A stretch of DNA of 64,000 nucleotides, taken from Pleodorina starrii (taxonomy: Eukaryota > Chlorophyta > Chlorophyceae > Chlamydomonadales > Volvocaceae). Shown one piece after another: positions 1 through 64,000 of the stretch; the first letter of the stretch is position 1, and every line of letters starts with the position of its first letter. The stretch is taken from assembly GCA_030267565.1 (NCBI GenBank), contig BRXU01000001.1, positions 1,488,001 to 1,552,000 of the forward strand. Direction: 5' to 3'. The position numbers were made by a program, and so were the translations under genes. Below the pieces are notes generated by a model. The model had not been told where the DNA came from. It made no database searches and saw nothing but the letters and a program-made list of their open reading frames with translations.

Positions 1-2206
1 GCATAGTTTGGTAAAGCAGGCAAGCGCGGGAGCAGGACAGCTGAAGAAGGCCCACAGCTCGCGTTACAGATGGACCCAGTCTGCTTTGATCACCGGTACC
101 GGTACGGTACCTCCGCTGGATCCGCAGAATCCCAACCAACCGCTGCAACTGCTGAAACAAAACAGATAACGGTACCGAGCTACTGACACAACATACAAGT
201 TTTTTTAAAGGCAACATGTAAACATTCCAACACACCAGCTGGGGCAAACAACTGCGGACTGCGGCGTCACACACGGGATTGGAGCCGGCACGTAGGTGAG
301 GTGGGGTCTGGTACGTGCCTGCGTCGCCGCCGTCGCCGAAGCCCTCACACCCAACACACGCAACACACCCAACACACACGCACAAAATGATGTGAACTTT
401 TAAAGGTCTTGATCTGGATCTGGGTCTGCAATCACTGTAAAACCTACGTACTACCGGTACAGCCTCCGCCGACCTCTCGCCACGCCCCTCCCGCCACGCC
501 ACGGAAATCCAGCGGCGCCAAACGGGGTACCGTTATCACCCCAAGGGTGCGTCAATATGACACGCCTTGTAGCTATACAGCAACCCAACCCATTACGCGC
601 CACCGCCACCGCCACCGCCGCCGCTGCCGCCCGCGCGAATTGCCGTTCGGTGCATCAGGCCATTCTGCGAATCGCCTCTCGCCCGGCCCCATCCCGTTCC
701 GTCCTACGACAAACTGCGAATCGCCTTTTGACTTCAGAGTACGGTACCGTACCCTAGCCAGCGAGAAGATGCCAAGATAGACCTAAACAATAAAGCTGCG
801 GTGCCTTTCCGGCAGCGCAGCAACAAACAGGCCTGCGGAGGACTCTTAAGAAATGTCAAGATCACACGGAACACGGCACCGGCACAAACCGCCAACCGTC
901 AACGGACGAACAGGCAATAATAAGTACCGTTTCCGTCCATACGGAACACCCAGTGGAGTGCGGTACACGTCGACTACAGAGCCACCACGCGGGCACGGCC
1001 CAGATGCTCCGAAACCGCGTCATCCGCTATCCGCAAACGAACGGGAAGATGGCGGGGTAAAGGCCTGCAGGCAGCAGGCCCCTGAGGTTGGCCCGTGGGG
1101 CCCTTCTCGCTCACCGATAGACCCCGGGGAACCCCGGGGAGGGCGGTCTCACAGTTAAGACATCCGAAATTCGCCAATCCTCATCCTGCCAGCCCCTCGC
1201 TCGCGACCCGCTGCCTTCTCCAACCCGCTGCCTCCGGGGCGGCAGCCGGCAGTGGACGGGCGGTGCCGCGCGCAGCGAAACAGTGCGGTACAAACGGTAT
1301 GCCGTACAAACGTACATACGATGCGCTGCGAGGACATTGAAACATAAAATACGCTACGATACGATACGATCATGAATCAAAAATACCGGCACACGACGAC
1401 ATCGATACCGACAGTCCCGGACGACTCGACGAGCGCCCCGTGACGACGCGCTTCGCATTCAACGCGATTCGACGCGGCTCGATGCGGTTCGACCCGCCCG
1501 GACGCTTCAAGCCCGGGCGCGACCCGGGGCCGGGCCTGCTCCCTGCGAGCAACCGCAACCGACCCGCCAGTCCTCCACATTCAACAATGTATGGCCTACC
1601 CTAAAACTTAACACAACACAACACACCAACAACACACACACACATGTCTCCATTCGATGGGGCCTGTCATCAGTCCACCTCACATCTCCCGAGTAGCTGC
1701 GAGTGCGGGGCGGCCGTCCCATTCTCCTGTTTCCGAGTACGGCAAAGTACGACACCGGCTGCAGTACGACAACGTTGAAGACGCGAGCTACGATGTGAAA
1801 ACGCCCCAGCAGGGCCCCTGCGCCCCTTAACCCCCTTGCGCCCTTGTCCACCCGCCCCCGGATTCTCGGGTGTGCGAAGTGCCGCCTCAATCGTACTCCC
1901 GTAGACTACAAGGGAGATACCGTACACGAAGAACCGCAGCGAGATTAATCAAACGGTGTGTTGCACACGAAAGAAAGAAAGAAACTGCGTAAGCAGCAAA
2001 ACAAAAACGCAGCTCTTACGATGTATCACAAAGTTCAGGCAGGCAACCACAAAAAGCTTAGGCGGTTGGCGAGCAAAATACCAGGTACGACACGACATTG
2101 TAGGCACCATGTACGACATGGTACGGCACAGAGAAATGAACACGTACGAGCTTACTTCTCGCAGGACCGGCGCTGTCCACATGCCGCGGCCGTACAGGTT
2201 TTAGAA
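1..2206. other. Gene-free left end, no recognisable gene
   Basis: I see no exon with a recognisable domain on either strand. Short ORFs here are fragmentary and biased to Arg/Pro, as expected for random GC-rich frames. The region is rich in short GTAC-centred palindromes (for example near 95-110, 730-755 and 1290-1320). It lies downstream of the 3' end of the minus-strand kinase gene, so the right part may belong to that gene's 3' flank. Confidence 0.5.
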
Positions 2207-2211
2207 TTACA
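2207..2211 (-). terminator. Candidate poly(A) signal TGTAA of the kinase gene
   Basis: TGTAA on the minus strand, the usual poly(A) signal of volvocine algae. It lies about 0.9 kb beyond the last secure kinase exon. A five-base word is weak evidence on its own; the position is plausible because no other gene intervenes. Confidence 0.3.
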
Positions 2212-3018
2212 TAATCAGCGCAGCGCATCCTTGCCATCCATTGTGTCATTGCCGCAGCTTGCCGTCGTACAATTCCGTACTCAAGTTGCCGACGTCCTCA
2301 ACCGGCATCTGCCCCTCAAAATCCCCGGCGGTGTCGACAACACAGCAACAACAAACAGAAATAAAGGGAAGTGCACGGCCTGGGCGCACTGACGCGCACT
2401 TCAATCATGCGTGCGCCCAACCGACCAGCCAACGCTCGCACCTTTCGCGCGCCGCGAACGTTTCCCGCCTCCCTCCTCCCCCCGGCTCGACGGCTCGACG
2501 GCGGCGAACCTCAAGACACGACGCAGCCGCAGCGGCAGCCGCCCGGACTGCCATCGCCGTCGCCGTCGCCGCCGCCGGCGGTGCCACGGCGCGCCAACAC
2601 GCCAGCTCCTATGCCGCCGCCGCCGCCGCCGCCGCTGACGCCGCCATACGCGCTTCCCCTGGGGGTTGCCAGACTGGCCGAGCGACGGCGAGGCTGTTCT
2701 TGGAGCGCCGCAATCTGGTGGGTCAGGGAGAGAGGGGGAGGGGAGGAGGTACCGCAGTGGAGGGATACGGATACGGCGATTAGAGAACGGACCCGGAAGA
2801 AGCCGCAGCGCAGGGATACGGAGGCGAACAGGCGATGTCTTGTAGGTTGAAGTGGGGTTGGGGCAGTTCGTCGCCGTTGTCAGACACCCAACATCCCAAA
2901 ACCGCGGCTGGGGACCTCGTCGTACGGTGCCGTGAATCACGTGAATAACGCAACCCAGGTTTTCGGGCGAGACCCCCTCCCACCATCCCCCCCCCACACA
3001 CACAGTCCCTCCGTGCCC

Positions 3019-3055
3019 CGTCCCTTCACTGCCGTATCTCTTTTCATACCCCACA
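3019..3055 (-). repeat. Copy of the dispersed CCGCAGCG-type intronic repeat
   Basis: Read on the minus strand, this gives GGGGTATGAAAAGAGATACG followed by GCAGTGAAGGGACGG. It matches the short motif found in introns of several other genes here (best copies 11795-11850, 23440-23485, 33610-33650 and 45722-45760). It sits just beyond the last secure kinase exon. Confidence 0.5.
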
Positions 3056-3096
3056 GCCCCCCGCCCTCCCCCGCCCCCTCCCCCGCCCCCTCTCAC

Positions 3097-5352
3097 CAGC
3101 TCCTCCAGCGCCCTCACCACCTGCCCCATATCCGGCCGCTCGCAGGGGTCCTGGTGCCAGCAGGCGCACAGCAGCTGCCACTGACAGTCGCTGAAGCGGG
3201 GAGGCCGGGGGGGCCGGAAACCCTGGGACACCTGCGGGGGGGGGCGGGGCGAGGCGGGTGCAAGGGGGTGCGGCGGGGGCGGGTGACGGAGGGACGCCCC
3301 ACGCCCCACAAACGGATGGGGGCTCCAGGGCGGGGGTTTCGGAAAGTGAAGGAAAGGGAAGTGATGGCCAGCTGGGGGGCGCCGGGGGGAGGCCGCAGTG
3401 CGACTTGCGGGGAGCTCGTGTTGATGGAGGAGAGGGCGGCAGGGAGGGCTCGCGCACACACGTCCTCGCACGTCCCCACCGGCCCCCCTCCACACACACA
3501 CACAGCCGGCCCCCCCGGGCACCGTGCTGCCAGCCCACCTCACGCACCGCCCGCCCCACCCGCCTCCATTCCTTCTCTGCGGCTCCGTCCTCATGAACCC
3601 ATCCCACGTTCCCACCCGGTCGCCCGACGTTACCTTGCGCACATAGTCCTGCGGGGTCCTAATGCCCAGTCGGGCCGCCCGGACCGTGTTGGTGAAACTG
3701 TACAGCAGGAGCTCATGATTCAGCAGCTCGTACATCAGCACTCCGAAACCAAACACGTCGCACTGTCGTACAAAGACCAGGTTCGGGCGGGGAAAAGGCA
3801 GGGCGGGGGGCCGTTGGGTGGGATGCGGCAGGGTGACAAATACCTAGATGGAGCGGAAGTGGAAGGGGAAGCGGAAACGAGAGCCTGGCGTGGACTGCTT
3901 CTGCGTTGCGAGAGTTGCAGTGTTGGCAGAAGGTGGCGGCAGCGGCGGTGGCGGCGGTGGTGGTGGTAGGGGCACGACAAACAAGGGCGCAGGAGGCGGA
4001 GCTGGGGAGCTGGGTATGGCCACAACGCATCGCGCCAACAGAGAGGACTGCTGCGCCCGCCCCAGGTTGCCCTTCCTCCCACGTACCCCTCAACGTGCCC
4101 AAACGTGGGTTAGCGCCCACCCAAAACTCGCCGCCCGCCCCCCGCTCCCCGCCGCCCGCCCCCGGCCCACCTTTTCGTTATACGGCTGGCGCAAAAACAC
4201 CTCCGGAGCCCTGCGGTCGCAACAGGGACCCGTGCACTAGAACAGTAGTGAATAGATCTCGGGGGACGGAGGTAGAGAGGGAGGGGGGTAGAGGGGCAGA
4301 ACGGGACAGTGAGGGAGCGGGAGACGGTGCCGTGTGGGTTGTGGGCGCTGTGACGAGTCGGCGGCGGCTCGGAAAGCAGGAGGGCTACAAGAGCGAACAT
4401 CAGTGGTAGTAGCGGCAGTAGCGGCAGTAGCGGCAGTAGCGGCAGTAGCGGCAGTAGCGGCAGTAGCAGCGCTCCTCTGCGACCACACGCTCCGCGCCGC
4501 GCTCGCCGAGTGCGCACTGCACTGCACCCCCAGTGGGTCACGCCCCCCCCCCATACACACACACGCACCCACCGACCCACCGACCCACGGGTCAACCAGC
4601 CAGTCCCGTTCCCCGGTTATCCCTTCCCCGGCCGACCCCTCCCACCCTCCCAGCCTCCCAGCCTCCCGCCCTCCCACCCTGATACCCTCCTACCCACACG
4701 CATACACTGAACCCTTAAAACCCTAAAACCCTAAAACCACCCTACACCCTCCCGGCCCCCCTCCCTCCCGTCTCCTCACATGTACATGCAGCTCCCCGCT
4801 TGGCCCGTGAGGCCGTACACCCACTGGAAGTCCGCGTGCCCCGGCAGCCCCCCCTCCGGCGGGCCATTCAGCAGCGCCGTTAACGAGCCCAACCGCCGCA
4901 TGAGCCCACTCAGACTGTCCACCGACACCTCCGCCAGCGGCACCTCGCCGCCGTCGGCCCTCCCCGTCCTCCGCCTTCGCTGCTGTTGCTGCGGCGGCGG
5001 CGGCGGCGGAGGAGGAGGAGGCCCGCCGCCGCTGCAGCTCAGCCAGCTGCAGCTGTTGCGAGGCGGCGCGTGCCGGTGCCGGTGTTGCTGTTGGTGTTGG
5101 TGTTGATCGGGTGACTCCTGCTGCTGTTGGTGCTGCTCTTGCGGCTGCTGCTGTTGTTCAGGGTCGTGGTGGTCGTGGTGGTGGTTGCCTGATTGCGGCG
5201 GGGGCAATGATCGCGAAGTGACGGCGCAAGACAGCCGCGACTCCGAAAGCGGCGCCGCCGGCAGCGGCTGCGGCAGCAGGCGGCGCAAGCTGGGGGAGCC
5301 AGCGGCCGGGTACCGGGGCCCGGCCGCGTGTAGGGGACTGCCGCCACCGCCG

Positions 5353-5383
<31 letters not shown>

Positions 5384-8300
5384 CACAGGCGTTAATCGTG
5401 GCCAGGCGCAGCAAGGGGCCAGAATCCGCATAGGGCCCCTGAACGCCGCAGCTGGAGCGAGTGCGGGCCACACCTCGCCGCGCGGTGCCGCCGCCGCTGC
5501 CGCCGCCGCCGCCTCCGGCCAGGCTGTAGCGCCCATAGGCAGCAGCGCCTATGTCGGTGTTGCAGGCTCCAGCGTCGCCGTCGCCAATGCGGCCGTCGGC
5601 AGTGGTGCTGTCGATGACGGAGGCGGGGGCGGCGGCGGCGGCGGCGCCGCCGCCGCCGCCAAAGAGGCTGACGAAACTGTCCTCTCGCATGATGCCGATG
5701 CTGACGGAGCTGCCCGCGCGGGATCGTACGGCAGCGGCGGCGGCGTAGTTGGCGGCGGCAGCCGCAACCGCCGCTGCCGCAGCGGCGCGCGGCGTCAGGT
5801 TACCGCTACGGTGAGATGCGAGGGCGGCGGCGGCGGCGGCAGCGGCGGTGCCGCGGCTGCCGTACGCGAGGTGGACGCCGCGCAGGCGCGGCACTGCCGC
5901 GGCGGCGGACGGTCCGGCCAGGGCGCTGACGCTGATGCCGCCGCCGACGCCGCCGCCGACGCCGCCGGCGCCGCCCGGCCTGGCAACACGCGAATCGAGG
6001 CTGAGCAGCCTTTGTTGGGTTTGAGGTCAGGGCGGGGCGGGACAGGGGCAGCAGTGGGGCGCGAATAGGTTGGGGTGCGGATAGGCCGGCGCTTTTGCTC
6101 CACCCTCCTCCACTCTCTCCCAAGGGGGAACCCCCCCCCTTTGCTCTTGCTCTGTGGGCCCCGCCACGCATGAAGGACGACAAGGCAAGACCAGGCACGC
6201 GCCCCCCGCCGCCCTCCCCCCTCGCATCCCTCCCTCTCCCGCCTTTCCCGCTGCTTCACTTGCCTGGCCGCCTCGTGAGCCACCGGTGCGCTCGCCTGAC
6301 GCGACAGAGGCAGCAGCCGCGTCCGCGTCCCCGGCGCCTCCCCGGCGGCGGCGGCGCCCGCGTCCCGACAGCCCCCGCCTCCAACAGAGCCCCGCTGCGC
6401 CAGAGCCTGAGCCAGGGCCACGGCCGACACGGGCGCCGGGACCCGCGGCAACTGGCCCTGGCCCTGGCCCTGGTCCTGGTGCTGTGCCCAGCCCCGGCCC
6501 CCGCCGGCTTGATGAAGAAGCGGCGCCGGGCCGACGGCGGTATTGGTATTGGCTGGCTTTGCCGCAGGACGGGTCGCCGCCACCCCCTCCGCAGCAGTAC
6601 CAGCAGCAGTACCAGCAGTACCCGCAGGAGCAGCGGGCATGGTTCCGGAGCCGGCCGCGGCAGCGGTGCCGGCGCCGAGGCGGATCCCGGGGTCCGATGA
6701 GGGGACCGGGGCCAGCTCACGAATCGGGATCTGCTGCTGCTTCCTCTGCTCACTCTGCCGCTGGGGAGGTGCTGGTGGTGGCGGCGGTGTCGCAAAGGCG
6801 CCGCCGCCGCCGCCAGCGCCGACGCCGCCAGCGCCGCCGCCGCCGGCGCCGCCGACTTGGCTATTACCGCCTTGCGAGGTGACGATGGTGGTGGCTGTGG
6901 TGGAGAGCCGCATTAGATGGATGAGACCGGCGTAACCGTCGCTGCTCAAGGGGGCCGCGCCACCGCCACCGCCGCCGCCGCCGTCACCGTCACCGTTGCC
7001 GCAGCTCTCAACTCGCGCCCGGTCCGCACCGACCAACGGTGTGAACGGCGACGTCGTCACCGCCGGCGACGGGCCGTTGCGAACACCACCGCCGCCGCCG
7101 CCGTCCCCGCCCCAGGCGACGTCCGCCGCGGCGGATGTGGCCGCGGCGGCGGCGGCGGCAGCGGCGGCGGCGGCGGCCAAAGGGCCAGAGGCCAAGCACC
7201 TGGGGCGACTGGCCGACAGCGGGGTCGATTGCACAGCTGCGGCGCAATGGCGCGCAATGACGGCGGCGGCGAGCGCCGCTGACAGCTCGACGCCGTCACC
7301 GCCGTTGACATCATTGACGTCGGCGTGCCGCGCGCGGGGCGGCGGCGGCGGCGCTGCCGTTGGCGCCGCCGCGCCGGCGCTGAGCAGCACCACATTGCTT
7401 CCTGAAGTGGTGCAAGCGCCGTCGACCTCCAGAAGCGGCGGCAGCGGCAAGCCCAGATGGGCGGCGCAGAATGACGGCATGTCATACACTGCCGTGTACT
7501 GCACCTGCGCTGGCGGAGGCGGCGCCTGTGGCGGCGGCGGCTCCACCGCCGCCGCGGGCCCCGCCGCCAGCAGCTCACGCGGCGGCGACGGCGGCGGTGA
7601 CGGCGGCCGCGACTTCTCCTGCCCTTTCCCGCCATGCGATGAAGTGGTCCGGCAGGAGCTCGGCGGCAAGGCAGTGGGCCGCGGGTCAGTGAGAGCGCCC
7701 CGCGGGTCAGTGGCGATGACCCGTGGGTCAATGATAGTGAACCCTGGCTCAGTGACGGGCCCGGCGGCGGCGGCGGCAGCGGCCCATTCGCCGCCAGCTG
7801 ACGCAACGCCCTCCGCCGGGCTGGTAACCGCCGTGGATCTCCCCACTGCCGTCGCTGCCGTCGGCGGCGGTGACGGCGACGGCGGCGGCAAGCCCGACGG
7901 CGGTGCACCGAGGGCCGTCAAGCCGCATTGAAGGGCATTCCCAGGTATGGGGTCGGGACGACACTCCAGGGCATCCGTCTGTCGCGGCGGCGGCGGCAGC
8001 GGCGACGGCAGCAGTTTCTGTGGCGGCGTCGTTTCGTCAACCTTCCTCTGAAACCGGTTTTCCGTCGCCGTCATCGAAAGCCGGCGAGGCAGGGCACGCG
8101 GCGGCACATCATGTCCGCCGGGGCCGCCCCCGCCGCCCCCGCCGCCGACGCCGCCGACGCCGCCGACGCCGCCACCCGTAACCGCCCCCATCGAGGTGCT
8201 GCGCGGGGGCTCCGTCATCGTGTAAGTCAAGCCTCCGCGTGCAAATCTAGATCCTGACCCAGATCCAGATCCAAAATCGGATCCAGATCCAGATCCCGAA

Positions 8301-11300
8301 CTGCCCCACCGCGTAGCCGCCGCGTTACCGAGTGAGTCACTGGCCTGCGACCCATGGGACCGCGTCGCGCCGCGAGTGCAGCCGCCCTCGGGCTCCGCCG
8401 CCGCACCGTCCCGCTTCGCGCACTCCATTGGCGGCGCCGCCGCTGCCGCCGCTGCCGCTGCCGCCGCATACGCAACCGCCGACACGGATACTGGCGCTGT
8501 TCGTTGAAGCGGCGACGGCGACGGCCGCGAGCGGCCGTCGCTCGGCAATTCAAGGCCAGGGTCAGGATGAGGCGCCTGGACAGCGGGTGCGACAGGCGGC
8601 ACTAGAGCTGAACCGCCCCGCACGCCGCCGCCACAGTTGCCGCCGCCCCCGGCATCCGCGCCGCCGCCGCCGCCGCTGGCGTCCTTCAGTGTGCCCGGCG
8701 GCTCGTCACCGTCTGCCGTACTTTCGTACACTGAGCACAGCGCCGTTGCCACCGCCGCCGCCGCCGCCGCCGCCGTCGCTGCCTGTTCAGTGACGTTGAC
8801 CAGGCGGGGCAGGAGATCCCCAAGCTCACCTCTGCCGACGTCGGCGCCTCGATTTCCCGCGGACGTACCCTGCTCACCGTTCTCCCCGCCGCCGTCGCCG
8901 CCTTCGCATTCGCGTTCGCATTCGTCATCGACTTCGTCAGGGTCGCCGTCACTGGCATTGCCTCCGGCGTCGTACTCCGGCGCCGCCAGCGCCGTCGAGA
9001 GCCGCGCCTCCGACACCGCCGATGTGATTGCGACGAAGGGGGCGGAGGCGGCGGGGCTGTCTGGATCCAGGATTCGGCGGCGCAGCATTACGGAACGGGA
9101 CTCCAGAATGGGCTGTGGGCGGCAGGGAGGAGTGAGGAGTGCGACTCAGCGGGTCTCAAGGCAGAAAGAGAGAGAGGGGGAGAGACTGGGAGGGGCGGGG
9201 CGGCCTTTCAACCCACCCCTTCGGCTGCCCACGACCTTGGAGACAGCCCGCGAGCGTTACAGTGGACCCCGATCGTGTCGAGCGCTGCACAGCGCTCCGA
9301 CCCAAATGCCTTCCGCAAGACACGCACCCACTTCCGTGTGCTCCTCCGCTCCTCTTGCGCCGTACTCCTCCCGTCGTACCCACCACGCCGTACACCCTTC
9401 CGTACCGCTGCCCACCGCCGCGCCCACCGCACCCAAACGTCGTGACCCAGTACAGCAGAGTACCCCAACCCTACCGCGTGCAGGCCCAGGTCCGCCAGCT
9501 TCGCAGTCGTACGGTCTGCCGTACTGCTGTCGCACTGCAGCAGTACATTTTCGGCCTTGACGTCCCGGTGAATGACGGGCGGCTGGGAGGTGTGCAGGAA
9601 GAGGAGCGCCGCCGCCACGTCACTCAGCCACTGCAGCGCTTGTTCGTCGCTGTAGGTGCGGCGGCCCTGGGTCAGCGACTGCAAGATGCGGTCGCGCAGT
9701 GTGCCGCCCTGGAGCGCGCGCGCGGCGCGGTCAAGGGAGGGAGGGGGAGCGCGCATAAGGGCCCAGGGAGGGGGCCCCGCGGCGCGGCAGGCGGCAGGGA
9801 GGGCAGGGAGGGCGGGATGCGCGCAGATGCGAGAGGCGATATGGGTGGAGAAGGTTCGCGCGGGGCTGCTCGAAAGTACGAACAAGCTGTGGAACCACAA
9901 CCACATGGGTGGGTGCTTTAATTTGAAATTTGATGCAGCAGCTCTTTGCTGGTTCAGAGTGCCGCAGTGGCGTGCAGGCTGGCAGGCTGGCGGCAGTTGC
10001 GCTGGCCCCCCGCCGCCACCTCCACCTCCACCACCACAACCAGCAACGCTGTCAGGTCAGTTTACCGTCACCGGCAGTTTACCGTCCTATTTCCGGAGGA
10101 TGCGGTTTTACGTAGATATGTTGGTTCTATATCAGTCCAGGTTGTTTGCTTTCGAGTTCGTAACGTAGTATAGCTTACGTGAAGACCTCGGGGGTAGGAT
10201 GTCGTACAGTTGTTTTGCGTATTTTAGTCGAGCCTTTGGCTAGTTGCCTTGTCTCGATTTGCTCTCAGGCAGTCGCCTATGAGCAACTAGTAGGCCCCTT
10301 TCGTTAGGTTATGGACCTGGCCTAGCGGAAGAGACATGTAAGGTCTTTTATCGTCACTTTTCCTTGCCTGAGGCCGAGACACTTCCATCATCCTCGTCTT
10401 TGCACCATTTGTGCAATATGCAGCGTTATGTGGTCAGCTGTTCTGCGTGGAGCCCGTCTCGCCAGCAGCCGGCGGACCGATCCTACGTTACGGTGATGCC
10501 TCGTCGAAAGTGTGCCGCACTGCCGTTGCGCCTTGTATGACATTTGGCGCATGTGTAAACGGCTTTGCCTACCTTGAGCAACCGCGTGTCGATGCAGCGC
10601 GATAATCTAAGTCCGGGGTAGGCACATGGTTCGTTCGTGTGCAGTCATGTGATCCGACAACACCCATCCGTCAAAGCTGGACGAGCACCCTCACACGCAC
10701 CCCCTCCCTCTCATCAGAAGGTACATGTATGTGTGTGTGCTGGAGCCGATGTGCGATTCCCATGCAGCTGCCTGGCATTCATAACTCCTCCGTGGCGTCC
10801 TTGAACCAACCTGATCCCAGAGAAGCTCCGCGCCTCGGCGGTGGCCAATCTCTCTGACCGCAAGCCGAACCAGATCAGCCAGCCCAACCTCGACTTCATT
10901 CAGAACAACAGGGAAATGGTTGGCACGAAGCCGCCCCTCCAGCAGGCGCGTGCCAGCGGCGCTACTGTCGGCATGATCGCGACCAACCAGAACAACCCCG
11001 ATGCCGCTGGCTCCTGGCGTGGCGAGGATACGGTAGTGCTGAATCCACCATGGCCCTGGGCGGACTGGCCCCTCTTGCTGCAGATGCGTCCGTGCTGCTT
11101 CCTGGCCCTTGCCAACGGTCCGCCCAGGGCCATGGTGAATTCAGCACTACCGTATCCTCGCCACGCCAGGAGCCAGCGGCATCGGGGTTGTTCTGGTTGG
11201 TCGCGATCATGCCGACAGTAGCGCCGCTGGCACGCGCCTGCTGGAGGGGCGGCTTCGTGCCAACCATTTCCCTGTTGTTCTGAATGAAGTCGAGGTTGGG

Positions 11301-12963
11301 CTGGCTGATCTGGTTCGGCTTGCGGTCAGAGAGATTGGCCACCGCCGAGGCGCGGAGCTTCTCTGGGATCAGGTTGGTTCAAGGACGCCACGGAGGAGTT
11401 ATGAATGCCAGGCAGCTGCATGGGAATCGCACATCGGCTCCAGCACACACACATACATGTACCTTCTGATGAGAGGGACAGGGGGTGCGTGTGAGGGTGC
11501 TCGTCCAGCTTTGACGGATGGGTGTTGCTGGTGATGGTGGTGGTGGAGGTGGAGGTGGCGGCGGGGGGCTAGCGCAACTGCCGCCAGCCTGCCAAACCTC
11601 CCACTTCGCTGTCATATGGTGCCGTACGGTGCCGTACCTCGCAGTACTCGAGCAGGATGGCCCAGGTGGGCTCCGTCAGGGGGCCCAAACCCGGGAAGGC
11701 GGCCGGCACGCGAAACAGCCCAAACGAGCGGACGAGGTTCCTGCGTTCGGATGACAGGTGGTGCGTTTATTAATAACATACGGCAGCCGGGGGTAAAAAA
11801 TGAATATACCGCAGCGAAGGGACGGAGCGGGGAATGGAGCGGGGGACGGAGCGGGGGGACGGAGGCGCCGATGTGGTGCAACCTGGTGCCCTTTCTCCCC
11901 GGGGGGGGGGGACCTGTCAGTGGGGACACACGGAGGATGGGGGAGTTCCAATCTGACTGGGCTCCCGAGTACAGACCCTCTTTTTACACCGGCTCTTCTC
12001 TCCGTTTTTGTCATTTTGGCTGTGGTTTTGACGGATGCGCACAGCTGGCTTCGTGGGTTTACTTTCTAGAGTAGGGAGGGAGGGAGGGAGGGAGGGAGGA
12101 AGGGTGCGGAACGGTTGCGTTGCATTGAGGGGCGGATCGGCGACACGCGGGCGCTGCCCTGGTTCTTCTTTTCGGTGGGTCTTTGGGTATTCGGGGGGGC
12201 GGGTCAGGGCGGAGCGGGGGGCAGGACCGTGGCGATGGACCAGAGGAAAAGGAGTTGGCGAGGTTGGTATTGGTGTCGACCTGTGTTGACGTTGCGTGTG
12301 GCCAACCGACCGGAGCAGGAGTTAACCTTGGTGCCTGTTCGCCCGGCGTCTTGCGCGGTTGGAATGGTGGGGGCAATGAGGTGACTCGGCCAAGAGGCGC
12401 GTTGCTGTGAGTTGTGAGATTTCGGGTTTAATAGGGTTTTGGTGGCTCTGCGTGTGCTCTGTCCGACTTCCTGGAGGCTTGCTGCAGCACAGGCCGTGAA
12501 ACGACGCACGCAGGGATCCGACGGCCCGTTTACGCGCCTCTCCTTGCGCATTTTGTAATATCGCCACAAGTGATTTTACTTAACTACCGTTTCACCGCGA
12601 CGTATGCAGTACGCCAAGTCGCACCGCGGCTTCAGCGTCAACCGCCAAAGCCCCTACGGGCGCTTTCCTTCCGAAGGCAAAGGCACGCAAAACCGGGTGG
12701 TGGGCTACAGCTGAGAGCCTGCCCACTGCTCACCTATGCTTGAGTTCTGCGCATGTCTTGGCCTCGCTAAAGAAAAGGCGTTCGGCAAATTTCCGCGACA
12801 TTGGCGTCGCATTGTGGGCCGGCTTCAAAACCTTCAGAGCCGCCATCTGCTCTTCGCCATACACGTCGATAGTGCAGACGGCATAGACCTGAGCAAACCC
12901 GCCTCTGCCGACGGTCCTGACAACCCGGCACCGGCCCGGGTCGAGCACTGGAGCAGACGCCAT
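3097..12963 (-). CDS. Tyrosine-kinase-like Ser/Thr protein kinase with a giant activation-segment insert
   Basis: Exons read on the minus strand: 12963-12734, 11740-11638, 9708-9475, 9112-6264, 6000-4780, 4210-4171, 3762-3634, 3231-3097. The phases fit throughout and give at least 1,647 codons. ATG at 12963 is chosen because the kinase glycine loop GRGGFAQVYAV (residues 19-29) follows at once. Visible kinase landmarks are AALK with Lys44, LKHRNLVR, hinge LLEYCE, catalytic HRDVKAEN (Asp160), DLG at 184-186 where DFG is usual, MAPE at 1546-1549, DVFGFG and the C-lobe Arg in DPCERPDMG. Exons 4 and 5 add about 1,360 residues of Ala/Gly/Pro/Ser-rich sequence between DLG and APE. Intron 4 needs a GC-AG splice (AG|GCAAGT). 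Exon 8 ends at a GTGAGA donor and the C-terminus beyond it is unresolved. Substrate unknown; the family phosphorylates Ser/Thr, but the DLG change could reduce Mg2+ binding. Confidence 0.85.
4407..4470. repeat. 9-bp minisatellite (GGCAGTAGC)n in kinase intron 5
   Basis: About seven near-perfect tandem copies of GGCAGTAGC between kinase exons 5 and 6. The 9-bp unit keeps frames open on both strands, which explains the long poly-Ala/Val and poly-Leu/Pro reading frames seen there; they are not coding. Confidence 0.9.
4711..4738. repeat. Interstitial telomere-like CCCTAAAA repeat
   Basis: Two full and two partial copies of CCCTAAAA, the complement of the TTTTAGGG telomere unit of Chlamydomonas. 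It lies in kinase intron 5, close to its 5' splice site. Confidence 0.7.
9978..11600. repeat. Large inverted repeat (palindrome) in kinase intron 2
   Basis: Arms 9978-11065 and 11118-11600 are near-identical reverse complements around position 11091.5, with a 52-bp loop. Any base p in the inner arms pairs with 22183-p. The inner arms carry mirrored copies of an ORF with the peptide SDRKPNQISQPNLDFIQNN (10841 on plus, 11342 on minus); the two copies differ by only one residue up to the loop. The outer arms encode a Pro-run on mirrored strands. The left arm is interrupted by about 610 bp absent from the right arm. The whole structure lies between kinase exons 2 and 3, so the pre-mRNA can fold into a hairpin of about 480 bp per arm. 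The parental gene is not recognised. Confidence 0.9.
10048..10657. mobile_element. Probable 610-bp insertion nested in the left palindrome arm
   Basis: The right arm reads AGCAACACCCATCC without a break. In the left arm the same sequence is split, with AGCAAC ending at 10047 and CAACACCCATCC starting at 10658, so CAAC looks like a 4-bp target duplication. The inserted DNA is visibly richer in A/T than its surroundings and has no long ORF and no clear terminal inverted repeats. It could be a short non-autonomous transposon or a solo LTR; the class is not determined. Confidence 0.55.
11795..11850 (+). repeat. Copy of the dispersed CCGCAGCG-type intronic repeat
   Basis: AAAAATGAATATACCGCAGC followed by GAAGGGACGGAGCGGGG in kinase intron 1, antisense to the gene. 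It is one of the best copies of the family. Confidence 0.65.
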
Positions 12964-14906
12964 GTCGTTCAAGCAAGGTATTACACACCATTATTGGGAA
13001 TGATCATCTCGTGTGGCTGCGCCCAAAAGGAGGCTGCTCCCACTCTTTCGTCCTTCTGTCGTAAAAAGGTACATGTATTAAACCTGTGGCAAGTATAATT
13101 TTAGAGCTGGCCCCTTTAAAGTAATACCATGATATTTCTGCCATGCAGCAACTGCGCGTACGTCGCGTATCTAACGGATAAATAGGCACCGCAGGACCGT
13201 CGTACATGATATCTCCGAGCTCGATCCAGCTGCAGTACGATGCGCCCGTTTGCCCAAAGAAGCGGAACGGCCAGCTCCTGAACACAGCTATGGCTTGCCC
13301 AGCAACTTTCCACAGCTGTACCTGCTAGCCTTGCGAACTCCATGTCCCATGCGCGTTTTGCTTCTACGGCTGGCGGGCTGGGTGCCGCACGAGCACATGT
13401 ATGCGCCTGTAATTGCCCTCTTCTGCCCGCAGCATCTCTCTTTGCACTGTGGATGGTCTCCCACAGAACGCCGCATCGACGGCGTTACAGTTTGTGACTG
13501 CAACGGCTTCCCTGCGGCTCCCGGTGATCCTTTTGGGCCTCTTCACGAAAATGGAAAACGGTTCATTCACAGAAAGACCTGGCACGAACGGGTAGGCAAG
13601 GCAGGGAAGGGCAGGCTTCGGTCCGGTTTCATGGCCGCATAGTGTCGGAAACTGGAATGGTAAACTGGAAGTCCCAGAGGTCCCAGCGGCCCCTCGTCAG
13701 GGAATCAGGCCGGGGCCGAAGGGGGCGACAGATCAGCAAATCGTCGAAATGTGAAGTCCTGCACCGCACGGATCTCCCGACCGGCCGCGAGGAGCGCACA
13801 GCCGCTCCTCCGAAACCAGCCGCGGGAACGGGCGGGCCCCGACCCAGCCCACCTTGGCAGCCTTTGCGCGGCAGCCCCGGCGACCGGGAGGCAGGGCAGG
13901 GCAGGGTCCGGCTTCATGGCCGCATCCAGGGACCCGGCGCCTGGGCTCCACCCGGACAGGGCCGGGCCGGGCCGGGCAGCCCCGCAGCACGGCACCGGGT
14001 GCGGTGCACAAACGAAAGAGCGCCGGTCGGTGATCCTTTCGGGGCCCAGCCCCCATGTGTTGAGGTTAAACGCCCCCCGTCATAAAACGCTTCGTCGTAT
14101 TATTCCGTACATGTTCACACATCCCGCCCCACATGCGGGCACAGGCCCTCACGGAGCCCTCCGGCAGATCTCGACTCCGACCTCGGCCCCGAGGACCCCG
14201 CCGCCGCCCGAACGCTCGAGTCACGTGGTCAGCACGCAGCACACACAGCACAGCACAGCACAGCACATGTCCTGCCCTGCCCTGTCCTGTCTTGGTCGTC
14301 TGCGTTGCAGGGCAACCAGAGTCCCGCTGGCCCGCTGGCTCCGAAACCCTCCCGACCGTCTGGATCCCACATTCCCACTGTGACAACAACAACGACAACG
14401 ACAGCAGCAACAACAACAAATAGACAGCTACGAGCCCTGCACCATCAGCCGGCGACACACGGCCGGCTTGCCAGAGATTGACGGGGGCACAAAAGGGGCA
14501 AAAGACCCAGCCGGCACCCGCACGGCCCATAGCCCGTTTCCCCTCCCCCCCCACCACACACACAGCCCCGCCACCGGTACTACTCACTCCGCCATTGGGC
14601 CGAACGCCCCCCCCTCAAGGGTACGGCACCACGGGTCGCACAGTACGACACCTTCCCCCAGCCGAAACCACCGAACACCGGACATCAGCCCCGCCCCGCC
14701 CTGCCCCCCTTAGGCCCCTTCACGTCGCCTCCATCCGTTCGCTGCGGCATCAGCCGTATCCCCCCACTACTACTCCCCATCCCCATCCCCATCCCCATCT
14801 CGACCCCGATTTCGATCCCCATCCCCATATCGACCCCGATTTCGATCCCGATCTCGATCTCGATCCCGATCTCGATCCCGAATCTAGATCTCGATCCCGA
14901 TCTCCA
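12964..14906. other. Intergenic region between kinase 5' end and P4H 3' end
   Basis: No recognisable exon. It should hold the kinase promoter and the 3' UTR of the dioxygenase gene; a minus-strand TGTAA lies near 13486. A GGCAGGG-rich segment ending in the word TTCATGGCCGCA occurs at about 13600-13640 and again at 13890-13925, followed in each case by a GGTGATCCTTT-containing segment nearby, suggesting an old direct duplication. Confidence 0.4.
14790..14905. repeat. Degenerate GATCTCGATCCC tandem repeat abutting the P4H stop codon
   Basis: Imperfect 6- and 12-bp units built from CGATCC, CGATCT and CCCCAT run right up to the stop codon of the dioxygenase gene. They would form the first part of its 3' UTR. 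Confidence 0.7.
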
Positions 14907-17900
14907 TCAGATCTTGGTGTTGATCCGCTGCGGCGGCACGCCCCGCTTGCGGCCCTTGGGCCCCGGCGGCCCCCCCGACCGCGTGCCGCGCACGTATGCT
15001 GGCAGCTGCTGCTGCTGCTGCTGGGTGCGCACCCCCACGCTGAGCCACAGCTGCGTCACCCACTTCTCCGTCACTGCATCAGTGGCGGTGTGCAGGGTGC
15101 GCCTGTGTGTGCGTGTTTGGACGGGGGGGCGGGGGGCGGCGGGTGGGGGAGGGGGGCAGCAGCCCGGGGAGGAGGGAGGGAGTTAAGTGCACTGGGCCGT
15201 TGGATCTCGGTCGCAGCAGCCAGCCGCAACTGGTACCGCATCCCCCCGATGTGGGGCGAGGGGAATGTCCTCGGAGCGCATGTGGACCGGGTTCCGTACT
15301 GGTGGCTGCACCGCACTGAATCCGACCCCGCACAGGATCGAACCCCGGACCTCGCAGCGCAGGTGCGCAGCGACCGCGGCCCGCACCCCTCGCGCCCTCG
15401 CGCCCTCGCACCCCTCATCGCACCACCACCGCGACCGCGACCGCACCTGTCGGGCACGCCGTTGGAGAAGGCGGGGAAGAACAGCAGTGCCGTACCCTTA
15501 CGGGGCTGTACGGCAATGTCCAGGATGTCGAACTTGGTGGAGCCGCCTGGGGGCCAGGCGGGAGCGGCGACCAGCGGACGGACGGGGCAGGTCAGGGTCG
15601 GGTCGGGTCAGGTGGTGTCAAGAGGTTGGGTCAGGGCAGGGCAGGGCAGGGTAGGGTAAAAGCAACCCCAGGCGTGGATCAAAAGGGAACAGACACCGAG
15701 TTGGGCGGCTTGGCTCGACTTGGCCTGGAGCTGCCAGCGCAGCCCGCCCGCCCGCCTCCCCTCCCCCCTCACCCGGACACTCTCGCCTTCCGACCGCACC
15801 CCACTCTCCCTGCCCCCCCAAAACCCCTGCTGCTGCTCTCAGCCTCTCAGCCCTCCTCTCAACCCTCCTTCAGCTGACCCTCCCGGATCACCCCCAAAAC
15901 CCTTAACTCTGGGCGGTTGCCCTGAACCCCACCCCCACCCCCACTCCCACCCCTTCTTCAGACGAGAGACCCCCAGCCCCCCCCCAGCCCCCCCCCCTGC
16001 TCCCCCCTGCTCTCCCCTGCTCTCCCCTGCTCTCCCCCGCCCTGCCCACGCACCCTCCCCGCAGTCGTTTAGGTAGAGCAGCAGTGTGGCCCTCCGCTGG
16101 TAGCCCTTGCTCGCCACCACGGAGGAGGGGAAGGCGTCCTCGTGGGTGAGAAAGTGCTGACCTGGGGAGCAGGGGGGAGGAGGGGGGAGGGGGCAGGGGC
16201 GGGGAGGGGCGGGGAGGGGCGGGGAGGGGCGGGGAGGGGCAGGGGGCAGGACGATCAGATTCCGGGGTTAGGGGACCGCAACTTATGGCGGGGGGGAGCG
16301 AGGGCCTGCGAACGCCGCTCTGGGAGGATGCCTCCACTCCACTCCAAAACCCTAAGCTCCCGCAGCCCTTCCGTCCCACCTCCACTCCGCTGGCCCCCCC
16401 CTCTCCCTCCCTCTCTCTCAGCAGCCCCCTCCTCACCCCCTCTCTCCCTCCCTCCCACCCTCTCTCCCAGCCCCCCACTCACCCGGCTGGTACCTGGCCA
16501 CCTGCGGCAGCTCGAACGCCGCCTGCCCCGGCTGGCTGGGTCGGCTGAAGGCGGCGGGGCCCTCGGGGGGCAGCGGGCCGCGCAGCAGGCAGCGAGCGCG
16601 GGAGAGCATCACGTGCAGCGCAGCGGACAGGGCGGGCTGCTGGGCCAGGACCTGGGGGGGGGGCGGGGAGGAGGGGGAGGGGGAGGGGGAGAGGGAGGAG
16701 GGCGGGGGAGGAGTGGGGGGTTGTACACCCCGCGGATATGAGGTGAGGTGAGAGAGACAGGGAGACGAAGAGAGGGGTGGGGCTTTCTAAGGGTTACAAG
16801 TTATGACATGTTCTGCACACGTGCGGGGGTGTCCGTGAAAGCCGTAAAAGCCGGGGGGGTACGGGCTCCGGGAAAGGCCCTTTACCCCCCCCCCCCTGGA
16901 GCTCACATGGGGGGGGGGCTGCCGTCAGGCTCGTGGGCACAGCCGCTGCACAGCCGCCCCCTCAGGCCGCCTCTCCGCCGCCCCTTTTCCCCCCTCCCCA
17001 TACACACACACGCACACGTACACCCACCTCCGTGGTCGCCGCCAGTGTGCTGCTCGTCCTGACGTCCCCGCTGTCCTTCAGCTGGTAGCCACCCACCCCC
17101 ACACCCGACTGACGCATCAGGCCGCTGTCTGAGGAGGCAGGACGACACGCGGGTTTGGGGGGGGGGACCCGGGGGTCGGGGATGGACGGTTTTGGGTTTT
17201 ATTCGGGAGGTTAAGAACGACGAACCGCAGGAAAACTTCGACCCTGTCTGGTCGGGGTGGAAGAAATACCGACTCCCCCTCAGGACTCGTTTGGGGTAGA
17301 GAAAAGCCCGTCTGGAGGCCATGTGTGAGGTGAGGGTGGGGGCTGAGGGTTGGGGCACAAGCACACCCAGCGGCTGGAGGGAAGGCGCTGCGTGTGTGTG
17401 TGTTTTAGTCCCACAAAGGAGGGGGGACCACAGAGCGAGAGCAGAGGGGGGGGTCGTTGGGAGGGTGTGTGTGCATGTATGTGTGTGTATGTGTATGTGT
17501 GTGTGATGTCCGCCCACCTGTTGCGGTCCTCACAATGTCGTCACACTCCAGGGGGGTCAGGAAGCCCTCCACAGTCAGGACAGGCGGGTCGATGTTGAGA
17601 ACCCTGGGGGGGTATAATAAGAATTTCGCAGCGGAGAAGGGGGGGTGTGGGGGGGGGGACGGGAGGGGAGGAGGGCAGACGGGAGGGGGCGAGTATGGCG
17701 GCGGAGGGGCGATCAGGATGAAACCGCAGCGGTGAGACCGTGGCGCGACGCAAGCGAAGGAGGGGCGGGTCGACCAGCGGCAGTCGCCCTGACCCAACCC
17801 CACCCCCTCCCCCAATCACCACCCCCTCCCCCAGTCCCCCTCCCCCAGTCCCCCAATCACCACCCCCCTCCCTGCAGTCACCTGATCCCTGGGTGGTCGA

Positions 17901-18839
17901 GGTTGACCGGCAGGAACAGGGAGTTGAGGTGGCCCTCGAAGGAGGCCCGGGCCTGGGGACCCTCCCTGGACACATCCAGACCGCCTGAGCAGCAGCCGGC
18001 GCCGGGGAGAGCAGACCACAGCACAGCACAGCACAGCACAGCACAGCACATTCGGAGCGGAGCGGGACACAAAAAGGCCGAGGATGAGGAAAGACCCCGC
18101 GCTTAGAAGTTAGAGCACACAGAAGGCCGCGCTACTAGAAACTTTAGAGGGCTGACGGGGCAATACGTGCTACCGTGGTTTGTTTATACACCTCGCTCAG
18201 GCGGGGGCTCAATCGACGGTACGTTTTCCGTTGGGAAGTAGTCAAGTCAGAGGGGGAGAAGAGAAACGGTTCCTGCCCCGCTGCACAGTCTGGGCAGCAG
18301 GGAGTGGGGCCGAGGGCGCAGCGCTCCAGGGGCAGTGCAAGGCGGGCGGGTCGAGGGCCCGCGCGGCGGGGAGGGGCGGGGCGGGCGGACGGGCGAATAG
18401 GAAAACAGGGACCGCTGCAAAGGGACGGAGACGGCGGAGGGGAGGCGGCGAGGGGAGGGAGGGACCGTCTGACGCCGTGGGGTTGTGCCGCTGCCCAAAA
18501 GGCAGCCAGGAGACGGGGGAGCCCCGTCAACCGCCGCCGGCAGGGGGGCAGCGCCGCCACCTGGCGCCACGCACCCGCTTGGAGGAGCGCCGGGTTGATT
18601 TTGAGGATGCCGGTCGGGGGAGCCCACGCCTGTGGCTTGTTGTTGTTGCTGCTGCTGCCAGACGCCGCCGGGGTGCTGTCACTGCTGCTGCTGCCTGCGC
18701 TACTGGCCTGCTGCCCGGCCGACGCCGATGCCGAGGCCGGGGTCATGGGCCGGGGCCGACCCACACAGCTGGGCGCCACAGGTCGCACGGGGCCCTTCGG
18801 TCCCGTAGAGGTAAAGGGTGTGAACTGGTGGATCCGCAT
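14907..18839 (-). CDS. Prolyl 4-hydroxylase-like 2-oxoglutarate/Fe(II) dioxygenase
   Basis: Exons: 18839-18575, 17984-17882, 17603-17518, 17128-17028, 16651-16483, 16161-16054, 15546-15447, 15102-14907; 375 aa, all phases consistent. The fold is the P4H catalytic domain. VRTSSTLAATTEV precedes the core; the proximal iron ligands are His248 and Asp250 in FLTHEDAF; ATLLLYLND and GTALLFFPAFSNG follow; the distal His315 is in RTLH; the likely 2-oxoglutarate-binding Lys324 is in TEKWVTQLWL. The enzyme class hydroxylates peptidyl proline, in algae mainly in Hyp-rich cell-wall proteins, normally in the ER. I see no clear signal peptide in the first exon, so the location is open. A possible upstream exon is suggested by a TGCTTGCAG acceptor just before 18893. 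The gene is divergent from the CorA gene. Confidence 0.9.
17611..17740 (+). repeat. Two degenerate copies of the dispersed intronic repeat
   Basis: GGTATAATAAGAATTTCGCA followed by GCGGAGAAGG near 17611, and GATCAGGATGAAACCGCAGC near 17706, both in P4H intron 2 and antisense to the gene. Confidence 0.45.
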
Positions 18840-19420
18840 CGCTGCTTTGGAAGGGACGCTAGAGCCGCACGAGCGATGGGCCCACCGCTGCAAGCAAAAT
18901 GAGGTGGCGCGCTGGCCTCCGAAGACGAATGGTTGAGCTGCCCTAAATTGGTACTAAGCTTGCAGGAATATGGTTTAAGTCCAGCTGTGGCGTTGCGGGG
19001 GCCTGCCGTCTCAGGTCGTTCGGGGCAAGTTCCAAGATACGGTCGTTTGCACGGCAAACCAACACGAAGCGTTTCAGCCATAGAGCCATTCCATTTCGCC
19101 AGCCACGGTTCAGAAGCACGTGAACACATCGAAAGAGCACGACAAATAAAAAGTTGATTGCTCGTCCTCCTCTTCTTCGTCGGTCAGCAAGTCTCGTTCC
19201 GAACTGGCACAGCGTGTCGTTCACCTCAACGATCACAGGCAGTGCGCCAGGAATAAACCAAACATACCATATTCCGTAACCTGGCGCAGTTCCGCGAGCC
19301 GTTGGCCGCACGTGACTCCACCGGGCCACGACAGACACAGCAAATCGACATCCGGCAGCGACGACCAACACATTTCTTTGACCGGCCGCGTCGCACGCTT
19401 CCCAGCCTCTCCGCCCACGA
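18840..19420. promoter_or_regulatory. Shared divergent promoter region, P4H / CorA
   Basis: The 581 bp between two start codons facing away from each other must hold the 5' UTRs and promoters of both genes, unless upstream exons exist. No TATA box or other clear element stands out by eye. Confidence 0.45.
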
Positions 19421-22400
19421 ATGCAATTCCCCCCGCGGATAGACGACCACCACCACACCAACACCAACACCAACACCACCACCTCCCAAGCCCACTACCA
19501 GCCGGTGCCGCTGCCAGCCAACGACCTGGATCCCTCCGCATCGACCGCGTCGGCCGCAGCGCCGGACGAGGACAGCACCACCCCCCTCCTAACCCCCCCA
19601 GAACAGCCTAACCCACCCAAACCACCGCAACGCAGCTCCCGCGCTCCCAACTCCTCCTCCTCCTCCCCCTCCACCTCTACCGCCTGGACCAGCCTGCTGC
19701 GCGCCGCCGTACAGCAACGTCGTACCAACCCCAACCCCAACACCAACACCAACAACACCAACAACACCACCAACACCCACGCCAGCGCCAACGGCGCCGC
19801 CGGCTCCGCCGGCGGCGCTGACGACCGCTCGGCCGCGCTGGCGGCCGCTCGGCTCTGGAAGTCTGCGGCAGCGAGCGGCCGCCGCGGCGCGACCCAGGTC
19901 GCCCGCGGTCGCCTGCCGCTGCCGCTGCAGGTGCTTCAGCCGCTGCATGCCGAGGCGGACCCCGATGAGGCGCTGGAGCGACACAACCCGGGGGCCGCCC
20001 CGGGGATCGACCCGCGGCGCAGCAAGTACCAGCACCTGGCGGCACGGTGGTGCCTGCCGGCGCGAGTGACGGTCGTCGACTTTGACAGCAAGTGGGTTTT
20101 AGGGTTTTGGGGGCTTGGGGTTTGGGGCTTGGGGTTTGGGGTTGCCTTTGGCAGCGAAACGGATACTTTGCTTTGGCAGCATTCCTCGGCCCCAACCCAC
20201 GACCCCAAACAAAGTTTCCGGGGCAAACAGAGTCCCACCCTACACCCCCACCTACCCCCAATAGGTTTACCCAACGCCTCTCCTCCCCCTCCCCTCCCCC
20301 ACAGGTCGCTGTCGGTACAGACCGGTCTGGACAGCGCTGAGAAGCTGTCCGCCTTCCTCAACCTCAACCAACCCCAGCCTCAGACCCAGGCCCAACCCCA
20401 GCCTCAGGCGGCGGGGGCAGCGGGCTCCGCGGCCGCCTCCGGGGCAGCGGACGGCCCCCCCCTGCCACCGGGTGGGGGTGGGGGTGGGCGGAGGCGGGTG
20501 CGGTGGATCCACGTGGACGGACTGAACTGGGAGGTGATGCAGGTGGGGGGGGGTGGGGGGTGAGGGTGTGTGTGGGGTGGGGTGGGGGGTAATAAGAATG
20601 AGAGCGCGGTGATGGGACGGAGGCTTGACGTTGACGTTGACCGGCGAACCCGGATACAGGAGGGCCGGGGGTGCGTTTGTGGGGGGTTCAGCAAAGCCCT
20701 AGGGAAGCGAGGGAGGAGGGGGGAGGAGGGGAGGGAAGAAGGAAGCCATTTTGCCATTGCTGTCGCTCGTGACAGTGACAGTGACAGTGGCCGGTCTCTG
20801 CGCCTTGCCGCCTGCGCCGGACACGCAGTCCCTGCGGCGCCAGTGTCCAACCTGAGCCCGGATCTCTGATCTGGTCAGCGCTGACCTGCGCGCCGCCTTG
20901 CGCCCCTTCCCTCCCCCCCTCCCCCCCTCCCCCCCTCCCTCCCTCCCTCGCCCCCCTCCCCCGCCCCCAGGTATTGACACTCAAGTACGACCTGCACCCT
21001 CTGGCGCTGGAGGACACGGGTGGGTGGGCGGGCGGGCGGTGAGGTAGGGGTAAGGGGCAGAGGGGGGTGGGGATGCGGGGAGGGGGTTTAAGACAAAAGG
21101 CACCGTCGCTGCGGGCCCGTATCTTTCACCTCCCCTCAACCCCCCACCCACCCGCACCTCTCCTCTCCGTTCCTCTTCTTCCCTCCCTCCCTCCCTCCCT
21201 CCCCCTCCCTCCCCAGTGCACGTACCCCAGCGCATCAAGGCCGACTTCTACGACTCTTGCCTCTACATGTCCCTCATGTACCTCTACCTAGTCCGAGACG
21301 GCGGAGGAGCCGCCGCCGCCGCCGCCGGCGGCGGCGGAGCCGCGCCAGCGGCGCCGCCAGCCGCCTCCCCCTCCCTGTCGCAATCCGTCCTGCCGCGCAC
21401 CGTCAGCATCGTACGGAAGGCCGAGGCAGGCACGGCGGCGGCGGCGCCGCCGCCGTCGTACTCCAGGTCCGCCGCCGCGGCGGCGGCGGCGCCGCCGCCG
21501 CCGCCGCCGCCGCCGCTGGACCTCGAGGACGACGGCGGCCTCTTCCACCCGCGGCCATCGCGGCCCGCGCCGCCGCCTCCGCCGCGCCGCCGTGCCGTCG
21601 TGGGTCCGGACTCCTCGGCTGCCCCCTCCCTGCACGTGTCCGCGCAGCAGGTGTCTCTGTTCCTGTTGCGGGGGGAGCACCCCAACACACTCATCTCGGT
21701 GTTCCAGTCGGACGGGTGGGAGGTGGCGGAGCCGATATTGGAGCAGCTGAGGGAGCCCAGGACGCTGGTGGGTGGGGGGAATGGAAGCGCAGCGAGGGTG
21801 GGGACCACCACCACCTTCACCATCACCGCTACCACCGCCGCCTCCACCTCCACCTCCGCCTCCACCAGCCCACTGCGCCGATCCCCCCCTCCCCCGCCGC
21901 ACCCCGGTACCCAGTACCCAGCCGGCAGTTCCCCTCCGGCCCGCTCGTCAACATGACCCCACCCCGGCCCTGGCCCTGATCGCGACCTAGGGACCCGACC
22001 TTCCAACTAGGGGCCATCCCTCCGCCCCGCCCCACTTGCCCTTCTCCCCGCTCCCCTCTCCCTCCCCCGCCCCCCCTCCCCCTCTCCGCAGGTGCGAGAG
22101 GCCGAGGACGCGTCCTTTCTGGCCAACCTGGTGATCGACACACTGGTGAGGAGGGGGGAGGGGGGGAGGGGGGGGGGGAAAGGGTTAATGTCGCCATGTC
22201 CCCCTAAGCCTCATGCACTCGCCACCCCCACCCATAAGACACACACACACGCCTCCCCTCCCCAGTCGGTGTGTCGGTCAAAAGACGCGTTTACGTGTTT
22301 CCTGTTTCCTTAATATCACGTGCCGATCCCCCCGTCCCCGTCCCCCTTTTCCCCACCCACAAACCCACCCACCCCCAAAACACCCACATCCACGAACACA

Positions 22401-23883
22401 CACCCGCACCCCCCTGTCCAGGTTGACCACCTGTTCCCGGTGGTGGGGGCCTACCGGGAGGCTCTCCAGGCCTACGAGGCGGACCCCCGCTGGGCCAGTG
22501 GCCCCTCCGCAGCGGCAGCCACCCGGGAGCTGCACGCCATGCAGAGGGAGCTGAGGCGCATGGACAGGACCATTGCGCCGCTGCAGGCGAGTGCGTGTGG
22601 GGTGTGGGTGTGTGTGGAGGGGGGTTGGGTGGAGGGGTGGAAGTGGGGTGTGTGGAAAAAGCGATGGGGCGGGGTGGGGGAAAAAGGGAGGGGTGGGGAT
22701 GGGGGTGGAGTTGAGTAAGAGGTGCGCGCGTGTGGGGTGGGGCGAAGGGAGTGTGTTTGCTGCCCCCCGCTCCAGCGAGCCGCACCAGCCGCGTCGGAGT
22801 GCCGCCTTGAAGACAGGAGCTATCGTTACCGTCGTAACCCTACAGCAGCATACGGGTAGCACAGCAGCGGCTTGAGGGCAGCCGCGTGCAACCCTCACGA
22901 GTCCCGAGTACACCTGCCCCTCCCCCCTTCCTTCAACTCCCCTCTCCTCCTCCCCCTTCCACTCCCCCTCCTGGCCCCCCCACCTCTCCCCCTCACCTCC
23001 CCCCCCCAGGCGGTGGTCTCCAACATGGTCTCTCGCGACTCCACCCCGCCCTCCTCCTACCCCGCCCCCTCCCGCCCCTCCCCTCCTCTCCCTCCTGCCC
23101 CTCCCTCCCCTCCCCCTCCCCCTCCCCCTGCCCCCTTCCTCTCCCCCCTCACCTGCACCTACCTCAACGACGTACGCGACCACGTGGCCACCCTCTGTGA
23201 GGACTTGCTGTCCCTCTCCTCTGAGTGCGGTGACCTCATCGGCCTCATCTTCAATCTCACCACACTGGCGCAGAGTCAGTCCACGGCGGCACTGGCGGTG
23301 GTGTCCACCATATTCCTGCCCATCACATTCCTGGCGGGGGTGAGTAGGGGGGTGGGTCAATGGTGCAAGCAGACAAGTTGCGTCGATAATGAAGGAAAGC
23401 CCACCACGCGGTCGTAGCCTGGGGGGGTGGGGTGGAGGGATGGGGGGATGGATGATAAAAACGATACCGCAGCGGAGGGATGTAGGCGATGGAGAACCCA
23501 GGGCTGGGGTGGTGGGGGGATGGGGATGTGTGGGGGTAGAGCAGGGGGGTAGGGGGATGGATGCGGGGCGGCATACTGGTGCCTTTACCCGGTTCGTATG
23601 GCCGCCAAAACTCCCCCACCCCACCCCACTCCACTCCTTTCCAGCCCTAGCCGCCAGCACCCACCCTTAAACTCGCGCCCCGCACTCTCCCTATTTCCCT
23701 GCTTCCTCCCCCCCCCCCCGCCGCCGCCCGCCCCTCCCCTGGAGCCAGGTGTACGGCATGAACTTCGACGTCCTCCCGGAGTTGCACTGGTCGTACGGCT
23801 ACCTGTACTTCTGGGGCGCATGCACTGTGATTGTGGTGGTGTTCATGGTGGCGATGCAGCGGGCGGGCATGTGGTCCTGGTAG
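19421..23883 (+). CDS. CorA-family magnesium transporter
   Basis: Exons: 19421-20091, 20305-20542, 20971-21019, 21217-21767, 22092-22145, 22422-22586, 23010-23339, 23749-23883; 730 aa, phases consistent. The N-terminal 250 residues are Asn/Thr/Pro-rich and probably disordered. The CorA signature LKYDLHPLALEDTVHVPQR starts at about residue 307, followed by IKADFYDSCLYMSL. The two C-terminal membrane helices are about 661-686 and 703-725, with the pore motif YGMN at 688-691 directly after the first. The sequence resembles the bacterial CorA type more than mitochondrial Mrs2. It should form a pentameric Mg2+ (or Co2+/Ni2+) channel; the membrane is not evident. A 120-residue Ala/Pro-rich insert interrupts the cytoplasmic domain in exon 4. 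Intron 6 requires a GC-AG splice (CAG|GCGAGT). Confidence 0.9.
20096..20111. repeat. Telomere-like TTTTAGGG at the donor of CorA intron 1
   Basis: The intron begins GTGGGTTTTAGGGTTTTGGG, so the 5' splice site runs straight into a TTTTAGGG unit. The following G/T-rich stretch (GGGGTTTGGGGCTTGG) is similar in composition. Confidence 0.5.
20578..20625 (+). repeat. Copy of the dispersed intronic repeat in CorA intron 2
   Basis: GGGGGGTAATAAGAATGAGA followed by GCGCGGTGATGGGACGGAGG. Sense orientation; more diverged than the 23440 copy. Confidence 0.4.
23440..23490 (+). repeat. Copy of the dispersed intronic repeat in CorA intron 7
   Basis: GATGATAAAAACGATACCGC followed by AGCGGAGGGATGTAGGCGAT; together with 11795 and 45722 it defines the consensus. 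Confidence 0.65.
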
Positions 23884-26299
23884 GGAGGGGGGCGGGGGCG
23901 GGGGCCCGCACAGCACCCGGCGAGGCGAAGCGAGGCGAGGCGAGGGCGCACAGGGTCATTTGGGGGCAGGAGGAGGGAGGGCTGTGTGTATTAGCGGTTG
24001 GCGGATTACGTGGATCCGTTGGATCCGATGGATCCGATGAATCCAAGTTTATCTGGTGGATCCGGTGGATCTGGTTTGGGTCGCTCTGGAGGGCGGGTAG
24101 CCCGGCAACGGTTTGGAAGGTGAGGGGGTTGGTTGTGACACGGTGGGGGGGGGTCAGGGAGCGATAAGCTCCTTTATATAAAAATGAGTCACTGGGGGGG
24201 GGGGAAAGAGCACCCAACAATATCCCGTCCTTGAAGGCATGTGTCGCACAGTGCACGGCCTTCCACACCGTTAGAAGCCGTACTGTCGTATCGTGTACGG
24301 CATCGCGTGCGCGTTGCGGCGTTGATGCCCGCCCCACCCAAGGACTGATGTCGGCTGGCGGCAGGAGTGAGTGTGTGTGGGTGGGTGGGGGGTGTGGAAC
24401 CGTGAGCCTCCCTTGCGGGGACCCTGCGTATTTTTGTGTGCGTGCGTGCGTGCCTTCGCGTCTTCGTGTGCGAGCGACGAGCATGCGTGTGTGTATTGGG
24501 TTTGGGGGGTTGGCTTTTGGTTGGGGTGTTGCGGCTGTGAGGCGGGCGGGTGGGCGGGTGGTGGGCGGGGGTGCTGAGGGAGCAGGCGGGGGGCCCCCCG
24601 AACTGATCACTCTCGCACTGACCGCTGACCATATCTGTATGGATTGCGTTTCCTGGACCGAGTCCCTCCCGGCCCTCGCCTTACTGTCCCTTCTCTCGTT
24701 CTCTCGCTCCGCGGTGGGTGGGGAGGGGTGTGTGTGTGGGGGGGTGGCTGCACAGGGTACCGGTCCTTGCTCCTGGGGGCGTGGAGGTTAACGAAACACG
24801 AATGAATCGTTTCACAGCCAAGGGAGCCAAACTGCTGCTGCCTTGCGCTGCGTCAGGAACCAGCCGCGTGCTGACGTCATGGTGTCTACGTTTCCTGGGC
24901 GGCCCACCGTGCATATCATCAATTCATCACCTTCGCCACCGTCTCCAACCACATTTTGGCCCACCATCACATCACAAGCTCGTGTATGCCCATTGGCGGT
25001 ATGCGCCATTGATGGCTCTCAACAGCCCGGAGGGGGGGGGGCCCGACTACTCCCCGCTGTGGGGGGGGGGGCCTCCATATGTCCTGGTTTTGGTCCTGGG
25101 AGGGGGTTTCGCTGGGGCTGGTTGCGCGGGTGGGCGGCTTGGGGCGTTTGGGGCACGTGCCTCCTCGGGGCTGGGGCGCCGCCCCTCCGTTCCTACAGCG
25201 CTTGGTTGTCTGGAGACCGACACCAGGGACCAGGCTCGGTCCGTTGGCTCTCCTGTCCCCTCCGCCGGAGTCAGGAGCCCACTGCGACAACCACCACCAC
25301 CACCGCAACAAGGCTCAAGGTCGTGTGCACATGATTTCGAGGGGAGTGTTGCTCGGCTCGGCTTGCTGTTCGCTGCGCCTTCACCGCTTAGGGCAGCTGG
25401 CTGACGAAGAGGCGGTGGAACTGTACATCGAGGCAATGGGGGAATAAGGTCCCGAAGCGTTGCGGTGTCAGGGGTATGTGTGTCGGACGCTGCACTGAAC
25501 GGGCCTGTCTGAGATCTGGGTTCGTGCCGACGTGGAGCAGGACCGAGGCTAGGCAACCTCCGTCGAGGCTCCTTATACTTGTCAAGAAGCAAGCTGCAAG
25601 GAGCGGGCAGCTTGGGCGTTGCTGGCGCGGTTCGGACCAATGAAACAATGACCAAAGCCATGGCCCTAGCTTGACCGATGCGAAAGGGCATTTTTCACTT
25701 GTCCCCACTGGCGGAGATCGGTAAACTTGCGGTACGCGCTATCAGAGCAAGTAGAACGAATACGGATGCGACAACTGCCGGATGCGACAACTGCCAGGTG
25801 AATAGTTACGCAAGCCTGTGGAAGCAAAACTCTCGTTAGCGGCAGCGGTCGGCTAATAACGTGATCGAGCTCTTTGGATGTGGAAGAATGCAAATTGCGC
25901 TCTTATGCATAAACTGTTTCCTTTCGAGACCTGTACGTCGGTTGGGCATTAGTATCGTCGCCACTTGGCCTATGCGTTCCAATGGACTTATAGTAATGTC
26001 GGTCGACATTTCTTCTAATATATTGCCATCCCGACGCTATCGGGATATGTAAACCTGAGGCGAAAACCAGATGCCCTCGCATGAAGACCATATGTACTAA
26101 CCAAACACAACAAATGTCATAACAGCGACACACGTATCCGTAACCTCTGATAGGTGTCGTTCACGTCTGAGCGATGGATGAGAGACCTCTTATCTCGGCC
26201 CCGAAGCCAGCCCAATAAGGCCCGGGTGGCCCTTATCCCTATCGACTGTCCCATTAAAGTGAGCGGTTCGCAGAATCTCACAAGACACACTTGTGGAAA
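23884..26299. other. Intergenic region CorA to CP12, no gene recognised
   Basis: No exon with a known domain on either strand. It contains imperfect GGATCC-centred tandem units (about 24005-24075), G-runs and GT-rich tracts. The last 500 bp before CP12 are clearly richer in A/T and probably hold its promoter; I see no unambiguous element. Confidence 0.4.
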
Positions 26300-27117
26300 A
26301 TGATGCTCGTTAAGCCCACCCTCCTCAGCCGGCCCCAGGTCCGCCCTGCGGCCTCGCGCCCTCGTCGCGCGGTTGTCGTCCGCGCGAGCGGACAGCCAGC
26401 CACTGACCTCGGCAAGGTGGTCGAGGACGCCGTGAAGGATGCTGAGGAGGCCTGCGCCAAGGGCACTCACCAGGTTAGCAGATGAGCTCATACCGGATGC
26501 AGAAGATTTTCATCGCAGCCCTGGTCACAGCGGTTTCATAGCCATCAGAGGGGCTGTCCACGAATATCCATTGTTGCAGTACTTTGCACCCATATATATC
26601 ACATCATCATAAAAGCATATTTGGGCAGACTCGGAGAGGTGCTTCTGGGCTGCGTGCGTTGCGCTTGCGCCTCGGGATAGCGTATCCGCCTCGGACTCTT
26701 CTATGAAGATTTTCGATAGTCACTATGAGGATTCAGTCTAACCTTTTCCGTCTCATGCAATGCTCAGGACTGCGCCGTGGCCTGGGACGCTGTGGAGGAG
26801 CTGAGCGCTGCCGTCTCGCACAAGAAGGACGCGGCCAAGGCCGATGCCGCTAGCTCCGACCCGCTGGAGAAGTACTGCCAGGATGCTCCGGACGCTGACG
26901 AGTGCCGGTGCGTACAACCGATGAGAAGCTTGCATGCGTCGCCCGTGATCGCCCTTGTCCAACCTAACGTCCGCCCTTCGGCAGACGCGTCGCAAACCTT
27001 GAAAATTATTCATGTAGGATTTGGTATTGAAGATCTGCGCCCGATCTTTCCTTGGTCCCTGCTCACTTGTCTTGCCCCCCCCTCTTGTTTTGTCCCTGCA
27101 GCGTCTACGAGGATTAA
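26300..27117 (+). CDS. CP12: Chloroplast regulatory protein CP12
   Basis: Exons: 26300-26473, 26768-26907, 27102-27117; 109 aa. CP12 is a small conditionally disordered protein that, when oxidised in the dark, ties GAPDH and phosphoribulokinase into an inactive complex and so switches off the Calvin-Benson cycle. Seen here: a basic N-terminal transit peptide, likely cut near VVVRAS (residues 25-30); an N-terminal Cys pair (52 and 60); the family motif AWDAVEEL at 63-70; DPLEKYC with a second Cys pair (95 and 104); and the GAPDH-binding end ECRVYED at 103-109. The start is the first ATG of the pair at 26300, with no in-frame ATG before it. The last exon has only five codons plus the stop. Length is typical of the family. 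All four redox cysteines are intact. Confidence 0.96.
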
Positions 27118-29437
27118 GCGGTCCCCAAACAGCCTTGTATAGAGAGGCAGTGGTCTTCAGCAGTTCGGCGCTAGTGCAGCACGGCCTGCCAGGTCACGGC
27201 AAACCTTGGAGTTTTGACGGCACCCGTGCGTCACCACGTGGCTAAGCAGTGACCGCCTTTGAGGGTTTGGAGCTCGAGTGTTGCTGGTCAACTTGTCGGG
27301 GGGGAGAGGTTTCCCCAGGTGGTGTGAGGAGTTGCGGGGCTGCTGCGCGAGCTGGGATTTTATCTCCGCGGAGCCTGGCCGTGCTTCTGGCTTCACGCCA
27401 TCGAACTTGAGTGTTTGAGGGCGCAGAGGTGACGCTCTGTTTTTGGTGCGGCCAGTCCGGGTCGCGTGTATCATTCCGTAACCCCTTGTACTTCGCATGG
27501 TTCATGCATTCCTCGCGGATGTGTAATAATGAATAATGCCAAGTTCTGGCCACTTTGTTCGGCTCTTGGAGCTCGAAGTCGGAATTGCAGCTGTCAGATC
27601 AGCCGGAGAACGAACCATGCCTGCAGTGCAAAGAGCTGTGGAATGGAAATACGCCATGGAATGGAGCCAATCCAAAACAGATCAGCAGATATTACCTAGA
27701 TGGATGCCTGCGAGGGCGAAGTACGCACGGTACAGATCAGCTGGACCAACGCTTCAGCATCCCCCACGCGCAGTGATTGCCGCGCAGCCTGGTTTCAAAC
27801 TCCCTTCAGTTTCCGAACATCTGCTGAACGGTTGATGTCCGCCGCCGGTGCGGAGTCTTATGCCTGCCCGAAAGCGTGCGTCACATGCAAACACGGCTCA
27901 GAGGATCCTTCGTTGCTGCTTGGGTGACCCATAGAGCAGGCGTGTAACAGCAGCACAGCACTTCCTCTTTTGCCCTGGTCGCTTCCGATACAGAGCGCCG
28001 CGGTTCTTGCACAGCCGTTGCACTCCCGGTCCCGGAGAGTCGTTCACAGCCAGCCGTTTGTTTTACATCCACCGGCTGCTAAAAGCACCGAACAGGCTCA
28101 CAGTTGATCACGCCAGCAGCAAGCATCCCCAGATTTTCCCAAGAGCCGCCCCCAGACAGGTACCCTGCTCGGACAAGTTCAGGCACCGCTCCAAAACCCC
28201 GCCAGCAGCTGTTACAGCACGAACCGCAACACGGCAACTCCGTCGTAACGCAAGAAAGACCTCTGCACACTTCCTCCTCCGCCAATCGCGAAGCCATTCA
28301 CGCCTGCTCTGCACCAAACTTGGCTCGTGCGATCCCGCGAGCACAACCCACTTAAGGCGTCTGGGGGAGGGCGGGGCGCACATCGCTCAGGCCCTCTCCG
28401 GCAGCACGCGCATCGCGTCCCGAAGACGTCCGCTGTCACATGTAGGGCACAGCCCCCACCGGCCCCAGGAGGGCCGCAAGGGAGCCTCGACCCCCTGTTC
28501 CGGCCTCGTCGCCAAACCCAAAGAAAGAACCAATCACGTTAAAGCCAACCTTGTGCAGAAGCTAACTAGAGGGATCCTTCACAGTGAAACTATCAGGATA
28601 CCATACTCGGTGATTAGGAAGCGTTTGTTGCGTAGCAAACACCGCACAACGTCGCCAGCCAAAAACGGCCTCTTGCGAGGCCTTCTCCCTCTCATCAGCA
28701 CGACCTCTGGTTTGAGAAGGAAACGCACTCACGCACGCGTAACCACTTACTACCCCGCCAGGCCCGTTCGGGGACTGCAGCCACTAACGGAAACGTGCAG
28801 GTGGCGTATAGATAAGGGACGAGATCGCAGTTCTGCACACCGGCCGAGAGCTCCCTCCTCTACCCGCGCACCCTCATTCTCTGCCTCTCCACCTGCTGAT
28901 GCTGCTGCTCATGCCAAACTGGATACGGGCCCACTCCAAACAAGCTCGGGTCACGCAGGCCCCCATCACGCACCGCGCTCGCGCTCGCCAACTCACTCCC
29001 CAAAAAACTGGCAGCGACCTCGCGCAGTGCAGCCAAAGCCAGTCACGACGTCCCACTCCACACCGCTGCATGCCGAATTCCACGGTTATGCCACTCAACT
29101 AACGCCTGTCAAGTAACTGAAACACACACAATTGCACGTATCCAAAATCAGCCCCGGCGACAATGGCGGGCCGGGGACGGCTCTGCCTCTCACCGCATCA
29201 CTTCATCGTCCACCACTCAAAAGCAAGTCGCTCATCTTCTTCGCCTTCCCTTCCCTGTCCCCTCTCATGCCCTGCGTCGATACGCGAGAAACCCGTCCTG
29301 ACCCTGGGCCGTCAGGCTCCGCCGCATCCACCGCCGCCGGCGCCTCCGCCAGGCCCAAAATGCAACGAAAGCACGCAGTCCTAGAGCTTATCTGCTGCTG
29401 TTTCTGCGGCCGCAAGTACCGGCCTCTATTACTGCTG
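27118..29437. other. Region between convergent CP12 and ovoA, no gene recognised
   Basis: It holds the CP12 3' UTR and the ovoA 3' UTR. An open plus-strand frame at 28007-29116 (369 codons) has no recognisable domain and an Arg/Ser/Pro/His-biased composition like a shadow frame; it is antisense to the ovoA 3' flank. A minus-strand TGTAA near 28212 could end ovoA. Confidence 0.4.
27522..27526 (+). terminator. Poly(A) signal TGTAA of CP12
   Basis: TGTAA about 400 bp after the CP12 stop codon; a usual spacing and the only clear copy in this stretch that I noticed. Confidence 0.5.
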
Positions 29438-32400
29438 TTACTTGCGTCGAATCACGAGCTTGTGCGCATTGATGAGCTGGTACTTGCGCGCGTGCTCCCG
29501 AATGATGAGCGGCATGCTGCCCTCCTCCAGGACATCGAAGTCAGGGGCCAGTAGAGCCTTGAGCGCGTCGGCCGACCTGCGAGCAGAGAGCGAGGGTGAA
29601 GTCCGTGAAGAGGTAAACAAGCAGTAAATGAAATCACGATCCGCAGCCCACGCAATATGGTAATACAGGGAGAGTTAAATGGTAAATACAACAAGTATGG
29701 GGAAACGTGAGTACAAAGACAATCCCACAGCCCATGCAACAGCAGCCCCCCGCATCGCAGCAGCCTCACCTGTTGGGCAGACCGTCCTTGTACCCTCCCC
29801 CCAGCCAGTTGCTGCGGTCCGTATACTGCTCCAGCCAGGAGAAGGGACTGGTCAGCAGCGCCACGCCGCCGGGCCGCAGGCTGGTGCGCAGCTGGGCTAG
29901 GCAGGCGGCCGGCTCCGGAACACGGCACAGCAGGTTGGCGGCCAGCACGGCGTCAAACTGGCCCAGCGACGAGGGCAGGTCGCAGGCGTCGCCCTGCAGG
30001 AAGCGGCAGCGGCTGGGCTCCACGGGAGGCTGCTGCTGCTGCTGGTCTGGGGAGGAGGTGGAGGGCAGGGCGGCGGTGAGGCGCTCCGTGATCTCGCCCT
30101 CAACGGCGCATTCGTAGTCCATGCGGCCGTTGTCGCGGATCTTGGCAGCCACCTCAATGAAACTGAGACGAGGGAAAAAGGGGAGGAACAGGGACAAGGG
30201 GGGAGGGGCGGACCATCAGGGGCAAGCGTACCAAGTTGTTACTTGCTCGTACCATATACCGGCGAAGTATCGCCTTGCTCCCGATGCACGACACGCGCAA
30301 AGATTGTGCGGGAGAGCTAGGAGGAGGCAGGAAAAGAAGAGGTGTGGGGGCCAGCGGCGCGGACGTGGCGGCGCCATCTCCCAATGACTGCATATATACA
30401 CCCACTCGCGCGTACGCGCACGCCCCGATCGCCGGCCGATCCACCACATACAACATCTCAACAGCACTCAGCGGCACCCCATACATTTGCCAGTCATCTA
30501 CCATACTGTCCAAACGCCCCAACCGCAGCGCCCCAGGCCTCTCCCGCCCCGCCTAGCTCCCCTGTTTACTTTCAGGCATAGCGACATCCGTCCGACAAAG
30601 CGTCTCCTTCCCCGCCTCTCGGTTCCTTGGCTGCGGTACGTCCCCTTTCCCCTTCCCTTCCCCCCATTCCCTTCCGTCTCCTCTTCCATTCCCCGCACCA
30701 CTCACGTCTTGGAAATGTCCACTCCGACCACCTGAACGAACCGCCGCGACAGCTCAAACGAAGACCGGCCAACCGCGCAGCCCAGGTCCAACGCACGCGG
30801 ACCAGCCGCGTCGCGGCCGCTGCCCGATGCGCCGCCGCCCTCCGCCAGCAGGCCGCAGCGGTCCGCCCAGGCGCTGAGGCACTCGGCCAGCTTGCGCGGA
30901 AAGTCGAGTGCCTCGGCAATGATGCCCGTCTCCCGGACCAGGTCGGGGTAGACGCGGTCCATCGGGCCGTAGTGCAGAGACAGGTACTGGGCCAAGATGG
31001 CGTCGCTCTCGTAGGCCACCTGCGCTCTCGGCGTTTTCGAGTGCCGTACAGTACGATACAGCGGCGGGGGGAGGTGTGCGTTGGGCCAAGATGCAATGCA
31101 TTCCGGGCGGCGACCCTTCATGCGCGTCAAGCGCACGCTATATTTGCGCTTTGCACAACGCACTGCAAGAGGATCAGCTATCACAGCTCCTCCTCCCCTG
31201 TTAAGGCTCAGATGCATCTTGCAACCCATGTTCCCCCACTTTGTGGCTGTGGAAACCCCCGCCCCGATAAGCCAAGCCATTCTGACTCAACTCGTCGACG
31301 AAACCAACTCATTCTCGGTTCGGCCCACCAACCCTTCGCTCGAACCCACCTGAGCCGCCTCGAGCTTGGCCTTGGTGGAGGCCGCCTCCTCCGCCCGAGT
31401 GGGGGTGAAGGCGGCGCGGCGGGTCACCGAGCAACAGGGCCCGTCGCCCACGTGAGGCGGCGCGGAGTCCATGCACGACGTCTCGAAAAAGGGCGTCACG
31501 GGGTTGTGGGCGCCGTACCGCTCGCCGTCGTACAGCGACATGTCCACATCCGGGCGCACCAGGCGGAACGTGGCGTGCTGGAAAAAGTGGGGTCGGAACT
31601 GGTAGCGGGCAAACTTGGAGGCCAGCTGGCCTGTCGAGATGAACGAGCCGCCGAAGATCTACGACAGCACAGCACAGCACAGCGCAAAGGGCAAAAGATT
31701 GGTGTAAAGGACAGGTACGGCATGCGGGATGCAGCAGCATACTTCTGCGGCAGTAGGTGTGGGAGAAGGGGCAAGGACATCCTTGTCCCTTCCGGGGGGG
31801 GGGGCGTGCGGCGCCACTGACAAGGTGCTAGATCCATGCATGCGCTGAGTCCATTCGGCAGCAATGACCGACGAGAGCCGCACACACACACCGCCAGAGG
31901 TGAGCGGGCCGACCCCTTCGCGGCCTCCCTCCTCGGCCGATTCCCGCTCACCAACCGCCAAATCACCCACTCTTTTTGAGTAACGGGGACGAGACCCGTT
32001 CTGGGAAGCAACCAACCAACCAACCAACCGGAAAACCGTCCCTCCCTCCCCCGCCCTCCGTCCCTCCCGCCGCCCTCACCAGCTGGTGCTTTCCGGCGAA
32101 GCAGGGCACAGAGAAGTCCTCGTAGAAGGGGTGCACCTTGAAGCCCGGGTAGGCCGCGTAGTGGTCCTCGCCCCACTCCCAGGCGCTGCCAAACGTGTCG
32201 TGGAAGCCCTTCTCGGCTGCGCATGGGCGAGAGGCGGAAGGGTGCGGCAACGGGGTGTGTAATGGGACGGCAAGAGCGGGAGGGCGCCGCGTCGAGAGGT
32301 GCAGCCATCCGTTGTTGGGTGAAGGAATGTGCAGCTCACTAGCACACAGTTGGGCTGGTTCCTCCCTCGTCCTCCGTGCCGGCGCCGCCGCCTCATCCAT

Positions 32401-35400
32401 CTCAATCCCACCGGCCCTCCCGACGTATTGCCGCCACAGTACGACACGTCCTGCCCGCTGGCCCCTGGGCAGCTACGCTCAGCCCGGCGGCCTCCGCTTC
32501 CTTCCCTCCCTGGTGTGTCGTACTACTCACTGGGCGGCAACTCGGTGACGGGGTTCTGGCTGCCGTACGCGAGCTGGATGTTGCATCCGCCCGCTGGCGA
32601 CGTCAGCGCGTCGTTCCCAGACGTCAGCATGGCCACATCGGGGGAGATGCGCTCGTTGGCGGCGGCGGGGCGGGAGGGCTCAGCGACGGCGGCGGGGTGG
32701 TCGGCGGGCGCCAGCAGGTGCGCATCCACCCTGCGACAGTTCGGCGGTGGTGGCGGTTAGGTGGTTACACGGTCCGTACCTTATTTGCTACAATCAGTTG
32801 ATGGGCAGGCACGCATTCACCCACCCGCATTGACACGCCAAACCGGCGAGCCGGTCGGAACGGCCGAAATCTTCGACACCTGCATCCGAGGCGCCCAGAA
32901 AGAGGATGCGCGGCCACCCACACCCAATGCCCCAACGCTCCAAGCACACACACCCCAGTGCACGGCCCCGCGGCTGCCAGGCTCCAACACGACCAACAAC
33001 CTCCACACCCACAACCCACTCCTTCCCTTGCCTCCCCACCCCGCCAACCCCTCCCCCGCCTCACCTGTCGCGCGTGTTCCTGATCAGGTTGTGCTCCGCC
33101 TCCGAGATGAGACGGTAGCGCACCGGTGAGCCGTCCTGCTCGGTGCGCCAGGCCGCAAAGGCCCGCGCCTCGTGGTAGTTGGCGTCCACCGGCCAGTCCC
33201 ACCGCATGTCCACAGCGTCGAACAGCACGCGCAGCTTGTACCTGCATGGGCGTGTGCATGTGTGCATATGTTCAGGTGGGGGAGAGGTAGCATCCGGGAG
33301 GGAGGTAGTATCCGGAGTGTGTGTGAATCTGTGTTGGGGTAATGGGGTAGTCACGAAGCGGACATACTCAACGGAGCGGACGGCGGCGGCTGGAGAGGCA
33401 GCGGCGACGAAAGGCCGCGCGTCGAGGAGGAAACGAGGTGCGTACGGGTCCGCCAAGCCGAGGTGCTCACCCAACGCGACACGCTTTGCGCTTTTGCCGA
33501 CGATCCGCTGCCCTCATCAACACGCACACACATACCGGTACCCCTACAGCCCATTCCCACACACCACACATACAGCCCCCACCACCGTCACCACGCACAC
33601 GGCCCCACACCTCCCTACGTCACTTCGCTGCGGTATCATTTTTATTGCCGCACCTGTGCAGGCCCTGCGGTCCGTCGGGCATCCAGAAGGTCGGCCACTT
33701 GACGTTGCGGAACGTCTTCCAGCCCCAGCCCTCCGTCGACCAGTACTTGGGGTTCATGTAGCCGCCCGCCTTCACGAAGCGGAGAAACTCGCCGTTGGTC
33801 ACCTTGAACTTGGTGGCCCTGAGGTGCGGGGGGCAGGAGGGAAGGGGAGGAAAGAGTTGAAATGCGGCAAAGCGGGGAGGAGAAGGGGAAAGAGAAGGGG
33901 TAGAGGAGAACAGACCGAACGTCGGTAGGCAGGCTCAGTGGGTGGAAGGGAGGAGGGAAGGACGGGGCAAGGAGGGGGTCAGGGAGTGATATGCTCCGAT
34001 GAGACTCTGCGGACGTAGGGGGCAAGGAGGGGGTCAGCGAGTGATATGCTCCGATGAGACTCTGCGGACGTAGGGGGCAAGGAGGGGGTCAGCGAGTGAT
34101 ATGCTCCGATGAGACTCTACGGACGTAGGGGGCAAGGAGGGGGTCAGGGGGCGGGCAAGGCGAAGAGGAGGCGTTCGGTCTTGCGCGGGGGAGGATGATT
34201 CTCCGGTGGCGGTTTGGTTGAATTGGCTCCTCCCCACGTGCCTCCAGGGGAAGCCACCGCCCGCAGGATCCACCTCTGGATCCAGCTCCGTCTCACCTGA
34301 ATCCAGCAACCTGGACCTCCTTGCGGCCGTACTCGTTGTCCCAGCCGAACGACGGGTAGGAAATGTCCTTGCCCAGGACCACCTTCTCGCCAGCCACGGT
34401 CACCTGCGGGAGGAGGGGTTCGGCGGCAGCATCCCGGGGTTCAGACTTCCGTCATCGCCAAAACTTCAAGTCCCCGCCATGCGCCATGCGCTAGTGCAAG
34501 CAGCAGGGAACGGCCACACCAGCCACACCGCAGATCTGCACACCGCCTGGCCCCAGAGTCGCACCTACCGAGATATAGACAACGGAGCGGTGCTGCTGAC
34601 AAAGGCCCCAAGGTTCGGGTTAAGAAAGACCCAGCGACCCCCAGCGGACCGACCAGACGGACCCGCTGACCGCTCCCCCTCAAGACACCCACCTACCCAC
34701 CCACCCGGTCCGCTGGGTCCTTTCGCTAGCGTCTCGCGCAAATCCGTATACGAACGTATACGAACGTAACGGCAGCAGTGACTCCCTGCACATCTGCCGG
34801 CCGCCGCGCCCTGCACATCTGCCGGAATCTCCCTGCGCGCGGTCACACCGTAGTCCCTCGCCAGGTACGAGTACTCGGGCTGCCGGTTGTTCAGCTGCTC
34901 CATGAAGCGCTTAATCGCCGCAAACTTTGCCTCGAAGGCCTTGTTCAGCGGCAGTCCCCATGCAGTCCAGACCTCTCCCGCGTCGCAGCGTGCACAATCG
35001 CCACGCGCTGCACCGACGGAGGGGCCACTGCGTGGTGCACATCGAGCGCAAGTGCCAGGCAGTCTGTCGAGTGCAGCCACTGCGCGAAGTAATAGGTCGA
35101 CGCCAGGCCGAACACGTGCACGCAATCCGCATGTAGATCTCGCGGTGCGCGTTCAGCTCGTTGCGAACGATCACGGAGGAGACGATCCGCAACGAGCTGA
35201 ACGCCCACCGCGAGATCTACATGCGGATTGCGTGCACGTGTTCGGCCTGGCGTCGACCTATTACTTCGCGCAGTGGCTGCACTCGACAGACTGCCTGGCA
35301 CTTGCGCTCGATGTGCGCCACGCAGTGGCCCCTCCGTCGGTGCAGCGCGTGGCGATTGTGCACGCTGCGACGCGGGAGTGGTCTGGACTGTCCCTGGGAC

Positions 35401-38400
35401 TGGCCTGTAACAAGGCCTTCGAGGCAAAGTTGGAGGCGATTCAGCGCTTCAGCTGAACAACCGGCAGCCCGAGTACTCGTACCTGGCGAGGGACTACGGT
35501 GTGACCGCGCGCAGGGAGATTCCGGCAGATGTGCAGGCCGCGGCGGAGTCGCTGCTGCCGTTCGTATACGGATTTGCGCGCCACTAGGTTGGCCCCTTCA
35601 CTGCACTTCGTCCTTTTTCACCTCCCAGCCTCCCAACCACCAACACACCCGCCCGCCCAGCGGCTCACCATGGAATTGACCGGGTAGTCGACCCCCTCCG
35701 TGGGCACCGGCGCCGAGGCGTTGCCGACACTGGGGTGGTAGTCCGGCCAGAACTCGGGCTTGCGGACGCTGGTCAGCGGCAGCTGCGAACAAAAACAGAC
35801 GCCACAACACCGGGGAGGGGGCATAATAGGGCGGTTGGCGGCGAGGGGACGCGAACGAGGACCGCGAACAGCAAACACGGCTGCGCGTCAGGTGCTGGAG
35901 GCTGGCTGGGGCTGAGGGGCGTGGGTCCCAAGCAGGCCGACCAGGGTCAATTGGACATGAGGCTCCAGAACCAGAACCGACCCTGTCAAGTGAAAACCCG
36001 GATGTGCGTGTGCAAGTGCAGGAGTCTGCGGTGTGCGGTGAAGGACTGGTGGGCGGCGGGGGTAGTGCCGTTGAGGGGGGCTGACTGTCGCGAACGGGGG
36101 TGGGTTGCCAGCATTGCCGCCCACAGCTAACACGCGGCCGGCTGGGCGCAGCGCCTCGGCCTTTGCACCCTTCGTCTGCCACGCCCAGCCCCATCGGGTC
36201 TTGCAGCAGCAGCACCGCCACAGCCACCATCACCACGTGGGAGAGTGACGGGCGCTGCCCTGCGCTTCGGAGCCAACGGAGCGCAGGGCAGCACCCGCTA
36301 CTGCACCAGCCAACCGCGCCGCCGTCAGGACCAGAGGCTTTGCCCCCCATTAAGCTCCGGGAGTAGCGCCGCTCCATTACGTGACATGTCCCTGGCCCGC
36401 TGTAGGGCGGCAGCAGCCCTCCAGCACTGCCCGCGAACCCCCGCCCCGCCCACACCACACACACACGCACGATTCGCAGCTCTGGTGGTGTACGCTGCCC
36501 TCCCCCCCATCCCGCGCCCAGCGGCCCTGAGCGGCGGCAGCAGGCGGCGCGCCCACGGCACGCGGGGTAGCCTTGCTCGTCGAGCCGCCAGTGCGACCCA
36601 CCCGGGCATCCTCCGCAACGGCGTCGGAGGGACGGAGCCGCCCTGCTTCCTGGCACCCGGCATTTGGGTGCGCGTCGGGACCCTACCATCACTCGCTCAC
36701 TAGCAAGCACCATTGCAAGCACACACGCGCAAGCGCGCAAGTGCTTGGCACCTCCCGGCCCGCCTTTGGCCGCGGGGTCCCACGTCCAGGTCGGTTGGCC
36801 GGCTGGCTGGCACGTGCTTGCCGACACAGGTCCGTTCGTTTGCGGTCGACCCACATCCGCCGATGTTGGGACGAGCCACGGATGGATGGATGGATGGATG
36901 GCACGAGCATCCACCCACCCAGGCGACGCGGTGCCTTTGAAACTTGCAGGCCCGTGGACATAGCACGGCCTCTATCTTCCCCTCGAGTGGACGGCACTCC
37001 TGTAGTGCCTCTCCGCTTCCTCTGGCCTTTGAGTGTTGTCCTCCTCCCGGGCCTTCCCTGGCCTCCCGAATCGAGGCATTTCTGGGTGAACAGAGGCCCC
37101 CGGATTGAGGGGCACGTTCTCACGTTCTACGGCTCTCACGGGTCTCTCTCAGGCCTCACCTCCCGAATGAGCACCGAAGACGTCTCAATGTGGATACGCT
37201 CGTGCTCAAAGCCCATGAAGATCGCCCAGGCGGGGTCGTCCCAGCCAATCTGCGGAGCCGCCCGAAGGAGAGGGGAGAACGCACTGGGATTAATAAAAAC
37301 GGATTAGGGATGCAGAGATGGCGGGAACGAGCCTGGCAGGGAGATGCGCGGACAGACAGGCAGGCAACTTCGGTCTCGGCTTCATAGACTGCCCCGCGCT
37401 GCCACCCTGGCCAAGCCGGCCGAAAGCGGGCTTCAGACAGAAGGGTATTACAAACGGGCCGTGAGGCTCGCTGGCTGCCGTTGCCTGTGCGCATCGGCCC
37501 TCGGAATGCCGGCGCAGTGGGGCTCGCCCGGCTGGCCGTGACCCATATCGATTGCCATCGCCTCCGCCCCGTCGGCACCCCGGCTACGTCCGGCCTCCCC
37601 CGCCCTATGCCCCGCCCCGCCAAGCCCCGACAGAACTACGTACCTCAGGCTTGTCCAGCGCGGGGTGGTTGAGGATGACATTCCGTACCACCTCGTAAGC
37701 CTTCTTGCGGTACTCGTGCACCTCGCGCACCGGCGGCCAGTCGTCGCGGCCGCGGGACAGGTCGTCCCAGCTCATCTCGTCCACGCCCGTCTCAAACAGC
37801 TGCGCGGCGGCGGGTTGTTCGCACGGGTTGTCTCGGAATGGCAACCCACATCAGATCAGACCAGATCAGTCCTGATCAGGGTCAGATCAAACCAACTCGC
37901 GCCAGATCAGATACGAGGTCACGTCAGGTGGAGGTGTACGCCGGCAACCGCCATGTCGTACGATAGCGATTACCGGCCGCTGCCGCAGCAGCAAAAATGC
38001 CCTGAGGCTGTATAAAGAACATCGCAAAAGTTTTCCCATCACTGGCACGCAATACTGAACACCTACAACCAAAACCCAAATGGACACACGCACGCAGATG
38101 CGGCGGCGCGCCCAACCAACGCACCTGCTCAAAATACTGGTTGATCCCGGCATCCAGGAGACCCGCCACGCGAAACTTGTTGATGTACAGCACGGCGGGG
38201 TGGCCGTAGTAAAACATCATAGGGTGGCGCAGCTGGTGGTAGGGCTGCCGAATGAAGGCGTCCGTGGTCTGAAGCGCCGCAAACAGAACCTCCGTCAGCG
38301 TCCAGGTGTTATCAAAGTAGTCCAGGACCGACTGGCGGGTGAAGGAGCGCGTGTTGGGCAGCGGCAGCGAGCGCAGCACGCCGGCAGCCTTGTCGAAGCC

Positions 38401-38580
38401 GGGGCACTCCGCGGGGGCTTTGCCGGTCCACCACCAGGTGCCACGTGGGCCGACCAGCTCGTCATCGGCGGAGGGGCCGGTGATGGCGGTGGCGGCGCGG
38501 GCCAGGTCAGGCCGGATGTTGAGCGAGGGGTTGCGGCAGGCGCCCATGTCCACGCGATGGCCGGTGGTCGGGGTAGACAT
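29438..38580 (-). CDS. ovoA: OvoA: 5-histidylcysteine sulfoxide synthase / mercaptohistidine N-methyltransferase
   Basis: Exons: 38580-38125, 37799-37644, 37249-37160, 35782-35669, 34403-34297, 33818-33654, 33241-33065, 32730-32531, 32216-32080, 31658-31350, 31019-30706, 30162-29770, 29576-29438; 918 aa, all phases consistent. The enzyme joins cysteine to the histidine ring with O2 to give 5-histidylcysteine sulfoxide, and its C-terminal domain methylates 5-thiohistidine: the route to the antioxidant ovothiol. Domains in order: DinB-like (about 70-240) with the iron-binding HxxxHxE at His220, His224 and Glu226 (FEHERIHIE); FGE/sulfatase-modifying domain (about 270-600; TNGEFLRFVKAGGY, GFHDTFGSAWEWGEDHY, FGGSFISTGQLASK); SAM methyltransferase (about 640-918; LDLGCAVG at 714-721, then FDAVLAANLLCRVPEP, SPFSWLEQYT, REHARKYQ). 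Ovothiol is known from green algae such as Dunaliella. Intron 4 carries a large palindrome, intron 5 a 55-bp minisatellite. Confidence 0.95.
33610..33650 (-). repeat. Copy of the dispersed intronic repeat in ovoA intron 6
   Basis: On the minus strand: GCAATAAAAATGATACCGCA followed by GCGAAGTGACG. It ends a few bases from the exon 6 donor and lies in sense orientation. Confidence 0.6.
33966..34150. repeat. 55-bp tandem repeat, three copies plus a partial, in ovoA intron 5
   Basis: Units begin at 33966, 34021, 34076 and (partial) 34131. Each contains GTGATATGCTCCGATGAGAC and CGGACGTAGGGGGCAAGG. Copies differ at only one or two positions, so the array is recent. Confidence 0.95.
34735..35580. 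repeat. Large inverted repeat (palindrome) in ovoA intron 4
   Basis: Arms 34735-35165 and 35188-35580 mirror each other around 35176.5 (p pairs with 70353-p near the centre), with a 22-bp loop. Both arms carry coding-like sequence running outward from the centre: RNELNAHREIYMRI, VFGLASTYYFAQWLHS, then KAFEAK, QLNNRQPEYSYLARDYG, VTARREIPADVQ, and on the right arm a final LLPFVYGFARH and stop. The blocks are not all in one frame. The right arm has lost 7 bp relative to the left between RF and QLNNR; the left arm has small duplications near its outer end. It resembles two decaying copies of part of one gene, fused head to head. I do not recognise the parental protein. Confidence 0.9.
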
Positions 38581-41500
38581 CTTTGTCTCGGAGAGATCAA
38601 AGGCAGATCAAGCCTGTGAATGGTTAGAGTTGTAGAGAAGGAGGCGTGCAGGTGTCAAGTTTAGGAGAGGTATGGAGATGGTTACGGGCCCGCGGCGGTA
38701 CGCACATACAGAGCCCCGTGTTCGCGAGTCGCGACGCGGACGCGTGCAACGTTGCGACCACGCAGCACGGGCGGCTTTTCAACGCTTTGGGGCGCGCTGC
38801 ACCAGCGCCATACTGCTCAAAGGTAAAGGGGTACAAAACGGGTCGGACGCAGCGTGGAAGATGATTGCCATGCGTGGCGGTGCACTGGCTAGCACAAAGC
38901 GACACAGACATAGTCTGATCAATTTGAATTCGTGTTATTTTCCTTAGCCATGTCTGGAGCCCGCGCGCGGACGCATCCAGCCTTGCGCTGGCGCCGCATC
39001 CTCACCGGTGCAAGCGACCCCAAACGAGTTTCACCATGCAGCCACACAACGGACTTACCAGAGTCCTTCAAATGGTTTGTATCCGTTTGAGTATGACTTG
39101 AGCGCCCGTGCTCTTTGCGCCAGAAGGAAACAGAATAATGAAGCGACCGCGCAGAACGAGGAGCAGCCGTGCTGATGCAAAGCAGCAGCAACGTAAATAG
39201 CTAATTAAGCGTACAAGCGCTCACTCGATTTGGGCTCTTGCAGCGACTTCTTCCCTTTGTGTGGCTTTGAGTGGTTGTCTCGTCCATAGCTCCGAATCCT
39301 GGGCACAAGGCAGCACGAGCGCGCAGATACTCACCACGGCATTTGTACACTGATAATCCGGCCGCGTTGGGAAACGCAAAATATGCGCTGCATGCTGACT
39401 CGTGGTTCAGGGTCAATTAATACTGTAGTATGTGGGATGGCTGGAATACTCGACGTCTCGGCGCCTGGTGGATTCCTGCACTTTTTGACAAACGGCCTAC
39501 TTGTGTCCGTTTAGATCATTGCTATTCGGGAGGACGTTTGTATGAGGCGATGCAATGCCCAGCGACTCCAACAGCGTCATACGGCACGGCACGGCGTGTG
39601 GGTATTTCCGCGTGTTTTCAGGCGGTGGACAGTGCCTTCACAGTGCACCAGGATCCACACTTATCTATATCGCGCTCTGAGCCTCTATGAGCCTTGTCTG
39701 GGACATACTCGGGTGTTTCATAGGTCGCCGTCCAAGTACCTGTTATGTCAGGGGCGAAGTCCACTATCCTGACAACGACAGCAACGAGAGTGTTAGCTGT
39801 CATGATGACAACACTCGACTGGGAGAATGGGAGTGACATCAGCGGCACCCTGCACGACAGCAGGAAGCTCCCTTGACTGCATGCCTTGAGAAAATGAAAG
39901 AGGCGTGACGGGCCCTGCGGAACGGCGGACAGTGAGCATGCAGGCGAAAGAGTGGGAGCCTGTGGGAGCGGCGGGGGGGTTAGTAGAAGCCAGGGCGGCG
40001 GTCGAAGAGAGAAGCGCTTTTATAGATGAGACGCATGGGACCTCATGGGATCATGAGTGCTCACTCGTTGATGCCACGCGCTCCGCTGTCGTAGTTGACC
40101 CGGAGAGCCTGAGGGGGCTTCAACTTCGTCAGCATCCCCTGACAAGCATGCGCGGAAGACTTGACCACCACCAGGTCGTACCCAAGAGGCTGCAGGGGAT
40201 CGCAAGCGCCCTCTGTCATTGCAGCAGTAGCTGAGCCATGGAGCAGAGGTAGCTCAACCCCCGGCTTTGCAGAAATGTGCAGCATCGCTTACGTACCTAC
40301 CCCCTCCTGTTCAGCTCGTACAGCAATTGCCACGCAAATTTTGTTACACGGCATCCGTGCTTGCGTGCTGAACACAAAACAAAACTCAGCACACAAGCAA
40401 CCCGTGACGGTGCCTGCCGGAGGTCCACTGACAACTCGGCAGGCCGAACGCAGGCAACCAACAACTTACGCGTCGCAGCGCGTTCAACGAGCGTCCAACA
40501 CGGCCTGTATCACGGGCGGCCCCAACAGAACGGGTTGCCGCCCTAACAGGCCGAAAGTTCAAACGGCGGGTTCACACTGGCCGGTTCTCATGAACATCAC
40601 TTGAGTACAGCCAAGCAAGTACAGGTACACTGCCCTTCACCGAGGCAGTCAAATCCTCTTGCCTTGCAGGATCGACAATATGATGTCCTTGTTCGTTTCC
40701 AGATCAGTCTAGCACGAAAGCAACAGCGTACACAGTCATGTAGGTAGCTCCGGTGGGGCCCTGGACGCAGGTCCGCAGAGTGGCGGGGCTACCATCGTGT
40801 TACGACGACGTCTACCGTAAATGCATCGAATCCCACGACAAACGTCCCGCACACGCGTCCAACATTGCTAATTACAGCAAATGCTGCGTTGTATGTCCCA
40901 GCCCCGGTCCAGCGCTGTAAAGGGCCCAGCATCACGGACGACAACGACGGAGAGCATATACCCAATCGACCGAAACATTGAAACAGGCCGCGCGCACACC
41001 CTCCGCGCACCGCCATGCAAATGCGCGCATGGAGCTGCGCTGAAGGGGGACCCCAAGGCCCCAGCTTCCAAAACAGTGCAGCAACACAATTGCTGAGACT
41101 TACCCACACATGAAACCGCAGCCGGCGCGACGATAAAGTGTTATGAGCGACAGCCCCTGCCTCGCCAAGGCTCGCCAGGGCCCAGTCGCGCCCGCCAGCC
41201 TCCCGCAGCGATCCGTGTTATCGTCCCCACTCCCGACATCGCCCCGTATCGTGCACAGTCTCGAGTAGGATGGGTCATGAATAGGGTGGATGCGTAGAGC
41301 CGTGGTCAGCGCAGGGCCGAGTCGTCCGCGGGACGGCACGGACGGGCGCACGCGCCTCAGTTCATGTGAGTGGACGGGCTCTCAAGTAGGCGCCGGGGGA
41401 CTCGTCAGAGGAGAACGCGCACTTCGCTGGGCCAAACCCAGAGGCGACTCTCGTCTCAGGCAGCGCGGCGACGTTGTTGAAGCCATGGCGAGGCGGCCAA

Positions 41501-42996
41501 ACAAGGGGGACACCGGCCAAGCGGTGACAGCACACAGCAACGGCTCCTGTGTCGCCATCACCGCCCTTGCCCTCAAGCAGTACCGCGCCGGGCATGGCTA
41601 TCCCACAACCGCACCGACTTGTATTGTAACGAAAAGCGAAAGGCAATACGTGTACACAGGGAGAGAGCTATATACGGCCTCCGAGTGGCGGCGACGGGAA
41701 AGCACCGCCACCGCCAGCACACCACGACCGAGGGCATCTTGGGGGCCGCAAAAAAGTACAAAGCACGGCGTGACCCCCCTTACGAAGCTATGGTTTGGTC
41801 CGCTCCCCTCAAGCTATGACCCGATTCCCACAGTACGTCACGCGATGTACTGGCAGCCGGGCGAACCAAGCCCGACAGCCACACCCATGCGGGAGGTCAG
41901 CAGCAAACACAGTGCATCCCATACTTGCAAATGCAACCAGGAGGTTCAATGCCAGTCTTCGGCGGCGTTGATGCACTGCCATCCCGTAACCGTCCACGCA
42001 CCTAGCCGCCCATCGGTCCTACCCACCACGCAGCCCTCCATCAAAAGGTCGCCCAGCCGCCACACCTCGCCACGACATATCCGCGCCGGGGGCAAGGGAG
42101 CAGCGGCCGGTAACCACGCCCACACAGGCTTTCCACAGCTGGTCCAGGCTCAAGAAGCTCCCATGCGGGGCTACCTCCGCCAGAACTCCCGCCCCAAACC
42201 CCCCGCCCTTGAGATCCCTTCCGTGGAAGTCAGCTGAAGGATCTAAGAGCCGGCACGCTGGCGCGATTTCGCCCACCCTGCCGATTATACTCAAACCCGA
42301 CACCTGAACAAGCCAGGTGGTAGACGCGCCCTCAAATGCCCACAGCCCTGCGAAAGCAGCCTCTTCTCGGCTGTCTCACTGCCGATGCCGAAGCCGCTCT
42401 TGTCACGGCGGGCATCGTTCCTTCACGTGGCAACGCGCCGTCTGGCAGGCGGAGCCGTCACAACCCTGCGGTGGTCAAACTTCGCATCTCCTCCGCGGCT
42501 AAGCAAGGGTTAGGCCTCCACCTCAGGCAGGCTGCGCCAGTGGCAATGGAAGATGTCATTGAAAGTAAAAGAGCAACAGTGCTGATACAAATACAGCGGT
42601 GCTTATGCGCATGGTCAACGAACGACCAACTACCTCCAAACGAAACACAGCGCGAAAACCAACCAAACCAAACATGCGCAGGTGCAGGCGCGCGCGACAC
42701 TGCACGTATCCAACAAAACACACGCGCACACAACGCAATGCGCGCCCTGACACTGCGCCGCAATGCAGAAGCCGAGCGGACGGGCAGCAGAGGAGCGGCG
42801 GCAAAGCAGCTCATTGCGTGCCCGTCGAACAGGTACCCGCCCTTTACTTCTTCAAGTTACCACCACGTGCAGGACTGTGGGCCAGCCAGCATTCCACAGA
42901 CCACCCGCAAGCGTGGACGCATCGGGCGTTTCTGTTGCCGCAACGCGGCCCCGCCCCGGGCACTACGCGCACCATGCGCGATAAGTGGCCGCACCC
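38581..42996. other. 4.4-kb region between ovoA and the LAMMER kinase, no gene recognised
   Basis: It holds the ovoA promoter (right after 38580) and the 3' UTR of the minus-strand LAMMER kinase; a minus-strand TGTAA lies near 40343. Several moderately long frames exist (plus 41290-42237; minus 42303-42019, 40285-40061 and 39848-39618), but none shows a domain I know and I could not join them by good splice sites. A gene with unfamiliar short exons could be hidden here. Confidence 0.4.
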
Positions 42997-47602
<4,606 letters not shown>

Positions 47603-50155
47603 ACGAAATGCCGAAAGGCTTATCCGAGCCGGTACGCCCGGCCGGAAAATCTCCAGGCGAGCTCTCTTCCGCTGAGAGCTGACCTGTGACGACCATTGAG
47701 GCAGGATGCTCCCGCGTCAGCCGTCGAGCGCACCCACCGCCCAGCGTTGCTGCTCTTCGAAATGAAGCGGAGTCACACCTCTGATGCCGACTCATTACTG
47801 TAGCTGTTCCAGCCCCGCTTTGGCTGCGCAGGGGCCCGGGAGGACGAGGCCTGAGTGACCCCGTCGCCAGGCATTGCCACGAGAACAGCCGCTGTTGCCA
47901 GTGGAACAGGAACGATGACAACGGCGGAAGGAAGAAGCAACATATGTTCAATAAGCTTGGGCCGGCCTAAAGCCAAAGACTCCGAGACGACTGCACGTAG
48001 GTGAGCCGCGCCGACCAACAGACCGTAGCGATTAGCCTTATAATGATTATGCGATATCTATGTACACGAAGCGTAGGCTGTGAAGTTTGCACAACCCTCA
48101 TTTCTTGCTGCGCCGAACGGTCCAATGGAAAATACGGCAAACGACTTTCGCAGAAACCCAACGATACAGACGTTACAACGGTCCTAGCCAGGGAAGCTAT
48201 GTGCAGAGCCAGGAAGGTGTCGACCCGGATGGTAGCAAACAGTCTCACGCAGGCGTCGTTCTCTAACAGTGTTTTTGTTCCTATCCTCGTTGAATCGCCC
48301 CATTTGCACCTGCTGGTGTCTATCGCAAGTGTCCCGAAAATACGAAAAGTTCGGGCGGTGGAAGCGAGGCGCCTGCCAAATGCATTTTTCTAGCGTGCCG
48401 CTGTGAGCCATCCTACCACCCGCCTGCCTTAACACGGGTTACCCTCGTATGTTCGGGACCGGCAACACGCTAGTCGCGAACTACGGGTACAGCGCACGCC
48501 GTTTGGGCTCTCCTTGCGGATTGCATGGTGCGGACGTTGGCGGTTGCCGCATCTGGCCACCCAACTTCAAGGGGCTGAATTGCCGACGACTCCCAAGACC
48601 AGCAGTATTCGAATAGCGCATGGGCAGGTGCATGTGTCTGACAAGCCTGAGCGGCGACAAGCGCATGCAATTGCAGGATTCGGTACATTCGGCAGATTTG
48701 GTACCCAGCGTCCGTCAGCGTCCGAGCCTGTGTACTGCGCGAAACGTTGTCCGCGCCCAGCATGCCCAGCTCTGGCACCTTTACATCATAAAATGTGCAC
48801 GAAAGTCGTGGGATGCAGGAAGTGAGCAGCAATCTGGCAGGCAGCCAAAATACGGCCACACGAGGGTAGGCGAGGCTGGGCGAGGGTAAAATCCCTGGTG
48901 CTAGTGTCCCGACGACGCACCCCGCCCGAGGCCGGCGCCTCGGGGCCCGGTGTCCGCCGCACAAAACATCTTCACCTCATCTGGACCTTGTGTCCCGTCC
49001 CATCACGTGCAGAACCGCTCCAGCAGGAAGGCTCATTAAAGGTGTTTACTGCCGGTGCGACTTACAGTACAGCAACCGATAGAGCACTATAGTATACGAC
49101 CCTTTCAGTGCAAAACGTGGTTCTTTCCGAAACGAATGGGCCGACAGCTTGTGCTCCGGAACCCAAAGCGCGCCAGCCAACCGACGCCATCCAGGATCCA
49201 GCCGTTCGCGTGTCGGCACGCAAGGATGCAACTTTCTCGATTTCAGGGTCGTCCTAGCTGGCCTCCTTGCATGTAGCACTGTGTGGCGCATAAAACCCTA
49301 AAACCCTAAAACTCCCACATCTCAACGAACCGCGCAACTGTCCTTTCTGCGGCCAGGCTGGCCCGCCACAACCGAATGCCCTTCCAACACAGGAACCAAG
49401 CCCCCCCCCGCCTCCGCTGTGGGACCTCAATTGATCCATCGGACAGCAGCCCCAACAAGTATCAGGACGCCAAACCCGCCGTCCTTCCCTGGACGTCCCG
49501 CGACGTCCCCTCCCCAACTCGATCCCCTCCCAACTCAACACCTCATCGACCGCTCCATCCGCTTGCAACCTGGACGACACCCCCGCGAGTCCTGACTGAC
49601 ACGCGCGGCTGGGGGACCTGGCGGGATATGATAACTTGGCGGGTGGGGGACCTGGCGGGATGTACGGTAACTGCAACCAGGGCCAAACTGCATGCTTGCG
49701 CGCGGAATTCATCTGGCCCCCGAGTGGGTGGCTGGCCGCCCGGAGGGGTGGCGCGGGTACGCTCTACGCTGTCCGGCACCTTCCCTCCTCCCCCACCCCC
49801 CACCCCCCCCCACCCCCACCATTCCCCGGGCAGAGCCTCACACCCCCTGGGCAACACCCTCGCCCCCCCCCCCCCGCCGCTGTTCTGTACTCCTCCCAGC
49901 CACCAGCTTCCCGGGGACCAACGCAGTCGCCGCGTGGGTTCCCCAGTAGGAGTAGGATTGAGTACGACACCCCCTGACCACCCCCATCCGGGCACGCGGA
50001 CGAGCCACCGAGACACCGTAGCGATGCTGCGAAGCTCAAACAACCGGTTGAGCTCAAGACCCGCTCAGGCCCCCCGCACCCGCTCTGCTGATCAAAAGCT
50101 CAACTCAGATCAACGTCAATGCGGGTGCGCGCTGCCCGGCTCTCAGCGCCATCCC
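47603..50155. other. Intergenic region LAMMER kinase to SDR
   Basis: The LAMMER kinase promoter lies at the left and the SDR 3' UTR at the right; a minus-strand TGTAA at 49062-49066 could end the SDR transcript. Two and a half CCCTAAAA telomere-like units lie at 49291-49312. No recognisable exon. Confidence 0.4.
49291..49312. repeat. Interstitial telomere-like CCCTAAAA repeat
   Basis: TAAAACCCTAAAACCCTAAA: complement of TTTTAGGG, two and a half units, in the SDR 3' flank. Confidence 0.7.
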
Positions 50156-53100
50156 TCAGCGCCAGGAGGCTGACTCCAGGGGCAGCCCCGGCTTGCCCCC
50201 CACCTCCGCCTCCTTGCCCAGCGCCTCCGCCTGCGCCTCCTGGAAGTGAGTCACCGGCACCTTGCCCAGACCAGCGGCCTGCGGAGGGCGAGAGGGCGGA
50301 GGGCGGAGAACGTGGCAACAGCTGTGCGACGTGGGTCCGCCTCTCCTCCCCGGCAGCCCGCCGTGGCCTATGTCCCGAGTTCCTCTCCACACGGCCAACC
50401 AACTAGCCACACACCCCTTCCCCCGCCTCCCAGCTCCCACACACACAGGCGCACACACACACGCATACGCACACGCTCACACACACGGTCACACACACAC
50501 GCCCTCATACACAAAAATTCACGCACACGCTCTGACACACAAGCTCTCACACACACGCGCCCTTACGCCCTCGCATGCCTACCACGGTGGCGCTGTCCAG
50601 TACGGCACGCGTGGCGTCGTACAGCTGCTTGCAGGTCTCCGCGTCCTTGGCGGCCCAGTTGACCGGCTCGCGAGCTACCGTGTTGAAACCGCCCCACCCG
50701 AACAGCTGCAGACCGAACGCATTGGGACCCAGGTACGTGCCGCCGCGGCCTGGGGGGGGGGTGGAGGGGTGGTGGGAGGGTAGGGTTTGAAGGGGTGGTG
50801 GAACGCAATACTGCCCAATAGGGGCCCAGCTCAATAGCGGTGGTGGCGGACAACGGTGTCGGTGTCGGTAGCGACGGTGATGGCGACACCGCGCGGCGGC
50901 GGCGGCGACATGACACAAAACGCGGTGGACGACTCAGCGCAAAGCGTGCAGAGCAGAGCAGCGCAGTGCAGCGCAGCGTAGCGCGGCCGCACGGCAGCAG
51001 CTCCGCCCCCCCCGGGTATTTTCTTTTTACACCCACCCACCCACCCACCCTGCATCTTGGGCTCTGTGGCAGCGAACAGCGGCGCCAGTGCTCCCCTTAG
51101 TGCTGATTGGCCGTGTAGTCGGCTGTTGATGAGGGCGGAGAGGGACACCAGGTAGCTCCGGTCGGACTTGGCCTCACCGGGGGTGGACACGATGCCTGGG
51201 GGTGGGGGTGGGTGGGTGGGTGGGGTGGGGGCGGGTGGGTGAGGTGGGGGTGGGTGGGTGGCTGTAAGGCTGTACTTCCTCGTGTATGGCACTACCGACT
51301 TGCCGTGCTCCTTTCAACCTCCTGGCACCAGTCCGTTTTGACGCCTGCGTGCTGAGTTGCTCCCTCTCTCTCCCCCTCCCTCTCTCTCTCTCCCCCTCGA
51401 GGGCCCAAAGCCCCATTTCCGAGTGCCCCTTCCCTTCTCTCCCTCTCTCCCTCCCTCCCCCTCAAGCTACTGACCCCAAGGCTCCGCCCCCCAACCCCAC
51501 CCCCTCCTCCCCTCCTCCCGCCCCCACCCGGGTGCACGGGGAACACGTCGACGCCGATTCCCCTCAGGCGGCGGTTGAGGTCGCGGGACACCATCAGCAG
51601 GTACAGCTTGGAGGCGGCGTAGGGGGTCAGTCCGGAACTGGACATGTCCACTCCGCTGTGTGTGTGGGTGGGTGTGGAGGGGGGATGGGTGGGTTGGGGG
51701 ATGGGTGGGTGTGAATGGGTGGGTGTGAATGAGTGGGTGTGAATGAGTGGGTGTGAATGAGTGGGTGTGAATGAATGGGTGTGAATGAGTGGGTGTGAAT
51801 GAGTGAATGAGTGAATTTGGGGTGTGGGTGGGGATGGGTGGGTGGGGGGCAGCGGGGCGAGGCGGCCATAGGGGGTGCGCGGCAGCGGGGTAATCAAGAC
51901 GAGGCAGCAGCAGCGAAGGAGTGGAGGCGATGTTGGCGACATTGGCAACATTAGGGGGGGCGGGGGCCGGGGAGCGGCAGGGAGGTATTTCGGTAGGCAC
52001 GAACGGGCGAGAGGCAGCGCCAGCACCAGCAGAGGTTGGGGCGAGGGTTTTAGGGTTTGCTTATGGCGACGTGGGTTGGGTTATAGGGTTTTGGGTTTTG
52101 GGTCGAGATGAAGCAGCGTGTCACTCGCATACGGTGTTTACACACCCACCCACCAAACCAACCACCCGCCCGCCCGCCCGCCTAGCCACCCGCACGCCGC
52201 CCCTTCGCCCACCCGCAAGCTAACCAGCCAGCCAGTCACCCAGCCAGTCACCCAGCCAGTCACCCAGCCAGTCACCCAGCTACCCAGTCACCTAGTCAGT
52301 CAGCCAGCCAGTAAGCCAGCCAGCCAGTAAGCCAGCCAGCCAATAGACCAGTCACCCAGTCAGTCACCCAGCTACCCAGTCACCTAGTCAGTCAGCCAGC
52401 CAGTCAATTAGTCAGTCGGTCACATCTCACCGCAGATCGTCCCAGTGCACCTTTCCGAACATCTCTCCGAATGAGGCCACGTTGACGATGCGGGCGGGGG
52501 CGCTGGCCCTCAGGCGGGGCAGCAGCAGCAGGGTCAGGTACAGCGGGCCGTAGAAGTTGGTGGCCAGGGTGCTGCGGTTGGGTGGTTGGCGGTTAGCCGT
52601 TGTGGGTTGGGGGTTGGATTGGAGGGCGGTTGATAGGTAAGGGGAAGGAGAGGACGGGTATTGGGGGGCAGGTAAGGACCGGGGTTGGCACGGGCGAAGC
52701 GGCGCGGGCGGGGTCCACATACACATCAAGACCGTGAAAAGAGGAGAGGGAGAAGAGAGGGGAGAGGCAGTGTCGCTTAGCGCCCACGTGACCCTATCCT
52801 GCGATCGGCCCCTATGTTCAAAAGCCCCTCGCAGCGATCGCCTCCCTATCGGACGGCGCGCCCGTTAGGGGACGCTGCACCATCCCCGCACTGCGCTGGA
52901 TCGTGACCCACGGGTCGGTCCCACACTTAAATCCTGCGCCACCACGACGATGCCTTAAGGCGCCGGAAAACGGCGGCTGCGACCACCGTGACCCACGGGT
53001 CGGTCCCACGGTCAATCCGGTGTGGACAGGCGCGCGGAGAGGTCGCTGACCCGTTCGGCCGCTGACCCTGGCTGTCCCCTACAGAAGTGCGGTAGTAAAC

Positions 53101-55287
53101 GAAATTATCAGAGTCACAGTCCGGCAGCAAAGGCAAGACTCACAGTTCGAATCCTTCCTCAGTCACTGTGAAGGGCCCCGGCGCGAGCACCCCGGCGTTG
53201 TTGATGAGCACGTGGAGCGGGGAGCCCGTGGCCAGCACGTCATCGGCCAGCTTGCGGACTGACCTGCCGATGGGGGGAGGGGGAGAAGGGCTGTGAGTCA
53301 ATATCAAACCACACCGAAGAGCGAGGTGCCCGCCGGGGAGTGGATACGGGTGGCACTGGGTGGGCCGTGACGTGAAGCCCGTGACTACTGTTGTCCACAG
53401 TTCCGTACCGGGAGCCGAAACCCGCCTCCCGCCCCCCCCCCCGCCCCCAGCCCACGTGCTGCGTGCTCCGCTTGGTCAGACCCAGCTTGGACACGGCGGG
53501 ATGGACAAGAACGGTGGGCAATCGAACCCCCGCGACCGTAAAGGCGACCAAAGCAGAGCATAGACGCACCAACTCGATCAATCCGGGACGTCTGAGGCCG
53601 CACGAAGGGCCGCCCAGCCCCACTCCGCGAGCACTCGGTTGCTCGCCCGCTCACCCAGGCTGGGATGGACAGAGTGTGGGATTTCTTTCTTTCAAGAATA
53701 AATTCTCCACATCGGAGGGTGACGCCTTATCCATTAGGCCACTCGGCCACATTGCCATGATCGACCAAGATGGGACTCGAACCCACAATCTTCACCTTCT
53801 TCCGGGAGAACTACTATGTCTCAGTAAGACATGCAAACAATAAAATAAAAATGCAATATGTAAGGTGCGTAGCTCCTTCAGAGCCTCACGCACTCACGCA
53901 GTGGCCGGTACGCGCCCGCAAACACACACACCCACTTGAGTGATGCCATGTCGGCCTGCATCAGCGTCAGTTTGGCGAAACTGAACTCGGACTTGATGTC
54001 CTCAATGGCCCTGGAGCGGGGGTGGAGGCAGGGGCCGGGGGGAAAAGAAATGGATCCAGGGAGCTCCAGGGGGGGGAGGAAACGGAGCGAGGGCGGATGG
54101 GGACGGACACCCGCCACCCGTCAGGCGGGAGCCGTCGTCGCACCGAAAAAAACACGCCGAAATTCGCAAGCCCCAAGCCGGGTCTTGAGGTGCGCGGCGC
54201 AGGAAGCCGGTGGCCCCACTCCCCCTCCCCGGTTCCCCTCCCTCTCCCAGCGCCGGCTTCGCACTCACCACCTCCCCCTGCCCTCGTCCCCTCTCTTCCC
54301 CCTCCCCCGTTTGTCCACTTATATTTCCTTTCAGATCTCATCCTCGCTCACTTCTTGCCCTTGTCGATGTCCCGAACCACCATGATGACGTGCGCGTTGT
54401 TGCGAGCGAGCAGGCGGGTCGTCTGGTAGCCGATGCCGCTGTTGGCGCCCGTGACCAACACTACCTGGGGGGCAGGCGGGGCAGGCGGGCGGGGCAGGCG
54501 GGTATGCGGCGGGCATGCGCGGTCGGGGACCCCGCGGTCACGCACTGAGCCCAGTGGAAGGAAGCGTTGTGCAGGGGGGCGCGGGGTGCGGGACCGTACC
54601 TTGCCGGCAGCCGCTGAGCTGGCTACGGTTGTACGGTAGCTGCAGCTGACAGGGCTCTCCAGGGAGGGCAGCCGTATGCAGGGAGGGTGTCCTTTTTTGT
54701 GTGTATGGGGGGGGAGGGATGGCTGCACCCACCACCCACCACCCGCCACCGCCAACCCCAACCCCAAACCCCAAACCCGTGGGCAACGCATGCACGCGCA
54801 CACGCACTCTGCCGTCCCCAGCGGCCCGAATAGGAAGGTTGTGGGGGGAGAAGGATGTGTGAGAGAGAAAAAGGTAGGGGAGGCGCTGCTATTTGTTTGC
54901 CCTGGTGGCCTCACACGCCCCATCCAAGTCCCGGGGGCGGCTCGACAGCCAATGCCACGTCGCCGCACTCTTACGCCTCTCGTAAGCCCGTGTGTCGCAT
55001 CCTCACCGCACCGACCAAACCGACCACACCAACCAAACCGACCAAACCGACCCCCGGACCGCGCACCGCCGACTGACCTTTCCGAACATGTCCGGCATGT
55101 CGCGGTCGGGGTCCCATCCGGGAAGCACCTGCCGCACGAAGCCCGGCAGCAGCGACAGCAGCCCCTCGCCGCTACCCGGCGACACGAGCGCCTGCGCCAC
55201 CCGCACCGGCAGCTGCAGCAGGGAGGCCCCCGCGGAGGGCTTGGGCGCGAGCGTGAAGGAGGCGGGCGGCGCGGCGGCGGTGGCCAT
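50156..55287 (-). CDS. Short-chain dehydrogenase/reductase (SDR)
   Basis: Exons: 55287-55078, 54464-54352, 54010-53936, 53263-53144, 52571-52431, 51655-51528, 51195-51049, 50749-50583, 50278-50156; 407 aa, all phases consistent. It is a classical/extended SDR of the retinol dehydrogenase, WWOX and protochlorophyllide reductase group. Visible: the NAD(P)-binding VVLVTGANSGIGYQTTRLLA (TGxxxGIG at 75-82), NNAG at 154-157, Ser206 in NVASF, and YAASK with Tyr232 and Lys236. The 70-residue N-terminus is Ala/Leu-rich and ends in DMPDMFGK before the fold; it may be an organelle-targeting region. Substrate not predictable. The C-terminal 100 residues (GGTYLGPNAFGLQLFGWGGF) are longer than a minimal SDR. 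Intron 3 contains a permuted tRNA gene on the same strand; intron 5 has minisatellites and telomere-like words. Confidence 0.92.
51690..51820. repeat. Minisatellite of GGGTGTGAATGA units in SDR intron 5
   Basis: About eight imperfect copies of a 16-18 bp unit containing GTGGGTGTGAATGA, just upstream of the exon 6 acceptor. Confidence 0.85.
51884..51945 (+). repeat. Degenerate copy of the dispersed intronic repeat in SDR intron 5
   Basis: GGGGTAATCAAGACGAGGCA followed by GCAGCAGCGAAGGAGTGGAG; antisense to the gene and more diverged than the best copies. Confidence 0.4.
52046..52102. repeat. Telomere-like TTTTAGGG words in SDR intron 5
   Basis: GGGTTTTAGGGTTTG at 52046 and TATAGGGTTTTGGGTTTTGG from 52083. 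Confidence 0.5.
52220..52425. repeat. CAGCCAGTCACC tandem repeat at the start of SDR intron 5
   Basis: Imperfect 8- and 12-bp units (CAGCCAGT, CAGCCAGTCACC) fill about 200 bp and end only a few bases from the exon 5 donor at 52430. Confidence 0.85.
53500..53580 (-). pseudogene. tRNA-like sequence or SINE head
   Basis: On the minus strand an A-box-like GATCGAGTTGGTGCG (from 53579) and a B-box-like GGTTCGATTGCC (53528-53517) lie at tRNA-like spacing, with GGTCGC just before the T arm. The T stem has mismatches at both ends and no matching acceptor 5' strand is found, so this is not an intact tRNA. A tRNA pseudogene or SINE fragment fits best. Confidence 0.35.
53712..53797 (-). tRNA. Circularly permuted tRNA-Arg(CCG)
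   Basis: The 3' half (tRNA positions 38-73; 53797-53762) comes first on the minus strand, then 13 nt (53761-53749), then the 5' half (positions 1-37; 53748-53712). The rejoined molecule is exactly 73 nt. Stems: acceptor GGCCGAG with CTTGGTC (7 of 7, two G-U), D stem GCCT with AGGC, anticodon stem TCACC with GGTGA, T stem GTGGG with CCCAT (one G-U). Anticodon loop CTCCGAA gives anticodon CCG; T loop TTCGAGT; discriminator G; no encoded CCA. The flanks GGAGAA (53708-53703) and TTCTCC (53810-53805) pair, TCCG of the loop pairs with CGGA (53804-53801), and the bulges contain the 37/38 junction: a bulge-helix-bulge for splicing endonuclease. An A/T-rich tract (53832-53865) lies upstream as a possible external promoter. 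It lies in SDR intron 3. No second copy of either half is nearby that would make a conventional gene. Confidence 0.88.
53832..53865 (-). promoter_or_regulatory. A/T-rich, TATA-like tract upstream of the permuted tRNA
   Basis: In minus orientation the tract contains GCATTTTTATTTTATTGTTT, which is striking in this GC-rich window. It starts some 20 nt upstream of the outer stem of the predicted pre-tRNA. Permuted tRNA genes have the A and B boxes in reversed order, so an external TATA-like element would make sense. Functional role inferred. Confidence 0.4.
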
Positions 55288-56254
55288 TTCCTGCTTTAAC
55301 TGCTGGCTGTGCTGGTGGTGCTGTTGTGCTTCGGTTCGCGTTTGTTTGGCGGTTGTTTGGCGGCTGGCTGCCGAGGCTCAGCTAGGCTGCTTGTGTTGTT
55401 ATTTTTCTTTTTGCGAAATCGCGAAATCTGGAGGACGGTTGAACGGACTTGGAGATGGTATGGAAGAGAGGTCAGAGCGGGAAAGCGGGAAGGTTTGGCA
55501 GGTCGCGGAGGTGCTTGCAGCGGACGTATTATGAATGTTGGGCGGGGGCGCACTGTGGATATCCGCAGCTTTGTTTGCAAAGAAGGATCCTCTAACAAGT
55601 TAGGACCTATCATGGCAATGCCGGGACGAAACATGGGAGCGCGATAGGGGGCGGCACCTTGGATTGCGCAACACGCCCTGTCACGCGGCCCGGGGCCAGG
55701 TGGCGCCATGACGTCAGGAGCACGCAAACTCACGCAACGCGGCGGCCGTGAGGTTGGTCGGTCAGGCGCCCGCCCCGCTCCGAGGAACACACCCCAAGAG
55801 TTCCAAGCAACCCCGAACATTCGCTTTTGTGTCCGGCTCTTATCTTCCTTCCTTCCCTTCTCGCGAAGTACAAATTCTGTCCCTTTCCCACAAAATGTGC
55901 GATCTGGTGCGACCTCGGCCCAAGCTGCAGCAGAGGGCCTTGCGATCGATTTGCAGCGCGGCGGGACAGGGCGGGACCTTTGCCGTGCGGCGTGAATTTG
56001 ATGAACCTCCTGCTGGCTTGCCGTCCTCCCCTCATCGAATCCCGCCGTAATAATCCCAAAACTGCTGTATCACTGTATCTCAAAGCAAAAGCTTTACTCC
56101 TCCCCTACAGAAAAGGTACACCACCAAAGCGCGCGAGCGGCCGCAGCAACAGCAGCAGCAGGAGCAGCCTCTCCCAGCTTTCTTCGATTCGCCTCCCATA
56201 CGGCTCCCAGCAGCGCACATCAGAAGCAGCAGCAGCGGCAGCAGCAGCAGGGAA
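55288..56254. promoter_or_regulatory. Divergent promoter region, SDR / Ala-rich protein
   Basis: 967 bp between two start codons facing away from each other; the right end has AGC-rich 5' leader sequence before ATG 56255. No individual element identified. Confidence 0.4.
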
Positions 56255-58116
56255 ATGGCGTCCGCCAATCCCGGCGGTGATACCGTGGTGGGCGATGTGG
56301 CCATGACCGAGCGCGACCAGCCTTCCACCGCGGCGATCGAGCGCACCGCCTCCGGTCTCAAGCGGCTCCACAACGGCGAGGTCAAGCGGCCCGACGGCGG
56401 CGACGCCGGCGATGCCGGCGACACGGCGCGCGCGGCAGACCAGCTGCCGGACGTGATCGAGGCGGGCGCGAAGGCCGCCGCAGCGGAGGCGCCGCCGACC
56501 GAGGCTGCTGGCGCGGGCAAGGCCCAGGTGCGCGTATCGATCGTCTAAGGCTCTAAGCAAAAAAGCAATGCGCCGCGCGCGACTCCCGTCTGCCCAGCAC
56601 CCGTTGGTTAAGGCAACACGCCTGGACGGATTTAGGGACTGCGCCGCGCATTCGATTGGGGGATGCGGTCGGCGATGGTCGTAAGGAACGTGGCCGGAAT
56701 GTGGCTTGAATGAGGCAGAAATGGGAGGCAGGAAAACAGAGTTCGCGGCCGGCGGAAAGCCCGCGGGTGCCCTCAAGGATTTATTTGCGTCGAATCAGGG
56801 CCACATTGCGCCTGCTTTATTAAGTTAGGATGGAACTTAATGCCCACGGTCAAGCGCGGTCTGTCCGCCGGCTGGCGATGTTTGGCCGCCGCGGCGCGAC
56901 GACGACAGCGCGCGGCGGCGACGGCCCAAGGCGACAGCCCGCATCCCGACCCGCGGGTCGGACGGTCGGTCCGACCGCGCGCAGGCGCCATTTCCATGGG
57001 CGCCCGGCATCGACGAATGAAGGAAGCGCGGCCATTGGCCATTGGAATTTACCAAAGTAGCAATTGGAGCCTGAGTTGCACTGTCGCCGTAGTTAGCACC
57101 AGGACCAGCGCTCAAACCGTGTAGTACGGGATCTGGTTTCGCGACTGCAAGCCAATCGCTCGTCGGCCCCGGATACCGCCGTCGCTGTCGCCTTCTTTGC
57201 TGCAGGCGACCGGTGCGCCCGCCGCCGCAGTCGCCGCCGAGCCTACCACTGAAGCTGCCGCCAAGCCCGCAACCGCCGCCGAGGCCGAGCCCGCCGCCGC
57301 CTCCGGAGGAGATCCCATGCTGCTGTCGGGCCCAAGCGCGGAGATCCAGGCCGCACCTGCCACCGAGCCCGCCGCCGCCACCGCCGCCGCCGCCAGCGGC
57401 GCCGGCGCGACGGCGGGCGGCGCACCAAAGGACGCCGCCGCAGTCGGCGACACCGTCGCCGAGGGCACTGCCGCCGACGCTGCCGACCCGGCGGCGCAGC
57501 CCGCCGATCCGTCGGCGGCCGCGCCGTACGTTCATGACGCGACCGGCAGCGAGGCGGCCGCCGGCGGCGGCGCCAGCGCGGGCGCCGCAGAGGTTGACAA
57601 GGCGGCTGGCGGCGGCGGCGGCGACGGCGCTGCTACGGCTGTTGCGCCCGGTAAGGCTCAGGAGGGCAAAAGGTGGAGTGGTGGTGGCTGGTGGGGGACG
57701 TCGGTAAGCCAGCCTCGGCCTCCTCCGTTTCGATCAAACCAATCCGCCCGTGCGGGTTAACCCCCTTCCCAGGCGTCGGTAGATCCTCGACCGCACCGAC
57801 ACCCTTGTCGCTGCGCGCCGGAAGCTTCCCGACGGCCGGCCCTCCCAGTATGCCTCAGCTGTCCTGCCCCTCCCGACTGCATGCAGACACCGCCAGCAAG
57901 CCGCCGGAGGAGTCCGCTACCGCCGCCGCCGCCGCCCCCGCCGCCGAGCAGCGGCAGGCCCCGGATGGCGGCGGCGCGCCGCCGCCCGACCCCGCCTCGG
58001 CAGCCGAGTTTCCGGCCCTGAGTACCGAGGCCAAGGAGGCCGGGACCGCCACGGCTAAGGCCGAGACGCAGCCGCAGGAGGGAGAGGCGACCTTTGCGGA
58101 TAAGGCCGCGGCCTAG
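56255..58116 (+). CDS. Alanine-rich, acidic, intrinsically disordered protein of unknown function
   Basis: Exons: 56255-56527, 57206-57650, 57887-58116; 315 aa, phases consistent, good GTGCGC and GTAAGG donors and CTGCAG and ATGCAG acceptors. Over a third of the residues are Ala, with many Glu, Asp, Pro, Gly and Thr; there is no hydrophobic core, signal peptide or known domain. The start ATG is followed by ASANPGGDTVVGDVAMTERD. Blocks such as AAEPTTEAAAKPATAAEAEP in exon 2 and EFPALSTEAKEAG in exon 3 repeat the same style. It could be a scaffold, a nucleic-acid-associated or a stress-related protein, but nothing in the sequence decides this. The consistent frame across three exons and the TGTAA after it make a real gene likely. 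Confidence 0.7.
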
Positions 58117-58346
58117 AGAGAGCGGCCTTGTCCTGGGGGGGGGGGGTTATCCACGTATCCCCTTGGCCTGGGGGGGGGCCAGCGGTGCAATGAAGACGAA
58201 ACCACGGCCTGGGAACGAAGCGGCGGCATTGGAACGAAGGTCCCCGGGGGGCGCGACGCAGCGCCGAGCAGTGGCGGGGCCCGGGTGATTGGCCCGATTG
58301 GGCAATTGGGCCGAGTGGCCGATTGGGCCTTTGAGCGGGAGCGGGG

Positions 58347-58351
58347 TGTAA
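58347..58351 (+). terminator. Poly(A) signal TGTAA of the Ala-rich gene
   Basis: TGTAA 231 bp after the stop codon at 58116; typical spacing. It is fused to a degenerate copy of the dispersed repeat (TGTAAATTAGAAGATACAGC). Confidence 0.5.
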
Positions 58352-59849
58352 ATTAGAAGATACAGCGGCGAAGGAACGGAGACGACGAACGGACCAGGAA
58401 CCTAGCAATGCTTACGGTACGCGGGGGGGCAGAGGGTGTTGTTGCGGGGCCTGGGGAGAGGGCTCTTGCCGCCCTTGCGGGGTTGTGGCCGGAGGCGTGT
58501 GCGTGTGTGTGCGCGTGCGTGTTAATGAAAAGTGCCGTACATGAAAAGGTCGCTGCTGGTGCTGCTGATGCGCTAGTTCAGGCAGTGTTGTGGGGTTACA
58601 ACACACTCTGTGTGGGGTGCACAACGCTTCCGGATCTGTTCAATCTCTCTCTCACGGATCTGTGAAAGCGCGAATGTTGTTGTGCGGACGGATCGGATTG
58701 GATGTTTCGCGGGGGCGGATGCGCCTTTGGTTTGTCCGTCGACATCGACATCGAGGTCGAGGTCGCGGGCGAATGGAACGTCGAGTCCACATCTGCTTCG
58801 CACCAATTGCACAGCTGCTCTGCTCCTTGCTCTGGGTGGGTAAGGGGGAGGGGGAAGCTTCCAGAGGCCAATCCCACTGCGGTCAAGTCGTCAGTCAAGT
58901 TACAGTCTAGAGTCTCTACCCTAATGTGCCTAATGACCCTAGTGGTCCCTCATTGTAACTCTCGCATCTCTAATGTGCGCCACATGCGCAGACCGTTGCC
59001 GTCAGCGCCCGCCTCCCTAACTCGCCTGACCAAATTGGGGCCCCGCACAATGCCGGCAGCAGGCGCGCGACACCACCCCTATGGCCTATGCCCTACCCCA
59101 CTCGCCCGACCCTGCACCCCAGGCTCGCTCGCTCGCGCGGTCCTGTCTGGGTGACATGTGCGGGCTGGTCCCTTGGTGTGAACCCGTGCCGCCCTGCTTG
59201 GTCGCCTCCGGTACAGTACAGTGCAGTGCACCAAGGGCCGGGTCGGAGCCCGTCGGCTCTACTTACCAGTACTCTTCCCAAATCTGGAGCCCCACTAATA
59301 CTGTAAAAAAAACCGACACGGTACCGCACCGGGCGCGGGGGCGCTCGTATCTCGCGGAGGCCTGCAGCAGAGGGGGCCCCCCAAGTGCCAGCTGCGCCGT
59401 TGCTGCCCGGCCGCTTGGCGTTCCCGGTCCGCAAGAACGTAACCAACCCCGCGGCCCCCGAGAGTGCATGGGGGGGGGGGGGGGACATGGAGCACGCCCT
59501 CCCCCGTACTCCCAACCTGCTCCTCCCGTTCGTGTACATGCCGTACATGCGGTACACACGGCCGCAGACGGCAGTCCGAGCTCGCCTCGCCTCGTCAGCC
59601 TGCCCACCTCGGCCCACCTCAGTGCATCTCCCACCCTGCATATGCCCTCCTTTTGACTACCTGTCACCCTCACTGCACCACTCGCTGCCCTGCCCCACTG
59701 CTGCCCGCCCCTCCTCACGCCTTCGCATTTCCATGGTTTCAGCTTCTACCCCATCCATCACCCTCCACCACGCCAAACAACCCAACCAGATCTCCACACC
59801 AAACTCTCGCCCCCTTCTCTACCCTATCCACGCACCCGCTCAGCCCCCC
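58352..59849. other. Intergenic region, 3' flanks of two convergent genes
   Basis: No recognisable exon. Minus-strand TGTAA words near 58595 and at 58900-58904 could end the F-box transcript. Confidence 0.4.
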
Positions 59850-60026
59850 TCAACTCCCCCTCAACTCCTCCTCCTCGTCCTCCTTCCCCTCCGACATCAG
59901 GCTCTCGATCCACTTCCGGACCGCGGCCGCCTCCGGGTCCCACCCCGACCGAGCCAGGACGAGGACGAGGGCGGGGCGCCCCACCACCCCCTAGTCCACC
60001 GGGCAGCCCCGCCACTCCGCCAGCAG
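59850..60026 (-). pseudogene. In-frame coding-like 3' extension of the F-box gene beyond its stop
   Basis: After the stop TGA (60029-60027) the same frame continues LLAEWRGCPVD, meets TAG (59993-59991), then GVVGRPALVLVLARSGWDP, EAAAVRKWIESLMSEG and an acidic tail, ending at TGA 59852-59850. The sequence fits the repeat style of the gene (CPVD, W and DPEAA blocks). Single transitions would explain both stops (CGA to TGA, TGG to TAG). Either the C-terminus is decaying or the protein is extended by read-through or splicing. Confidence 0.55.
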
Positions 60027-62523
60027 TCACCGACGCACCGCCAGACTGCGGCTGCCACCGGGCTGGTAGAATGCCCGGTCGAAGGTGTTTCCGTCCGGGC
60101 CCCAGGGGCAGCCCAGTTGGCGCAGGCAGCGCACCGTCACCATGTCGCCGTTGCGGCCAGCCAGCCGGTAGGGCTCGCCGGCGACCTGCGTCGGTGGGTG
60201 CCGTTGTTGATGGCGGGGAGGGAGGAAGGGAGGAAGGGAGGGAGGGAGGAAGGAAGGGGGAGCAGGGGAGGGTCTCTCGTCGGGCGGCCTGCACGTGTTC
60301 TTGGTGCGGTTGGGAGGTGATGCGTTGGTGAAGTGCCATGCCATGCCGCGCCGGGTGATGATGGTGGTGGCGGTGGTGGTAATGGTGGTGGTAATGGTGG
60401 TGGAGGGAGTGTGTTGCCAGGCGTGCGAGGGCGGGGAGCTCCCGGGCTGCCCAATCTGGTTACCTGACACCCAGGCATCAGGCATCAGGGGAGACAAAAA
60501 GCAAGCTGTAAAGGCACTGCACGGCGCTGGTGATGGGGGTGATGATGGGGGGCAGCGGCTTATGAGGTGCCCGGCGCCGCTTGCAAGGTGGGACCGATGA
60601 TGAACAGATGAAGCGGCGACTGGCTTGCCGGACGTCGCCCCCCGAGGCGTTGTGTTGGGAGTCATACGGTGGTCGATGCGTTGGTGGTGGGTGCAGCAGT
60701 GCAGCAGGAGCCCGCAAAGAGGCAGCGCGCTCCTCTTTAGGCAACACGAGGCTCCCATGAAGCAGCCGCCAGAGATGTACGCATTGCACCGCACCGCACC
60801 GCACTGCACCGCCGCTCGACTGCTGACCTTGACCAAGGAACAATGCCGCCCTTTGCGCCCCTGCGCCCCATGCCGAGCAGCGACCTGACTGATCGCCGCA
60901 CCCGATGAGATAAACCCAACCCAACCCAACCCAACCCAACCCAAACCGACCCAAATTAACCCGAGTCAAGCCAAGCCACTCACTCACCCCCGTGGGGCAG
61001 CCCTCTTCCACCAGCCACTCCAGGAACGCCGGGCTGCCGCCGCACCGCACAGCCGCCTCAAAGCTGCGCTCATCCCAGCCGCATCCCCGCTCCCGCAGCC
61101 ACGCCATCAGCTCGCAGCTGCCCGACTCCGCCGCGGCCGCCGTCAGCCTTTCGTCCATCACCGTCCACAGCGCCTCCTCGCCGTCCGCCGGCGCCGCCGC
61201 GCGCCCCTCCAGCCACTGCAGCACGTGCAGGCGGCCGGCCCGCGCAGCAGCCCACGCCGCGGACGTCCCAAGCTCCCAGCCCAGCGCCGCCAGCTCCGAC
61301 AAGACCACCACGTCGCCCGCCTCCGCCGCCACATCGGGCGCAGCGGCCGTGGCGCCGGGCAGTTCGTCCGGCCACGCCTGCCACAGGTACCGCACGAGCG
61401 GCAGATTCGCGGCGCGGACGGAGTCGCGGAGCAGCAGGCGGACGGCGGGCTCCAGCGCGTCCGGCGGCAGCCACTCCAGCAGCAGCTGCACTCGCTCGAG
61501 GCGGTCGTCGTCGTCGTCCTGCTGCTGCTGGTGCTGCTGCTGGTGCTGCTGCTGCTGGCGCTGCTGGCCGCTGGTGACCAGCCTCTTCGTGATGTCCTGG
61601 GTCACGTCGTCCGGGTCCAGGACGGCGCCCTGCTCGCGCAGCCACTGCACCTTGGCCCGCCAGTCGGGGGTGGGGCTCGCCAGGGCTTCCGCCAGGGCGC
61701 CGTCCAGGGCCTCCGGCGCGTCGGCCCGCAGCAGCCGGAGGGAGTGCAGGAAGGCGTGCAGCCGCTGCAGCGCAGCCAGGCCCAGGCCGTGGGCTGCTGC
61801 CGCGAGGAGCGGCACTGGGGAGGCGAAGAGCCGGGTGGGCGGCGGCTCGGGCACCTTGGGGCGGATCTGCGGCGGCTCCAGCAGCCAGTCGAAGAGGGCC
61901 TGGTGGCCGCCGCGGGCGCATGAGATGAGGGCGCTCCAGTCGAAGTTGATGCCCTCGGCGGCGAGACCCTGGCAGAGCGCCCGCTGGCCGGCGCCGGCTG
62001 CCGCCGCCCAGGCGGCGTGTTGCGCGACACGGCGGTGGCTGGGGTGGCGCTCCTGCTGCAGCAGCCAGAGCACGGTGGGCAGGTGGCCAGCGCGGGCGGC
62101 CGCTGACACCGCGGTCCGGCCGCGAGGGCAAAACCTGGCCAGGAGCCACTGGCAGGTGTGGAGGTGGCCGCCCACGGCTGCGGCGTCAAACACCTCTTCC
62201 GTGAGGGGACATCCCGACGCGTCGAGGGCGACCTTTAGGTTTGCCAGGCAGCCGCTGCGGGCCGTCAGGACCAGGAGCTGCCGCCGCTGCTTGAGAGTCA
62301 GGTTGTGCAGCGCCTCCTCCGGGCGGCTCCAGTACCAGACGAAGAAATGGCACGGCACCGGCTCCGACAGATGGACGGCTGGCTGGGCCGGGAAGAGCTT
62401 CGCAGCCGCCTTGTTGATAAGGCGAAATGTGCAAGCGATTTCGGCTGGCGGTAGGCAGTCGGCGATTCGCTTTATGAGGTCTGACGACAGGTCGTCCCAT
62501 TTCGTTTCCGAAGGAGGGTCCAT
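60027..62523 (-). CDS. F-box / ankyrin-like repeat protein
   Basis: Exons: 62523-60988 and 60185-60027; 564 aa, phase 0 junction. The N-terminus WDDLSSDLIKRIADCLPPAE (residues 9-28), followed by ACTFRLINKAAAKLF, is an F-box-like motif, which would bind SKP1 in an SCF ubiquitin ligase. The rest is a solenoid of degenerate ankyrin-type repeats such as AAAVGGHLHTCQWLLARFCP, AAARAGHLPTVLWLLQQERH, AAWAAARAGRLHVLQWLEG, MAWLRERGCGWDERSFEAAV and, in exon 2, LAGRNGDMVTVRCLRQLGCP. Such F-box/ankyrin families are expanded in volvocine algae. A poly-Gln/Asp run lies at about residue 325-345. Target unknown. The reading frame looks truncated by a stop after SRSLAVRR (see the 3' extension). Confidence 0.8.
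60900..60960. repeat. CCAAC pentamer tract in the F-box intron
   Basis: Five to six copies of CCAAC followed by related units (ACCGACCC, AATTAACCCG), just inside the intron from the exon 1 donor at 60987. Confidence 0.8.
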
Positions 62524-63393
62524 GCTGCGTCGACTGATCTGCGCTTAAACTGTCAAATAGCATATCCTATACTTGGGGACACGCCTACTTCCTTCGACGG
62601 GGGCACGCTTACCGGTATCCTGGACGTTGGGCCTAGCGTATTGGCAAACGGGCCGCAACGTGCCGGCCGCGTATTTTCATTATGGCTGTTCGGAGAACAA
62701 ACCACCTACCCGATGGTGTGTGCCGCTGCTGCTGGCTGCTAAAAGCACCCGACCGAACCGCACCGAAACCACTTTGCACGACCGCTTCTTGTCTTAAGCT
62801 TCAACAAGCCTGGCACGACTTCAAAAATTGCTAAGAGATAACGCCATGTAAGAAATTCATGTCCTAAAATTAGAGATAGGAAGAGACACACGTAGTGACC
62901 AGATCACGAACCGAGGCTGCAAACTGGTGTCGCTACGAAACCACTCGTACGTGGGCCCGTTCTTTCTGTAGCTCCCACGCTGCAGATCCCCATGCCCTAT
63001 GCATAATAAGCCTTCTATCCACTCCAAGCGGTTAATAGCAACGCTTCTGTCAACAACATCAACGTGGTCGCTTCTTCACCCTTCACGTGTGTACACGCTA
63101 CCTCTTCAGCATGGCAGATTTTGCCTCGCCTGCCTCAAACTCTTCATTGCTTACCTGTTTCGTGGACTGCCATGAAGCTTCTAAGGCGAGTGGAGAGGTA
63201 TGTCAACCAGTTTTGGTTGACCGCGACAGTGCCTATTTGGAGTTGCTTACACTCGAGGCTTTTAGGATGTGCTGATATTCATATTACATCGTTATCTCAC
63301 TACACTGCCGTTAATCACGAGTGTTGCGGCCCTGATAGATAGCGGCGGCGAGCACCTGCTCGCTTCACAGTTGCCGTTAAGCGCTAATGTCGA
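62524..63393. promoter_or_regulatory. Divergent promoter region at the right end
   Basis: 870 bp between the F-box start and the ATG of the right-edge ORF, clearly richer in A/T than the rest of the window. No specific element identified. Confidence 0.4.
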
Positions 63394-64000
63394 ATGTCTT
63401 CAATTCTGTACCCTCCTATCTTTGCAATCCCGCAGTGTGAGGCGTCCACCTGCCTCGCCGACCGAAGCCGTTGTTGCTCGTGCACCGTTGTGTTCGGCAC
63501 CTGGCAACCGCGTGAGCTTGAATCACTCCTCAATCGACCGTCTTGCAGCTGCATCGCTGACACTGCAGCGAACCTACATCTAATCAAACAGCTAGAGTTG
63601 GACCAGCGCGATCTGGGTTCCTTCGAGGAGGCGAAAGAGACCGACACTTATAGCGACGATCAAGATGAACAATACACAATGTCTTATCAGGAATGGATCT
63701 CACGGCGAATGCCGATCAAGCTTCCGCCCGGTCTGCCTCGGCCCCCGCGGCATCCGGCGCCTGCTGCCGAGCATTGCTCTACTGGCACCTCTTACGACGA
63801 CAATGACGACGACGATTTGCACGACGACTGCGACGAGTGGTACAACCGCAACGTCGCAGCCGGCAACTTCCCCGACTGGATGCTACAGGCGCAGCATCCC
63901 GCGCCCGAGCCTTCGTCGTCTTCCGCTGCCGCAACCACCGCCGCTCCCACCGCCGCTGCCACCACCGTCGCAGCCAGCACCACCGTCTGTTCCATCCACG
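63394..64000 (+). CDS. Partial ORF of unknown function, open at the window edge
   Basis: ATG at 63394 directly follows an in-frame TAA (63385-63387) and the frame stays open for 202 codons to the end of the window. The product starts MSSILYPPIFAIPQCEAST, is Cys-rich at first (CCSCTVVFG), then charged (ELDQRDLGSFEEAKETD), contains YQEWISRRMPIKLPPGLPRP and a long Asp cluster (DDNDDDDLHDDCDEW), and ends Ala/Thr/Ser-rich. I do not recognise a domain. The mixed, non-repetitive composition of the first 150 codons argues for real coding. It could be a host gene or the first ORF of a retroelement. Confidence 0.5.
   Translation, partial: MSSILYPPIFAIPQCEASTCLADRSRCCSCTVVFGTWQPRELESLLNRPSCSCIADTAANLHLIKQLELDQRDLGSFEEAKETDTYSDDQDEQYTMSYQEWISRRMPIKLPPGLPRPPRHPAPAAEHCSTGTSYDDNDDDDLHDDCDEWYNRNVAAGNFPDWMLQAQHPAPEPSSSSAAATTAAPTAAATTVAASTTVCSIH

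Follow-up and report, generated by a model that had tools for sequence, protein, structure and literature searches.

Probable circularly permuted tRNA-Arg(CCG) genes in a spliceosomal intron and in a tandem array of the green alga Pleodorina starrii

The window analysed here is a stretch of 64,000 nucleotides from Pleodorina starrii (assembly GCA_030267565.1, contig BRXU01000001.1, positions 1,488,001 to 1,552,000 of the forward strand). Its minus strand carries the short-chain dehydrogenase gene PLESTB_000019600 (50159..55287), the exons of which were matched to the 407-aa protein P0089 by a tblastn search of the window, the protein mapping exon by exon. One spliceosomal intron of this gene, of the GT...AG type and 672 nt long (53264..53935, minus strand; ends placed by eye using the exon match), holds the two halves of a tRNA-Arg(CCG) gene in permuted order and on the same strand as the host gene. 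The initial annotation had placed the tRNA gene in an intron, and the alignment of the PLESTB_000019600 protein to the flanking exons confirms this position. Elsewhere in the window, an ORF (60481-62544) matches the Pleodorina starrii protein PLESTB_000019800 with 100% identity along 75% of the ORF, in agreement with the Chlamydomonas/Volvox-type alga presumed in the initial annotation. CGG, the codon that a tRNA with the anticodon CCG would read, makes up 19 of the 59 arginine codons in the two window genes that were counted (914 codons).

On the minus strand, read from 53797 to 53712, the 3' half of the tRNA lies upstream of the 5' half, with 13 nt between them. The 3' half (53762..53797, minus strand; tRNA positions 38-73, AGGTGAAGATTGTGGGTTCGAGTCCCATCTTGGTCG, read from the sequence) comprises A38, the anticodon 3' strand, the variable loop, the T arm, the acceptor 3' strand and the discriminator G73. 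It is followed by the 13-nt spacer (53749..53761, minus strand; ATCATGGCAATGT), which links the 3' trailer to the 5' leader, and then by the 5' half (53712..53748, minus strand; positions 1-37, GGCCGAGTGGCCTAATGGATAAGGCGTCACCCTCCGA), which contains the acceptor 5' strand, the D arm, the anticodon stem and the motif CTCCGA with the anticodon CCG and A37. When the halves are joined at 37/38 (A37/A38), a 73-nt tRNA results in which all four stems are paired; ARAGORN calls it as tRNA-Arg(ccg), and it folds into a full cloverleaf at -25.2 kcal/mol. In its native order, the window copy was not called as a tRNA by ARAGORN, which reported 0 tRNAs in the window, and Rfam gave no match at gathering scores anywhere in the window. 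The permuted tRNA-Arg(CCG) had been proposed from the letters alone, together with the 13-nt separation and a perfect 73-nt tRNA at 37/38, and all of these points hold, the order of the halves being read directly and the identity of the joined 73-mer being given by ARAGORN.

The sequences that border the two halves are able to pair with each other. The 5' flank of the junction (53798..53812, minus strand) contains an outer-helix strand AGTTCTCC, the central-helix strand CGGA and the bulge AGA before A38, while the 3' flank (53701..53711, minus strand) starts with TGT after A37 and continues with the other outer-helix strand GGAGAATT. The CGGA of the 5' flank can pair with U33-G36, so that the TCCG/CGGA helix described in the initial annotation can form with 4/4 bp. 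The six outer pairs described there are also present, but the outer helix reaches up to 8 bp through an additional G-U and an additional A-U pair. Of the two bulges, AGA before A38 was correctly assigned, whereas the bulge on the side of the 5' half consists of A37 plus TGT, that is 4 nt, with the cut placed after A37.

A whole-genome DNA search with the joined 73-mer returned 54 half-length matches, which pair up into 27 permuted loci; none of the matches is colinear. The 3' half lies upstream of the 5' half on the same strand in all loci found (27/27). Three classes of loci can be distinguished, namely the window copy (C1), a single copy on C28, and an array of 25 tandem units on C30 (C30:1098591-1149500). 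The units of the array are mostly ~1,250 bp long, with two larger gaps. In all 25 of them, the permuted gene is followed by a conventional tRNA-Ile(AAT) called by ARAGORN. The C28 copy and 16 of the array copies match the window copy at every base of both halves, and the other nine array copies differ by 1-2 bases. Chance is excluded by the recurrence of this 73-base sequence, with its halves reversed, at a second single locus and in those 16 array copies. On the other hand, the spacers measure 13 nt (C1), 14 nt (C28) and 26 nt (C30), and neither the spacers nor the flanks of the three classes have visible similarity, the likeness ending at the tRNA ends as judged by eye. The presence of the same 73 bases amid unlike spacers and flanks is most simply explained by selection on the mature tRNA, and gene conversion limited to the halves may be another source of the shared bases. 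A tRNA-derived SINE, of which dispersed copies had been named beforehand as an observation that would speak against a permuted gene, was rejected, as copies were found at three sites only, one of them a tandem array, and the similarity stops where the tRNA does. Inside the C30 array, ARAGORN also called an Arg(gcg) gene interrupted by a 2,235-nt intron, a call that was taken as spurious.

Junction pairing is possible in the other two classes as well. At C28, all four central pairs (4/4) can form next to a 5-bp outer helix, and the C30 junction is of a relaxed form, with 3/4 central pairs, a 6-bp outer helix and 6 nt from A37 to the outer helix. In 400,000 random placements, drawn from the window and five other stretches under criteria fixed after the loci had been inspected, a 4-bp central helix with an outer helix of at least 5 bp occurred in 0.15% of the draws, and at least 3/4 central pairs with an outer helix of at least 5 bp in 1.3%. 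For the linear precursor of the window copy, the minimum-energy fold contains the whole cloverleaf and the outer helix without the central helix, and the centroid has 3/4 of the central-helix pairs. The C28 precursor folds into the cloverleaf with a 7-bp outer helix in place of the central helix, and the C30 linear precursor, of which one copy was folded, prefers a non-cloverleaf fold. The energies of these precursor folds are ordinary when compared with shuffled sequences (z of -1.41 for C1, -0.54 for C28 and -0.50 for C30). The excised RNA consisting of 3' half, spacer and 5' half gave the cloverleaf when folded as a circle in 3/3 classes (one copy per class). A bulge-helix-bulge may form at each permuted locus, yet the energy model does not favour the full junction motif.

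A genome pattern for the 5' half of tRNA-Arg(CCG) had 147 matches; among the matches listed are all 28 exact ones and part of those with one mismatch. The exact sites are the 27 permuted loci and one site on C13, where ARAGORN finds a tRNA-Arg(CCG) in conventional order with a 34-nt intron at 37/38, present as a single copy by DNA search. This gene shares with the permuted genes the anticodon, the position 37/38 of the intron or junction, and a CGGA able to pair with UCCG, the C13 intron ending in CGGAAAT before A38. It differs from them in its conventional order, its single copy and stem differences that keep pairing, and it has G37 and C41 where the permuted form has A37 and U41. Relaxed genome patterns that allowed a D loop of 8, 7 or 9 nt (34, 1 and 3 matches, respectively) detected no further conventional tRNA-Arg(CCG); 10 matches lay beyond the 27 permuted loci and C13, with no ARAGORN tRNA in 350 bases around each, and any tRNA-Arg(CCG) whose D arm is unusual may have escaped these patterns. 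The DNA searches with the joined 73-mer and with the C13 gene were word-based, and each missed the family of the other, so neither of them alone shows absence.

The proposition that a conventional tRNA-Arg(CCG) is absent is therefore rejected by the C13 gene. The initial annotation had suggested a search for such a gene as a check on the permuted one, and the outcome is divided: a conventional gene exists, with an intron, and the ratio found is 27 permuted genes to 1. The C13 gene weakens the case for the permuted genes without removing it; because it exists, they are not the sole possible source of tRNA-Arg(CCG). Five tandem tRNA-Arg(UCG) genes on C2 and one more on C9 might also read CGG by wobble.

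Constraint on the permuted genes was considered both between and within tRNA families. The joined permuted tRNA, the C13 tRNA (intron removed), tRNA-Arg(ACG) and tRNA-Arg(UCG) keep 21/21 cloverleaf pairs in 4/4 sequences (84/84 cells). Between these four related Arg tRNAs of the same genome, 14/21 pairs have changed on both sides, and nine of the two-sided changes are in the stems that link the halves, in 5/7 acceptor and 4/5 anticodon-stem pairs. Within the array, variation was counted in 24/25 copies, the last one being omitted. Over the permuted gene and its junction flanks, the minor-base rate is 0.0053, whereas 96 overlapping control windows average 0.035 and none falls below 0.0077. The rates are 0.0069 in the 3' half, 0.0032 in the spacer, 0.0034 in the 5' half and 0 in the 3' junction flank. 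The 13-nt 5' junction flank, with one variable site, reaches 0.0160 and is as variable as the upstream region (0.0149). Rates of 0.0230 were obtained between the two tRNAs, 0.0073 in tRNA-Ile and 0.0402 in the downstream region, and much to most of the contrast with the controls stems from this last region. In an earlier count, which included all 25 array copies with gaps, the halves were again less variable than their surroundings.

Of the signals that could direct expression, an AT-rich region upstream of the 3' half is present in all three classes. Upstream of the 3' half of the window copy lies an AT-rich stretch with TATA-like words (53811..53877, minus strand; 66% AT vs 36% in the 10 kb around), which is a possible external promoter. 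The AT content at the corresponding place is 63% at C28 and 58% at C30, vs 36% and 45% around (one array copy measured). TTTT occurs at +25 in 25/25 array copies, at +27 at C28 and at +10 at the conventional C13 gene, whereas the first TTTT of the window copy is found only at +741. Of all results, this lack of TTTT speaks most strongly against the window copy being an independent Pol III gene. The window copy may be weakly expressed, or its transcript may be terminated at TTTATTCTT or carried in the host intron.

Based on the order of the halves, the intact cloverleaf, the junction at 37/38, flanks able to pair, the recurrence of the mature bases between unlike flanks and the low variation inside the array, we conclude that the tRNA-Arg(CCG) gene in the intron is very probably circularly permuted, as are the 26 others found in Pleodorina starrii, with a transcript predicted to mature via a circular RNA. 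In the algal pathway, as outlined in the part of the review covered, the junction is cut by the tRNA splicing endonuclease, ligation produces a circle, RNase P and tRNase Z are the possible enzymes for removing the spacer, and CCA is added (PMC3978253). By analogy, the tRNA splicing endonuclease would cut after A37 and before A38 in Pleodorina, a tRNA ligase would join both ends into a circle, and RNase P and tRNase Z would remove the spacer; CCA would then be added, and the mature product would read CGG. The splicing-endonuclease domain has two matches in the P. starrii genome. Six-frame, intron-blind searches of this one genome gave no match to the tRNA ligase domain (0/1, with no control positive) or to the TFIIIC B-block domain (0/1, with 4/14 prokaryote controls positive), and both results were judged uninformative. 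The C30 array and the C28 copy would be transcribed by Pol III from an external AT-rich promoter, with a T-stretch at +25 or +27, and the window copy, as it has no nearby T-stretch, would be either a weaker Pol III gene or a passenger of the host pre-mRNA intron.

As to their origin, the permuted genes may have arisen by tandem duplication of an intron-containing tRNA-Arg(CCG) like that on C13, followed by loss of the outer halves and then by amplification of the array; the C13 gene resembles this presumed ancestor. A more far-reaching proposal, which we regard as speculative and rather improbable, is that the permuted gene was amplified to supply most of the tRNA-Arg(CCG) beside the lone gene of ancestral type, and that the window copy is freed from a Pol II mRNA intron and then circularised.

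Other explanations concern either the window copy or all of the permuted loci. The window copy might be silent or nearly so, an intron-lodged relic, with the C30 array and the C28 copy as the sources of the tRNA, as the distance to its first TTTT would suggest when set against the positions of this signal at the other permuted loci and at C13. We consider this unlikely, although it deserves some weight, because all 73/73 mature bases are intact, the junction pairing is the longest of the three classes (8 bp + 4 bp) and the AT-rich stretch is present upstream; moreover, a spacer and flanks unlike those of the other loci indicate that it was not recently duplicated from them. That all permuted loci are non-functional rearranged relics, CGG being read by the C13 tRNA and through wobble by tRNA-Arg(UCG), is a much less probable reading. 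The genes it needs are available, namely the conventional C13 gene, the five tandem tRNA-Arg(UCG) genes and the additional one, and the central junction helix is not favoured in the computed folds, but several findings speak against it: the mature bases agree at three sites whose flanks are unlike, variation within the array is reduced, junction helices are possible at each site, and compensatory pairs link the halves.

The tandem array could also be read in another way, since in an array the order of the halves alone would equally allow conventional genes, each made of a 5' half and the 3' half of the next unit, with an intron of ~1.15 kb. This seems scarcely credible to us, as the first element of the array is a 3' half and the last one a 5' half, TTTT lies 25 nt past every 5' half, and the tRNA-Ile called by ARAGORN comes after each of the 25 permuted genes. 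Furthermore, the two single loci have one of each half only per 10-kb stretch.

Permuted tRNA genes have been reported from single-celled algae and one crenarchaeon, with 34 genes counted in C. merolae, four green algae (Ostreococcus, Micromonas), one nucleomorph and the crenarchaeon, and at most 11 per genome; the Pleodorina spacers of 13, 14 and 26 nt fall in the published range of 1-74 bp (PMC3978253, in the part covered). Another nucleomorph has since been reported to contain such genes (PMC4494063). For Chlamydomonas reinhardtii, the same review gives no permuted tRNA, citing Maruyama et al. 2010 (PMC3978253). The Type II (37/38) genes of Ostreococcus, Micromonas and the Bigelowiella nucleomorph (Maruyama et al. 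2010 via Soma 2014, PMC3978253) resemble those of Pleodorina in the order of the halves, the junction, the short spacer and, for some of them, the AT-rich upstream region; their relaxed bulge-helix-bulge is a motif that may form in Pleodorina as well. Pleodorina differs from these cases in being a volvocine with 27 copies, of which 25 are in tandem and one lies in a spliceosomal intron, and the anticodon CCG does not appear in the part of the table covered, where the Arg entries are CCT and TCT (PMC3978253). The permuted genes of the 2007 report, as described in that review, are reported to follow the circular-RNA route that is proposed for Pleodorina and have TATA-like sequences upstream and a T-stretch near most of them, but their junctions, unlike those of Pleodorina, lie at several positions of the cloverleaf (PMC3978253). 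The kind of gene is already known, while its lineage, its anticodon and its tandem amplification appear to be without report in the literature covered. What sets the Pleodorina case apart is that the permuted gene has been amplified in tandem and coexists with an intron-containing gene.

Auxenochlorella is a member of the Trebouxiophyceae, a class to which Pleodorina does not belong. Permuted tRNA genes have been reported in this green alga too, which is not a prasinophyte either (PMC12633428, in the part covered). In Volvox carteri, 1,051 tRNA genes have been surveyed, 41% of them in clusters, and the word 'permuted' is absent from the main text of that survey (PMC2888827). We found no report of a volvocine permuted tRNA in the accessible literature, which excludes most subscription journals and does not settle the matter for Volvox or Pleodorina. 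As for other permuted isotypes in P. starrii, an approximate query for Ser, iMet, Cys and Asn was swamped by an iMet-like array, with 40/78 candidates scored, and one approximate Ser query had no match in the genome.

P. starrii is a colonial volvocine, and in its 136-Mb assembly 27 copies of one permuted gene were found, 25 of them in tandem. The presence of the permuted genes together with one intron-containing gene of the same anticodon and junction makes an origin by duplication and loss testable across the sequenced volvocines. A tRNA scan restricted to colinear genes would miss 27/28 of the tRNA-Arg(CCG) genes found here.

Permuted-looking tRNA genes, with the T arm placed before the D arm, were present in IMG/VR viral contigs rich in tRNA genes, namely in the sequence stretches L082, L084, L087, L090, L102, L107, L119, L129, L131, L132, L142, L145, L150, L166, L168 and L175. 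Examples are found at L082:6683-6730 on the minus strand and at L175:10253-10294 on the plus strand. The source contigs are probably phage, and the junctions of these genes seem to lie in the anticodon loop or the variable loop. The candidates of L090 and L150 look like one and the same gene.

Candidates were defined as pairs of a T arm followed by a D arm, with neither arm within a tRNA called by ARAGORN, and the exclusion of pairs less than 60 nt from the end of the locus reduced their number from 28 to 27. At least six of the seven acceptor pairs together with at least four of the five T-stem pairs were formed in 22 of these 27, spread over 16 contigs, and full 7/7 acceptor pairing was observed in 19. 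Where the T and D arms belonged to two conventional tRNAs, at least six acceptor pairs were formed in 18 of 457 cases and all seven in one; mixed pairs reached at least six in 11 of 52. With Rfam at gathering scores, six viral candidate loci returned ordinary tRNAs only, and among the papers listed by a literature search on permuted tRNAs and phage none was evidently about such genes. By eye, the motif TACATG was repeatedly found upstream of the 3' piece, approximately 20-30 nt before the T arm, in L087, L090, L150 and L175, and is perhaps part of a processing element common to the viral candidates.

In the P. starrii genome, tRNA genes also occur in long tandem arrays with units of roughly 1.1-1.8 kb, located on contigs C2 (6.12-6.29 and 6.66-6.74 Mb), C3 (0-122 kb), C36 (434-516 kb) and C30. 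The tRNA types comprise Arg(ACG)-like, typed from one copy, Lys(CTT), Trp/Glu, initiator-Met-like, known from matches only, and Ile/permuted Arg. ARAGORN called a putative tRNA-Thr(tgt) with a 29-nt intron on C28 (299868-299983, minus strand; stretch L059) and twice on C3 (L047:4922-5038 and L047:7040-7156), but the C28 sequence seems to contain two T-arm-like stretches. Within the window, the ankyrin-repeat protein gene PLESTB_000019800 (60481-62544, minus strand) is a member of a gene family whose relatives are found in Pleodorina, Volvox and Gonium.
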